Under the pieces are notes generated by a model. It saw only the letters and a list, made by a program, of their open reading frames with translations, was not told the DNA's origin and did no database searches. Source: Pinguiococcus pyrenoidosus (Eukaryota; Sar; Pinguiophyceae; Pinguiochrysidales; Pinguiochrysidaceae). From it: a DNA stretch of 64,000 nucleotides. Shown in pieces: positions 1 through 64,000 of the stretch. Each line of letters begins with the position of its first letter. The stretch's first letter is position 1. The position numbers and the translations under genes were made by a program. The stretch spans positions 52,539 to 116,538 of the forward strand of contig JAAMXY010000907.1 in the NCBI GenBank assembly GCA_019677205.1, given 5' to 3'.

Positions 1-2
1 AG

Positions 3-453
3 GGCCACCGCGGCGAAGTGAGCTCTCTGGCGTTCTCGCCTTGCGGCGGCTTCTTGGCCGCTGGCGACGCTTACAAGGAAGTGCGGGTCTGGAAGACGGA
101 GGACTGGACGCCCAAGATCCAAGGTCGTTGGGTCTTCCACACCTCGCGTGTCACGGCACTGTGCTGGAGCCCGAACGGCGTCAACCTAGCGTCTGGCTCC
201 TCGGACACCAAGGTCATCATCTGGAACTTGAAGAAGTCTTTGAAGAAGAAGGAGATCAATTACGCCCACATGGGCGGCGTCACCGGTGCGTTGACGTTTG
301 CGGGATCACCCTGCGCTGCCCACAACTTTCCCTTCTCCTTCTGACGCGCCTGTGTCGCATACTCCCTCAGGCGTGGCGTATCTTGACGAGAACACCCTCG
401 TTACGGCTGGCAACGACCAAACCGTGTGCACGTGGAACGTCGCGGAGCAATAG
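3..453 (+). CDS. AIP1: Actin-interacting protein 1 (WDR1/AIP1), C-terminal end
   Basis: Only the last WD40 repeats are in the window; the gene enters from the left. Exon 3..285 reads GHRGEVSSLAFSPCG, then a blade ending in SGSSDTKVIIWNL. A GT-AG intron (286..370) splits a glycine codon, and the last exon (371..453) reads GVAYLDENTLVTAGNDQTV before the stop. The order 'AH...GVAYLDENTLVT' followed by a final short blade matches the C-terminus of AIP1/WDR1, a double beta-propeller that works with cofilin to take actin filaments apart in the cytoplasm. The family assignment rests on this signature; another WD40 protein is possible but less likely. It is convergent with the MYST gene, whose stop is about 240 nt away. 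Confidence 0.8.
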
Positions 454-694
454 GTCGAGCCGTGTTGCCACGCGAACGCCAGCAACGTACTTCACCCGTG
501 TTTGCAGGGCCTTCGCTCTGCCGATGAGCCCTTCTGATCTACCCGAATTCAATTCTCTCTTGACCCATCGCTTCTTGGTGCTTTTGCGCGGCTTGGCTCT
601 GCTCCCCTCACATCCATGCATGGTTGTTGGATCACCGCCCCCTCCCACGGACAAGCCAAGCCGTGGGCAAAATCCGACAGGAGTCTACGGCCAG

Positions 695-2414
695 CTACTC
701 TGCGTCGCTGGCCGCTTCGGATGTCTCTTCCTTGCTGAGCGGCTTGATGTCTGGCGGCGTCCAAGTGAGGCACTTGGGGTCGCACAGGGACTTGGACTTG
801 TACTCCTCAAAGTACTGATCGATCACTCGCTGGGAGAGGCACACGACGTGCTGCCCCTTCCAGTACCGGATGAGGTTTAAAGACTGCAGCGTACTGATGA
901 TGTCCTCAATGCGGATGGCGCTGGCACGGGAGACCTCGTTCACGCTCATCTCACGGCTGTTCTTGAGCATCTTGAGAAGCACGTAGGCCCAGTACGATCG
1001 GTAGGAGATCTTCCCCAGATCGGACAGGGGCTTCTCCGGCGAACCGACCTTTCCCTCGATCTTGCTGAGCTCGTAGCTCAGACTGATGATGAACTTGCCA
1101 TAGCCCGAGCGTTGGAACGGTGGGAACACCAGGATGCAGGCGAGGTTGTAGCCTTCGGAGCTGTCCTTCTCTTTGGAGAAGTAGCCCACAACGTGGCTCC
1201 CCTCCTCGTCCGAACGGCAAAGGATGTAGAAGAGGAAGGGATCCACGTCGTAGTAAAGAGTCTTGTGGTCCAGGAAGAGCTTGCTGAGAAGGCAGAGGTT
1301 CTGGCAGTACACCTTGTGCTCGCTGCCGTCCACTTCGTACACGGTGTTGGTGATTCCACTGTCCGGATCCAGGCGGCGATAGATCTCCTTGCCGGGAGGG
1401 CTTCGGTGGGGGCAGGTCCTTCGGTGCTGCCGCAGCGTGCCGCGATGCCTCATGTACTTGAGGCAGTACTCGCAGACGTAAAGCTTTTCCTGTGCGTATT
1501 CATCGGGGAACGGCGAGTAGTACCAAGTGTCGATCTCGTACTGACCCAGCTCGATGCGATTCACGTTCTTCACTTTCGTGAGCTCCTCGTGCTCTTTCTC
1601 CAACGCCAAGCTCGCCGCCCCGGCCGCCTCGGTCGCGTTGGACCGCTGCCGCCGCCGCTTCTGCCCGCGCGTATTGGTGTCCTTGTCTTTGGTGTCTTTG
1701 GGCAAGGGGCCATTGCACACCAAGACGCGCTCCGCCGCCACCCACTCGTCCAACCGGCGATCAAAATCGACGTAGTGCACGTAGTACTCGGTCACCTGTC
1801 GTTGCAAAGCAAGAGTTGGTGCGGTTGCTGTTAGACTCAAGATATGCTCCGTGCGTTTTGCATCCGCCACTTCCATTCTCAACCACCACTTCCATTCTCA
1901 ACCGCCACTTCCATTCTCAACCGCCACTTCCATTCTCAAAAGACAATCAGGATACAGCTGCGTAAAGCAGCATTGTGTCTCTCAACCGCGTCGGCGTTCA
2001 CGTCCAAGGAGAGAGAGATGGAACGCGAGAGACAGCGAGACGAAAGGAGACACAGAAAAAGAGCGAGAGGAAGAGCGGGGGGAAGAGAGAGGAAGGGAGA
2101 GAAAGAGCCAAAGAGACAAAGAGCCAAAGAGACAAAGAGATAAAGAGATGGACAATGAAAACACAGATGTGAAGCTGTACCTGAGGCCGGATTTCGGGAC
2201 CATTCTCCACTTTTTGGCGCTTCCGTCGCTGCTCGCGACTCTCCAGCACTTCAGCGACGTGCGCGGTCCCATCTCGCCAGCGCACCCAGTACCTAGCGCC
2301 CACTAGCGGCCCGGACGGTCCGTTTTCCGTAGCTGACTCGGCCGGAGCTTTGGATTCGGTGGGAGTCTCTTGGGCCTCATTCATGGCCGCACCGACACAG
2401 CGCTCCGCTACCAC
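695..2414 (-). CDS. ESA1: MYST-family histone acetyltransferase (Esa1/Tip60 type)
   Basis: Two exons: 2181..2414 and 695..1795, giving about 444 residues, close to yeast Esa1. Exon 1 begins the chromo-barrel (YWVRWRDG), and the intron falls inside it: RPQ joins VTEYYVHYVDFDRRLDEW. The MYST domain follows, with a C2HC finger (CEYC, H and C in the next 20 residues), the active-site region NLACILVFP with its Cys, the acetyl-CoA loop QRSGYGKF, and a Glu in SPEKPLSDLG. The conserved DHKTLYYDVDPF holds the lysine that is autoacetylated in the family. It should acetylate histone H4/H2A in a NuA4-like nuclear complex. An in-frame Met 10 codons downstream (2384) could also be the start. The 385-nt intron is full of simple repeats. 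Confidence 0.93.
1864..1939. repeat. 19-bp minisatellite, four copies, in the MYST intron
   Basis: Four head-to-tail copies of a 19-bp unit (CCGCCACTTCCATTCTCAA, one copy with A for G) run without spacers. They lie within the MYST intron, near its 3' splice site as read on the minus strand. There is no unique spacer sequence, so this is a minisatellite and not a CRISPR-like array. Confidence 0.9.
2010..2150. repeat. Purine-rich tract in the MYST intron
   Basis: The plus strand is almost pure GA-rich sequence, ending in short tandem copies of a 13-15-bp unit (AAAGAGCCAAAGAGAC). On the transcribed (minus) strand this is a long polypyrimidine stretch just downstream of the 5' splice site. It is non-coding; nothing else is seen in it. 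Confidence 0.7.
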
Positions 2415-2707
2415 AGCGCTTTGGAGGACGCGAGCTGGAGGCCGCGCGAAGCTGCGCAGCGATGCTGAACCATTCCACAGGGGGCGCCAAAAAGCCCGCC
2501 AAAACCTCCAGTTTCCGCGTTTGAAGAGAGATCTTCTAATGTAGCTGTTGACTTGGTGGATAAAGCTCTGATCTTGTTTTCATCGTTGAGCGGTGGAGAG
2601 ATCGGAAGCCTTCTCGCGGCGTACACAGCGAGGGTACGCGGAATCTCGCGAGCTGGATCAGCTGCTCGAGACGGATTCCCGGCGCGCACGTCGACTGCTG
2701 AGAGACC

Positions 2708-3585
2708 ATGGCCGAGAAGGCGGCGCATCACGTGTTGTATAAAGTAGTGCTTGTCGGTGATCCGGGCGTTGGCAAGACCAATCTTCTGGGCTTCTTCACT
2801 TCAGAAGATCACAGCATCGGAGAGGATGGCACCGCCAACGCTTTCCGCGAGACCAGAAAGCCAACCGTACGTGGGTTTCTCGGGAGTCGCGCTGCAGAGA
2901 GTGGAGGTGTAAGGTGTTCTCTTCTGTTCAATTGCCCAGGTGGGAGTGGAGTTCGCCACGAAGATCATCAAGGCAGACGACGGCACGGTGATCAAAGCGC
3001 AGATCTGGGACACGGCAGGACAGGTACACCCGCAGCACCCCTGCTCCTTCTCCTTAGGGACTCTGCATTTTGAATCTAACGGCGCTGGGCGTTCGTAGGA
3101 AAGATACCGGGCGATCACTTCGTCGCACTACCGCAGAGCCGCCGGAGCTCTGCTTTGCTACGACGTGACCAACGCGCAGACGCTGGACCACGCGAAGAAC
3201 GTTTGGTTTGACGAGCTGAAGGTGCGTTTGTGGCTTTCCTCGTTGGTCTCTGGCGTCGCTCGGTCTGATGGGAACGGCGACGCTCTTGGCGCAGAGGAAA
3301 GCGGAGAAGGATAGTTCCTTGGTCAGCTGCACGGTTCTCGTGGGCAACAAGGTCGATCTCGAGCAGCAAGAGGTCTCTGAGGAAGACCACGAAGCTGCGG
3401 TGAGCGCCATGGGCCTGTCCACGGACTTTCGCACCTCTGCGCGCACCGGGGAGAACGTGGTAGCTGCGTTCGAGACGCTCATTAGGCGTGTCCACGACGC
3501 GAACAAATACAAGTCCACCGGGCCGATGGGGAGCACAGCTTTGCAGAGCCAGGATGCACCGCGTTCGGACACCGCCTGTTGTTAA
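2708..3585 (+). CDS. RAB11: Rab11/RabA-type small GTPase
   Basis: Four exons: 2708..2866, 2940..3023, 3099..3221 and 3295..3585; introns are 73-77 nt, all GT-AG, and the protein is 218 residues. Motifs are intact: P-loop GDPGVGKT (17-24), KPTVGVEF after the first junction, WDTAGQ (76-81), NKVD (140-143) and TSAR for G5. The text KAQIWDTAGQERYRAITSSH is typical of Rab11, which controls recycling-endosome and trans-Golgi to surface traffic. The protein ends in CC (217-218), a digeranylgeranylation site that anchors it to membranes. Rab2 or Rab14 are less likely because of the switch sequence. The first ATG is 293 nt from the MYST start, so the two genes share a divergent promoter region. Confidence 0.93.
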
Positions 3586-4187
3586 TAGTAGGATGGGAAG
3601 GCCCACTTGGAAACGGAGTCGACTTCTTTCTTGCTGGGACTCTCTGCAAACGCGGCACGCCAAGCTGCGGAGAAGGCAGGCCGCGAAGAAAGCTGACCGC
3701 GAAGGAGAAAGAACGGCGACGTAGCCATGCGACGACGCGCCCAGCCCTCGCCAGACGCTTCTGTGGCCTGCCCTGCCAGCCGAGCTTCGCCAGTGGAGCT
3801 GCGAGACCTTCCAGACGGTCTTCGGACGGCGCGGGCCAACGCTCGACGTGGTGGCAGCGCGCTTCGGTCAGATTCCCACATCTCGGAATCCACGAATCCA
3901 TTGACTCGGCGGCATCTTCGGCTGACCTCGAGAAAGATGAATCTGAAGGCCCCTTGGAGATCGAAAAGGACGCACCAATGTGATCGCGTTTGAATTTCGC
4001 CCTTTTCGGTTGACTTGAGGATTCCGCAGTTCGCGCCATCTCTCCGTTTGAACCGGTCGCGCGCGCTCCATCCGCCAAAGTGGCGCGCTCCTGATGTGAG
4101 TTCTCCCTCATCCGCCCTCTGTCCACTTCCGCAGCCGACGCGCGCGTCACCCGGGCGGACTTCGCGCGTGAAGTCCACCGGGGGCAA
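3586..4187. other. Intergenic, Rab11 to thioredoxin
   Basis: About 600 nt. Open frames exist on both strands, but they are Arg/Ser-rich compositional shadows with no recognisable motif. I see no gene here; it should hold the Rab11 3' UTR and the thioredoxin promoter. Confidence 0.5.
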
Positions 4188-4607
4188 ATGCAGTTGCGCA
4201 CTTTCATCTTGTACGCCTTTCTCTTCTGCGTTTCGGCGGCTTTTGCGCCGCGAAGTGGCCTGCGACTCCAGAGGGGTCTCGCCGCGATCAGTCCGGTGAC
4301 CGAGTGCGACTTCAATGCGCATGTTCTGCAGCGGGATAAGCCGGTTCTAGTGCTGTTTACGGCGTCGTGGTGCGGCCCATGCAGTATTTTGGCGCCAGTG
4401 GTCCATCGTGTGGTGTCCAAGTACCCCGAGCGCCTCGAGTGCGTCAGCGTGACCATCGACAAGTGCCCGGAGCTCACGGTGGACTGCAACGTGTCCGTCA
4501 TCCCGACCACTCTGCTGTATCGAGGTGGCGAGGTGAAGGAGCGCCTCATTGGCACTTGCACGCACAAGGTGCTGTCGCGGGCGATCGAGAAGGTGTTGAA
4601 AGAATAG
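4188..4607 (+). CDS. Plastid-targeted thioredoxin
   Basis: Single exon, 139 residues. The N-terminus is a hydrophobic signal peptide followed by SAAFAPRSG (residues 16-24), the classic 'ASAFAP' motif in which Phe follows the signal-peptidase site and starts the transit peptide of complex red plastids. The thioredoxin fold follows, with active site WCGPC (61-65) and cis-proline VIPT about 45 residues later. It should reduce disulfides of plastid enzymes. The active site is the standard m/y/f-type sequence; I cannot assign a subtype. The length is that of one thioredoxin domain plus a leader of about 35 residues, so there is no second domain. Confidence 0.92.
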   Translation: MQLRTFILYAFLFCVSAAFAPRSGLRLQRGLAAISPVTECDFNAHVLQRDKPVLVLFTASWCGPCSILAPVVHRVVSKYPERLECVSVTIDKCPELTVDCNVSVIPTTLLYRGGEVKERLIGTCTHKVLSRAIEKVLKE

Positions 4608-4635
4608 AGAGACGGCGTGTCGCTCTCGATCTCCC

Positions 4636-4654
4636 GTGGGCCTCGGTGGCCCAC
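4636..4654. repeat. Inverted repeat 3' of the thioredoxin gene
   Basis: A perfect 7-bp stem (GTGGGCC/GGCCCAC) with a 5-nt loop lies 29 nt after the thioredoxin stop and is followed by a T6 run. In a nuclear gene this would be a 3' UTR hairpin and not a terminator of bacterial type. Function unknown. Confidence 0.5.
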
Positions 4655-4699
4655 ACCTTTTTTGGGATGGAAAGGAAGCAGCTTGGCGGCTGTTCCCAT

Positions 4700-5294
4700 C
4701 GGCGGAGGCCCGTAGACTTGCACGCTGAGTTGGTCGATGACAGTCTGCGGTAGGATGGCGCCTCGCTGTTTGTCAGTCTTGCGAGAGAAGGGAGGCCTTC
4801 CCCTTTGTCTTCCTCAGCTTTGGTCGGGCTGTCAGCAAGAGCTGCTATTGAGCGCCCGGCCAGCCTCGCGCTCGCTGCCGCGGAACATCTGCTTTGCTCC
4901 GGGGCCACAGCACCGTCATCCATCTGCACTTCGCACCACGTGACGCATCCTCATTTTCACCCAACCTCCTAGGCGTCCTTGGCAAGAAGAAACGTTTTTC
5001 GCTCAGATCCGGCACGCCGCGCACGTTGGGCACGTCAGGCGAGAGACCCTGAAACTTCCGGATGATCCTCTTTCTGCTCTCGCGAAATTTGGAAGTTCTC
5101 GCAACTTCTGCTCTGGTCCTGGTGCAACACAAGCGGGTGCATCTCCCTCGGTCCCGCAGCGCCGGGGGCAGAGCTCGAGCAGAGGCAGAGGAGGTCTGCT
5201 TCGGGATTCTGAATCGCCATGAGCGTCGTGGCCGGAGGGGTCTTTAGCAGATGCGAACAGCTTCGACATCTCCGCCGCCACGTCATCTCCCATG
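4700..5294 (-). other. Possible small minus-strand gene, unresolved
   Basis: Two peptide-like stretches occur on the minus strand: IIRKFQGLSPDVPNVRGVPD near 5050 and TVIDQLSVQVYGPPPMGTAA near 4740. They could be joined by an intron that starts GTGCGA near 4935 and ends CTACCGCAG near 4755. A candidate ATG followed by GDDVAAEMSKLFASAKD lies at 5294, but it is in a different frame from the first stretch and would need another junction. I recognise no family. The stretch may instead be non-coding 5' flank of the CD36-like gene. Confidence 0.2.
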
Positions 5295-8200
5295 GATGCT
5301 GCCGGGACCGGCACCGGGAGACGTCGGCGTTCCCGCCGCCGACTCAACATCAGCAGCACCCAGTTCCGGCGTCTGGACCGGCAGGCCTCAGTTGCCTCCC
5401 GCACCAAAGCTACGGAAGAGACCAGTGACGTCGATGTGGCACCGGAGCTTCAGGAGCTGCAGAGGCAGGCGGACCTCTCGCGCGGCATGCGACGCAAGTG
5501 GGAGCGTCACTACTCAGGCAAAGCATCCATCTGTGCCTGGGCCGTGGTACTTCTGGGTTTGGTCGCTTTGTTCCCCGTCGGGCTCCTCTGGTCACAGGTG
5601 CTGTGGCCGGCCACTTTGGCAAGTCGCGTGCTGTTCGACGCCGTCCTGGACGCCCAGGACCAGATGGAGAACCTGGCCAGCTTCCGCAACTTCGAACATG
5701 AGGAGTGGGAGCCAGCCAGTTCAGTGCAGAGCTTCTACGTGTTCTCCGTGCTGAACCCGCGCGATGTCCTGCTGCTGGGCTTCCGACCCCACTTGCAAGA
5801 GTTGGGGCCATTTGCGTATGAGCGCCAGCTCTTCCGCTACGACATTCGCTTCTCTGCGGACGACTCCGCTCGGGTGACGTACAAGGAGTATCAGTACTTT
5901 GAGCCCGTGGTCGACGCCGGCGTGTGCGAAGAGCTGTACTTCAAAATGGACAAGGTGGGTGAGTATACGGAAGAGATGAGGGACTGCGAAGGCGGCGTCT
6001 GCCGCTGCCGCTCCGATGGCGAGAATGCCACGGTCCTCAACTCCAAGTTCTACGGCCTGGTGGAAGAGTATGGACCGGACGGGCTGCTGTCGCTGCTGGC
6101 CCAGACGGTGTTCAGCGAGGTGGAAGCGTCGCTCACGACCGGCTTCGTCGACAGCGTCAAAGCCTCGTTGATACCGGCGGCGATGCGGGATGTGTATCAG
6201 CATCGCAAGATGTACCAACTACCGCGGCTGCTGAGCATGGCGCAGCAGATCTTGAGTAGCCGAGGTGTCGACGTGGCGCCGGCGCTCTCGCGAGACCATC
6301 AAAGCGACCAGCTGCTGTGCCAGCCCATCCAGGTGCGAAGCCAGGACTTCTGCCCTTGGGGAACGCGGGCGTGGCTGGCGCAAGCGCAGGTGCGGAGAGG
6401 CCTGGACCAGACGTTGGAGTTGCACCCTCTGGAAAGCCAAGCGCTGCTGGCGGCGGACGCCGGCTTTCCCAGCTTCTTCGACGCCGGAGACGGAATCCAG
6501 CTTTGGATCTCCGCGGTGCATCACTACGAGGATCTGCTGAGCAACCACTTCAACCGCCACGCCACCTATGCCTCGACGGCCGTCACGAACCTGACCATGG
6601 CGTTCCAGGCACTCGGCCACTGTGTAGATGACGAGTGCGAGGCGAAGGTCTTTGGACTCAGCATGTACTTGGTGCAAGCATGGTTCCAGGCAAACTTCCT
6701 GGACGAATGGACCGTACAGGAGTACTTAACGCCGACGCCGGAGCTGCCCATCTGCGGTATCGATGGCATGCGCTGCGACTGGCAACCGTCGGCGGAGGTC
6801 CGCAGCGGCACGAGCGAGGAGATGGCGCGGCAGATCCTATCGCCGCAGATGCTCGAGGCGTCGGCCTTGTCCATCTACGATAGCGATAACTTCGACGACT
6901 TCGCTGACGTCCATCGTGTGTGTGAGATGCAGCGCGACGGCAGAGACACCGGCTGCGCCGAGATGCAGGAGGAAGTGCTGCAGAAGACGACGCTTCTACC
7001 GCAGCAACTGCGGAACGCCAACGCCGACATCGGTAACTTGGCAACGATGATCGACTACGAGACGCTGGGTTGCCTCTGGACGGCACACTTCTTCCAGACG
7101 CTGCGGCGGGAATCCACTTGGTACCAACACCAGATGGTCGTCTGGCTGAACACCAACGTGGGCGACGCCACCTTCGCCTTCAACGCTTCCAGCTTGGCAT
7201 ACATGGGATATGCGCAGTGGGCCAGCGGCGCCGTGACCATGGCGCTCTATGGAGTACCCAGCGTGCGCAACTTGCGGCGCCAAGGCGTCTGGCGCTTCGC
7301 ATCGCCGACCTATCAAGACGAGTTCCTGGAGTTCGGGGCCAAAGCGGCCAAGCGCGCCTTCCCGCATCTGCGGATGAGCGTCGCCGACGGCGCGCGCCTG
7401 CTCAAGGTGCTGGCCGAATTGAGCCAAGACGCCGATCTGTACCGTCGTCATGTTGTGAGAGCCTCTACCACCGCCGTCGGGGACGGCCAAAGCGTCGTCA
7501 ACGGCTTCGGGGCCGTGGGAGACCTGGCATTCGTGGAGGAGAATTCACAGGGAAACTTTACGGCGGAGCTTGGAACGCCGCCATTCCCGACGATCTACGA
7601 GGCCGTCGACTTTGTCTTGATGTCCGACCCGGACGAGTGCCTGGCGCTGGAGCGGATCTACGTCGAGTGCCTGAGAAGCATCCGCGACGGGAACAAGTAT
7701 CTCCAGAGATGCGACGCCTGGCAGACCAGCCTGTCCAACCCACTGGGCATCCAGTGCGACGCCGCGCAATGGGAGCTCAAGCCCCATCCGCAGCCGCTGG
7801 CCCGGGGCAACATTGTGGCGCAGCTCATGGAGGATCTGACGTATGCCTTGGTGTTTCTGGCAGAGCGCCTCTTCTGCCATGATCCGGTCAATTGCGACTA
7901 CTCGCGCGGTGGCCTCTTCACGACGCAGACGGTGCGGAATATCCTCTTCGACGCCTACGTCGATCCGGCGGTGCTCCGTGTCGTTGACACGGAGCTGCTC
8001 CCGCGGGATCTGCGACTGGCATGCGACCACAACGTATCCATGGGCGTCACCGATGAGTGCAAGAGGGTGCCGGACAACGAGTGCACGGACAGCGGTCTGC
8101 GGCTCGAGAAGCGCAACAGTGGCGAGGTGCTTTTCACCTTCTCGCGCCATGAGAATTCGGATGCTTGGTACGTACAGTGTCTTCATGTCTTAAAATAGAA

Positions 8201-9699
8201 GAGTGAGACGGAGGGGTGGGGGGGAGGGGGGGGGAGGGGAGACGCAAACGCAGACGCAGACACAGACGCGCAGACGCAGACACTTTCTCAGGCACAGCAG
8301 ATGACTTATCTTCTTCGTTCTTCTCCTTATCATGTTATCGTCAACTCCAGGTTTAGCAATGGATTTGAAGTACATCCATCGGACGGCGGCGTCGTTGCTG
8401 TCCGAAACGCCGCCGCGGCTCAGCTCGCGGGAGGACTTGACAGCAACATCACGTTCCAGAAGACGAAGAGCTGCGCGAGGTAATGCACGATGCATGCAAG
8501 CTTTCACAAGCAAGAGCGGACCACTCACTACAAAAGGACCTCGCAGCAAGTACCTGCATTCCAGAACCGCCGCGTTTCAAGCGTGCGACACCCAGGTGTT
8601 CACCGGGAGAAGCAGCATCTCACGCGTCCAGCACTTTAATTCCTTCAAGGGCAACGCCACGCTTCGCATTTCCTGCAATGGTCGCATCGATCTTTCAGCC
8701 GCGGACTTGAGCCCCCAAGGCCGACGCGGCGATGCTCTTTCCACCGGACTGCAGTTCCAACCTCTTCTCTGGGAGGGCTACGACGCCTTTCCATCCCCGT
8801 ATCTGTATCTGGGCCGTGATCAAGGTGAGCTGCCGGATGGAACGGATTCGGCCACCAAAAAGAGCCAGAAGGAGAAAAGACACAGAAGAGTCTAACAGCA
8901 GGCTGCGCGCACAGGGTCGGACTACATCGGCCCGGAGCAAGTCAACGTGCTGTATCCGGAGCATCTCTTGCGGATGGAGCTGCGGCGAGTGGCGCCGACC
9001 GTGGGGGACCCGCAGGCGGCCTTGGAGTATCCGGTGCGCTTTGCCTTCGAGCGCAATGCGAGTCGAGAGCTCTTCGTACGGCTTAACCGCTACCGCGCGT
9101 CGCGCGAGGGCTGGCTGAGGTACGACAGCATCGTTGGGTCGGATATGAAGGATACTTACGGGATGCCGCACGGCGTTCCCATTGGCATGGCGCCCACCTC
9201 TGCGCTGACGGGGATGAGCACGTTCGTCTCGAATGCCCACCTGTTTGGGAACGAAGAGTGGGGCGGCGACGAGGCCGACGAGCTTGTGGGTCTACGCCCG
9301 GAAGAGCGCCTGCACAACACCTTCGTTGACGTGGAACCGGTGTCGGGAAGGCCCTTTCGGTCGGCGAAGCGCCACCAGCTGAACGTGCGAGTGGAGCGCA
9401 GCTCGTTGTTCCCGAAGCTGATGTCCGCGCGCTGCGAAGTGCCGACACGCGAGTTCAGCCCGCTCGGCTTCGGCTGCTTCATGTACGTCCCGGTGTACTG
9501 GATCGATGACTCGGTGGTGTACGACCGTCCCCGGGTGCGTGAGCATGTTGTGCAGTATCAAGAGGAACCTGAACGGGTCGCGCTGCTTGTGCTCCTGTGC
9601 CTCACGGTCGGCCTGGCGTCCCTAGCCGCCGGCTGCGGCGTCCTGCTGGTGGATAGGGTGAGAGAGAGGAGGTTTCGCAGCAAGATCTACGTCGATTGA
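5292..9699 (+). CDS. CD36/LIMP-2-like scavenger receptor, very large
   Basis: Four exons: 5292..8167, 8351..8479, 8565..8824 and 8915..9699, giving 1,349 residues; all junctions are GT-AG with matching phase. The topology is that of CD36: a basic cytosolic N-tail, a signal-anchor (about 78-100), a long ectodomain, a second membrane helix (about 1310-1334) and a short basic tail. Family text includes FYVFSVLNPRDVLLLGFRP after the first helix and, near the end, GMPHGVPIGMAP, THE-LFGNEEW-like region, GLRPEERLHNTFVDVEP and SGRPF. Animal CD36, SR-BI and LIMP-2 bind lipoproteins, lipids or enzymes at the surface or lysosome; the ligand here is unknown. It is more than twice the usual ~480 residues, with extra Cys-rich segments in the middle. 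The start is the first ATG of the open frame. Confidence 0.85.
8202..8282. repeat. G-run and CAGACG repeat in CD36-like intron 1
   Basis: Intron 1 of the CD36-like gene (8168..8350) holds several G-runs of up to nine on the coding strand, followed by imperfect copies of ACGCAGAC. The G-runs could form a quadruplex in the pre-mRNA; this is an inference from composition only. Confidence 0.6.
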
Positions 9700-10311
9700 A
9701 ATGGTAGCGAGGTTCAGCTCATTGCACGAGTACGATTCTGTGTCGCACACGCTCGAGTGTTGGAAGTATTGTTCGGGATGTGTAGATCGTTGTGTGTAGT
9801 TCGTCGTATATAGATGAGATCGTCGAGTGTAGGCCGTCGTGTGCAGATCGGGATGCGGAAGGAAAAAGAAAGCTACACAACTCGTTCTCTTCTTCGGCAC
9901 CCACAGCCGAGGGGAAGGGAGCCTCTCGCTGCTCACCTTTGCAACATTCGTTGCTTGCGAAATCTTTCCTCAATCCTTGAAGAGCGGCGGATTGTCGAGA
10001 CGGCGATGCCTATGTACAGCTTGCTTGCGTTTGGTGTGACGATCCTTGGGCCGCACGCGGCCCATGCTTGCGACGTCTTTGACTACTGTCTCTCTGTGGC
10101 CGCCGCGGTATCATCTCTTGGCAGGAGGAAGTTGTGTGACATCAATCACTGCATATCAGGCCCTTGTGCTGCCTACACCACAAGGGCGTGCACAACAGCG
10201 CTGCGCGGAAACTCCGATCGGTCTCAAGAATACGGGCCTAAGGCCCGTGGCCTGAGGGGCCATCGGGCTACGCGGCCCCTCTAGTGGTCGCTAGAAGCTC
10301 GCCTACCTCGA
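9700..10311. other. Intergenic, convergent CD36-like and RING genes
   Basis: About 610 nt between two convergent stops. It contains a degenerate GTCGTGTGTAG-type repeat (about 9770-9850) and two hairpins (listed separately). The short open frames show no motif. I see no gene. Confidence 0.5.
10232..10280. repeat. Two GC-rich hairpins downstream of the RING gene
   Basis: A 7-bp perfect stem with a 3-nt loop (ACGGGCC-TAA-GGCCCGT, 10232..10248) is followed by a second 7-bp stem (AGGGGCC/GGCCCCT, 10255..10280) with a 12-nt loop. They lie 30-80 nt past the stop of the minus-strand RING gene, so probably in its 3' UTR or at its 3' end. Confidence 0.55.
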
Positions 10312-11376
10312 TCACGCCACGTCCTTGGTACTGGGCGTGGGAAGTTCGACTATCTTGGCCGCATCGTCGCCGACCACTTCGAGCGAGTCGCTCAGGAATC
10401 GCTTGGGCGCGACCCCAACCTCCGCCGACGGCGGCAGCTTCGGCGACAGGGCCTCGACCTCCTTGAGCTCGCTGGCGTCCTCTGAGTCTGTATCCATGAT
10501 CGCCGCTGACATTCTCACGTGCTCGTGGGTGACGCCAGCCCTTCCCAAGCTCTGGCGAGCTGCTGCGCCGACTTGGGGGACGGCGTCCTCCTTGTTGCTC
10601 TCATCCCGCTGCGTGCCCGGCTCGTACAAGAACGGGTTTGGCAGATCGCTACTGGTTCCGTTCTCCTCGACGCCAGGCAGTTCCTTCCCAGTGGTAACGA
10701 CTACTGCGGCAGACACCACTTCAGCGGCAGTCCCCACCTGGCCGGCGTCCACTACCACCTGATCCCCGTCACGGGCACCATCGGCTTTCTCCTCGCCCGG
10801 CTGCTTCCCTTCCTCACGGCTTGCATCTGTTCCCGGCATCGTCACGCTGTCCTTCGCTGGCGCAGCGGCTTTGGGCGTGCCGGCAATCAAGCCGGCCACG
10901 GCAGAGACGGCCACCACAGAAGCGGTTGCTGCCGCAGCTGCTTCTACCGCGGCTGCCGTCGGGCCTATGGCGATGGCGGCATCTTCAACATCGCCAGCCG
11001 CCGGCGTGCGCGCAGGTTTGGTTTGCTCGACCGCTTCGGCGGCGACGAACGCCTTCGATCCCGCACTTTGCCGCCGCGTCGATTCCTGCAGCTTTGCCTC
11101 TTCCGCTGCTGCTGCTTTTGCGTCGGGGACGGATGGTCTTTGTCCCGCCGTTGGCGGCGCTCTCGCTCCTGCTGCTTGGACTAGACCAGGTGCTGCAGCA
11201 GGTTCTGTAGGTTCCTCAAGGTCGTCGGGGGCACCAGAACTGCTGCGGGCTCCTCCTCGTACAAGCGCTGGGCCAGTCGACAGGGCCATGCTCTGACGCG
11301 TTGCGGCCGTCTCCGAAGCGGCGTCGGCGTCAGCGTCGGCGTCAGCACCAGCATCCGTGTCAGCATCTACGTCGGT

Positions 11377-11409
<33 letters not shown>

Positions 11410-13064
11410 AGCGTTGGGATTGGCGACGTCACCGGCCGCCTGTGGAAGCTCGTCGCGGACGATTGGGGCTATGGATGCTTGCTGGAGCACCGTCGCCCCT
11501 AAGGACTCGCCCAGCGATTGCACTTCAACCCCCTGCCCATCATCAACCGGCTCGTGACCATCCTCAACCTCGGCCATGTTGTGGTCCACCTCCGTTGCCA
11601 TGGACGCCTCGTCCTTCACTTCTTCGGTGAGATCCGATATCCGCTCAGTGTTCGAGCCATTGTCCTGCTCAGCGGCGTCCTCTCTAAAGCTCGTCTGCAC
11701 AGGAACAGCCCCCGGATCCGACTCCATGACCGTGTCATCGCTCAAGGCCGTGCCCTCCGCACTCGACGCTTCTTGGGTGTCCGTGCTCTTCGCCTCCGCC
11801 GCGTCCGCGTTCTCTGCGCCCTGGTTCTCCCGAAGACTCATGGCTATGGCCAGTGCGATCTGGCTCTCCTCGTCCATGAGCTGCGCCGCGGCCTCCAACG
11901 CTCTGTGCGACCGCGCCGTGCGCGGCCGCCGGTCTCGAGATCGTCTCATCTCTCGTCTGCGGCGTTCAATTGGCGGCAGCCTTGCCGGAGCCTCCGCGCC
12001 TTCCGCGTCATTCTGAGCTGCCTCTTCGGCGGGTCGATTTCCCGGCTCCGCCTCCGCCTCCGCCCCCGCCTCCGCCTCCGCCATGGATCGCCTCATCGCT
12101 TCCATGAGCATCATCTCCTCCATCCGGCGGATGCCTCGTTCGTTCGCACCGAGCCGTTGCAGGAGGGCCTCGAAGCTGCCGCGGCCCGGACCGAGTCTCG
12201 TGGGAGGGTTGTGGTCTGTGGTCGTCCCGGGCGGCGGCGCAGGCGTCTGCATCCGCACCTTGTCCTCCAGCCTCTGCCGATCGGACACGGAGATGGTCTG
12301 CAGGCTGGGCAGCGGCTCCCCCTGACTTGCCTGCACAGTCGGAAGGGACACGGCCGCCGGCTTGACGGCGGCGGCGGCGGGCGGATCGTGCTTGGAGCTT
12401 TCCGCCGCGGCCGTCCTGTCCTCCTTGGCGTCTTCTGCCCGCTCCTTGGGCAGATAGGTCGCGCTGAAACACTCCCGATTACAAAAGGGGCACGCCTTGT
12501 CTTCCCTCGGAGGTTTGACCTGCAGGTAGCACTCGGTGCAGATCGGCTGCTTGCAGCACGTCGTGGTGTTGACCTGCATGGCAGAGAGGGGTCATCATCA
12601 TCGTCGTCGGCACAAGTTGTGGCGTGTGACGCCAATCAGTCTTCCTCCTCCGTCGGAACTTCCGAGAATTTCCTCTGGTTTCGCCTTCCTTTCCACGCGC
12701 TTCAAGCATCGCTTCGCGCCACCTCCCACTTCTCTCATGCCCCACCTCTCTCCATCACTCCTCCGCCGCCTCGATACGCACTCGCATGGCCTCGCAGGAG
12801 AGACGCCAGGCTTGACCCGCTTACCTTGCCGTAGTAGAAGAAGCAGATCGGACACTCGTCGTCGCTGAGAGAGGCCGGCGCGTCAGTGCCTTTCATCCTC
12901 GGCGCAAGCTTGCCATTGAGGATCGCTCGGCGGACGACGCGCACGTCCCAAGAGCAGCTGGGGTATAGGCCAGTAGGGCGACAAAACGCCTCGAGCTGCG
13001 GATCCGGCCTGCCCTGCCTCTTGCCGCCGCGGAGCGGCTGTCCGCGCAGCGCCGAGTTGCCCAT
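10312..13064 (-). CDS. DA2/SIP5-family RING E3 ubiquitin ligase
   Basis: Two exons: 12825..13064 and 10312..12573, 833 residues, with a 251-nt intron inside the RING. The N-terminus MGNSALRG is a consensus N-myristoylation site, as in plant DA2. RPTGLYPSCSWDVRVVRRAI and NGKLAPRM match the conserved region before the RING. The finger uses C71/C74, C86/C87, C92/C95 and C108/C111 (ECPICFFYYGK, CCKQPICTEC, CPFC); I see no zinc-binding His, as expected for this family. DA2 proteins limit organ growth in plants, and SIP5 is linked to Snf1 in yeast. The ~720-residue tail is low in complexity: Ala/Glu-rich, with an Asp-Ala run, and probably disordered. It is divergent from the giant repeat gene. Confidence 0.85.
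11320..11413. repeat. GCGTCG-type repeat coding an Asp-Ala tract
   Basis: On the minus strand, repeated GAC/GAT and GCC/GCT codons give about 15 alternating Asp-Ala (with some Thr/Val) pairs in the tail of the RING protein. The DNA unit is six bases and keeps the frame, so copy number can change without frameshift. Confidence 0.8.
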
Positions 13065-13916
13065 CTGCCTCGCGCGCTCGGGTCACCAAAGTCCACGCGG
13101 GGTCTACAAGCAGGAAATCCGCCCCAGAAAACGAGGATGCGGCGCTCCCCAAGCCTCACCGAAGTCGCAAGATCCCTCAACCGCTCAAAACGGCGAAACT
13201 GCGCGCGGAAAAGCTGCTCAAGCGCGTCGCTTCGCCGGCCTCCGAGCTCGAAACGGGACTCGGGACCTCGAGAAAAGGTGGAGAGCGGCTCGGCGCGTTG
13301 GGATCTGGGCGCGCGCGCAGAACAGCGGTGGACTTCCGCGGCTGCAGCTGAACACCGAAACGAAACAGACTGCCAGCCTCTTCTCCGCCTGTGATTCGCG
13401 CAGCCGCGCAGAATGTACTTTGAAACTAGTAAAACTGACAAGCGCGTGGCTGTGAAAGCCGCGGTGATTGGATCGGAGGATGTACTTTCTCTTTCGCATT
13501 CTGCAAGGCTTGATCATAAAGCCGAATTGGCCCCGCAAGGAATTTGCCGCGCTGATCACGCGTATGATGCGGGAAGATGAAGACAGCTGGAAATCTCGAA
13601 ATCCAAGATGCTCGGGCGGCTTCGATTTCCACGGAAACGCACAGCACGGCCGCAAGGAAAAATTCATTGACCGCCAGCAGAGTTCCGAAACGAACTGGGT
13701 TGACCGGTCTGAATGTCTGAATCTCAGTGATCAACTCAACAACACAAGCCGCGATCTCCAGCATCTCCGGAGCCTTCCGGAGCGCGAGGCATGCGGATTC
13801 TGCGGCGTTCGGCGGAAAGAAGACGGCGTGTTCGGATTGGATCTTCGTGTTCTGCGGGTCTGTTTTCAATATCTAGAAGTTCAGATATCCGGGATAGAGA
13901 TGTGAATTCTGCTGAG
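13065..13916. other. Divergent intergenic region, RING and giant repeat genes
   Basis: About 850 nt between the starts of two divergent genes. The frame of the giant gene is open back to an ATG at 13791, but the composition there is less GC-rich than in the gene. Other frames are short and without motifs. I take it as promoter and 5' UTR sequence. Confidence 0.5.
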
Positions 13917-16900
13917 ATGAAATCATCAACGTACATCATCTTGCTCACGCTCTCCTATTCCCTTCCAAGAACTTTGTCGCTGACAGAATCCATCAGCTGT
14001 CCGGCACTTTTGGATTCCCGCAGACCCCCAAACGCGGCTTCGGTCATTCTCGCGCGCTCTGCTGCTCTGCGCTGCGCGCTTGTCCCAGGCAGCGGCCGGG
14101 CGTTTCTGGCGCCCATGGCGGCCGAGGCGAAGAGCGCCGGCGAGCACGCCCGCATGAACTCGGAGGAGCGCTACGCTTTGGAGCAGAAGACGTTGAGTTT
14201 GGGCCGCTTGGGACTTTGGGAAGCGTCGTCTCGCGACTTGGACGAAGACGACGAGGATGAGCGCTTTCTCAAGGGAGCGTCGACGCGCGTCCAGCGCGCC
14301 AAGCTCGACGGCACTGCGGACCAAAAGGACCTGGACGTCCATCTGCGGAGAGGCAGCTTCGAGACGCACCAGCTGCGGTTTGCCGAAGACGAAGGCCCCG
14401 CGCCACGGAAGTCGCCGGCGAGAGGCGCTGGCGACGCGCCACGAGCCCCGGATGCTCCCGTGGCGGCTGCGGCGCCGCGCTCGGCGCCGGACGCGCGCAG
14501 AGAGGTCCTCACCGCGCTCATGCGTTGGCGGGAGCACGCCCGGGCGCAGCCGTTTGATGCCATGGACGAGCTGCGCCGCCTGCAAGTGATGGTGTGGAGG
14601 GGCGGGCACACGCGGACGACGCTGGAGAGGGCCGTGTTCCGCTTGCACAACTTCTTCGCGCGCGGAGAGGGCGTCACGCTCACGCTGATCGACGGACGCG
14701 ACGAGAAGCGCTTCAAGTTCTACATCAAGGACATCCCGGGCCTGCGCGGCCTGGAGCTGGAGTGGGCCAAAAGGGGCCTTCTGAGGAGGGGGGCGCCGTG
14801 GAGGTTCTCGCTCATGGAGCTCGCCGATGTCCAGCTGATGACCGACGCGAGGGGCCAGTACCGCCTGGTGCGCGTCACCGGCCGGAAGCTGCTGCACAAC
14901 ACCAGGCTGCTGTACGACCAGCAGCTGGAGCCGCGCCAGGCGGGTCGGATGGACTCGGAGATGGATCGCAAGCGCGAGGCGCAGGGGCTGGTGTCCACCG
15001 TCTTCTTCCGCGCCGACACCGACGCGGCCGCCAAGATCCTGTACGACGGCTTCCGCGCGCTGCTCTTCGAGTTCCTCATCATCGCGTTCCCGCGCTCCGT
15101 GCGGCTCAACTACGACCATCTTCGGCTCACGTCGATCCTCGAGGAGGACGAGCAGTTCGCGGATCGCCTCTTCGCTGCGGACAGGAGGTTCCGCTACGAG
15201 AACATGCCCGGCGAGCAGGTGAAGGAGGGCGACGGCGACGGGGGCGCCAGTGACACGTCGTCGCAGTTCTGGAGGGAGACCTACCTCACGCTCCGTGACC
15301 AGGTCCTGGCGGAACCCTACGCCGGCGCCGGCGGCGCCGACGGCGCCGGTGGCGCCGGTGGCGGAGCCCCGCATGCGGAGCGCCAGCTGGAGACGACCAG
15401 CCGGATTCACCTCAGCCAGTTCCCCTTCCCCGGCGCGTTCGTGTACGCGGGCCCCAAGCTGGGCTTCACCAACTTCTCGCGGCAGGGCGAGCCCCCCGCG
15501 CACCCGTACTTTGGCCGGGCAGTGGGCACGGGACCGGATGGGCGGCCGATCTACCTGGCCGCCATGCCCCGGGTGCGCGATCCGCGCGCGCGGGCGGCCA
15601 GCGAGGATGGCACCATGCAGCTGCTCGGGGCCAGCACCGCGGGCGAACCCCTGCTGGTGTCCCCCTACACCGGCTCGCTCTTCCAGCTCGACACCGACGG
15701 CAAGCCAAAGCTCGTGGAGGACGGGGAGTTCCACCGCGTCGTCGCCTTCGGGGCCGATGGTCGGCCCATCTACATCTCGGAATCCACCGAGCCTGCGGGA
15801 GAGCTAGAATCCAACACCGGGCCCATGCCGGCGCCGGCGCCGGTCGCCAACGAGCCCAAGCCAGCGCTGACGCTGTCGGAGGAGACCGTGTACGTCTTCG
15901 GGGAGACGTCGCCCTTCTTCAGCTTTGACGACAACGAGCGTCCCTTCTTCGTGGCTCCCGAGGACGTCCGAGAGCTGCCGCGCGTGCCTCGGGACAACTC
16001 CGCCTTCACGGCCGCGGTGACCAAGTATGGCCACGTCGTGGGGATGGACCCCGCCGGCCGGCCCGTCTTCCTCGCCAATTCGAGGCAGCACGGCGACGAG
16101 CAGCTGCGGGCCGAGTTCCTCGACAATGAGAAGGGCGGCGCCAATCTGGTCGGCATCAACGAGGTCGGGGAGGCCATCTACGTGCTGAACGGATCCTCGT
16201 CCGTTGTCAAGATCAATACGGAAGGCAATCCCGTCTTCGTTCGGCCGCGGGACCTCCACACCACCATTGCCGTCGGCGCGGATGGCGAGCCCATCTACAT
16301 CAGCGACCTTGCCGAGGGGGACGACGCGCTGGTTGGGCCGGACGGCGGCCGGATCGAGAAGAAGGAGGGCCAGCTGCGCATTCCCGGATTCGGGGAGAAT
16401 GGCCACCCCCTCTACGTGTTTGGGTTGCCGACGCCGGTGTTCAGCATGACCCCGTCCGGCCCGGCCTTCCTTGCCGAGGAGCACCTCGCCCCGATGGAGC
16501 TGTCGCACTTCAGATCGCGGGAGCTGCGGAGCGCCAGGACCTTCGGCTTTGGCGATCCCGTGGGCAAGGACGCGCAGGGGAACTTTGCGTTCCTCGCGGA
16601 GAACTCCCAGCACGGCCTGAAGAACCCGGCCCAGGAACTGTCGGATGATGCGGCGAATGCGCAGCTGATCGGCATCAGTCCGGAGGGAGAGCTGCTCTAC
16701 CTGACCGAGGGCTCCGGCTCCATCATTCGCATCGACGCGGACGGCAACCCCGCCTTCGTGGACGCGTCCGTGTACAACACGATGGTCGGCATCGGACTGG
16801 ACAGCAAGCCCATCTACATCACCACCGAGCTCTACGGCTCGGAGCAGATCGAGGCGGACGGCACGTTCGTCCCGACGCCCGAGCAGCCGAACTGCTTCGT

Positions 16901-19443
16901 GGGAGCCGGTCCCGCTGGCGAGCCCCTCTACGTCTTCGGCCTCCCGGGGCCATACTTCCACATGGGCAAGACCGGCCGGCCCGTCTTCATCGACGCCGAC
17001 GAAGTCCAGCCCCTCGACAACGCGGCTGCGACAGGCATCAAGCGAAGAGTCAGCGACCTCTTCGGCGCCGAGGTCGGCGTGGACAGCAACGGCGACCCCG
17101 TCTTCTCCGCCAGCAGGACGTACCACGGCCTGAAGAAGTCGCCGCTGGAGCTCGAGGAAGCGGCCTCGAACGCCAGGCTTGTGGGCATCACGACGGAGGG
17201 AGACGCCATATACCTGACCAAGGGCTCGGGCATGCTGGTCAAGCTGCTTCCCTCCGGGGAGCTCAAGGAGATCGGGCCGGCCGACTACAACAAGTTCATC
17301 GGGCTCGGCATCGACGGCACGCCCATCTATCTGTCGGAGAATGCCGCCGGCCTCCCGAAGATCATGCGCAATGGGACCGAGATGGACGTCCCCGCGGACA
17401 GCAGCCGGATGATCGCGGCTGGTCCCTTCGGTGGGCCCGTCTTCCTCTTCGGCGCCCCCGGGCGATACTTCGCGCTGGGCACGGGAGGGACGCCAATCTT
17501 CTGCCCGGCGGATCAGCCCCGGCAGTTGGTGGGGCAGAAGCCGCCCAAGCATGCCCGCTTCGGCGAGGCCGTCGCGCAGGACGCCCAGGGCAGGTTCCTG
17601 TACCTCGCGGCCAGTGGCCGTCACAGCAAGTTCATGAACCAGGCCGGCAAGCTGAAGGCGCTGGACATCGCATCCGGAAACGCGATGCTGGTCGGCGTGG
17701 GAACGAACAACGATGCGATCTACATGACGCGCGACGCCGGCCTGTTCGTGAAGCTGGACAAGGAGGGCGGTCCGCAGATCATCGGCGAGGAGGAGATGCA
17801 TCGCATGATCGCGACGGGCGTCGATGGCAAGCCCGTGTACATCTCCCGAAGCGCGGATGGCGCGCCCGAGATCCTCGTGAACGGGCAGATGGTCCCGACG
17901 CCCTCCGATGTGCGCTGTCGCCTCGGGTCGGGGCCGGACGGAGAGCCGCGGTACCTGCACGGCCTCGTCACGGAGTACTTCAGCTTGGACTCTCGGGGGC
18001 TGCCGATCTTCCTGCCCCCCGAAGAGGTGGTGCCGCTCAACGAGCTCACGCAGCAGGAAGAAGACGAGGTGCTCGCTCGAGCAAGACGCGACCACGTGCG
18101 GAACATGATGCAGAATGCGGGAAGGCAGAACCCGAACGCTGGCAAGATGCCCGTCGGTGTCGGGAAGGATGGACAGCTGGTGTACGGCACTGCCGCTGCG
18201 CGCCAAGCGTCGCAAGCGCCTCCCGAGGACGGCGGACCGGTGCTCAAGACGGAGGATTCCTTCGACTACTACGACTTCGACTACAGCGAGTTCGTGCGGC
18301 CGAACGTGCCGGTGCTGTCGCAGTTCTACCAGTTCAAGGGGAGCACGAAGGACTTCGGCGGACGCCGGAAGGCGGATCGCGGGGATACTTGGTGGTGGAA
18401 CACGCACGGCACGGCGTCCGACCAGCCGCGGCTGGAGCCGCAGAAGCCGTCTCATCGCCACAAGCGGAGCGACTCCTGGTGGTTCAAGCGGCGCGGCCAC
18501 ACGCAGACGGAGGAGAGGAAGCAAGCCCCCGCCCCTCCGAAGCGAGAGCCGGGGAAGCTGTCGGCGAGCGTGCGGGAGAAGTTCAGCCGTGGCGGGACGC
18601 CCGGGGCCAAGCAGAACCTGTGGCCTTTCTTCGCGGCGATGGGCGTGTCGCGGAAGAAGCTAGACGAGAAGGAAGAAGAGCCGGTCAGGAAGCCGAAGGT
18701 CCCCATCTTCGCAGACGTGCCGCAGGAGCAGGAGCCCGAGATGCAGCAGATCGGCACCGACGACTTCAAGAGCGTGCGATCGGCCTGGGAGCATCGCGCC
18801 AAGTCGGAGAGGGAAAGGCGGTCCAAGCCCCAGCCAAGGACCCGGCGGGCGACGACGGCGCACGAGAGCGGATCGGCCATTTCGGCGGAGTTCCGACGAG
18901 CCTCGAGCTACGAATCCCGCCAGGAGCCGGAAAACATGGCACAGGTATGCGTGAAAGGCGAGGATCGGTCGTTGCCTTTCAACTTGCGAGATGTCGTGCG
19001 GTTTGAAGTTTATACTGTGCATGTCTGATCCATGTCTGATCCATGTCTGACTCATTTCCTCGCCTTCCCTTTCCAGATGGAGGAAATGCTTCGACAGGAG
19101 AGTGTCCAGATGGAAGAAGAGGAGGAGGGCATGTCCGAGGAGCTCTTCGAGGCCTGCATTCGCTCAGGGATTTCCCCTTCCGTCCGCAGCGTGCTGGAAG
19201 AAAACGGCATTCGCGACCTGGAGACGCTGCAGCACATGTCTCTGGACACGCTCGGTGCGCTGCCTCTTCTCAGGTAACAAAAGAGGACACGATCTCGTCG
19301 CTGGTTGCATGCGCATGGGCGCGTTTCCTTCTCCAAATCCAGCAAGGTGCTCATCCGTGCTCTCTGTCCCTATCCCTGTCCCTTTCCGTAGCGCCGATCG
19401 GCAGCGGCTGTGGAACATGGCCCAGCGAAGTAGGCGCATGTAG
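13917..19443 (+). CDS. Giant protein with five ~170-residue repeats and a SAM-like tail
   Basis: Not recognised. Exons 13917..18944, 19077..19273 and 19392..19443 give about 1,758 residues. The start is uncertain: ATG at 13917 would give a hydrophobic signal-like leader, 14115 (MAAEAKSAGEH) a cytosolic start. Residues about 230-460 form a mixed domain with VFFRADTDAAAKILYDGF, which resembles the end of a PH-like fold. Five tandem repeats follow, each beginning VGxDxxGxP(V/I)(F/Y)L and ending in a variant of FGLPGPYFxMxxxGxPIF; spacings are 172, 174, 171 and 166 residues. Inside each unit the short motif G-x-P-(I/V)-(Y/F) recurs several times, as in beta-propeller blades. Then come a disordered Lys/Arg-rich stretch with repeated DTWWWN/DSWWFK motifs, a Glu-rich linker and a SAM-like helical end (LFEACIRSGISPSVRSVLEE). 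A structural or cytoskeletal scaffold is possible but not shown. Confidence 0.8.
15522..18040 (+). repeat. Five tandem ~515-nt coding repeats
   Basis: Unit starts, judged by the VG/VA of the leading motif, are at 15522, 16038, 16560, 17073 and 17571. Lengths of 516, 522, 513 and 498 nt are all multiples of three. Units are diverged in sequence, so this is an old protein-level repeat and not recent DNA amplification. Confidence 0.85.
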
Positions 19444-19600
19444 AGTTACAAAGTACGATTACGCAAAGCGTTCCGACGATTCTGCCGTAGAAGTCGCCTT
19501 TTCCGAAGCGCACCATTGTATGTAGTTCGCAGGGGAGGGAGCAAAAAGTGAACGCGAGATTCGAAGATCGAGAGGCTTCAAAGGAAACGCTATCATATCT

Positions 19601-19636
19601 TTGTACAAAGCCACGTTGTACAAAGCCACGTTGTAC
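19601..19636. repeat. 15-bp tandem repeat
   Basis: TTGTACAAAGCCACG occurs twice head-to-tail, followed by a partial third copy, in the 3' flank between the giant gene and the convergent PsbQ-like gene. Each unit contains the palindrome TTGTACAA. Function unknown. Confidence 0.8.
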
Positions 19637-19735
19637 ATTCAACGGCACGAGGGAATCCTTCGTCCCCCGCCCCATCAGCTAGCTTGTCGATTTGTGGCTT
19701 TTTGGGGGGTTCTGCCCTTGTGCCGTTCGTCTTTC

Positions 19736-20371
19736 CTATCGACGCTCCGGCAGGAGCTTGAGCCACGACGCATACGCGGAATCTGCCTTGGCCATCTGCG
19801 TCTTGGCAGCCTCCACGTTCTTGCGCCCGATATCCAGATACGCAGCATTGATCGCTGCAAAGATGTCCTCCGGCAGCTGCGCGACCTCCTTGTACGTGAA
19901 GGTGCCGCCGGTGTAGTCGAACTTGGCGATGCCGTTGTCCCGCACCAAGATGTCCCCGCCCGAGAGGGTCTTGGCCACCTCGCGCATGCCCCCCTTGATG
20001 TTGCCCATGCTGAGTGCCAGCACGCTCTGCGCATCCCGAAGGTCCTTGGCCTTGCCCTTCTCCAGCGCCGCATTCACCGTGCTGGAGATTCGCTCGTACT
20101 CCCCGCAGACCTTGCGCTGCAGCTCCACCGCCCTGGCCTCGGCGTCGAACACCGCCTTCCCCGCCGTCTCCCCCGCCTCCGGGGTGCGTTGCGCATCCTG
20201 GATCTGCATCCTCGGCGCCGCGCCATAGGCGCCCAGCGCCGGGGTGACGCCCTGCAGGCCGAGGCCTGCCGAGAACGCCGCTCCCAGGGCCGCTCGGCGG
20301 CTCATGGGCGTCCAGCCTGCCGCCAGCACGGGCAGAGCGAGGGCGGCAAGGACATGCGGGACGCGAGACAT
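19736..20371 (-). CDS. Thylakoid-lumen PsbQ/Psb31-like PSII extrinsic protein
   Basis: Single exon, 211 residues from the ATG at 20371; an in-frame Met 15 codons upstream (20416) would put polar residues before the signal peptide, so I prefer the later start. The leader has three parts: an ER signal peptide ending AAGWTP, a very short transit region, and a twin-arginine signal (SRRAALGAAFSAG, Arg25-Arg26) with a lumenal cleavage site after TPALGA. This routes the protein through the complex plastid into the thylakoid lumen by the Tat pathway. The mature part of about 165 residues is helical and has a central DNGIAKFDYTGGTFTYKEV segment followed by two more helices, in keeping with a PsbQ/Psb31 four-helix bundle that stabilises the oxygen-evolving complex. 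The family call is inferred from size, targeting and pattern. Confidence 0.7.
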   Translation of the reverse strand: MSRVPHVLAALALPVLAAGWTPMSRRAALGAAFSAGLGLQGVTPALGAYGAAPRMQIQDAQRTPEAGETAGKAVFDAEARAVELQRKVCGEYERISSTVNAALEKGKAKDLRDAQSVLALSMGNIKGGMREVAKTLSGGDILVRDNGIAKFDYTGGTFTYKEVAQLPEDIFAAINAAYLDIGRKNVEAAKTQMAKADSAYASWLKLLPERR

Positions 20372-20561
20372 GCTTTCAGCGGCGCTCGAGTGAGAGACTT
20401 GCGAGAGTTTCTTCAAAGCGGCGTTGTTGAAGCGCTGTGGATTTGCGCAGGATCGAAACGGACGCGGCCGGCAGCGGCGAATCTTCGGAGAGGCGGAGAC
20501 TCTGGCGCTGGGAATCTCAAGGACGAGGCGACGTTCGTCTTGGGGCGAGCGCCCTTCTAGT

Positions 20562-21550
20562 CTAGATTACGTCTTTCGCCATCAAGATCGGTTGGAAAGC
20601 TGCTGACGGCGGGTCGTGCGCCCACTTGTCGTCGCCGAAGTGCACGTGCAGCACGGCTCCTCCGGACACGCTCACTGCCGGATACACTGTCCCGGAGACT
20701 CTGGACACGTCGCACCCCCCCAGGTGCTCTCCATTGAGAAAGAACTGCAGCATCGGGAAGTCGCTCAGCTGCACCGCAATCCCCACGACGTCTCCCTCCT
20801 TCAGCTGCTGCAGCGCTGGCGCATAAAGCACGCAAGACTCCACCACCCATCCTAGGATGGTTTGACGTCGACGTCAGAGCCTCTGCCTCTCTCGCTGCCT
20901 TGTCCTGGAGCCCTCTGAGTCACCAAGCTTGATCACAAGCATGGGCTTTGGATGCCTCCCCCCAAAGCATCTTTCTTCGGTGGATGCTGCACAAGACGAA
21001 CCTTTTCGCGGCCCTTGCTTGTCATCGTCCACGGAGGGCAGATGGCGATCGAGCAGCGCTCCGCTGAGCGTTTCCGTCACGCCGATCCGACACAAGGCGA
21101 CGGGCGTCTCCGCCTCTTTCCCCTCGTGGCTGTCTGCCGCAAAAGGAGAGTCATCCACGTCTCCCTCCGGCAAAGGCAGCTTGGAGATCTCCACTTCCCA
21201 ATACGATCGGTCCTACCATCGAGGGTTTGAAGGCGTTTCTTCTCGGGTTCCGGGGCATTTTCCATCGCATTCGCATGGCAGAAGCTCCGGTCTGCTGAGG
21301 ACGCACCTGGTCGATCGGAGCAGTGCTCAAGATGGCTCCAACGCCGCTCACTTTTCCCGAACGCGCTTCGAGGCTGAGCGAAGAAGCGGTGCACAGCTGT
21401 AGAAAACGCGCATTTCTGGCCCAGTTGCCAACCCAGTTACCTCACTTTCGGCCCCTTCCGCCTGTCGGACAGCGTCATAGTGGGGGTCTCATTCTCTGCG
21501 AGAGAATCTGCCGCCGCTAAGCCCGCGTCGGTACCCAGGCAGCAACCCAT
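20562..21550 (-). CDS. Small lipid-anchored SPRY-domain protein
   Basis: Four exons: 21446..21550, 21307..21396, 20924..21212 and 20562..20851, 257 residues; the introns are 49, 94 and 72 nt. The first is very short but GT-AG with matching phase. The N-terminus MGCCLG is a dual myristoylation/palmitoylation signature. The SPRY/B30.2 core runs from GVGAILSTAPIDQ and SYWEVEISKLPLPEGD through CRIGVTE, GDVVGIAVQLSD and MLQFFLNGEHLGG to YPAVSVSGGAV. SPRY domains are binding modules (Ash2, RanBPM, SPSB) with no catalysis; no second domain is present. An acidic insert, DSPFAADSHEGKEAE, widens the first half. An in-frame upstream Met at 21682 would hide the lipidation site. It probably acts as a membrane-bound adaptor, which is inference. 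Confidence 0.75.
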
Positions 21551-22010
21551 ACTGGGCCAGGAAGCGATGAACGCCGCAACGCTGGGCTCGCGGCCCCCGG
21601 AGCTCCGCTGGCGCTCGAACGAGGTGGAGTACAGATACGAAGGTGGAGGAGAAACGCCAGGGATGAGAGGCCAAAGACCCAAACGATGGATCTCGAACGG
21701 TGGAACTGGCGGGAAAATCGAGGATCCTACCTCTCATGTCCTATCTAACAGCTATATAAAGTAATATAATATTTGAATGGTTCACATCAACTCTAATAAA
21801 ATCATACTTTTGGGGGAATTTTATAATGTAGGATTACCGCAAGATGGCCTTGCAGCCAATCACGTGCCACGGATCGGCAACGAAGAACCTCGGGCTTCCG
21901 TTGTTCTTTTCATCCCTCCGTCCGCCGCCGCCGGAAACCCTCTCTTTTCGTGTATCCGAAGGCACTTCAGCAGCTGTCACCGCACTCGAGAAAAGCGCCG
22001 TTCCTGTAGG
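21551..22010. promoter_or_regulatory. Divergent promoter region, SPRY and TPR genes
   Basis: About 460 nt between two divergent starts. It contains an AT-rich patch, CTATATAAAGTAATATAA, near 21751-21775 in otherwise GC-rich DNA. It resembles a TATA element but is about 240 nt upstream of the TPR start codon, so its use is unproven. Confidence 0.3.
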
Positions 22011-23909
22011 ATGCTGAGCTACAGCCAAGGGGCTGTACTTCTGCCAATTTTACTGCTCTATTGCAACCTCAAGCTATGCCAAAGCTTTGCTGACGGATGG
22101 AATCCTTCTTCGTCGCCGACTGCGGCGAACTTCAACAACGACCCTTCGCTGATCTTCGATGTTCTGCTGAGAGACGCGCGCTCCCTGGACCCCGTGGAGC
22201 GCAGAGCCAAGCTCGAGAGGGACTTCATTCTGGTACCCAAGGAACTGACCGAGCTGGTGGAAAAGGACCCTGCGAAGGCCTCGAAGCTTGCAGAAGCGGC
22301 GTTGGAGAGACTGCAGGCTGAGTATCCGCATGCCGCATGGAAGGACTCCTTCGAGAATTCGCTGCTGTGCCTCCTTGGCATGGCCGCCTTCAAGAGCGAC
22401 GACCTGCGCAAAGGCGTCGAGTACTACAACCGGGCTCTCGCTGGCTTCCGCAAGGCAGGCAGCCTTGAAGGCCAACGGGCGGCGCTCAACAACCTGGCAG
22501 ACGCTCACGACCGGCTGGGAGAGCTGGAGCGCGCCCTCGAGTACTACACGCAGAGCTTGGAGCTTGGCAAGAAGACCGCGGGGCGCCGAGGGGAAGCTTC
22601 AGCATTGCAGAGCATGGGGAATGTGCACCTAAAACTTGGCAATCTTGAGGAAGCCGCCGTGTGCTTTAACAAAAGCTGTGAGAGGTACCGAGAGATGCGG
22701 CAGGCGGAGACCAGGCCTGCGGTGCTGCAGGACTGGGTACGGAAAGAGTCAGAGCTACTCGCTACCTTAGCAGTGCTCCAGGACCGATTGAAAAAGCACG
22801 TTGAAGGCAAGCGACCGTTCGATCCTCAGCGCACTGCCAGGGACCTGGATCAGACAGGGCACGAGGTGAACAAGCACTCTTCCCGCAACCAGAGAAACAT
22901 GGTGATGCTAAGCCTTCTCGAGAACGACCCTGAGATCGCGTCGATCTCCGCGAAGTGCAGTCAGATGAGCGCTGGCGAAATTGCCAACTCGACGGCAGAC
23001 ACGGCGAAGGTCTTTGAACGCTTTTTGCTTCATTCACGCCCGCTGAGGGGCGTCCCGGCCTCCAGATTGCAAGAGGAGGCCACTGAGGAAGAAGACATCG
23101 ATTCCCTGGTGCATGCGATCGCGGTCGACTTCATCGTGAAGCACTATGTGCGCGCCTTTCTTCTTGGGAGAGGGTGCCTCGACCGCGTAGAACGGGAGCC
23201 AGAGCGGTATGATCAGATGCCTCAGCTGAAGATGATGCTCTTGAGCAATGTCGGCGGCGTGGCAAATTTGCTCCCAAAGAAGGACCCGCTCTACGCCATA
23301 GATCTTCTGGAGCAGGCCCTCGCCTTGAGCAGAGAACAACACAAGCCGGCCATCGAAGCCACATCTCTCTTCAACCTTGGAAACGCCTGGCAAGAAGCGG
23401 GAGATCTTGACAAGGCCTGTGCGTGCCTCGAGGACTCTCTAGCAATTGAGCAGAAGCTTCGGCGGGGGCGCGTTCCGCCGAGCTCCTGGACGTCATTGGC
23501 TCAGCTCTACCAGGACACCGGGAAGCCCAAGCTGGCGGCGGAGTACTTCGACAAAGGCTTGCAGGCGTTTTCAAGGATTCTCTCCGCGCCGGACAGGCTA
23601 CGCCCGATGCCCAAGCTGAAAGAGGAAGCTGAGCTTCTACAGAAGTTTGGCGACGTGGCGAAGTATCTTGAGAATCCTCGGAAGGAAGTTGATCATATGC
23701 TTCGGCATTTTCGAGTTCTCGAGGAGCTCGGCCGCCGGGAGGAAGACGTTGGCGAGCGCAAGGAATACCTCAAGCAGCAGATCAAGAAGCTGCTGCTGCT
23801 CAGCGACGCGTTCCGAGAACTTGGGGACCATGAGAGCGAGGCGAAATGCCACCAGAAGCGCTGGCAGATCGCGAAGGAGCTCAATCCACCCAGCACCACG
23901 AAGCGATAG
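22011..23909 (+). CDS. TPR-repeat protein with plastid-type leader
   Basis: Single exon, 632 residues from the ATG at 22011; the open frame reaches back to 21777, but only the later Met opens a signal peptide (SQGAVLLPILLLYCNLKLC followed by QSFADGW, with Phe near the cleavage site). The body is helical with TPRs: FRKAGSLEGQRAALNNLADA, LGELERALEYYTQSLELGKK, MGNVHLKLGNLEEAAVCFNK in the first half and FNLGNAWQEAGDLDKACACL, LAQLYQDTGKPKLAAEYFDK in the second. No catalytic domain follows; the protein ends in a Lys/Glu-rich helix. It lies about 730 nt upstream of, and on the same strand as, a TPR-CHAT gene with a similar leader, so the two are probably an old tandem duplication. Such TPR arrays bind peptides; the partner is unknown. 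Confidence 0.8.
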   Translation: MLSYSQGAVLLPILLLYCNLKLCQSFADGWNPSSSPTAANFNNDPSLIFDVLLRDARSLDPVERRAKLERDFILVPKELTELVEKDPAKASKLAEAALERLQAEYPHAAWKDSFENSLLCLLGMAAFKSDDLRKGVEYYNRALAGFRKAGSLEGQRAALNNLADAHDRLGELERALEYYTQSLELGKKTAGRRGEASALQSMGNVHLKLGNLEEAAVCFNKSCERYREMRQAETRPAVLQDWVRKESELLATLAVLQDRLKKHVEGKRPFDPQRTARDLDQTGHEVNKHSSRNQRNMVMLSLLENDPEIASISAKCSQMSAGEIANSTADTAKVFERFLLHSRPLRGVPASRLQEEATEEEDIDSLVHAIAVDFIVKHYVRAFLLGRGCLDRVEREPERYDQMPQLKMMLLSNVGGVANLLPKKDPLYAIDLLEQALALSREQHKPAIEATSLFNLGNAWQEAGDLDKACACLEDSLAIEQKLRRGRVPPSSWTSLAQLYQDTGKPKLAAEYFDKGLQAFSRILSAPDRLRPMPKLKEEAELLQKFGDVAKYLENPRKEVDHMLRHFRVLEELGRREEDVGERKEYLKQQIKKLLLLSDAFRELGDHESEAKCHQKRWQIAKELNPPSTTKR

Positions 23910-24643
23910 GTGTCCCGTGGATGATGGTGATGATTGCAGGTTTGTCACAGTGGATGCTGTTCAGCATAACGGTCTTTCAGCACAAGGTGAGACGCATCCG
24001 TGGCTCCTGATTTTGAGTGTCAGCGGCAATGCTTTTCGACTTGCAACCGTCTGGCGCTCCGGAATGGGGAGCCTATGCGAGATCTCAATTGAAGGATATC
24101 AGAAGTCCATCAGAGTACGTTGCAAAGGCGCCTATTGCTTCAGCACTTGCCGCAGGCGTGCGGAAGTCATGAAAAGCAATGACAACGACAACCGGGGCGA
24201 AAGGAAGAACAGCGAAGGAAGCGCATGGCGATTGTCAGTTGACGTGAAGCGCCGGAGTTTGAGATTGCTCAGGAGGCGGCTTCAGCAGCCAACCTCCCAG
24301 TACCTTCTGACGGGAACTCATTTGCAACATCCACGTGGAAGCAACAAAGGGGACAAAGCATCGAAGAAGAAGAAGAAGAAGGCAAAGCAAGTTCAATGAA
24401 GCTTCCGACTCTCATTGGTTGAACGGCGGAATGGGGGTAATTTTAATATGACTATCAACAAAGATCCCCTCAAAATACACCATAGAGAATTCCAAAATAC
24501 AGACTCCATCCAATCCAATCGAAAGATCCTACAAAGCTTCGTTATCTGCGCTGCATAACAGCTGCAGAGCATTTTCTCTGTTCGCACTTTGGCGCCAAAA
24601 GCGCTTCAAGCGATCCAGGCCCCCCATTTGTCCTATTCCAGCC
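23910..24643. other. Intergenic, between the two TPR genes
   Basis: About 730 nt. It has an AAGAAGAAG run near 24363-24385 and an AT-rich stretch near 24430-24500. No coding or RNA feature recognised. Confidence 0.5.
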
Positions 24644-27600
24644 ATGAAAGCTTTGAAAGTCGCTGTGCTGATCTTCTGCACTCTCTTTGGATGGTCCCAG
24701 GCGTTCAAACCGCGCTGGTTGCCTCTGCGTGGCGGAGAGCGGCCATCTCCTCCTTCTGATGGCGGATCCGATGAGCAAGAGAGCCAGTTATTCGACAGAA
24801 GGATGGAAATCCTGCGGCTGGCCTTCCAGAAGCAGCCTATCTCACTGGCGGAGAGACCCCTGTGTAAAGAAGACTTTTCGATCATATGCAACGGGATTCT
24901 CAGGGCCTTGGCAGGGACCTCACAGCAGAAGCTGGAGCCGGAGGGGCGTCAGAACTCTGTCGTCTTTGTTGAGATCGCGCTGAAGCGCCTTGAGGAGTTT
25001 CGGAGCGATGCGGAGTGGTACCTAGAGACGAAGATCAGTCTCTACTCGACACTTGCATTCGCGAAAAGGCTAGCGGAGGACAAGCACGGGGCGCTCGAGT
25101 GCTTGGAGAAGGCGTTGGCGCTCTCCAAGGAAGGCGACCTCATCCATCACGAACGGGCGGGCCTGTTTAATCTTGGCCAAGCCCACTCGGCCTTGGGCGA
25201 TCATCAACGTGCGATCGAGTATCTAGAAGAAAGCATCGTCGTCGAGAGAAAGTCCGGAGTAATTCTCACCGAGCCGACCACCTGGCATGAAATCGGAAGG
25301 CAGTACATGCAGATCGGAAACCTGCCCCGTGCCGTGGAGACCTTCAAGGAGAGTCTTGAGAAGCATGATCAGCTAATCGATCAAGAGGAAGAAGCTGAGG
25401 TACTGCGTGCGCGCAAAGAAAGGAAAGCCGAGACTTATGAGGAGCTGGCGACGGTGTATCGGCAGATGGAAGACGCTCGGAATGAGCTGGAAAGCTCGGA
25501 AGCAAGCCTTGCAATCCGCAGGCAGATCACACTGGGCAATCCTACTACTTTAGGTCTGAATCTGTTTGCCATCGGGGACTGCCTTAGGCGCTTGCAAGAG
25601 CCACACCGAGCGCTTCAGTACTTCGAGGAGAGCAAACGGGCGTTCGAGGCAAGGAACGTGTCCGAACCAACCATCACTGTGCTTGAAGCGATGGCAGATA
25701 CCTACCAAGGCCTTGGAGACGCACAGGCTGTAAAGAGGTGTCTGAAGCAGGCTTTGATGCTATCCAGGGAGCTTGGCAACGCAGAGAAAGAGTTCAAGGC
25801 GCTTGGCTCCCTTGGAGGCCTTTACATCGGAGAGCTCAACTACCCTCGAGCCGTTGACCATCTCTCACAGGCCTTGCGTTGCGCAGAAGCCCTGGGCGAA
25901 GCCACCTTTGAAGATCTCTGGACAACAAGATTGCTCATCGGGCTTGGATCGGCCCTTCGAAGGACGGGGCAGGCGACGAAGGCTATTCCGTGCCTCGAAG
26001 AAGGCCTACGTCGCCTGGAAAGCATAGAAAGCACAGAAGCCCGAGAACCGAGCCTTGATCCGGAGACGTTGCGGAAGCCAGCTGTGCTTGAGCTTGTGGA
26101 GGCGCAGCTTGAGCGAGGTGGTGCTGACACGGCGCTTCTCACGGCCGACCACTGGCGCGTGGCTGCAGAAGGACGGTCGACTTCGCAGTCGTCCGTCCAG
26201 TCAGTATCGGACCTGATGTCCTTGAAGAAGCATGCGGGAGACACCAACAGTGTCATCATCTACATCGCGATGGGCTGGGAAGGCGCGGTGAACCTGTTCG
26301 TCATTCGAAACGAAGCAGCAGAAGAGAGGGGATTCGTCGCGGAGCACCGCGTGTCCCGTGTACATGAGGAGGACAGCGGCGATACTACTGGGCCGGACAC
26401 GATCACGCAGGGCTTTCTGCGGCAGGCGTACCGAAGCGTGGTTGAGCCAATCCAAGATCTGATCAAGGGCGCATCAAGCCTGGTGTTCGTGGTTGATACA
26501 GAATCTGGGATCTCTGCTCTCCCGTTCGCGGCCTTGCGAGCCCCAGACGGCCGGCATCTGATACAAGACTACAGCGTTTCCGTCGCGCCGTCCTTGAAAT
26601 TCCTCTCGGAACGTATCCAGAGGTCCGAATCCGAACCTTATGCCTTTGATGCTCGATCCAGTGTCGTTGTCGGCAATCCTACATACACGGGCTGGCGCCG
26701 AGAGCTGCCGGACACGGGTGATCTTCTTCTCCTCGGGACGAAGGTACTGATCGTTCCTGAGAGCGCCGACCAGAACGATGCAGTGCCGCAAGTGGGCAAC
26801 GCTGATGGCTTCATCACGGCAGCCCCTGACCAGCATGGTCGATATGGGGTGACCATGCGTCGTTGGGACGCTGTGCTGGAAGGTGGATTCTTTGTGAGAC
26901 ACGCGGGGAAGTGGATGCGCGCGCGGCTTCCTTCGCCGCCAGAGGGAGATTCGACGCGCCCTGATTCAGTGTACATCGAGGAGCTTGGCGAAGGCTTGAC
27001 AGTCGTCCGCGACGACTGGCACCCGCACTATGTGGCAGGGCAAGCGGTGGCAGTTCTGGACGAGGCTGCGACAGAATACGTCTTTGACAAGAAGACGAGG
27101 CGCAAACGGGAAGGATTCGTAGTGGGCGAGGCTCTGGACGAGGAGGGCCGCTACGAGGTTGAGCTGAAGGCGTCTGGCGAGAGGCGCAAGGTCCCAGCAA
27201 GACAGCTCGTTCCCCGGAAGCTGATCGAGCCGCAGAAGCTCCTGCATTTCGCATCGAGTCCCTTGGAAGCACTGCCACATTCCGAGGCGGAGGCGCGGGA
27301 AGTCGCAAGGATTCTCGGCGTTGATGACTCTCACGTGCTTGCCGGCGATGCGGCGACCCTTGAAGGCGTGGTGAAGCAGCTACCGAAGGCGACGGGGGTG
27401 ATCCATCTTGCGGCTCGTGGTGTCACAGGTACGCTGGCGTTGGGGCGAGGAAGCGTCGCCGCGTGCGTTTCCTCAGCCTGCTTGCTCAGAGCCAGCGCGC
27501 ATTTGCCAACTTTCCTCCTTTCGATTTTCGCAGATCCGCAGGTGAAGGCCCGGAGCGGCATTGCACTCGGCGGGAGCTCGCAAGCCAACGCACTGCTCAC

Positions 27601-27985
27601 GGCCAAGAGGATCAGCAAGCTTGAGCTGTGTTCCAGACTTGTTGTGCTGACCGCCTTCGATGCGGGCACGGCTTATCGACCTGCCGACGGGCTGATGTCC
27701 GTCGCTCAGGGCCTGGTGGAGGCAGGTGCGGGCGCCGTGCTCACCAGCATCTGGCCCGGAGATCCAGAGGTCACCTGCGAGCTCGTGAAGAAGTTCTACA
27801 GCGTTTGGCTGGGCGAAGGGGCTCCAGAGAGCCTGAAGCCCCGGATGTCCACGGCGACGGCATGGAGGGAGACGATCTTGTGGTGGCTGGAGCATTGCGC
27901 GTCGGACGAGGAGAAGCACCGGTATCTGCATCCGCGGTATTGGGGACTCTTCCAGCTGCTCGACGACACTGCCTCGGCGAAGTAG
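24644..27985 (+). CDS. TPR protein with catalytically dead CHAT domain, plastid-type leader
   Basis: Exons 24644..27428 and 27534..27985, 1,078 residues. The leader CTLFGWSQAFKPRWLPLRG has Phe after the predicted signal cleavage, as in complex plastids. Residues about 130-480 hold roughly eight TPRs (for example AGLFNLGQAHSALGDHQRAI). The CHAT domain (caspase-like, Cys-His proteases) runs from about 537 to the end: LVFVVDTESGISALPFAALR, VVVGNP, LPHSEAEAREVARILG, then VIHLAARGVTDPQ across the splice and LVVLTAFDAGTAYRPADGLM. Family members have His-Gly and LSAC-[ND]-TG at these sites; here they read Arg-Gly (R925) and Phe (F970), so proteolysis should be lost. About 170 residues with two SH3-like segments (RYEVELKASGERRKVPA) are inserted between VVVGNP and the His-site half. 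The 105-nt intron has no in-frame stop, but removing it restores the CHAT text. Confidence 0.85.
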   Translation: MKALKVAVLIFCTLFGWSQAFKPRWLPLRGGERPSPPSDGGSDEQESQLFDRRMEILRLAFQKQPISLAERPLCKEDFSIICNGILRALAGTSQQKLEPEGRQNSVVFVEIALKRLEEFRSDAEWYLETKISLYSTLAFAKRLAEDKHGALECLEKALALSKEGDLIHHERAGLFNLGQAHSALGDHQRAIEYLEESIVVERKSGVILTEPTTWHEIGRQYMQIGNLPRAVETFKESLEKHDQLIDQEEEAEVLRARKERKAETYEELATVYRQMEDARNELESSEASLAIRRQITLGNPTTLGLNLFAIGDCLRRLQEPHRALQYFEESKRAFEARNVSEPTITVLEAMADTYQGLGDAQAVKRCLKQALMLSRELGNAEKEFKALGSLGGLYIGELNYPRAVDHLSQALRCAEALGEATFEDLWTTRLLIGLGSALRRTGQATKAIPCLEEGLRRLESIESTEAREPSLDPETLRKPAVLELVEAQLERGGADTALLTADHWRVAAEGRSTSQSSVQSVSDLMSLKKHAGDTNSVIIYIAMGWEGAVNLFVIRNEAAEERGFVAEHRVSRVHEEDSGDTTGPDTITQGFLRQAYRSVVEPIQDLIKGASSLVFVVDTESGISALPFAALRAPDGRHLIQDYSVSVAPSLKFLSERIQRSESEPYAFDARSSVVVGNPTYTGWRRELPDTGDLLLLGTKVLIVPESADQNDAVPQVGNADGFITAAPDQHGRYGVTMRRWDAVLEGGFFVRHAGKWMRARLPSPPEGDSTRPDSVYIEELGEGLTVVRDDWHPHYVAGQAVAVLDEAATEYVFDKKTRRKREGFVVGEALDEEGRYEVELKASGERRKVPARQLVPRKLIEPQKLLHFASSPLEALPHSEAEAREVARILGVDDSHVLAGDAATLEGVVKQLPKATGVIHLAARGVTGTLALGRGSVAACVSSACLLRASAHLPTFLLSIFADPQVKARSGIALGGSSQANALLTAKRISKLELCSRLVVLTAFDAGTAYRPADGLMSVAQGLVEAGAGAVLTSIWPGDPEVTCELVKKFYSVWLGEGAPESLKPRMSTATAWRETILWWLEHCASDEEKHRYLHPRYWGLFQLLDDTASAK

Positions 27986-28824
27986 CTTGAGCGAGGGCGG
28001 TCTTTCGTGGAGGGACGAGTTTGTGTTTGCCTGCCGCTGCAGGGCTGAACGTTGAAATGGACAGTCGCGGCAGAACCTCGTGACATCGCTTCCGCGACAG
28101 TAGGAGCGGAAATTTTGATGGGTGCGCAAGCTAGGCACTCGTCCCTCGGATGCCTCCGCCCAGGAAGCCCTGGCAGGTTGACCGATCCAATTGGCTTCGT
28201 CGATTTGTCAGGTCGTACCGAAGAGGACGAGGACGCCGTCCATGATGAGATGGTGCAATCGGCATCATCGTCTCGTCCCTGCCATGTCGTGTGCTGTTTC
28301 TGCCAAGGCGGAAAGAAGGGAGCTCTGGACATGTCATTTTTTCGGGGTTCTTGCTCGAGGTGGCCTGGAGGGTTGTGACAGACGCGACATTGGCCTGATC
28401 GATCCCTGCAGGAAACTGTCTCTACAGTAAAGACTGAACTACCGAATCGCAAACCAACAGTCTCAGCCAATGAAGTCATGGGGTTTGACGTTAGGCACTC
28501 AGACTGTCCAATGCGTTACTTCGGCGCTTCCCCCTCCCTCTCCATTAGCCACTTCAATCTGCGGAACAAGAAGGAATTAATTCTCACCAATGATTCTCCA
28601 ACCGCAGCCCAAACCGATCACCCCTCATATGTTCATCTCATAGCTCCCAGAAGCGCCTCTCAGATCGCGGTTTCCAGCAGCAGGAGTTTTGCGGGTTTAA
28701 ATATCACCGCAAACGAAGCGCTTCGAACGCCACAGAAATGCGCCATATGCGGCCTTAAGCGCTTCTCCAGAGCGCTCTGTGCCGTTTCAGGAGGTGCCAG
28801 TGAGGCGTCCGGAGCTAGGCGGCC
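27986..28824. other. Intergenic, TPR-CHAT to MAP kinase
   Basis: About 840 nt with lower GC than the genes on either side. Short frames on both strands carry no motif. I take it as the 3' UTR of the CHAT gene plus the MAP kinase promoter. Confidence 0.5.
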
Positions 28825-30234
28825 ATGGCCAGTCCGTGTGCGGCGCCCAAGGGCGCATCTGGATACCACGAGTATCTCATCGGCGGCACGAGATTTGAAG
28901 TGGAGGACCGCTACAGCCTCATTCGGCCCATCGGACACGGCGCATACGGAGTGGTGATCTCTGCGGAGGATCGGCGCGGAGGAGGCCTCGTCGCGATCAA
29001 GAAGATCCAGAGCGCTTTTCAGGATCATGTGATGGCCAAGAGACTTCTGCGCGAGATCCGCCTTCTTACGCTGGCCAGACACGAGAACATCATCTCGGTG
29101 CTCAATCTGCCGCCGCCGCCTCCTTCGAAGCCCTTCAATGATATCTACATCGTGACGGATCTCATGGAGACGGACCTGCACCGCATCATCTACTCCGATC
29201 AGGCGCTGGGGACGGATCACGTGCAGTACTTCATCTACCAGATTCTCCGAGCGCTCAAGTACCTCCACTCGGCGAACGTGATTCATCGGGATCTCAAGCC
29301 CAGCAACATCCTGGTCAACTCCAACTGCGACCTGAAGCTCTGCGACTTCGGCCTTGCCAGGGGGCTCAACCCCGAGGACGCCGAGAGCGACCTCACCGAG
29401 TATGTCGTGACCCGGTGGTACCGGGCCCCCGAAGTCATGCTGGCGACGCAGGAGTATTCCTGTGCCATCGATGTGTGGAGCGTTGGGTGCATCTTCGCCG
29501 AGCTACTGCAGAGGCAGCCGATGTTCCAAGGAACGGACTATGTAAGCCCCAGAATCACACCGCCGGCGATGCTATCCGCGGGGACTGCGTTTGCTAACCT
29601 TGCATGGCTCTGTTGCGCGTCCCTCTAGTGCGACCAGCTTCGTATTATCGTAGATCGCATGGGTAGGCCGTCCGAGCGAGACATGGAGTATGTCAGGAGC
29701 GAGCGCGCTAGGCGCTTCATTGCCATGCTGCCGGAGCCGAGTAGCGGCCCGCTCCAGGGAGAAACGGTGCAAGATCACGTGGCGCGGCTGCTGCCGCAGG
29801 CCACTGCCAACGCGGTGGATCTCATCACCGCGATGCTTCGCTTCCATCCGGCGCAGCGGATTACCGTCCAGAATGCGTTGGAGCATCCCTTCATGGCTGG
29901 CCTGCACGACGACGAGGAACCCGTTGCGGACTTCACGTTTGACGACACCGAGCTGCAGGCTCGCGATGCGGACGTAGACTTGCGCGACATGGTGTGGGAT
30001 CAGATCCGCGCGTTCCACCCGGGGCTTCCGGCCTCCCACTCAGGAGGTGAATCCAGCGCCCCGGCGGGCCAGAATAGTGAATGCTCACCTTCCGCAGCGT
30101 CGAAGACAGATGCGTTGGCAGCGCAAGCAGTGGAAGGGAAGAGCGTGACGCCGGCGAAGCGTGAAAGTCGCGAAATAGATAGTGAAGACGGCGGCACCCG
30201 ACGCTCGCGACGGCGTCGGAGTCGTGTAGTGTAG
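28825..30234 (+). CDS. ERK-type MAP kinase (TEY loop)
   Basis: Two exons, 28825..29541 and 29629..30234, 440 residues. Kinase motifs are complete: glycine loop GHGAYG, VAIKK with catalytic Lys59, HRDLKPSN (154-161), DFG (174-176) and the dual-phosphorylation motif T191-E-Y193 in [20 protein letters not shown] marks the ERK class, activated by an upstream MAPKK. The splice joins FQGTDY to [18 protein letters not shown]. The kinase domain ends with [13 protein letters not shown]; then come FDDTELQ and a disordered tail ending in RRSRRRRSR, a possible nuclear-localisation patch. The catalytic core has normal length. The stop codon lies within a short tandem repeat that continues into the 3' UTR. 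In algae and protists such kinases serve stress or cell-cycle signalling; the pathway here cannot be told. Confidence 0.95.
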
Positions 30235-30295
30235 TGTCGTGTAGTGTAGTGTAGCGTAGCGAAGTGTAGCGAAGTGTAGCGAAGTGTGGTCTGTT
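30222..30295. repeat. GTGTAGT/GAAGTGTAGC minisatellite over the MAPK stop
   Basis: Copies of a 5-10-bp unit (GTGTA, then AGCGAAGTGT) start in the last codons of the MAP kinase and run about 60 nt past its stop. Unit changes could alter the last residues. Confidence 0.75.
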
Positions 30296-30410
30296 TTCGT
30301 CGGAGTGTCTGTGTTTGGATTTTGTCGAAGAAGAACCTCGTGTTTGTTCCCAAGCTTGTTGACATCCGCGCTCGACGAAGGAAGCTTTGCTCTGGAGGAG
30401 AACCAAGAAG

Positions 30411-30430
30411 ACGTAGGCGATCGCCTACGT
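30411..30430. repeat. 20-bp perfect palindrome
   Basis: ACGTAGGCGA/TCGCCTACGT is a perfect inverted repeat with no spacer, in the convergent intergenic region between the MAP kinase and TM9SF genes (30235..30780, where no gene is seen). It could be a protein-binding site or chance. Confidence 0.6.
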
Positions 30431-30780
30431 TCTTCCAATGCCACATCCTTTCTGCGAGCAAGCAGGCCAGCCAGCCAGATTCTCGCAACGAGCCTGGTAT
30501 CTGGAGTGGTCCCCGACCCGCCGAAGGCGTCTCTTGATGGCGTCTCTTGATGGGTGGACAGCTTCGCGGGCCGATGGACAAGAGAGAGACGGGCCGGTGC
30601 CACCATGCGTAAGGCATCGTTTTCTGTCTATCGCTACCATCCTCTAAAGCATCGACAGGCACAAGGATCGAGGCACAACGCTGTCCATGAGGGCCCGCAC
30701 GCTCGAGAAGCTTTAGCAAGTACCCAAGCTCTCGCTCACTCGCACAACCGCGACGCGTCATGGTTTGGCGCATCGGCCGT

Positions 30781-32793
30781 CTAGTCCACCTGGTATTGCA
30801 CGCAGATGCCACGCATGAGCATTTCATTGCCTTCCTGGCAGATTTGACCTGCAGTGTTCCGTACCTTGATTGAACCAAAGATGCTTCGTACGAAGGTGAA
30901 GCACGACAAGAAGGAGATCGTTCCCGTGAGCAGAGCGAAGGCGCCAGAGACCACCAGCATGTAGCCGAAGTACACTGCGCTCGACACGGCCCCCTCGATG
31001 CGCAGTTTGTTGATGAAGTACCAAATCGCGTACGCAAACAGGAAGCCTCCGCTTGAGGCGCATGTCATAAAGGAGCGCCACCACCATCGCCAATCCTCCG
31101 CGCAGAGCTGGAAGTAGCACATCACAATGCCTACTTCTGCGCAAGTCGCCCCCAGGATGAGCATCACCACGAAGAGGAAGCCGAAGATGTAGTAGATCTG
31201 GTGCTGCCAGACAGCCGTCATGATGAAGAAGAACTCGATGCAGATCGCGCCAAAGCAGAGGAGGCCGCCGACGAAGATCGTGAAAGCCGGGCTGTTGTAC
31301 CAAGACGCGGGGGGCACGACCCGTTGGATCATCTTCGTTCGGCAGGGCACCTCGTAGGTCTCCTCCTTCAGGCCGAAGTAGCTTCCGACGAACACCAGCG
31401 GCAGGCTGAGGCCCAGCCAGAGCGCCAGGAGCTTGAAGATCGTGGAGATCGGCACGGCCGCAGAGCTCCCCTCAGAATGAACCATGATCTCGAGGATCAG
31501 ACAGACCACCGCCAGCATGCTGGGGTATAGGACCCCCGTGAGGAGCGTGTTCCTCTTCCAGTTCTTGCCCTGGAAGAACTTGAAGTAGCGGGACGAGGTG
31601 TAGCCCGCAAAGATTCCCGACAGGAAGAAGCAGAACACGCCGCACTGGATCAAGCCTCCGCGATTCGCCGGGCTGAGGAAGCCAAGCAAGGCGAAGACTA
31701 GCGTACAGGTGACCACCACGATGAGCTGGACGCCGGTGCCGATAGACACGGAGAGCAGCATCGGATATGGTGGAGCACGGAAGACGTCCCCGTGGACGTT
31801 CTTCCACCCTTGTTCGGCCTGATCGTCATCGGCATCGTTGTACTCGGAGATGTCCCGCCGGAGCATTCGAAGAACAATCAGGGCCACGATGCCCCCGAGG
31901 AAGACGACGATCATCAGCGAGTTGATGATGGAGAAGAAGTGCAGCTTGTTGTTCAGGCTGGCGCGCAAGAAGACTTCCCAGCGGCGCGACCACGGCCTCG
32001 CGCTCGGTACCCACTTCACGTCGTAGGTCCAGGTCACCTGCAGCGCGGCGGGTGAGAAGGGGCATCGAAGACCCACACGCGTGACGTCGTGCACTGCCTC
32101 CCCGACAAACGCACCTGTCCCGGCTCCTCTACGCTTTGGAAGTTGAACTGCTGCTCGGCAGCGTTGCTGTTCAGCCCTTCACAGGTGACGACATTTCCCT
32201 CAGCGTCCAGCTGATGCTTGACGCTTCGCACGTCCACCTCGACGCCAACCACTCGCGCTCCTTCGAAGTGCTCCGGATCTTCGTGATAGTTCACGGTGAT
32301 GATGTGGTGGTTGTACAAGTAGTGGATCTCGTGCTCCGTGGGCGTGACGAAGCCGATGGGGAAGCCACGGACTAGGAAGGAGTACTCGCCGCCCTTGGTA
32401 TCCATCCTGCAAACGCGGAGGCCATCGCGTCACTCCCCTGATCCTAGTAACCACCCTTCCCCCAAGTCGAGGCCCGGTGCGCACCTGTAGGCCACGGGCA
32501 GGTCATCTACGAGCCAGTGCGCCAGATATTCATTGTCAATGATATCCCGGAATTTCTTGGCGTCGGCCTCGTCGTAGTCCATGGTGCACAGCTTCTTGCA
32601 TTGCGCATCCTCCTTCATCTTGAGCTCATAGTCGCTAGACGTGATGCGGTCCGCGCTGAGGACCTGGCCCAGCGTCTCACTGTTGTGCTTCTTGTGCTGC
32701 GGCTTGCACTACCAGAGGGATCAACCCGTTAGTATTGCTTGTACGTCTTTGCATTTTCTTCTTTCTTTCTTTCTCTCTCTCTCTCTCTTTCTC

Positions 32794-32843
<50 letters not shown>

Positions 32844-33210
32844 TGGCTTCTGATATCCGTGGCTAGATGCTCTGCGAGATCCTCTCACATACCATAGGGA
32901 GATCATAGTACTCATAAGGCAGCTGGGTCTTCGTACTGGTCAACTTGTTCACGTTCAATTTAACCTGCCGAGCGCGGGAAACTCGTGAGAGGTGGAGCTC
33001 GAAAGATCTGTGCACCGCAATCTTACCGATCCCGAATCTTTGTACGACCGCGGACGCATCTGGAAAAGTAGGGAAATTCGAGCATTCAAAGCCTCAGGTA
33101 AAGTCGGACCAAAGTCTCGCGGTACATGCGGCGTTTACCCCCGGTAGATAGAACGAGGCTGCATTCGTCCGTTCAAAAGTCAGTAATGTGAGCCACGCAA
33201 GCGCCCGCAT
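30781..33210 (-). CDS. TM9SF: Transmembrane 9 superfamily (nonaspanin) protein
   Basis: Six coding exons: 33139..33210, 33027..33059, 32893..32964, 32485..32708, 32115..32406 and 30781..32037; 649 residues, the usual size. The start MRALAWLTLLTF is a signal peptide cleaved before ASFYLPG. The second exon has only 11 codons and supplies MRPRSYKDSGS; the third supplies VKLNVNKLTSTKTQLPYEYY, a family signature. The lumenal domain continues with CKPQHKKHNSETLGQVLSAD, and the last exon starts VTWTYDVKWVPS and holds nine membrane helices. The tail IFGSIKVRN is followed by about 20 residues; human TM9SF proteins end in a KxD/E Golgi-retention motif, which is not present at the extreme C-terminus here. 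Nonaspanins act in Golgi/endosome sorting and adhesion. Confidence 0.93.
32751..32842. repeat. (CTTT/CT)n-(GT)n microsatellite in TM9SF intron 3
   Basis: A CTTT/CT run followed by more than 20 GT dinucleotides. On the transcribed strand this is (AC)n followed by (AG)n. It lies in the 184-nt intron 32709..32892, where the pyrimidine tract of the acceptor would have to be short. Confidence 0.9.
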
Positions 33211-34229
33211 CGTGTCCGTCCGCGTCCTACTCCGTCCGCTGGCCCAGCAAAGCGCGTGACAGCTGCGCTCAGGCTACTCCGTCATGAACTGGGCCGCGTG
33301 CGCAGGATATCGGCCTTTCAGGGCTGAACTCTTTGCGCGCTTTTGTTTTGGCTTCTGTGCTGTTCTTCTCGTCTTCTTTTCATTCTCAATACATATCGAT
33401 TTGGTAGACTAACATCGATTTGGGGGAGCGGATTTGGATGGATGGCGCGTGCACATTTTTGATCGCGGAACGTGCACGGATTCTCAAAGAAGTGCTGCGC
33501 TTGGCAGACGCTTTGACCGTACAGAGGGGCAAAGGGCGTGGCTGGAAAAGTTGTGCAAACTTGATACATCAACCTAGCTGATTTTCGTTAGCCACGCTCG
33601 CTCACGCAGCCAGCCGACATGATGCGCGCGCGCGCGCGCCGCGATGAGCGATGTCTTTGAGTTAGGCTAGCAAGGGCTAGCTGATGCCGATGGGAGTCTT
33701 GGAGCCGGCGCTTGGCGTGGCAAAGGGAAGCAGCGCAAGGCGTCGGCGTTGTCCGTGCGACACGTCCACAAGATCAGAGATCGATGATGCAACGCAACGA
33801 AAAGATCCACACGGAAAGCGAAGCCTTTTATTTTGAAACAAAGCTATTTACTTTATATTCACATATACTTGTTAAAAATATTTTAAATTAATATTTATAA
33901 GTACTAACAAATACTCTTTTTGATAGTATTTGTTTTTTTTCAATGTATAAAATCAACTTTTGTTTTAGAAACGCCGTTGTCGGGTTTGCAGCCCCAGCTC
34001 TTCTTCCGTCCTCTCATTCCCTCGAGGGCGCGCACCGCGAGTGGAAGGCCACTCCCGCAGTCGCGAAGCACTTGCAGCTAGATTGCGGCGGGAAAGCGAC
34101 GGTAATTCGCGTCTTCCAAAGGCTTCGCTTGTGTGGCGGAGTCATCTGGACGAACGTATTCAGTTCTCTGTCCCTTTTGGGGCCACAAGCTCATTGTCGC
34201 GCCGGCGCGCCCGCCTGCTTTTCGCAGGG
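33211..34229. promoter_or_regulatory. Divergent promoter region, TM9SF and gamma-COP
   Basis: About 1 kb between two divergent starts. It includes a GCGCGC run near 33627-33640 and a very AT-rich island near 33830-33955 (about 80% A+T) in GC-rich surroundings. Both flanking genes serve Golgi traffic, so shared control is possible, but no binding site is identified. Confidence 0.35.
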
Positions 34230-37200
34230 ATGATGGCAGAGGCGAATGGCGATGCAGAAGCGGCGGCCAGACCGCTCACTCTGGGCTCCATGATCAAGGA
34301 GATCCAGAATCTAAAGGAAAAGTTCAAAGACGAGGATTCACAGCAAGGTACACACCCTCTGGCAAAGCTCTCCGCTCTCCGTAAAGCCGAATGGAAACGC
34401 GTTGGGAGAAGTGGTGCTTGTAGAAAGCGTGGTGTACAGCGGGTTTGAAGTCCGTTTGTGCGCTTTGCTGGCCTGCGCCTCCGCATCGGGTTCCCCTTGT
34501 GGCGAAGGGATCGGGGGAAGCTTTTGGGAGCTTTTGGGAAGATTTTGGGAAGATTTTGTGGCTGATGCGCTGCTCATTTCGCGATTCCAGGCACCGCCTT
34601 TGAAGGCCTGGAGAAGGCGACCGTGCTTCAGGAGTGCCGGGACTTCCACAATTCCCAAGTGGTGATGCAGGAGCCGCAGAAGTGCTGCCTGCACATCACG
34701 AAGCTTCTGTACATCCTCATCCAGGGCGACGCCTTCACGTCTACGGAGATCACCGAGGTGTTCTTCGGCGTCACGAAGCTGTTCCAGAGCACCAACGTGA
34801 ATCTGCGAAGGATGGTCTACCTGTTCATCAAGGAAGTGGCGGAAGCGTGCGATCCGGACGACGTCGTGATCGTCACGGCCTGCCTCACCAGGGACATGCA
34901 CTCGCAGGAGGATCTCTTCCGCGCGAACGCCATCCGCGTGCTCGCGAAGATCATCGATGCGTCCATGCTCAATGCCATTGAGCGCTACGTCAAGCAGGCC
35001 ATCGTGGACCACAACCACCTCGTCGCGTCGTCTGCGCTGGTGTCTGCCCAGCGGCTCATGAGAACGGCGCCGGAGGTGGTGCGGCGCTGGGTCAACGAAG
35101 TGCAAGAAGCGGTGAACTCGAGCTCTGAGATGGTGCAGTTCCATGCGCTCGCGCTGCTGTACCAACTGAAGCAGCACGACAAGCTGGCGATCTCCAAGCT
35201 GGTCGCCCAGCTCACGAGAAGCAACCTGCGCTCGGCGCCCGCCAACTGCCTGCTGATCCGGTACATCGCCCGCCTGCTGCACGATGACGTGAACGCGACC
35301 AATGCGCGATCCGCCTATCAGTTCTTGGAGTCCTGCCTGCGCCACCGGTCCGAGATGGTCATCTACGAGGCCGCGCGCGCGATCGTCAACCTGCCCGGTG
35401 TCGACATGGGAGACATCGCGCCGGCCATCACGGTCCTGCAGCTCTTCCTGTCATCGCCAAAGCCGACGCTGCGCTTCGCCGCCATGCGCACGCTGTCGAG
35501 GGTCGCAGCCTCGGCGCCGTCTGCCGTTGCCAAGTGCAACAGCGAGATGGAGGCGCTGCTCTCGGACAGCAATCGCAGCATCGCGACCCTTGCCCTGACC
35601 ACGCTGCTCAAGACGGGCACGGAGGTCAACATCGACGGCTTGATGAAGCAGATCGCAACGTTCATGGGCGAGATCGCTGATGAGTTCAAGATCGTGGTGG
35701 TCCGCGCCATGCGCGAAGTCTGCCTGAAGTACCCGAACAAGCATCGCGTCCTCGTCGGATTCCTGGCGACCTTCCTCCGTGAGGAGGGCGGCTTCGAGTT
35801 CAAGCGCTGCATCACGGACTGCATTGTGGAGCTCATGTCTGCCATTCCGGAGACGAAGGAGTCCTCGCTCCTGCACTTGTGCGAATTCATCGAGGACTGC
35901 GAGTTCACCGCGCTGAGCACGCAGGTGCTTCATCTCATCGGCACGATGGGCCCCGCGACGACGTCGCCGGCGCGGTACATCCGCTTCGTGTACAATCGGG
36001 TGATCTTGGAGAACCCCTCCATCCGCGCGGCGGCAGTCACCGCCCTGGGCCACTTCGGAGCTGCCTGCCCTGAGCTGGCGCCCAGCATTGAGATCCTCCT
36101 TCGCCGGTCCATGTCCGATGAGGACGACGAGGTGCGCGATCGGGCCTTGCTCGCGCTGGCGTCCTTCAAGCTGGACCCCGAGATTCCCAAGAACGAGACC
36201 AACGAGTCCAAGCCCGCGCTCCTTCCCGGTGTGGACGGCGAGCCGGTCCCGGGCCTGGCCAAGCAGGCCCTCGTCGATCCGATTCCCATGAGCCTGCGGT
36301 CGCTCTCCCAGGCGGTCAAGCTCTACTCCCAGTCGCCCGCGAACGGCGAGATGCTCACGCTGGACAATCTGCCCATCGTCGAGGAGGAGAACGTCAGCCA
36401 CGCGGCCGCGGCGGCGGCGCCGATCGACAGCGGCATGCCCTCTCTGGGCGGCGCTTCGTCGGCACCGGTCGAGTCGCAGGCCGAGAAGCACGCGAAGCTC
36501 TACGAGATCCCCGCCTTCGCCAAGCACGGGCGAATCTTCCGCTCCGCCCAGCCGACTCCGCTCACCGAGTCGGAGACGGAGTACACGGTGTCGGCCACCA
36601 AGCACATCTTCGAGGACGGCACCGTGGTCCTCGAGTTCCTTGTGTGCAACACGATCGACGTGCAGATCTTGAAGAACGTCAGCGTCGCCGTGGCCCCGAT
36701 CGACCCCGGCTCGTACGTGGTCGGAGAGACGATAGAAGCTCCCAGCGCGCTGTACGGCGAGCCGGTGAGCACCTACGTGATCCTCGAGTGCGCGGAGGGC
36801 GAGGAGGGCGCCGTGGGGCCGGCCACCTTCGGCTGCGAATTGCACTTCACCGTGTACGACATCGAGGCCGGGGACACGGAGGTCGATGAAGACGTCGAGG
36901 GGTACCCGGAGGAGTATCCGCTGGAGGACCTGGAGATCTTCACCAGCGACTTCATGGCCAAGGTGAGTGTGGTGGACTTCCGAAGGTCGTGGGAGGGCTC
37001 CGATCAAGGCGAGGTCGTGGAGAAGTTCGCCCTGCAGTTCAATGACCTCAGCGCGGCCTCGACGGCGGTCATCGACTTCTTGGGCATGCAAGTGTGCGAC
37101 GGTGGGATCCAAATGGGCAAGTCGAACTACAAGGCGATGATCCACCTGTCGGGTGTCTTCTTCGGGGGCGTCAACGTGTTGGCGCGCGCTGCACTGAGCT

Positions 37201-37310
37201 TGGAGGGCGGCGCGGCGGGGGCGGGGTCCAGCGAGGGTTGTATTTTGAAGATTGCCGTCCGCTCCAGCAATCCGGAGATTAGCCAGCTGGTCGCAGACTG
37301 CATCCGATAA
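34230..37310 (+). CDS. COPG: Coatomer subunit gamma (gamma-COP)
   Basis: Exons 34230..34347 and 34591..37310, 945 residues; the splice splits a glycine codon and joins DEDSQQ to GTAFEGLEKATVLQECRD. The N-terminal two thirds is the adaptin-like HEAT/ARM solenoid (FFGVTKLFQSTNVNLRRMVY, NLRSAPANCLLIRYIARLL). A hinge rich in Ala/Pro (residues about 690-760) leads to the appendage domain, which ends EGCILKIAVRSSNPEISQLV. Gamma-COP is one of the seven subunits of COPI, which coats retrograde Golgi-to-ER vesicles and binds Arf1 and cargo motifs. The length is slightly above the usual ~870-880. The start codon pair ATGATG is followed by a short acidic N-tail; the first Met is used here. Confidence 0.96.
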
Positions 37311-37516
37311 GAGACGCAACCGTGCAGTCCGGTGTCAAGCAAGGTAGCATCTGCAACAAGAAAGAGCAAATGGCGCATCTTCCCACATGTGTGCATGCGG
37401 GGTACCGACTCGCTCGCGGAACCGAGCCATCAAAGAAACGGGGAGGGGACCAAGCGAGGGTCTCTGTGTTCCTGCGGATGTGCAAAGCATCGTGTGTTTT
37501 AGCTGAAGTAATCCTT

Positions 37517-39310
37517 TTAGTCTCTCGGCTCCTTCGCTTCAGAAGCGTCCTCTTGACTCCTGCGCGCGGCCGCGTCCTCCTCCTCCTCCAGGCCCAAATC
37601 CTCTGCTCTCTTCTCCCTGTCTACCTGGCTCACTTGCAGCTTGCCGCCGGGTCCAAATCGTGCGGAGACTCCAAGCTTGCGCATCTCTTCGGTATCGACG
37701 ACGCCCTGCGGCTCCAGGCAGCGAATCTCCTCCTGGATGTCCTCATTGTCCATCATGAGGTTGCGTACTGCCATCAGCGCCCACTCTCGCGATAAAGGAG
37801 ACTTCTCGTCCATGCCGCTACACGCGAAGAGCGCCTGAAGGGTGTGGTGCGCCTGTGGCCAGAGGAAGGAGGAGGAGAAGAAGGAGGAAGAAGAAGAAGG
37901 AGAAGAAGGAGGAAGAAGGAGGAGGAGAAGAAGGAGGAAGAAGAAGGAGGAGGAGGAGGAGGAGGAGGAGGAGATGTCACACACGTGGCAGCATTTCGAG
38001 CCGGTGGCAGCTTCTGCGCGAGAGCCTACCAGGACTTGGTCTTGGGCGCGTCGATCGTCGTGCACCAAGTTGGCAATCGCCGCAAGGACCTCCCGCTTCA
38101 ATCTATGAATCCGTTCCGGCAACCTGTCGGCGCCCTCTCGTGAGGCTTGCACGATCTGGCGCAACTCCTCCGTGAGCAGTCCGATGACGTCCTCCTCGAC
38201 AAAGACGCTCCGAACGGCCCGGACGCCTGCTGCGTCCTCTGAGGGCGGGTTCTTGACTGACAGCTCCGCCACCAATCGGACCACTTCACATCTGCAATAC
38301 TCGTCGGTCTGCCGCGAAACCTGCGCGTACGCCCCCCCTCCTTCCTCCGGAGCGGTAATGCTGAGCTGACCCATGCTCTTCAAGGCGTGACACGCAGTCT
38401 CAGCGATCTCTATGTGGCAACCGCAGTCCTGCTCGACAAGAAAGTTCATCATCCGTGCATAGATACAATGCTCCGGTGTCAAGTCTGCTCCCCACAACTT
38501 GACGCCTTGCCCGGCCTCGAGAAGGCCCTGCAGGCACACCAGCGACCAGTCCAGCGCCTGGTCCTCTTCCTCGTGCTCCCGCCAGCTTTGCGACGCCGCC
38601 CAGTCGGGGATGGCGTGGCGGAAGAGCAGCGTGGTCAGTAGGGGATGCTCCGCCAGCTGCTGGGCGAAGGCGGTATCGGCGGTGGAGCAGGTATGCAGCA
38701 GCGCCACGGCGTACGAGTGCAGCTTACGACTCCAGCTGTAGCCCTGCAGCAGCGTCTCAAAGCCCCTAGGAAAGAGCACGCGCCACAGGTGCACCTTGTT
38801 GCGCGCGTTGCCCGCCGCAGCATTCACCAGCACCCTCAGCGTCGCCTTGACCCCCTTAGCCACCACCAAGTCCTCCTCTCTCGCGCGCCTCAGAAACCCC
38901 GTCGTCACGTCCACAAGGGTGGCCAGCACCTCCAGCAACTCCGAGCGTCGCAGGTGCTCCTGCGCCACCTCGCAGCTCGTGGCGGCCAGGGCGGCCCTTG
39001 CCACGGCCAGGAAGGCCTTGCCCAGCGGGTCGGACAGCGGGCTTTGATCCGTGATGTCGTCCAGGCTCAGCGCGTCCGGCGCCACAGGCGCCTCCGTGGC
39101 GCAGGCCAGCACGTGGCGGAGCGTCGCCGCCGCTGAGGCGTAGAAGCCGCCGCAGGCCAGCGCCGCAGAGGCGTCTGGGCGGCGGCAGCACTGCTGCGCA
39201 GCGCCGAAGGCGCCGCAGACCTCGTCGCTCCAGGCGCTGGTGTCCGCGGGCGGCAGCTTGGCCGCGAGGTGCACTCTGGAGAGCGCCGGCGCGACGTCCA
39301 CAGGGTCCAT
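37517..39310 (-). CDS. ATXN10: Ataxin-10 homologue
   Basis: Exons 38030..39310 and 37517..37852, 538 residues. The protein is an all-helical armadillo-type repeat chain. The C-terminal signature of the ataxin-10 domain follows the splice: KSPLSREWALMAVRNLMMDN matches the family's 'PFIREWAILAIRNL' block. Upstream, KREVLAAIANLVHDDRRAQD matches the 'K..LLRLIGNLCYRN...QD' block, so the intron sits between the two. The 177-nt intron is open in frame and would code a poly-Ser/Phe/Leu stretch if kept; its removal restores the family spacing. Ataxin-10 is a cytoplasmic protein tied to neuronal survival and cytokinesis in animals and is present across protists. The acidic tail (EEEEDAAARRSQEDASEAKE) is not conserved. 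It is divergent from the ferredoxin gene with only 121 nt between starts. Confidence 0.85.
   Translation of the reverse strand: MDPVDVAPALSRVHLAAKLPPADTSAWSDEVCGAFGAAQQCCRRPDASAALACGGFYASAAATLRHVLACATEAPVAPDALSLDDITDQSPLSDPLGKAFLAVARAALAATSCEVAQEHLRRSELLEVLATLVDVTTGFLRRAREEDLVVAKGVKATLRVLVNAAAGNARNKVHLWRVLFPRGFETLLQGYSWSRKLHSYAVALLHTCSTADTAFAQQLAEHPLLTTLLFRHAIPDWAASQSWREHEEEDQALDWSLVCLQGLLEAGQGVKLWGADLTPEHCIYARMMNFLVEQDCGCHIEIAETACHALKSMGQLSITAPEEGGGAYAQVSRQTDEYCRCEVVRLVAELSVKNPPSEDAAGVRAVRSVFVEEDVIGLLTEELRQIVQASREGADRLPERIHRLKREVLAAIANLVHDDRRAQDQVLVGSRAEAATGSKCCHVCDISSSSSSSSSFFFLLLLLLLLPPSSPSSSSSFFSSSFLWPQAHHTLQALFACSGMDEKSPLSREWALMAVRNLMMDNEDIQEEIRCLEPQGVVDTEEMRKLGVSARFGPGGKLQVSQVDREKRAEDLGLEEEEDAAARRSQEDASEAKEPRD
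37861..37977. repeat. GGA/GAA triplet tract in the ataxin-10 intron
   Basis: About 115 nt of near-pure (GGA/GAA)n on the plus strand, thus (TCC/TTC)n in the pre-mRNA, filling most of the intron 37853..38029 upstream of the CACAG acceptor. It could form triplex DNA (inference). Confidence 0.9.
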
Positions 39311-39431
39311 GGTGGAGAGGGCTCTGCGGCGTTCGGCGATTTATCGCTGAAATTGTTCCGCCACTCGACTCTGTCCGCTGTCTGTCGGCGTCGCGTCAGC
39401 GAGGGGCGCCAGAGTCCGCCTCTCTCGCAAC

Positions 39432-40083
39432 ATGCTGCGGCGCGCGGCCTCGCTGCTCTTGCAGCCCGCGGGAGCCCGGGCCTTCCACCGCGCCCGGGCG
39501 CTGGCCCACGGCGGCGCGGAGTTCCTCGGCAACGCCACGGTCAAGCTGCGGTGGCGGGACAAGAGCGGCGTCGACACGGAGACAGAGGCGCACGTCGGTG
39601 CGTTGTGGCGTCGCGTTGGCTGCGGAGAGCCGTGCTGATGCTGTGGCCAAGGGATGAGTCTGCTGCAGGTGGCGCATCGCCAGGGGATCGAGCTGGAAGG
39701 CGCCTGCGAGGGTGGGTTGGGCGCCGTGGAAGCGGCTTTTCAGCGAGCTTTGCGGAGGACTTCATGGCGTTTTGCTCTAGGGGTCTGCGCCTGCTCGACG
39801 TGCCACGTGATTCTGCAGGCCGACGTGTATGACGGCTTGGACGAGGCCAGCGAGGAAGAGGAGGACATGCTGGATCAGGCGTTTGGCTTGACCCCCACAT
39901 CCCGCTTGGGCTGCCAGGTTCGCTTGTCGAAGAAGGAAGCTGGGCGGACGGCACGTTGATGTTACTCACTCTACGGCGGAATCACAGGTGCGGGTCGACG
40001 AGAGCATGGATGGCATGGTGGTGCAGCTTCCAGCGGCGACGAGGAACTTCTACGTAGATGGTCACGTGCCGCAACCCCACTGA
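39432..40083 (+). CDS. Mitochondrial adrenodoxin-type [2Fe-2S] ferredoxin
   Basis: Four exons: 39432..39597, 39652..39711, 39781..39917 and 39988..40083, 152 residues; introns are only 54-70 nt. The start MLRRAASLLLQPAGARAFHR is a basic amphipathic presequence of mitochondrial type, unlike the plastid leaders elsewhere in the window. Cluster ligands are C74, C80, C83 (ACEGVCACSTCH) and C120 (RLGCQ); Cys78 is an extra cysteine within the loop. EEEEDMLDQAFGLTPTSRLG and the final PAATRNFYVDGHVPQPH are diagnostic of the adrenodoxin/FDX2 group, which feeds electrons from ferredoxin reductase to Fe-S cluster assembly (ISC) and heme A synthesis. The true third donor is CAG|GTTCGC; reading through it gives an early stop and loses the conserved end. 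Together with SufD next door, two Fe-S systems are represented. Confidence 0.93.
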
Positions 40084-40089
40084 GTTGAA

Positions 40090-40165
40090 CTGAAGCGAAA
40101 CGACATGAACCAAACGAAACGAATGAAACCAAACCAAACCAAACCAAATCGAATCAAGTCGAATG
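40090..40165. repeat. AACCA/AACGA pentamer repeats
   Basis: Degenerate five-base units (AAACG, AAACC, then AATCG) begin 7 nt after the ferredoxin stop. They are probably in its 3' UTR. Confidence 0.7.
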
Positions 40166-40340
40166 GAATTGCTTTTGTCGATGGATCTGCTCCTTTCTCC
40201 GTTCGTGCTCGCTAAGCGAAGACTCCATTTCAGGTGATCTTGTCTGTTGCGCCCCACCTGTACTTCTTGCTGCATATGAATGTTGTAAACTGCTGCGTGC
40301 GAGATGATGAGAGCAAAGGCGCAAAAAGCCAGACAGACAA

Positions 40341-40350
40341 CGAGCGAGAG

Positions 40351-40400
<50 letters not shown>
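40341..40400. repeat. (GA)n microsatellite
   Basis: About 60 nt of GA dinucleotides with a few interruptions in the convergent region between the ferredoxin and SufD genes. No gene is seen in 40084..40506. Confidence 0.9.
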
Positions 40401-40401
<1 letters not shown>

Positions 40402-40506
40402 AAGGCTGAAGATCTCGGATCTTGGAGGGGGACTGAAAACATCGGAACTGGTCATCTGTTGTCTGGGCTTGGGCCGCTGCTCTGCATTTTTTCTGCTCTG
40501 CGCTGC

Positions 40507-42000
40507 TCAGATCGACTGGAAAAACCGCTTCGCAGCCTGATCACCCTTCGGCGCAATCGATTCTACCTTCTCCTGCAAGCGCTCGTCCAACCCGGCAACC
40601 TCCACGCGGCCCAAAAACTCCTCCACAAAGCCTTGGGAAAGGGAGACGAAGGAGCGACGTTAAGCCGCGGCACGGTTTCCGTGGATGCGCGGCCACGCGG
40701 AAGACGTACCTCTCATCAGAATTTTTCTAGAATCCATGAGCGAGAGGCCCCTCGATCGCATGTAGAAGATGGACTCTTCGTCCAGGTCTGCGACGGTGGC
40801 GCCGTGGGCGGCCGCGACGTTCTCGTTGATCACCGTGAGACTGGGCATGGCGGTGATTCTCGCGCCATCCTCCAGCAGGAGTGTTCTGCAGAGCTGGTCG
40901 CTGTCTGTCCCTGCCGCGTCCTGGCCGATGTCGATCCTGCCTCGGAAGACGGCCTCGCCCGCCTTGGCGATGACGTTGCGCTGCTGCTGGATGCTCTCGC
41001 AGTCCTCGCCGATGTGCGCGATGGACGCGTACGTCTCGTGTGCCTGCTCGGGGCCAGTGAGCTGCACGCCGACGCATTCCGCGATGCTGCCGACGCCGCT
41101 CAGGTCCACTTGCAGGTTGAAGCGCGCCACGCTGGCCCCCACGCTGAGCGCGGTGACGTTGTACACGGCTTCGTCGCCGACGGAGGCGTTCACGCTCTGC
41201 ACCAGCGAGTCCCGTTGGGCGAGCTCGTTCACGATGGCATGCTCCAGGTACGCTCCCTTGGCCAGCTTGGCCTTGCCCACGCTGTTCACGAGGTTGGCTT
41301 CTCCCTCGCCCACGCTCAAGAAGCGCTCCACGACGCGCAGCCTGGCGTCTTCTTCCACAATCACGCACAGGCGAGGGCACAACATGGTCGGTTCGCTGCC
41401 CTCCGTGATCACATGCAGCACCTGCAGCACCTCTGCCGCCTCGTAGCCCTTGGGCGCGCGTAGCACCACCGCATCCGGCGCCACCGCCAGACTCACCGCC
41501 ATGAACGGCGCGCTGCCCTGCGCGATTCGCGGGTTTTCGTCCAATTCGTTGATGTCTCCCAGCAGTTCCTGCGCCTCCGGCGCGCTAAGCGCCTCCAGCG
41601 CCAAGTCCCCGACCTCGCTGAGCTCTGCCCGCACCAGGCCGTCCACCACCACCACTCGCGGGCCGCTGGGCAGCAGCTGCTGCAGCGCTTCGTCCGTCAG
41701 TCCCGCAGCGCTTCGGGCACTGCTGGGCGGAGCTCTCCACTGGAAGGCCTTCAGCAGGTCCGGCACCTTGCTGAAGCGAAAGGCCTCCTGCTTGCGAGTC
41801 GGCGCCTCCAGCTTCTGCAGTGCGGAGCGTCCGGAGCTCGCGAGAGCATCTGCACTTTCCCCGGCGTCTTGAACGACGCCCGCGAAGGCCGCGGACACGT
41901 CCTCCGTGAGCGAGTGGAGGCGCACGCGGGCTCTCGAAGGAGACCGCTGTCGGAAGGCGGCCACGAGGCCCAGCGTGATGCTGAGCACGAGCGGGCGCAT
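40507..42000 (-). CDS. sufD: Plastid Fe-S assembly protein SufD
   Basis: Exons 40710..42000 and 40507..40631, 471 residues. The leader MRPLVLSITLGLVAAFRQRS is a signal peptide cut at A|F, followed by an Arg/Ser-rich transit region: plastid import. The SufB/SufD core is right-handed beta-helix sequence; RTLLLEDGARITAMPSLTVI and AAHGATVADLDEESIFYMRS match the conserved C-terminal core (including the His-Gly of 'ASHGA'). The intron follows RKILMR, and exon 2 adds GFVEEFLGRVEVAGLDERLQ, the usual end helix. SufD forms the SufBC2D scaffold; in red-lineage plastids sufB and sufC are normally plastid-encoded, so this nuclear subunit has to be imported to meet them. Without the splice the protein would end in an unrelated tail of about 20 residues. 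Confidence 0.93.
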
Positions 42001-42543
42001 GGTGAAGGAGCGCGGCGTCGGAGAACCTCAAGCCTACGCCACGTACAGTCAGCTGATGGCGCAGATCATTCAACTTTGCTTTGGCTTTTTGCGGGGAATT
42101 TCAAACGTTTCCTTTCATTCTTTCAGATATTATATAATCTGTAATATATGTGGATATAAAAAATATAAACACGCATCTATCTGCATCTACCGCTTCTATA
42201 TTCATACGATTATACCTAAATTACAGATCAATAACGTAATATATAAATTTAAAATATATTGTACTCAGTTTCGCGTCTTCAATTCATCGTTCAGAAGGAT
42301 CGACTCGTTCAAAACCTCGGAATCGACTGGACCAACAGAAGATCGATGTGCATGCTGGGAAAGAACTAGTAGTCTTCTACGGATCCGACGGATGCGTCGA
42401 CAGATCTCGAAGTGTTGTGCCAGCAAGGCAGCTACGCTACGTACTGAACGAGCCGAAAGCAAAGGTGGGTGGAAGACTCCATGCCATTCCTTCGTCGCGC
42501 ATTTCAAGACTAGCCAACGTCGCGCACAGCAAGACCGCACGTG
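42001..42543. other. Intergenic, MFS stop to SufD start
   Basis: About 540 nt, both neighbours on the minus strand. The part 42115..42275 is strongly AT-rich with repeated ATATAA-like elements, perhaps the SufD promoter. No gene recognised. Confidence 0.45.
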
Positions 42544-44232
42544 CTATCCCTCAACAACCTGCTGCTCCACTTCAGTGCTTCCTACTGCCGCCTCGGCTTC
42601 TTCCCTATAATCGGCCTCGATGTCGATGTTGTCGACGTTGTCGACGTCGATGCCCTCCACATCAATACCATCATCGTCGTCAAAACTGTCACTATTCGAA
42701 GCCTCGTCTTCAAGAGTCGCTTCGTCATCCGAAAGGGCGACCCTCGCATACGAAGCCGACTTTCTGAGGGGGCATCCGCACATGCTTTTACGCTGCTTGT
42801 CGATCGGATGCCCACCGTTGCGATACCCGCGAGTCTCCGGCACTACAAAAATCATCCACAGCGCGGCGAAGGCGGCCGTGAGGCTGAGGCAGACGCACGC
42901 GACGTGCAGGTCGAAAGCCTCCGTGAGGGCGCCCGCTACGATGGGTCCCAGCATCGAGCCCACGTCGGAGAGAAGGCGGTACACCGCAAGGAACCTCGGC
43001 CGATACCCCTCCGGCGCCAAGTCCGCGCCCATGGTCATGACCAGCCCGGCGCTGAGACCGTTGCCCAGCCCAATGACGCCCGCCACGACCATCAAGCTCC
43101 AAAACCCAGTCGCCGTCTGCAAGAGAAGGACACCCAGCCTGTAGGGCACATCCGAGCGTGCGAACAATGGGAAACCGGAAACACGGAGGAATGAGAGACG
43201 TATGTAGCCTGCGGGAGGCCAACAGGAGCTCGCCTACCCTAGGACGATACTCGAGGGGATCCCCGTGAATCTGCGCCCAAACTTGTCCATGATGTACCCG
43301 CTGACAGGAAAGCACACGGCGTCGCAAAGATAGCCGAAGCTGGTCACGATGCCAACGTCGGTCTGCGAAAGGCCGATCTCATCGCTGCAGAAAAGACAAG
43401 AAAAGGAAAGGAAAGACAAGAAAGGAAAAGACAAGAAAAGGAAAGGCCGCCACGATGAGCTTTGCGTCCATCACCAAAGAAACGGGGCGACCCCAGCAAG
43501 CAAGCAATCCTACCCGATGAGTGGAATGAGGACGTTCCTCGCCTGCCGCACGATAAAGAGAGGCATGTTGAAGAGCCCCACGATCAAAAAGATGCAGCCG
43601 CCGCGCCTGATGACCTCGCGGTAGTTCACGTCTGCCGCGCCTCTCCCAGCTGCTGCGGCTGCCTTGGACACGGCCTTGGTCTTGCGCTCGCAGCCCAGGA
43701 AGGAGGACGTCAACGTCAAGGCCAAGAGGCTCATGAGCATCTGCACGAAGAACACCGCCTGCACGCCCAAGTTCTGTGCCAAGACGGCCCCAAGCGCCGG
43801 CCCAAGGATCCCCGCCCATCTCCGACAGCCGCCCACGGCGCTCATGGCCTGTCCCCTCTCCTCCAGAGCCACTTCCTCCGCCACCAGCGTCTGCCTGGAG
43901 ATCAAGAAGGCCGAGAAGGCCATCCCGGCCACGAGGCGGCTGCTGGCCAAGGCCCACACCGTGGGAATGAGCAAGGCGATGAGACTGCCGAAGGCGTCCA
44001 CGCCCAAGGCCGCCGAGTAGACCAGTCTGGAGCCCTTCTGCTGCACCACAATTCCCAGCGGCAGAGCTGCGAGCAACTTGCCGAGCGCCAGCGTCGCCAG
44101 GAGAACGCCAATGTCCGTGTCGGTGGCGTGCAGCTGGTGCCTGGCGTACAGGGGCAGGACTGGGAGCAACACATCTCTGCCGGTGGCGTATAAGAAGCTC
44201 GGCAGCAGCAGTGGGAGGATTCTGGACTTCAT
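42544..44232 (-). CDS. Major facilitator superfamily transporter
   Basis: Exons 43514..44232, 43238..43384 and 42544..43138, 486 residues. The start MKSRILPLLLPSFLYATGRD leads straight into the first membrane helix; 11-12 hydrophobic segments follow. Signature MFS loops are present: GVLLATLALGKLLAALPLGI after helix 1, SSRLVAGMAFSAFLISRQTL in helix 4/5, and after the central junction SGYIMDKFGRRFTGIPSSIV, the repeated 'D-x-G-R-R' loop 2-3/8-9 motif. The tail is long and acidic (SFDDDDGIDVEGIDVDNVDN), which is unusual. Substrate unknown; the drug/H+ antiporter-like pattern is the closest fit. The intron 43385..43513 is a pyrimidine repeat on the coding strand. The open frame reaches far upstream of 44232, but that part is not membrane-like. 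Confidence 0.88.
43385..43513. repeat. AAGGAAAAGAC repeats in the MFS intron
   Basis: The intron's 3' half is composed of 5-11-bp units (GGAAAAGACAAGAA) on the plus strand, that is a long CTTTTC polypyrimidine tract directly before the CTGCAG acceptor on the coding strand. Confidence 0.7.
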
Positions 44233-44899
44233 CAAAGGCCTTTCCTTCTCGGGCGCCGTCCTCCGAGATCCCGAATTGCCACTACACACAGCGCGGAGAG
44301 GGGGAACTGGGCTGCAATTTACACAGAGACTAGCGGACTTCGCATTGTGCGCCTCGGAATTTGATCCCGACGTCGTTGGAAGCGGTCTCCAAAGGCGCCT
44401 ATGCACTCCACTTCCCAATTTCACAGACGTCAGATCCTCTTTGATCCCTTTTGGCGCAGCACCATTCGTCTTCTTCTCGTGCTTTTCCCCCCGATAAACG
44501 CGCAAAATTCGCACAAAAAAGGAGTCCAAAAACCTCGGAACGGAGTACTTTTCTATCGATCTTGTGTACATACCCCAACACATAGATATCGATTCTGTGC
44601 ATTTCAAAACGATCCCGGACTGTAATCAGCTTGGAGTCCGGACCAGAGTCTTCGGAACATTTTTGGTCGTCTGGAGGTTTGGAGGGCCGGAGGCCAAAAG
44701 GAAGAAACGTCTCTTCTGTGCTACGAAACCAAAGTTGGGCGCCACGACAAGTCAGAGGCCTCCTGAGAGTGCTTTGGAGACTTGATGATAAGGAGGGGCG
44801 CGAAGCAGCAACATCTACCGTCGTGGCTCGCTTCCTCTCCCCATCCATCCCTTGCAGTAGCCACGCGTTGAGAGCTCGGTGCCGCTTCGAAGGTTGAAG
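44233..44899. promoter_or_regulatory. Divergent promoter region, MFS and coiled-coil genes
   Basis: About 670 nt between divergent starts. The minus-strand frame is open through much of it, but the sequence there (Lys/Ser/Arg-rich, no motif) does not look coding. No specific element recognised. Confidence 0.35.
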
Positions 44900-46524
44900 A
44901 TGGCGACGCGCACTGGCCAGATCCACAGCTCGAGGAGCTTGACGAAGCTGACGGTGAGTCCTGCTGGTTTCTGCCTCAGCGCTGCTCTCCCGAACTTCTT
45001 CTCAAGCCTTGGAGGCCGTCGCAGGAAATGCGAAGAAAGAAGCTGGAGGGCCTGAGGAGCCGGGAAGAGACCAAGCACAAGAAGGAGCGCCTCGTTCAGC
45101 TCCTGACGCAGAAATTGCGCCAGAGGTACAGCTCCTCTCAGCAGAAGAGGCTCAACCGCAAGATCCACACGATGGTCAAGGACTTCGTGCACGGCATGGG
45201 TTCCGCCGACGTCGGAGACGCCAGCCTGGCAGAGCTCGAGAAGCAAGTGTCCGACCTGTCCTTGACGGCCGACGATGCGCAAGCAGTGTCAGTGCAAGGA
45301 GCAAATGCTCAGGGCCCCGCGCATGGCACGGGCTTGGACACAAAGGCGACGGGGGAGTCGAAGGAAGCGTCCGTCGGGTCTGCCACGCTGGACCTTCTCT
45401 CCGACGTGAGCGTCAGTGAGTGGAACCTCCTGGACATGTACAGTTCGATCGCATACGAGAAGGAGCAGCTGAAGGCGGTGGAGGAGCGCCGGAAGGAGCA
45501 GGAGGCGTTCAAGAAGCACCTCAGCGCGACGCAGATGCAGCTGGAGGAGCAGCGCTTGGCGGAGAAGCACGACATCGAGACCTACGTCAAAGAGCAAAGC
45601 CGCCTGGCGTACATCTGGCAGAGGCAGCAGGAGAAGGCCCGGCAGAAGAAGCTTGAAGTAGCGCTGGAGGAGAAGCGCGTCCGAGAGCAGCAGATCGCCA
45701 AGAAGCGTGAGACGCTCGGGCGCGAAGCGGCGCAGCGCCGTGCGGAGGAGCTCGACGAGATCCGGCGTTGCAAGGAGCAGCTGGAGCTCGCCAGACAGGA
45801 GGCGGTTCGCAAGCGCCAAGAGGAGCACCGGCGGTTGATGGCGATTCTGGAGGACAACAAGCAAGAGAATGCGAGGCGCCTGGTCGCGAAAGCGAAGGAG
45901 GCTGAAGAAGACGCTCGGCTGATGGCAGAGTACAGGGCGAAGCTTGAGCGCGAAGACGAAGAGCGGCGGCAGGCCTTTGCCAAGCGGATGGAGCGCTACG
46001 AAGCCTACGGCCGCCTGTGGGCGGACCAGGGCGCCGGCAAGAAGCAGCAAGAAGAGCGCATTCGTCAGGAGAAGCTGATCCTGCGCGAGGCCAAGAAGAA
46101 GGAGGATGCAGACGTGGAGCGAGAGCGGCGTGACAAGGAATACCTCCGGCAGACCGCGCGCGACATTGCCACCACCAACAAGGCTCTCGCCGAGGAGGGC
46201 CGTCGCCGCCTGAAGCAGGAGCATGATGACGATATGAAGTATGCCGTCGTGTTCCGCCAGGAGGGAGAGAGCTTCTTGCAGAAGCAGCGCGAGCTTGCGG
46301 CGGAGAGGCTCGAGGCCGAGAAGAAGCACGCCGCCTTCATCCGCGAGCAGATCGAGAGTGACCGCCGCCGCAGACAAGCGGTGGAGATGAGCGACGCGGA
46401 GCGCAGCATCAATCGAGAGATCCTCGGCAAGATCAAGGCCGATGAGGAGATGATGCACAAAATCGTCGAGAAGTTTCATTATACGCCGTCGGAAGCACCG
46501 AAGGTATCCAACATTTTCCTCTGA
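44900..46524 (+). CDS. Coiled-coil protein of trichohyalin-plectin-homology (axonemal) type
   Basis: Exons 44900..44953 and 45025..46524, 517 residues; the first exon (MATRTGQIHSSRSLTKLT) has 18 codons, and a nearby alternative acceptor at 45007 would add six residues. From about residue 190 to 490 the protein is one long Glu/Arg/Lys-rich coiled coil (QRLAEKHDIETYVKEQSRLA, LMAEYRAKLEREDEERRQAF) with the periodicity of TPH-domain proteins such as trichoplein, MNS1 and CFAP45/53, which are microtubule-inner or axonemal proteins. Residues 20-60 are a separate basic helix (LTQKLRQRYSSSQQKRLNRK). The end EAPKVSNIFL is not helical. The cilium assignment is by family pattern, and I cannot name the orthologue. 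A flagellated stage would fit. Confidence 0.75.
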
Positions 46525-46817
46525 GCTAGGCTGTGCCACCAGCTGCACGTAGGTAGCTAGAGGAAGAGAGACTGAGAGAAAGAGGGCCAGAGAGGCGGAG
46601 AGAAAGGGAGAGGCATGGGTCGAAGCTCTCCGGGACGTGATGAAAAAGATGGATGAGGGCAAGCAGAAAGGCAATCCTGGCGATCAACGTCATGTACTTC
46701 TCTATTCATGTCAAAAGCAGGCAGCCACCTGCCTTGCGTTCAACGGGCAAGCCACCGGCTCTCCGTCTGAGAAGCTCCGCGGCTGTCCCCAAGCTAGCAA
46801 AAAGTTCTACGTGGCGC

Positions 46818-48626
46818 TCAATCTGCCAAAAGAGACTGCTTTAGCGCCGCCGCCATGGGCAGATTGGACGCGTACGCAGAGTCCACGGTGCGCATGCAGG
46901 AGGCCACTTCCGCCGAAGACCCCGCCACCATCGGACTCGAGAGGCAGGCGTATCCCGCGGCCACGCCGCCCTCGTCTACATTCAACGGCTTTGCGCGCAG
47001 AATGAAGCCACCAGCGGAGTTCAAGAGAGAGCCGCCGCTGGTCCCGGCCCCCAGGAAGATTCCGAAAATGCCCAACTCGTGCAGGGCGGGTCCCGTCTCC
47101 ACTTGATAGCGGCCGGAAGTGGCCGCGGAAGGGACGTCAACCTTCTTCATCAGAGCAGCTGCCTGCGGCCTCGGTCGCAGCCGCTGCATCAGAATGTAAG
47201 CCGAGAGCTCTGACTTGCCCATGGACTTCAGCGCCGACGCCACCTCCGCGCCGTACAGGTTGTGCCCGCCGCCTTCCCGCTGGGGCTTGATGACGAAATC
47301 GTCGGGTCTCTTCAGTGCCTCCTCGACGGCGAGCCTCGTGCTCTCGTCAGGGGCATCCTCTCCCAGTGGCCACAAGCCTGCGAATGTCTCACGCAGCCGA
47401 GCGGATTCCTCTGCCGTCATGAACCTCTCAAGCGCTCCCGGCATCGCCAGCACCTGCTGCACCTTCTTGGTTCCTGACAACTGGTACGCCACGCTCGGAC
47501 ACTGGATGGCAGAGCTCATCTCCATGAGCAGGCGCGCGTCCCAGCAAAGGTCCTCGATCGCCGCCGCGCTGTGCGCAGAGCCCAGGCCCAGCTCGTCGTT
47601 GCCGTCCTTCGTGTAGTCCTCTGGATCGTAGCCCGACCTGTAGTAGACCACGGAGACCTCTCGCGCGCCTTGCTGAGCGCCTCCGAGCGGCTTGAGGAAC
47701 TCCTCCGTGGCCACCGTGGTAGCCTCATTAGGCAACAGGAGCAGCTTCGGCCGGCGCGTCGCACCGGCGGCCTCCCCGAGGCGCAGCCTCCTTCGCAGCT
47801 CCGCGAGCGTCGCGCGGACGACCGGGATGCCGTACTCACTGGAGAGCTCCATCTCAACCAGTCGCTGGTCGTTCACATTCCGCTCTGCCTCCTGCACCAC
47901 AAAGACCACTGCAGGGTTCGCCTCCGGATCCAGCTTGCGATACTCCGAGTGCGCCGCGGCGATGCCCATCGCGATGCTCTGCAGCGCCTCGTTCTGCGGC
48001 AGAGCAGTGGCAAGGGGAGCCGCAGGCGCGTCCGCAGGAGCCACTCCGTAGCCCGGCGAGCCGCCTGTCGCAATGGCTGCGTTCAGCACTTCCGTCGCGC
48101 GGAAGTCGTCGGCCATCTGGTCGTTGAGGAAGCGCCTCCGCGCCGCCAGATGCATGTGCGACACCACTGTCGACAGCGCTCCGAAGGACGACGAGATGGT
48201 GTTGAGCTCCACTTGCTTGGCCGCCGCTGTGTCCGTGCCGTCGCCCACCGGGTGATGGAACATGTAGTCGCTGCGGTTGACGCCCAGCATCACTCGCGAC
48301 TCCAACTGCGCCGGCGTGGCGCGGAACACCTGCAGCAGTCTCCGCACGAAGTCGTCGGCCTTGCTAGTGCTATCCAGGGTGTCTTCTAGAAAAGCCGCGT
48401 CGCGAGACACGCGGTCTACTAGCACGTTGTACAGCGGCGCGATGTCGAAGCACTTGGCCAGTTCTGTCGCCGGCACCGCCCCGGGTAGAAGACTGGAGGA
48501 CACCACAACCATCGGAGAGGTTCGCTGCGGAGATGACAGCACCAACAGACCCTTTGCTCTGGCAAACGCAGTGCTGAAATCGGCCAACTGCTGCAATTCC
48601 GCCTCTCGGAGCGGAAATGCCGCCAT
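46818..48626 (-). CDS. GSS: Glutathione synthetase (eukaryotic type)
   Basis: Single exon, 602 residues, somewhat longer than the ~475-540 usual. Family text is dense: IAPLYNVLVDRVSRD, NRSDYMFH, KQVELNTISSSFGALS, VVYYRSGYDPEDY, CPSVAYQLSGTKKVQQVLAM, the glycine-rich ATP loop KPQREGGGHNLYG, and HELGIFGIFL with NVDEGGVAAGYACLSSP near the end. It adds glycine to gamma-glutamylcysteine with ATP to make glutathione, as a homodimer. No plastid or mitochondrial leader is evident at MAAFPLREAELQ, so the protein is probably cytosolic. Extra length comes from an Ala/Pro-rich insert (PADAPAAPLATALPQN) and the region before the ATP loop. Convergent with the coiled-coil gene; its 5' end faces the C2HC/PAH gene. 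Confidence 0.96.
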   Translation of the reverse strand: MAAFPLREAELQQLADFSTAFARAKGLLVLSSPQRTSPMVVVSSSLLPGAVPATELAKCFDIAPLYNVLVDRVSRDAAFLEDTLDSTSKADDFVRRLLQVFRATPAQLESRVMLGVNRSDYMFHHPVGDGTDTAAAKQVELNTISSSFGALSTVVSHMHLAARRRFLNDQMADDFRATEVLNAAIATGGSPGYGVAPADAPAAPLATALPQNEALQSIAMGIAAAHSEYRKLDPEANPAVVFVVQEAERNVNDQRLVEMELSSEYGIPVVRATLAELRRRLRLGEAAGATRRPKLLLLPNEATTVATEEFLKPLGGAQQGAREVSVVYYRSGYDPEDYTKDGNDELGLGSAHSAAAIEDLCWDARLLMEMSSAIQCPSVAYQLSGTKKVQQVLAMPGALERFMTAEESARLRETFAGLWPLGEDAPDESTRLAVEEALKRPDDFVIKPQREGGGHNLYGAEVASALKSMGKSELSAYILMQRLRPRPQAAALMKKVDVPSAATSGRYQVETGPALHELGIFGIFLGAGTSGGSLLNSAGGFILRAKPLNVDEGGVAAGYACLSSPMVAGSSAEVASCMRTVDSAYASNLPMAAALKQSLLAD

Positions 48627-49231
48627 TTCGGGAGATCTGCGCGAAGGAAACTGCGCAGATTTCTGTGGCGCTTCCGATCTCCGGATCCGACGGATTCTGC
48701 CCAGATTTAGAATGCCCGGGACACCGAGTTTGCAAATTTTGAAATGGGCATAGGAAGCCGAGGTTTGGAAGGTTCACGAAGCGTCAGGAAGCATCGGACT
48801 GCGCTCCGGGCGCGAGGGGACGGAGGCGGACAGATGCGGGGATCTCCAACTTGAGCATTGACGTCACTTGTCCCCTGGTGCTTCGTCAGTGACCAGAATC
48901 AGAGGAATTCACGAAGCTTAGCCGAGCCTCTGATAGGTCCTCCGCAGCTCCGTCCTTGTTGTCCCAATTTAGAGCACACCTTAGAAAGATCAAGATAAGA
49001 ATCCCGGGCGCTCCGGACCTCTCTCTTCATTTGGCGTCGCGCGGCGCCTCTGCTGCGCTCTCTGCACTGTGCACTGCGGCATCTGTGGGCGCCACATCGC
49101 ATCTGAGACAGCCCGGTCCAGTGGCGTGGGACGCAGAACGCGATTTGTGTGGCGCAGGGCTTCGTTCGAAGCTGGTTTCGGACGACCTTTTTCACGCGTC
49201 GGTGGCCCTCGCTCGACCTTTGCGCGCGCAG
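48627..49231. promoter_or_regulatory. Divergent promoter region, GSS and C2HC/PAH genes
   Basis: About 600 nt between two divergent starts. The plus-strand frame before 49232 is open, but the residues look random. No element recognised. Confidence 0.35.
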
Positions 49232-52200
49232 ATGCCGTCCAGATACACCATTCGGGAGACGCAGTGCCCCGTTTGCGGCCAGAGCTTCCCCACGGTGAGT
49301 GCTTGCGGTCGAGAAAGTTCGGAGGCGGAAACACCGCGAGCAGCCGAAGGACACGAGGGGCCCTGACCCGCCCCCTTCGCGCCACAGAGTACCATCGCCA
49401 GCCATGCGGATCGCTGCGTCGTGCGCAACTGCGAAGTGGACGCCGAGGACGCGAAGAATGGCGGCAGAGCGGTGAGGACGTCGCGGAAGAGACCTCTGGC
49501 GCTAGCGCGCGACTCCGCGGACACTGCGCCCAGAAAAGCCAGGAGAACCGCGAAGGCGCAGGGGCCGGGCAAACGCCGCCGCGGAAGGCCGAGGAAGCAT
49601 CGCGATCCTGAAGACCCTTCGGAGCCGGACGCGGAGAGTGTGGCCGCGGAAAGGAAGGGCGAAGGACAGGTCGACAAGACAGCGTCGGGCAAACGCAAGC
49701 GGGGACGGCCGCGGAAGGATCGCGGATCCGAAGAGCGGCGCGAGAAGTACGCGGAGAAGTTGAGCACGGACTTGAAGGTGGATGTCGAGGTCGACGACGA
49801 CCTGGAGGTCCGCGTGACGCCGCGGCCGAAGCGCAGAGGCAGGCCACGGAAGAAACGCAATTCCGCAGCGCCAGAGCCGCAGGAAGACTCGGGGATGGCC
49901 TTGGACTGGCAGCGCGAGAGGAGCTTCGCGAAAGATGCGCCCAGCATCGAATCGGCGGTGAGTCGCGTGACACGGCTTGTTGCTCGTCAAGATAAAGCTG
50001 TGCGGTCCTTGGCTGATGCCTCGCGTGCCTTCACCATCAAGGAACTCCCCGAGCGGTTTGCCGCAGATGTCGACGCGGGCAAGTTGGAGCGCGTGAGCAC
50101 CGACATCGAGTCCTTCCTCCGGAGAGCTTCGCGGGCACAGTACTACGCAGTGCGTCCAAGCGGACGGGTTATTAGCTACAGGTCCTACAAGCGGAAGAAG
50201 AAACTACACGGTAGGTAGCTTGGCAGGGAACTCAACGAGGGACATCCCGCGGCTCACGTTTCGGGTTCTTGTCGGCGCCCTGTAGAGTCCTCGAGCGACG
50301 TAGGAAGCCTGAAGGAGGATGACGATGACGAGGAGAACGTGGAAGCGGCGATCTTCGAAGAGGCTGCTGCCGAAAGCAGCGACTCCTTCGGTCTCCTCGA
50401 CGACACCTTCGACGAGGTTCATGCTGGGGAAGTTGGAAGCGATTGTGGGTCGTACCAGGAGCCTTCCCCGCCCCTCGTCCACGGTCAAGACAAAAGCAGA
50501 GAAGCCAAAGGGCGCTCCAGCAGGCGCGGCAGCGGTGGATCTGATGGCGAGGCAAGCACCGTGGGCAAGGTAGCAGAGGACCCAAGGCTGAGGAAGAGCC
50601 TCCGCGCACGAGCAAGACCGTGCCACCCCCTGGAGACCGCGTGGAGCCCCGTGGCGATGCAGCAAAGGGCGAGCCGAAAGTCGAGCAGGAAAGGCAAAGC
50701 CGGAAGGGGGCGGGGACGAGCAGCTCCGATGCGAGGCCCAGCCCCCGCTCCAGCATCAGCATCAGCATCAGCATCAGCATCAGCATCAGCATCAGCATCA
50801 GCATCAGCATCAGCATCAGCATCAGCATCAGCATCAGCATCAGCATCAGCATCAGCTTCAGCTTCAGCTCCCGACCCCGTCCTGGACGGAGATCACAGCG
50901 GCGATTCTGCGGACTTTGATTTCCGACACGTTCATGCGAACATTGAGGAAGACGACTTCTCCAACGATTGGGCCTGTGACCCCGCGTTGGCCAACAGGCG
51001 GACCTGGCAGATGCGGGCTTCCGCAGCGACGGTGCGCAGGTCTGCTGCGCAGCGTCGCGAGCCGGCCGCAAAGCACCGCGGGCCAGCCGCACAGCTTGGC
51101 GCATCCGATGCCTACAGCAAGGGCAGGAGGAAGGTGGCGGAGAAGAGGTGCAGAGTTCGCGGCGACGCGGGGGATGACCCCGAAGGGACGAGAGCGTCCT
51201 TCGTCTTCGGCTCGACATTCAACGATGTCCGGCAGAGCGAGTATGACAGCATCCCAGACATGGAAGACGGCGATCTCTTGCAAGCCTTCGACGAGAGGCG
51301 CTCGCAGCAGGAGTCGGAAAGCTTTCAGATCCGCGAGTACCGGGACGCCAAGGGCTCCCCGCCGCAGCAGGCCCGAGGAGGGGTGGCGCAGAAGGTGGCC
51401 GCCGTTCCGAACGAGATAAGCGAGTGCGAGGATATCATCACGATCGACTTCTCCACACCGCACTCCAACGACACCAAGGTGGTCGTCGACGACGATTCGC
51501 CACCCTGGGGCGGAGGCTCAGCCGCGTCGCAGTCCTGGAGCTCGCCGGCGGATCAGCAAGCCTTGGGAGCGGCGAAGGCGTATCTGAAGGATCTGGAAGA
51601 GGCTTATCGGCACAAGCCCGAGGTGGTGGAAGGGTTCTTCCAGCTGCTCCAGCAGGTCCGCCAGAAGACCATCTCAACCAGTGACATCATCGAGCGGGTC
51701 GTGAGCCTCTTCCGCGACCAGCCGAAGTTCATCGTCCAGTTCGACCAGTTCCTTCCGCAGGGCATCTCCATGCAAAGCTACCTGCGGGCGTCCGGACGTC
51801 GCCACCCGAGGTCAGACGACGTCATCAACGCGGTCTTCGAGATGGACATTTCCCGGCGCTACCGCAAGGGGCTCCGAAGAGGAGATGGCGACGGACCTGC
51901 GCCGCCGGGAAGCGCGGAGAACCCCGGCCGGGTGAGTATCGACATCCCCTACGCTACCAGCGCAGCGTCCGGGGCGCGCTTCGCGTATGGCGTCGAAGCC
52001 GGCGGTGCCGAACAGCTGCCACGGCCGGACGGCCTTGGCCGGGGCTTCCACGCCGCAGCCAAGGGCGCCTTTCCCGCGAACGAGGATATCTTGAGTGACA
52101 TGCCTTTGTGGAGCGATGAGGACACGATCTACCGGGAAGCCCCGTCCAGGAGCGGCAACAAGATGGTGGGCAAGGAGTACGCCATGTTCGCGGCGGAAGA

Positions 52201-53074
52201 CATTCCCCAGAACGAAGGCTGTGCCAGAGCCCGGGTCTATCAGCGCATTCCTGGCATCGAGGTGCGGGGCTCGACTGTGTACGAGATGGGCCCCTCGGCG
52301 GAAGCGCTGCTTCGCCGCGCGTACCAGCTGCTGCGCAGCCTGAAGGATCACATGAAGGACCGGAACGGCGAGTTCAAGGAAATTCTGGCCTTGATTCTGG
52401 TGCACAAAGACGCAGCGTCCTCGGCGAATCAGGCGCGGAAGGTGAGCCACGGCTGGGCCGGCAACGAAGCCGAGTAGCAGATCCGCTGACGGGGACGCTA
52501 CGACCCTTGCACGTGCAACGCAGGCTACCGACGAAATCCTTCAAGACCTCCGGCGTATCTGCGGCAATGATGACGAGGCGCTGCGGGACCTTGACGAGTA
52601 CTTGAAGGGCTACTACCAGGACGACCGCGCCGAAGACCGTCCCGTGGAGCCGCTCCAGAGGTACTTCGCCCTGCCTGTCCCGTCTGAAGGGCATCAAGCC
52701 CGTTACGATGCCCATAAACCTGATCTGCTGCGCACGACAGCGCTCCCGTGAACGTCAGCTGGATGCAGGAACAGCAGTGGGTTCCCTTCCAGCCCATCGC
52801 GCCGTGCGCCTTTGCCACGAGCAGCCCGGCCGCGCAGCCAGTCGTGTACTACTCCAACTACCATCCGTATCTGCATCCGCGCATCGCCGAAGACGCCCCA
52901 ATGTACGTTGTTTTGGCGGCGGCGGGTTGGCGAGTTGCCGAGGGTCGTTGCTAACCATGGCTGCCGCATAGGATGCGAGAGGAGGATCCTCGGCAGCGCT
53001 TCCACCGCTGGAGCGCCGCGGGCACAATGGGGTCGAGGCAGACTCCCTTCGGTCCCATGTTCCAGCGGAGTTGA
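49232..53074 (+). CDS. Chromatin protein: C2HC finger + AT-hooks + PAH domain
   Basis: Six exons: 49232..49294, 49388..50210, 50286..52441, 52524..52660, 52741..52902 and 52972..53074; 1,147 residues, all phases consistent. The N-terminus is a UBZ4/Rad18-like finger, C12-x2-C15-x11-H27-x3-C31, which spans the first splice. Three AT-hooks follow, each with core GRPRK (about residues 88, 129 and 175), for AT-rich minor-groove binding. After an acidic stretch and an Ala-Ser repeat comes a SIN3-type PAH: AAKAYLKDLEEAYRHKPEVV, TSDIIERVVSLFRDQPKFIV and QFDQFLPQGIS. A helical C-terminal region (NQARKATDEILQDLRRI) and a Tyr/Pro-rich end (VVYYSNYHPYLHPRIAEDAP) complete it. PAH domains bind short helices of transcription factors, so a nuclear repressor or recruiting factor is likely. 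A PAH beside AT-hooks and a UBZ-like finger is not an arrangement I know. Confidence 0.82.
50750..50871. repeat. (CAGCAT)n coding an Ala-Ser tract
   Basis: About 17 perfect six-base units, then CAGCTT variants, inside exon 3 of the C2HC/PAH gene; in frame they read (Ser-Ala)n. Near-identity of units suggests recent expansion. It separates the AT-hook part from the PAH part. Confidence 0.9.
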
Positions 53075-53923
53075 CCGGCAAGAAAGGAAGGCTTGATTGC
53101 GCTCACACCTGAAGGAGACATCTCCTCAAAGAACGAGAGAACTTGATGTCCGCAGCCTGGATGTCCGAAGCTTTGCTGACTGAAGGTATGAAGTTGTCGA
53201 AGGCGCGATTGCCCGAAGCTCTATACAGATGTAAAGATGCAAGCACGAGAAGAGAAGGGAAGGATCAGCTGCTTCAGTCTTCTTCGCGTCTTTCCGGGCA
53301 GGAGCACTGGATAAGAGGCATGCCTCGGCGATGCTGCTTCGCGTCATTTGCAGAATCAGAATGTAGACAGGCGAGTTCTGATCTCCTCGTCGGCACTAAA
53401 GACGCCTGAAAAGCTGATCCTCCGAAAGAAGTGCCCCTCACCTTCGCTCTGGAGACTGCTGCGCTCTTTCACAGCACTTCCTTCGCAGCTCCGAAGCCCG
53501 TGGAAGTCACAAGTCTCGGGCTTCCGGAAGAGGCCAAAGAGCAGGCCACAGAGCATGAAGAGCTCTTTGCAAGGGGCGCCGACACCGTCCCAAAACGCAT
53601 CCGAATCTGAAGCATAGGGGAGTTCAGGCGCAGATCCGAAGGCCGAGGGTGAAAGCTCAAAGCGTTTCTTCTTTTGAAACAAAGGACCGAAGATATCTTC
53701 ATGTGATACTGTGCCACAGCTCTGTATTCCATGGGAATTAGACATGATAATTTGAATATTTCGAATTTTCAGGTGTTTCATCCCCGTTTGCGCCGTCAGA
53801 CAGCGCTGCAGAAGAGATTCGGCGTTTGAAGTGCGATGTACTGAGAGAGACGCACGCGAGTCACTGCACCTTCGCCTCGACTAGTACTGCGTCCACAGGC
53901 GCGTGGTGTAGAAGCGCAGAAAG
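53075..53923. other. Intergenic, with one possible minus-strand ORF
   Basis: About 850 nt, richer in AT than the genes. A minus-strand frame at 53356..53781 (141 codons) contains natural-looking text such as MSNSHGIQSCGTVSHEDIFG and CKELFMLCGLLFGLF, but no family is recognised and no neighbour supports it. The likeliest content is the 3' UTR of the PAH gene and the EHD promoter. Confidence 0.3.
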
Positions 53924-56006
53924 ATGTCCAAGTTCGCGGACAGCAGCGCGATGGGCGATCAAGAAGAGGTCTCCAGAAGTCGTTTAAGTTTTCCCTGCGG
54001 CAGAACACTGAGAGTTTTGCCACACGTTAGGCGCACGAAGTGGTCATCGATGGCTTATGGGACTTCTACAGCAAAACCATGCTGCCAGTAGAGGAGGCCA
54101 CGCGCTTCGATATCTTCCAGACGTCCGCCATCACCAAAGGAGAGATCCATTCGCCGCCTTTGGTGCTCTTGGTGGGCCCCTACTCCGCCGGAAAGACCAG
54201 CTTCATCCGCTATCTGGTGGGCAGGGACTTTCCTGGACAGCGCATCGGGCCAGAGCCCACCACAGACAAGTTCGTGGCGGTCCTGCATGGCGAAGAAGAC
54301 CGCATCGTACCCGGAAACGCTCTCACTGTGGCGCCGATGTCGCCGTTCGGAGGTCTCAAGTACTTTGGCAATGGTCAGTGCTCTCTCCAAATGCAGCGTT
54401 TGTAAGAGTCTGGAGGATCTGAAGGTCCATTGCTCCTTTGGTGGCGGCACAGGTTTCTTAACGCGCTTTGAGGGCAGTGTGATGAACAACGACATTCTCA
54501 AGAGGATCACACTCATCGACACGCCAGGTGGGTTGGCTCTCGCTGCGGAGCCACCAGACTAAGCAACATAAAGGAAGATGGGTGTGTCATGATGTGCGTC
54601 TCTTCAGGTGTCCTTAGTGGTAGTAAGCAGCGCACGGGGCGCACGTACGACTTTGACGGCGTGGTGAACTGGTTTGCGGAGCGGGCCGACATGATCATCC
54701 TCTTGATTGATCCTTTCAAGCTGGACATTAGCGATGAGATGGCGAGCGCCATCCGCGTTCTGCAGTCCAATGCGGACAAGGTCGGTTGCCTGCATGTGCA
54801 GCTCCCGTGAGAGACGCAGCTTGACGCTCTCTCGCTGCTCCCCAAACCCAGGTCAAAGTAGCTTTGAACAAGAGCGACGCGGTGTCGCAGCAGCAACTGA
54901 TGCGTGTTTATGGCGCCTTGATGTGGAGTCTTGGCAAGGTAGGTTCCAGTGATAGACGAGCAAAGGCCGCACGTCCATGGCTTGAAACGCCGCCAACTTG
55001 GCAGGTCATGGGGACTCCCGAAGTGTGCCGGGTGTACATGGGCTCCTTCTGGGAGCATCCGCCCTCGAACGAGGAGACAGCCAATCTGCTGCGACAGGTG
55101 GGGAAAAAGGCGTAGCCTCCTTTGTAGCGCCGTTTCCATCGCCATCTCACGGCCGCTCTACTTGCGCTCCTTCGATAGGAGATGGAGGATATGATGCATG
55201 ACCTGTGGATTCTTCCCCGCATGGGAGCCGTGCGCAAGGTCAACGAGCTCGTGAAGAGATCCAGAAAGCTCCGGGTGCAGGCGTGCATCCTCGACTATCT
55301 TCGGGAGGAGATGCCGACCTTCATGGGACTCGAGAAGAAGAAGCAGGCCCTGCTCGCTGACATGCCAGGTACGCATGTGTCGGTGTGGAGTCGATCAGCT
55401 TCGCGACATCACCTCTCCTGGCGGTATCGACGCTTGGTCCTCTGCAGGTGTTTTCCGCGCGGTGTGTCGGAAGTACAACCTCCCGCCGGGCGACTTTCCC
55501 GACATCGCCAAGTTCACGCAGATCGCAAGTGAGATGGACTTCAAGACCTTCCCACGGCTCAATGGTGCGCGGCTGAAGGGGGGCAAGCTCATGAAGGCCT
55601 TGGAGGACGGAATCGGTACGTTGCTCCGCAGCGCGAAGTCGCGATCTGCTTTGCCGTCTTGGCTGGCTCAGAGTCCTTCTAACCCCAACGTTGATCGCGC
55701 CCCGCAGGGGAGACGATTCCGAAGCTGCTCGAGCACATTCCGACCATTTCTGGAACGGCCGGGTCAACGCTGCCCACAGCCACTGTGGAGGCGACGGAGG
55801 CGGTGGGAGCGGAGGAGTCGGTGTTGCGGATGGCCAAGCGCGCATCTGCGCCCGGCGATATTCCGGTGGACGCCGAGCACGAGAAAGAAGATGACGGAGA
55901 CAAGGGAGAGGATAAGGGTGATGCGGGGGCAGAGGACCAGGAGGCCGCGGCCGCTGACAGCAAGAATCCTTTTGGGCAGCGCAGGCAATCGAATCCGTTC
56001 GCATAG
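53924..56006 (+). CDS. EHD: EHD-like dynamin-family ATPase with C-terminal NPF motifs
   Basis: Nine exons: 53924..53968, 54031..54373, 54453..54527, 54608..54780, 54852..54938, 55005..55097, 55179..55368, 55448..55615 and 55708..56006; 490 residues. Text follows EHD proteins: EVVIDGLWDFYSKTMLPVEE, P-loop GPYSAGKTS (64-72), GPEPTTDKFVAVLHG, DTPG (152-155) with VLSGSKQRT, NKSD (218-221), then QQLMRVYGALMWSLGK, GSFWEHP and the helical lipid-binding part (SLPRN-like ILPRMGAVRKVNELVKR, PPGDFPDIAKF). EHDs oligomerise on membranes, bind ATP and shape endocytic-recycling tubules. Animal EHDs end in an EH domain and plant ones start with it; here neither is present. Instead an acidic linker ends in two NPF motifs (478-480, 487-489), the ligand of EH domains. 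The first intron is short with donor GTCTCC. Confidence 0.9.
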
Positions 56007-56567
56007 GTAGCAAGGCGTCAAAGCGTGAATTCAGCGCGAGTTCAGCGTGAAACCGTGAGAGTGCCAAAGCATGAAGGCGTCGGTCGTGGGGTGTACATGG
56101 CACATCGTCGAGGGCCTTCATCGACAAGGTGAATGCTAAGTTTAAGTCAAGAAGGGGCGCATGGCCTCTTGCACATTCCATGGCAGCGCGTCTGTCTCCC
56201 CTTTTCCTTGCGATGTCGCCCCACGTGACGCAAGCCAGGCTACAAGAGGAAGACGCCGTATCCAAAGAACCAATGGCACCCATCCTCGTAGCATCGTGGA
56301 CAAGCCGCAGCCAACACCAGCCCAAAAAACCCTCCTTCCGTTCTTCTTGTTTTGAATCGTCATCACAGAAGGAAATCTGAAATGAAGGGAAACGTTCTTT
56401 TACGCCGCTTTACGCCCTTCAAGAGTCCCGATCTCGGCGCTTTGGCCCCTCTCGCCCGCCTTCTTTTTCTTCCTCCTCCCTCGCTAGTGAGAGCCTTGGA
56501 GGCCGCCATGGTTGAAGTGGGGCTTTAGGCCTGGCGGTGGCGCCAAACGGGGCGTTGAAGCTTGCAA
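56007..56567. other. Intergenic, EHD to exostosin-like gene
   Basis: About 560 nt. Pyrimidine-rich near 56440-56490 on the plus strand. No gene recognised; ATG at 56508 opens only a few codons before a stop. Confidence 0.5.
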
Positions 56568-58042
56568 ATGCTTCCGTTGGGCCTGTTCCTGGCGGTTTCC
56601 GCCACCCTCAGCCTCTTGGCAAGGCCCTCTAGCGCCAAGGATGTCTGCGGGGGGTTCCAGATCTACGTGTACCAAGAGCTGCCCAGGCCGTGGTGGCTCA
56701 ACGCCTCCGGCAGCCACGATCTCGCAGACCCCAAAGTGCCGAGAGGGCCTCTGGCGGCAGTGGGCAGTCCCAGCTTCTTGGGAGTGCCCTGCGAGCTCCT
56801 GGGCAGCAAGGGAGAGACGGACTGCGTGTCCATGCAATACCTGGGCAATGGCCGGGCCATGGATCCCGAGCAGACCGGCGTCGACGTCGTGCAACTCTGG
56901 GATACCAATGTGTATGCGCTCAATTGGCTTTGGCTGCGCTACATCTACAACAATTGCTGGGAGAGAGAGCCGCACAAGGCCAACTTGTTCTACGTGCCAC
57001 TGCCTATTCACGAGCTGCATCCCCGGTCGGCCGACCCAGCGACGTGGCCTGCCACCGTCGAGCAAAGCAAGAAGTACTACGCCTACGTCAAGCAGACCCT
57101 ACAGGCCAAGGAGACCTTCCAGCGCTGCGGCGGATGCGACCATGTCATTGTGCTCAGTCGCTTCACGGCGCACTTCCATGACCACGAGGCGGCCAAGACC
57201 GGCGGATTCCGCAATCGGGACCCCTTCTGGGGCCGCATGATGAAGATCTCCTACGAAGGCCCCGTGCACCCGGGCCTCATCAACACGGCAAGACCGAGCA
57301 TCTTCCACCCCACCTCCGACAAAGACGTCAAGACGTGGATGGACCACGTGTTTTCGCGAGAGCGGGAACGATCGGCCACCCTGCTGCCGTCGAGTCGCCC
57401 GTGGATGACCTATCTCACAAAGGAGTGTTCGAGGCGCGACGCTTGCTCCGTACCTCACCCAGCGGGCAACAGTTCCCGGCGATACGACTTCGCCGTCCGC
57501 GAGTACTTGAGTCACACCTTCAGCATCCAGCCGGGAGGCGAAGGTGCCACGAGAAGGGCCTTCTTCGACAGGTACGCACTTTTCTTGACTGCGGAGCCCT
57601 CTTCGGTTTTTGAGCTCATCGGCTTTTTCGGCCATCCTGTAGCCTCATCTGCGGATGCATTCCCGTGGTCTTCAGTGGCGTGACGTTGCGGGACAAGTTT
57701 CCGGAGATCGCGGGGCCGGCGGATCACCAATACCTGTCGTCGTACTATCGCTTCTTCGGAAGCGACCTCCGCTGGTTGGAGAAGGTGGCCATCTCCGCGG
57801 AGACCGTCGAAGATGCCTTCATCGCGATTGAGAACGTGAGCAACGAGACCATCGCAATCATGAGAGACAACATCAAGAAGGTGCTGCCGATGCTACTCTA
57901 CTGGGATGCCGGCTGGGAGGCGGCATCGTCCGGGAAAAGCTCTGGGAACTACGGGCATCACAATGCGATCTCTCACACGCTACAGCTCATTCAGAAAGGT
58001 CGGCCAGATCCGCGTCTGTACTTTGCGCCAAGTTCTCTGTGA
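56568..58042 (+). CDS. Exostosin-like (GT47) glycosyltransferase
   Basis: Exons 56568..57571 and 57643..58042, 467 residues. The start MLPLGLFLAVSATLSLLARP is a signal peptide or anchor for the secretory lumen. GFQIYVYQELPRPWW at the start of the domain is the exostosin opening ('KIYVYDLP'); ANLFYVPLPIHEL, CDHVIVLSRF and PSIFHP follow. The splice joins FFDS to LICGCIPVVFSGVTLRDKFP, the 'DAI..GCIPVI.SD' block that carries sugar-nucleotide contacts in GT47. The family builds heparan or plant wall polymers in the Golgi; the substrate here is unknown, and cell-cover or scale polysaccharide is a guess. The end is uncertain: a GT at 57999 and an AG before 58101 would replace the last 15 residues with a third exon, also in phase, running to 58375. 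Confidence 0.82.
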
Positions 58043-58321
58043 GGACTCCGCAGAAAAGGCCGTGGAGGGGCTGGCCCTTTCGCGCCTGCCCTGCCGACAG
58101 ACGTTCAGTTTGATCTCAAGTCTTTGTGCGACGATGGGGTGCTTGTCCCGATGCCACGGCCCATCATGGATGCCTCCTTGCGCGACTTTGGGGCCTGGCG
58201 GAGATCTGACAGCGCGTGTGTCCTACGCTTGCTGCAAACGGGTGCGTTTGCCAAAAGTGAGCGCAAGGCAAGAGATGCACGCTTCAGAAACGGGCCGAGG
58301 TTGTTTGGCGCTGCTTGGCTC

Positions 58322-58600
58322 CCGTTGATGGTCTGCACGAACGAGAAGGTATTCGCCCCACTGTCCCGCTTGTAGATGCGCACAGCGCCTTGATCATTGG
58401 CGAAGCCAGGTCCACTCTGCCACGCCCGCTGTTCGCCGTCCGGCTTCCCACGACGAGAACGTCGCCGTCAACATCCACGCTGGACCCATAGGCGCCACCA
58501 GCGGTCAGGTCATCCAGCCAGACGCTCAGGATGGCCGACTCGTCGTACACGTCACTGGCCAGCAGCACTGGCACAGCCAGAAGGCACAGAATGCAGGGCA
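58322..58600 (-). pseudogene. FG-GAP repeat remnant
   Basis: The minus strand reads LLASD, then LTAGGAYGSSVDVDGDVLVV, typical FG-GAP/integrin-alpha-like blade text, and then, in another frame, ANDQGAVRIYKRDSGANTFS and FVQTIN, the usual next strand of the same blade. The change of frame falls near 58400-58420 with no obvious intron. After VQTIN the pattern stops. A hydrophobic stretch precedes LLASD. I read it as the decayed 5' end of a secreted FG-GAP protein; a real gene with an unseen short intron is the alternative. Confidence 0.4.
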
Positions 58601-58706
58601 AGCGCACCAAAGTGTGTGCAGTCTGGCGCGCTGTCTCTGCGTTCTGGAGCGTTTTGGACTCTTCAAGTCGGACTTGTAGAACGATCGCCAAGATCTGCAA
58701 CGCCAT

Positions 58707-59313
58707 ACGACGCGTGCCGCAGCTTCATTTCTCGCGGAAAAGAAAGTAGAGGACATTGAATCTGCTGCAGCGGGCAAGAGCGGTCTTGCGAATCAACGAA
58801 GCGGAGATGCGTTCGCAGAGAAGAGCACAGGAGTTGGAGACAAGCGGCTAGATGGCCCGAAGATGCACAGTAGGCAAATCATGTCCGTTCTTCTGGCATG
58901 ACCTCTCTTCTGTCTGTCTGAACCAAGCCACGCCGTCGAAGGATGATGCAAAACGATCCAAGGAGACGTGCGCCGGCTGATATCAGCCTCCGTCTGAAGG
59001 AATCCACCCCACCTTTCTTTCCCTGATCCGCAGCTGCCCCTGGATCCTCACCCCGTCAATGATCCATGCAGCCGGCGGAGTGCCATACTACGTAGCAAAG
59101 GAAGAAAAAGAGAAAAACTTTAACCACATCTGCTGTACTAGAACACAACACAAGAAGCACTTCCCTCGCGACAGTGGTGCCCCTTCAAATAGAGGACGGA
59201 ACAATCCTCATCACACCACAGCGAGGGAGAAACGATCTCTCCAACTCAGAACAGCACCAACTTGACATGGGCAGCGAGAGAGGAGGAGAGAGAGAACCGA
59301 GGACCTGGCGTCC
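58707..59313. other. Intergenic upstream of the protease 3' end
   Basis: About 600 nt between the FG-GAP remnant and the stop of the minus-strand protease. AC/GA-rich in places; no coding or RNA feature recognised. Confidence 0.5.
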
Positions 59314-61595
59314 TTAGTCCATATCAGCGTCGCAGGTGTACAGCCCGTTGTCCTCGGGGATGTACTCCGATACGAGGCATCTCGTCTGCGTCGGTGACGC
59401 ACAATAGATGCCGTCCTCTGCAATCATTTTCGGGCAGCATCCTTCCGCTCCTCCGGAATCGTTTGCGCAGTTGCAACCTCCGCTGTGGCGTATTCAGAGA
59501 GCATCTCATGAGAAACCCGAGGCAGCCGTTCTCCACCCAGACCGCTGCTGAAGACGTCCAAAGGCACTTACCACTTGTTGCACGACGCGTCGCAGCAGAC
59601 GGCGCCGCTTGAAGACAGCTTTCCACTCGCACACGGTTCGAAGGACGGCGGCGGAGTCCCCGGTGGAGGCGTCACCGGCTCAGGAGTCGGTGGAGTCGCC
59701 GGTGCAGGAGTCGGTGGGTCTGTGGTCGCCGGTGCAGGAGTCGGGGGGTCTGTGGTCGACGGTGCAGGAGTCGGGGGGTCTGTAGTCGATGGGGAAGGGG
59801 TCGGTGGAGGCGTCGCCGGTTCGGGAGTCGGCGGAGGCGTCGCCGGCTCGGGAGTCGGCGGAGGCGTAGTCGATGGAGAAGGGGTCGGTGGAGGCGTCGC
59901 CGGTGGGTCGCTGTTCGGTGGATCTGAGACGGGTTGGGGCGTCGGCTGTGGAGTGGGCTGCATCGTCGGTTCCGCCAATGGCGCCGCTGTTGGATAGTAG
60001 CTGGGCGTGCCGCTGGCGTCTGGGCTTGGCGTAGGAACTGGCGTTGGGTTCAAGTATGGAGCTGGACTCGGGTTTGAGCTTGGCTCCGCGCTTGGAAAGG
60101 AGCTTGGGCCCAGGCCCGGCGCTAGAGTCGGAGCTGGCGTGGGAAGCTTGAACACACGGCCGGCAATGGACGTGACGCCGTTGTTCGTGAAGCAGCCCGG
60201 GCCATTCCACAGCACGCCAATGTACGCGACGCCATCAAACGGCCATTCGACACGCAAATTCGACAAGGTCCACCGGAAGAACTGATTCCCCTGGATGGTC
60301 AAGGTAACGCGTGCAAGGAAGTAGTCGAAGGTCGAGATGAAGTCGTTCGTGCTTGCATACCAGTCCAAGGTGATGGTCACTGGCAAGTTGCCGACGTTGT
60401 GCAGGGTCACCCGAGCATTGAAGAGATCGCCTTCCGTCTGCGAGATGCTGGGGAAGATGGGATTCCCGAGGCCGACGCCGCGAATTTGCCCCCCCCAGAA
60501 GTTGTTGATGTCCGCGCGAGCCTCGATCACCTGACAGTAGTCGGGTCCGACGGGCCACTGCACTAGCCCCTCCGAGATTAGGTTGGCGCGCATGCGGGTG
60601 CCGAACTCGGTGCAGCCGGTCGGTCCACCTCGGTGCACGGCGTGCACGCGGTTCTCGGGGCTGGCGTAGGGGCATCCGCTCTCACCACCCCAGGCCCACA
60701 TGTCGTCCACGGTGAAGAAGCCGGTATTGACCGCGGAGATGCTCTCCGTCCGGGTCAGCTGCTTGTCGGTTGCGAACGCAATGAAGGCGTTGAGGTCCGA
60801 ATTCCCGGGATAGCCCCGAACAGTGACGCTGGGGAGCGAAGCTGAGGACATACCCAACCAGCCGCGGGTCACGCCGACCTTGCGGTCCAGCTCGCAGAGC
60901 TGGATGTCGAAATTGAGGTCGCCGCCGCCGGAGATGCCGTTGACGCAGGTGGTCGAGGCGTCGTACTCCGGGAAGCGGAGGCAGCTCAGCGCGAAGGCCG
61001 TACCGTAGTGGTCGAAGTCGTCCGCGCCGCTCCAGTAGCCATATCCGCAGGCGACCTCCACCCTCGTCGCACTGCCGCGGCAGCCGTTGTAGGTGCAGTG
61101 CCTGGCGGTGGAGATGAAGTTGGGTCCGACGAGGGAGGCGCTACACACGAAGTTGCTCTGGTCGGCATACTGGACGAAGAGCTTGCACACGCGCTGGTTC
61201 ACGTTGAACCATGGCTCGGCCACCACGGCGACGTTGTTGCCGGGATCCCTCGGGTTGTCCTCGAAGGAGGTGCAGCCCTGGAGGCGCCGATCAAGGTCGA
61301 AGGGCTCGGATACTTCCGGGACGGATGCGTTGTGGACTCGCTGCGTGAAGCTCTGCTGGTGACGGTAGAATTCCTCGATCTCTTCGACGCTGGCGGGCCG
61401 GCTCTCGGTGCGGGAAGCGTGCGCGAGGCTGTCGGAAGGTTCCGCGACGCCGGACGCCTCGCGGAAGGTTGCTGCCGTGCCGTCCAGGTTGCCAATGGTC
61501 TCGGCGCTGGCCTGGTCGGGCGTGTTGCGGAGCGAGAGGTCCTCGAGGGCGTGACTGCCCAGGACGCTGAGGGCGAGGAGGCCAAGGCGGAGCAT
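59314..61595 (-). CDS. Secreted S1-type serine protease with Pro-Thr stalk and Cys-rich tail
   Basis: Exons 59572..61595 and 59314..59482, 730 residues. The start at 61595 (MLRLGLLALSVLGSHALEDL) is a clear signal peptide; the frame is open further upstream, but that part lacks one. After a propeptide of about 100 residues comes a trypsin/V8-like domain with the full triad: His166 (STARHC), Asp230 (NFDIQLCEL) and Ser306 (GGESGCP). A beta-sandwich-like domain follows (ARVTLHNVGNLPVTITLDWY), then about 170 residues of Pro/Thr/Ala/Ser repeats (PPTPAPATTDPPTPAP), probably an O-glycosylated stalk. The tail is Cys-rich: CCDASCNK joins CGGCNCANDSGGAEGCCPKM across the splice and ends YTCDADMD. Without the splice the protein stops at CNKW and loses half of the tail. 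Extracellular or wall-bound proteolysis is likely. Confidence 0.88.
59640..60160. repeat. GGAGTCGG-type repeats coding the Pro-Thr stalk
   Basis: Near-identical 27-30-nt units (plus strand GTCGGTGGAG..., minus strand coding PPTPAPATTDPP or PPTPEPAT) occur about ten times, then shorter PTP units. All keep the frame. Units nearest 59700-59900 are almost identical, which suggests recent duplication. Confidence 0.85.
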
Positions 61596-63673
61596 CGCGG
61601 CGCGGTCGTTGGCGGCTTCGGCTTCTGACGACCACCACGACGCAGCACAGCGGGGGCAGCAACATGGAAATGCACAGTGCATTTGAACGCTTGAAAGCTT
61701 GCCCGCCCGTGCTGCCGCATGCCACAGCGGAATTGGCGCCGATGTTGACGCTTTTCTCAAGATCCAAGCTGCGCGAGCGCTTTAGCCAATCCGTGCCCGG
61801 AGCAGATGCCAAGGGCCAATCAAGTGTCGTCGGCTTTTCATTCCATTCTCGAGAACTGGCCAGGGATCCGTGCCCAGAAGTGAGATGATTGGACGCCCAT
61901 GTTTCCGAGACCTTGACGTCCGCCACAATTCGTCGGCGCTTCTTCAACAAGCGAAGGCCAAACGGGCGCATAAGAACCCCCGTGACGGCACCGGAGAAAG
62001 GCGATGCGCCACTAGGAAGCGCGGCGCGGAGGAATCGCGCAAAGCGTTTCAACTATGGTCAGCAGCTGCGTGACTAAGAACATCCTGAACTCCACGTTTC
62101 CTGCTAATCCAGTGCCACAATGATGCGTCGCGGCTTCCTGGTTCTTGGACGCACGTGTGCTGTCCCGATAAGTCGCGCAGGTGTTGCCACATCGTGGTAG
62201 CGCATCGCACAGCACGCCGGCCAACCGGTCATCGTGTTCTGACCGGCGTGTTCCCTTTGAGCGTTCGGAAGGGCCAAAGCGCGGCTTCTTGGTAGGCAGG
62301 GCAGCTCTGGCACGAGCCTTCGCCACTGCGCGGTGCGGTCTTGCCGCTTGAAAAAAGGAGCGGGCGGGAAGTCAGGAGCCAATTGAATTTGAATCCGCCT
62401 TTGATGGGTGTTTCGTGTTCTGAGTTCTGAGGTCAATCCCCCGAGGCTTGTCCCTTGCCGCGTTTGAATATGGCAGATCTGATCGGACCGGGTCTGCCTG
62501 GCAGACTGCGCGAATAGGATAGGCACAGAAGCAAGAGAAATGCTTCGTCGGGGAGCGGGTAGTACAAGAGACGTGTCGTCGTATCCAGTCGCAAGCCCAT
62601 GTTCAACTACGACGAAAAGTCAATCCTGTCCGATCGCTTCGATCACATGACGCGATAATCCCGGTTTTTTATGATCGATTGAACCGATGCACAGACGCAA
62701 TTCAAAATCATCTGCAGATTCGCTCGAAGTGGTTAGGGTTAGGGCCTTTGATTGTTTGACGGTGGACGAGGCAAAGTCTCGCGCGCAAGCCTCCAAATGC
62801 CCATGGCATGGGTACAAACAAGCAGTATGGCTTCGTTACAGGCATAAGCAACGGTGTCACTCACGCACGGTGTCGAAGGTGGGGGAAGAAAGGTGCGTAG
62901 ATAGGATGCTGATCCAAAAATTTCCGCAAGTGGACTTTGACATTGTGGAAAATGGCTGGTAAAGCAAGCAGTCTTTGCTTGGACTGCGTTTGCGCGCTGC
63001 CAACATACTCCTGCGCACGCAAACGCAAGCACCGACGCAATGCTGCTCACAGGTCAAGGTGGGAAAAAACCCAGGTTGACGTCAAAGAAACTACACCTCG
63101 AGGTGTGAAAGACTACAGCTCTAGCTTCGTCCAAGCATTGCTGGCAGGTTTCGTTGAGATCTCGACAAGCACCATCTCGCAACGTCTCGCATTTCTCCAA
63201 GCAACGATCGGCACGTGACATTTGGTCCGAGATCGCCGGTCATTGGCCCAGTCTTTCTCGGTAGGATTCCTTCGAGACGTGTTCGTTGGCCGGGTTATGT
63301 TTCGCAATCCCACCCCCTTGGTAGTACCTTTCTCCCAGGTGAGGGGAGTACGCTGCTGGTACCGCTTCGCGGTGGCCGTTGTGCCTCCTTTTGGAGTTTT
63401 TGGCAGCAGGGCGTCACAAAACGTCTTTGCGGCGCTCTGATTAGTGGGGCCAAATGTTCGTTCCTCCAACCACCGCGCGCGCATCCGAATCCCCAAGTGC
63501 TTGCTACAACAGTCGGCGCGCTTGCATAACGCGTATCCGCGGGGGGCCTTACGGCGGTTGCGAAGCCTCGAGAGATGCGCTGGCGAGTGTAGTGGAGGCC
63601 TCGCGCGTGTCGCAGGAACAGGGCACCAGAAGTCAGGCGCTTCGTGAGGGGCGGGAGACAGCGAGAGACTGAG
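61596..63673. other. Long gene-poor stretch
   Basis: About 2.1 kb upstream of the protease start. A minus-strand frame at 63113..63988 (291 codons) and shorter ones occur, but they have Arg/Ser-rich, motif-free content. Two adjacent TTAGGG units occur near 62734. No tRNA, rRNA or mobile element recognised. Confidence 0.45.
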
Positions 63674-64000
63674 ATGCTCCACGAGCGTCGTCAGGCCTCT
63701 AGGAGTCCTGCTCGCACGAGACAAACTCCTCCCCTTCAGGACGCCCTTCTCGGCAGCAACAACGAAGACGAGGACGACAATCTTCCCGACATTGGCCGAG
63801 CTACGCCTCTGGACGTCTCTCCGACGCCTGCCGCCATCGAGAGAGCGAAGCTGCAAGATCATGATGCGCTCGCGGCGGAAGTGCTGCGCTACTGTAAGAG
63901 CTTCACTCTGCCTAGCCTCTTGAGGCGGCGCGCGGGAGGGAGAGGCGGCGAAGCGGCCATCGCAGAGCGCAGCCTTCCACAGTGCCAAACGCTGATGTCC
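63674..64000 (+). CDS. Start of an unidentified gene, runs off the right edge
   Basis: From the ATG at 63674 the frame stays open for 109 codons to the window end. It begins MLHERRQASRSPARTRQTPP, goes on with SNNEDEDDNLPDIGRATPLD and IERAKLQDHDALAAEVLRY, and then turns Arg/Gly-rich. The first part looks like a disordered, Ser/Arg and acidic N-terminus of a eukaryotic protein. A GTAAGA after LRY (63894) could be a splice donor, in which case only the first 73 codons are coding. No family can be given. Confidence 0.45.
   Translation, partial: MLHERRQASRSPARTRQTPPLQDALLGSNNEDEDDNLPDIGRATPLDVSPTPAAIERAKLQDHDALAAEVLRYCKSFTLPSLLRRRAGGRGGEAAIAERSLPQCQTLMS

Follow-up and report, generated by a model that had tools for sequence, protein, structure and literature searches.

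Five tandem modules of three repeat units each in a large protein of Pinguiococcus pyrenoidosus

In the marine ochrophyte alga Pinguiococcus pyrenoidosus, a three-exon gene encodes a protein of 1,679 residues, possibly 1,692, whose central part (15504 to 18071) is an array of five modules of about 170 residues in tandem. Each module is composed of one conserved hairpin ("a", at the front), linkers, and three units of about 39 residues (b, c, and d). We tentatively read the protein as a lineage-restricted, soluble, multidomain scaffold, in which blade-like units would form a multivalent array and a SAM-like end would join copies. All positions are those of the window, which is the whole stretch of 64,000 nucleotides analyzed, and the features of the gene lie on its + strand.

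Exon 1 runs from the ATG at 14154 to 18944, exon 2 (19077 to 19273) encodes most of the SAM-like domain, as located by the SAM_2 match, and exon 3 (19392 to 19443) encodes the end of that domain and the stop. The intron borders are GT-AG at both junctions. The translated exon join is identical, letter for letter, to the P. pyrenoidosus UniRef protein A0A7R9U983 (1,679 amino acids; here P0001), with 100% identity over the repeat region. When P0001 was searched against the 23.7-Mb assembly, matches were confined to its three exons. The UniRef entry is presumably the product of a transcriptome project, in which case its agreement with the spliced gene would speak for expression. Two long antisense frames lie opposite the gene, at 15804 to 18524 (-; 906 aa) and 13926 to 15734 (-; 602 aa). 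They are probably shadows of its high GC3, which is 0.88 over 14157 to 19025.

The first-pass annotation had started the protein at 13917. The frame is open from 13791, and a second possible start is the in-frame ATG at 14115. Codon-usage log-odds, calculated in 42-base windows with a coding table derived from the same gene, were negative in 7/7 windows over 13791 to 14084 and positive from 14085, with dips to about -2 in two later windows, 14169 and 14211 (14169 to 14252). Because the log-odds are negative until 14084, translation more probably begins at the ATG of 14115 or of 14154 than at that of 13917. The coding signal starts at about 14085 to 14115, P0001 begins at 14154, and the start at 13917 is doubtful, together with its signal-like stretch. 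The stretch after 13917 resembles a signal peptide by eye and the frame there is open, as a plastid-targeted or secreted protein would have it; nevertheless, a signal peptide from 13917 was rejected on the negative log-odds upstream of 14085, and we consider targeting of this kind very unlikely.

Three other genes in the window were recorded. A CD36-family gene at 5292 to 9696 (+) is apparently split by introns, with the front (42 to 109) and back (324 to 457) of the profile matched in two frames. A protein of 1113 aa with TPR repeats and a CHAT protease-like domain is encoded at 24644 to 27982 (+). The gene at 19739 to 20371 (-) encodes a small protein whose N-terminus carries a twin-arginine; by eye the protein resembles a thylakoid-lumen precursor, and it had no Pfam match at E 0.01.

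Modules 1 (15504 to 16025), 2 (16026 to 16550), 3 (16551 to 17063), 4 (17064 to 17561), and 5 (17562 to 18071) were delimited by self-comparison and alignment. Over residues 500 to 1390, the best ungapped self-diagonal scored 319, and 100 shuffles gave no more than 51. The repeat starts proposed at first pass (15522, 16038, 16560, 17073, and 17571) were borne out by translation and alignments, which place the same motif in each module, and the periods of 172, 174, 171, and 166 residues are correct. The strand motif G-x-P-(I/V)-(Y/F) does recur; the open frame contains 14 copies of it in the form G-x-P-[IVL]-[YF]. Hairpin "a" can be aligned between modules. Across modules, identity is 33.1% between units of one class, versus 19.2% and 20.5% for other pairs. 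Since same-position units are the most alike, the block was copied whole, its three units together with the hairpin and the linkers. The repeat region (P0001 residues 436 to 1310) has a net charge of -44, lacks Trp, and contains three of the four Cys of the protein.

The 15 units are 38 to 43 residues long. The first hairpin of a unit is of the type hhGhGxxGxPhYh and the second ends in xGxPhFh, and DSSP of the AF2 module model predicts four short strands per unit. With held-out profiles, trained on the other four modules, all 15 were detected at 8.4 to 50.8 bits, whereas none of the 100 shuffles made of each module exceeded 5.3 bits. In module 1, the units b, c, and d are at 15615 to 15734 (blade-like, about 39 aa), 15735 to 15863, and 15864 to 15980, the last being degenerate (8.4 bits). 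They follow at 16143 to 16259, 16260 to 16376, and 16377 to 16499 in module 2; at 16662 to 16778, 16779 to 16892, and 16893 to 17018 in module 3; at 17175 to 17291, 17292 to 17405, and 17406 to 17531 in module 4; and at 17685 to 17801, 17802 to 17915, and 17916 to 18041 in module 5.

Three extensions of this pattern were rejected. One was a further d-type unit ahead of module 1, for which the sole d-profile match in the first 545 residues scored 0.1 bits (residues 534 to 544; 99th percentile of 200 shuffles, 3.5 bits). Another was a sixth "a" hairpin, beyond module 5, which scored 1.0 bits at 1412 to 1423, versus a 99th percentile of 3.6 in 200 shuffles; its earlier high score arose because the candidate had been in the training set. 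As a fourth full unit, only a1 among the "a" hairpins was clearly recognized by the held-out unit profile (14.5 bits). The a2 and a4 hairpins scored 2.7 and 2.8 bits (module shuffle maxima of 0.9 and 4.3), both aligned to the profile's second hairpin, and a3 and a5 gave no positive match.

The array lies between two basic regions. The N-terminal one (14472 to 15188; residues 107 to 345) has a net charge of +10. Its strand/helix pattern is PH-like to the eye only, no PH match was found in Pfam, and a Pfam search of 14496 to 15350 at E ≤ 10 listed no family. The linker after the array (18084 to 18941; residues 1311 to 1596) is Trp-rich and basic, as had been described, with DTWWWN at 18384 to 18401, DSWWFK at 18471 to 18488, and a net charge of +14. 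The ends of P0001 are mildly acidic (net -5 for residues 1 to 105 and -8 for the SAM-like residues 1597 to 1679), and hydropathy averaged over 19 residues peaks at 1.51 (residue 295). The SAM-like end noticed at first pass is present but weak: the C-terminal 85 residues match SAM_2, a domain that forms a five-helix bundle, with 18.3 bits (E 0.0026), below the Pfam cut-off of 20.5.

No relatives were found among 5.8 billion proteins by a word-based search of limited sensitivity, or in prokaryote, viral, phage, and plasmid collections, which hardly cover eukaryote DNA; these searches gave no homologues of the N-terminal basic region. A Pfam scan of the open frame, in which weak matches above about 0.1 were mostly filtered out, returned just two families, DUF6296 at E 0.019 and PirA-like at E 0.093, neither of which reached its cut-off, in keeping with the first-pass view that the repeat belongs to no named family. 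In the literature, we found no paper on A0A7R9U983, none by title, among those listed, on an algal protein of such a kind with a beta-propeller, SAM domain, or PH domain, and nothing joining tandem beta-propeller, SAM domain, and stramenopile. Passages in the literature treat genes expressed in P. pyrenoidosus (PMC4736243) and its POR protein (PMC4337275), and these do not concern A0A7R9U983.

The fold was approached through an AF2 model of 17046 to 17561 (module 4), based on an alignment of five internal-repeat rows, which has a beta-rich secondary structure (pLDDT 78.5, pTM 0.77). As the piece was cut out and modeled without its neighboring modules, its packing may be wrong. A single-sequence model of 882 residues was unusable (pLDDT 38.5, pTM 0.23). 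The earlier suggestion of five propeller-like modules in a row survives in part: the regular repeats, the beta-rich model, and the local likeness to blades agree with it, but one propeller per module is not supported. Three four-stranded units and one hairpin amount to about half of the usual propeller. PMC6805158 gives four to twelve repeats for a beta-propeller ring.

The blades could instead ignore module borders and form conventional closed propellers, such as a pair of rings with seven or eight blades each. The 15 units and five hairpins would suffice for two rings, and Vgb and NHL propellers rank best for the module model in Foldseek, although the superposition is poor (TM ≤ 0.28 among the 50 matches listed; rmsd of 10.9 to 13.0 A for ranks 1 to 6). 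Copying of the module as a block, however, suggests that folding proceeds module by module rather than in rings of seven, and we regard such rings as rather unlikely. We give a similarly low chance to an open superhelix or sheet in which the blade-like units continue unbroken from module to module, serving as a long ruler or platform without closed rings; the module model, made from a possibly mispacked piece, and the unusable 882-residue model weaken the case for it. These two arrangements, and the trefoil discussed below, are sub-readings that overlap with the scaffold explanation.

The scaffold explanation takes no side on packing: the units may make up separate domains, close into rings that span modules, or lie in an open array. 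It proposes no catalytic site. The protein would be cytosolic, with the acidic array held between basic regions. Its modules would together provide a multivalent platform, with loops that bind partner proteins; the SAM-like domain at the C-terminus would join copies by self-assembly, the basic N-terminal region may anchor the protein to a membrane or partner, and the two D-[ST]-W-W motifs could be docking peptides. We place the protein among lineage-restricted repeat proteins whose general kind is familiar; its units may be arranged in a new way. A new fold is possible. It is unlikely that the module has a new all-beta fold, or that the array of about 850 residues builds from its blade-like units an open superhelix that differs from solved propellers, arising by block duplication within pinguiophytes and serving as a multivalent scaffold.

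If the units are propeller blades, the fold would have grown in two steps, from units to three and then from the block to five, with no relative found, and the protein would be a case for asking how many blades are needed before a ring closes. An open arrangement would be a new use of the blade. Were the modules simply ordinary propellers or trefoils placed in a row, the protein would be one more lineage-restricted scaffold.

Among known structures, designed beta-trefoils resemble the module in having three units of about 40 residues, like b, c, and d. The top matches of the three-unit profile were 4d8h (E 0.0037), which we take to be a symmetric beta-trefoil design, and 3q7w (E 0.01), a symmetric trefoil design by its title, and 4d8h was also the top match of the module profile (E 0.011). 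Each module could therefore be beta-trefoil-like, with its three complete units forming one pseudo-threefold domain of about 118 residues, the hairpin and helices acting as linkers, and five trefoils making a fascin-like or lectin-like binding array. Yet the two best three-unit matches cover positions 8 to 31 of 119, that is, strands 2 to 4 of the first unit and not the whole domain. Fascin, presumably a trefoil protein and the sole one recognized among the 50 Foldseek matches listed, had E 0.71, prob 0.01, and TM 0.10. We judge the trefoil quite improbable. Separately, residues 720 to 756 of PHIKZ087 (PDB 9xqs_A) form a hairpin pair like unit c that was matched by the three-unit profile (domain score of 14.8 bits, i-E 0.2) and also by the module and unit profiles, a likeness that is probably convergent.

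Other close comparisons are with propellers. Virginiamycin B/streptogramin B lyase (Vgb; 2z2n, 2z2o, and 2qc5) took Foldseek ranks 1 to 6, sharing strand order and spacing with the module over about 158 columns. The Vgb propeller has seven blades, whereas each module here has three complete units; Vgb_lyase had no match in the genome search and is absent from the Pfam scan results for the open frame. The NHL-repeat propellers TRIM2 and TRIM71 followed at ranks 8, 9, and 11. As in the NHL pattern, the unit is a hairpin pair with a DG turn, and that Pfam scan listed no NHL. An NHL profile search of the genome gave two matches, both on contig C122, where an NHL-repeat protein (G000:C122:10851-11327, -; L005) is followed downstream by cysteine-rich stretches that look EGF-like; kinship of the units to this protein was rejected, the profile comparison being empty, like the reversed control. 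WD40 units carry a conserved Trp; residues 436 to 1310 have none, and Pfam listed no WD40 or other Trp-signature repeat family. The best match of the unit profile was Scone (7awy and 7awz; E 7.3e-6), a designed eight-bladed propeller, which differs in being artificial and symmetric, its match score being a sum of weak repeats. The repeated four-stranded unit of about 40 residues that marks beta-propellers is found here 15 times, with the four strands seen in the predicted model, and on sequence and model together the units resemble propeller blades locally.
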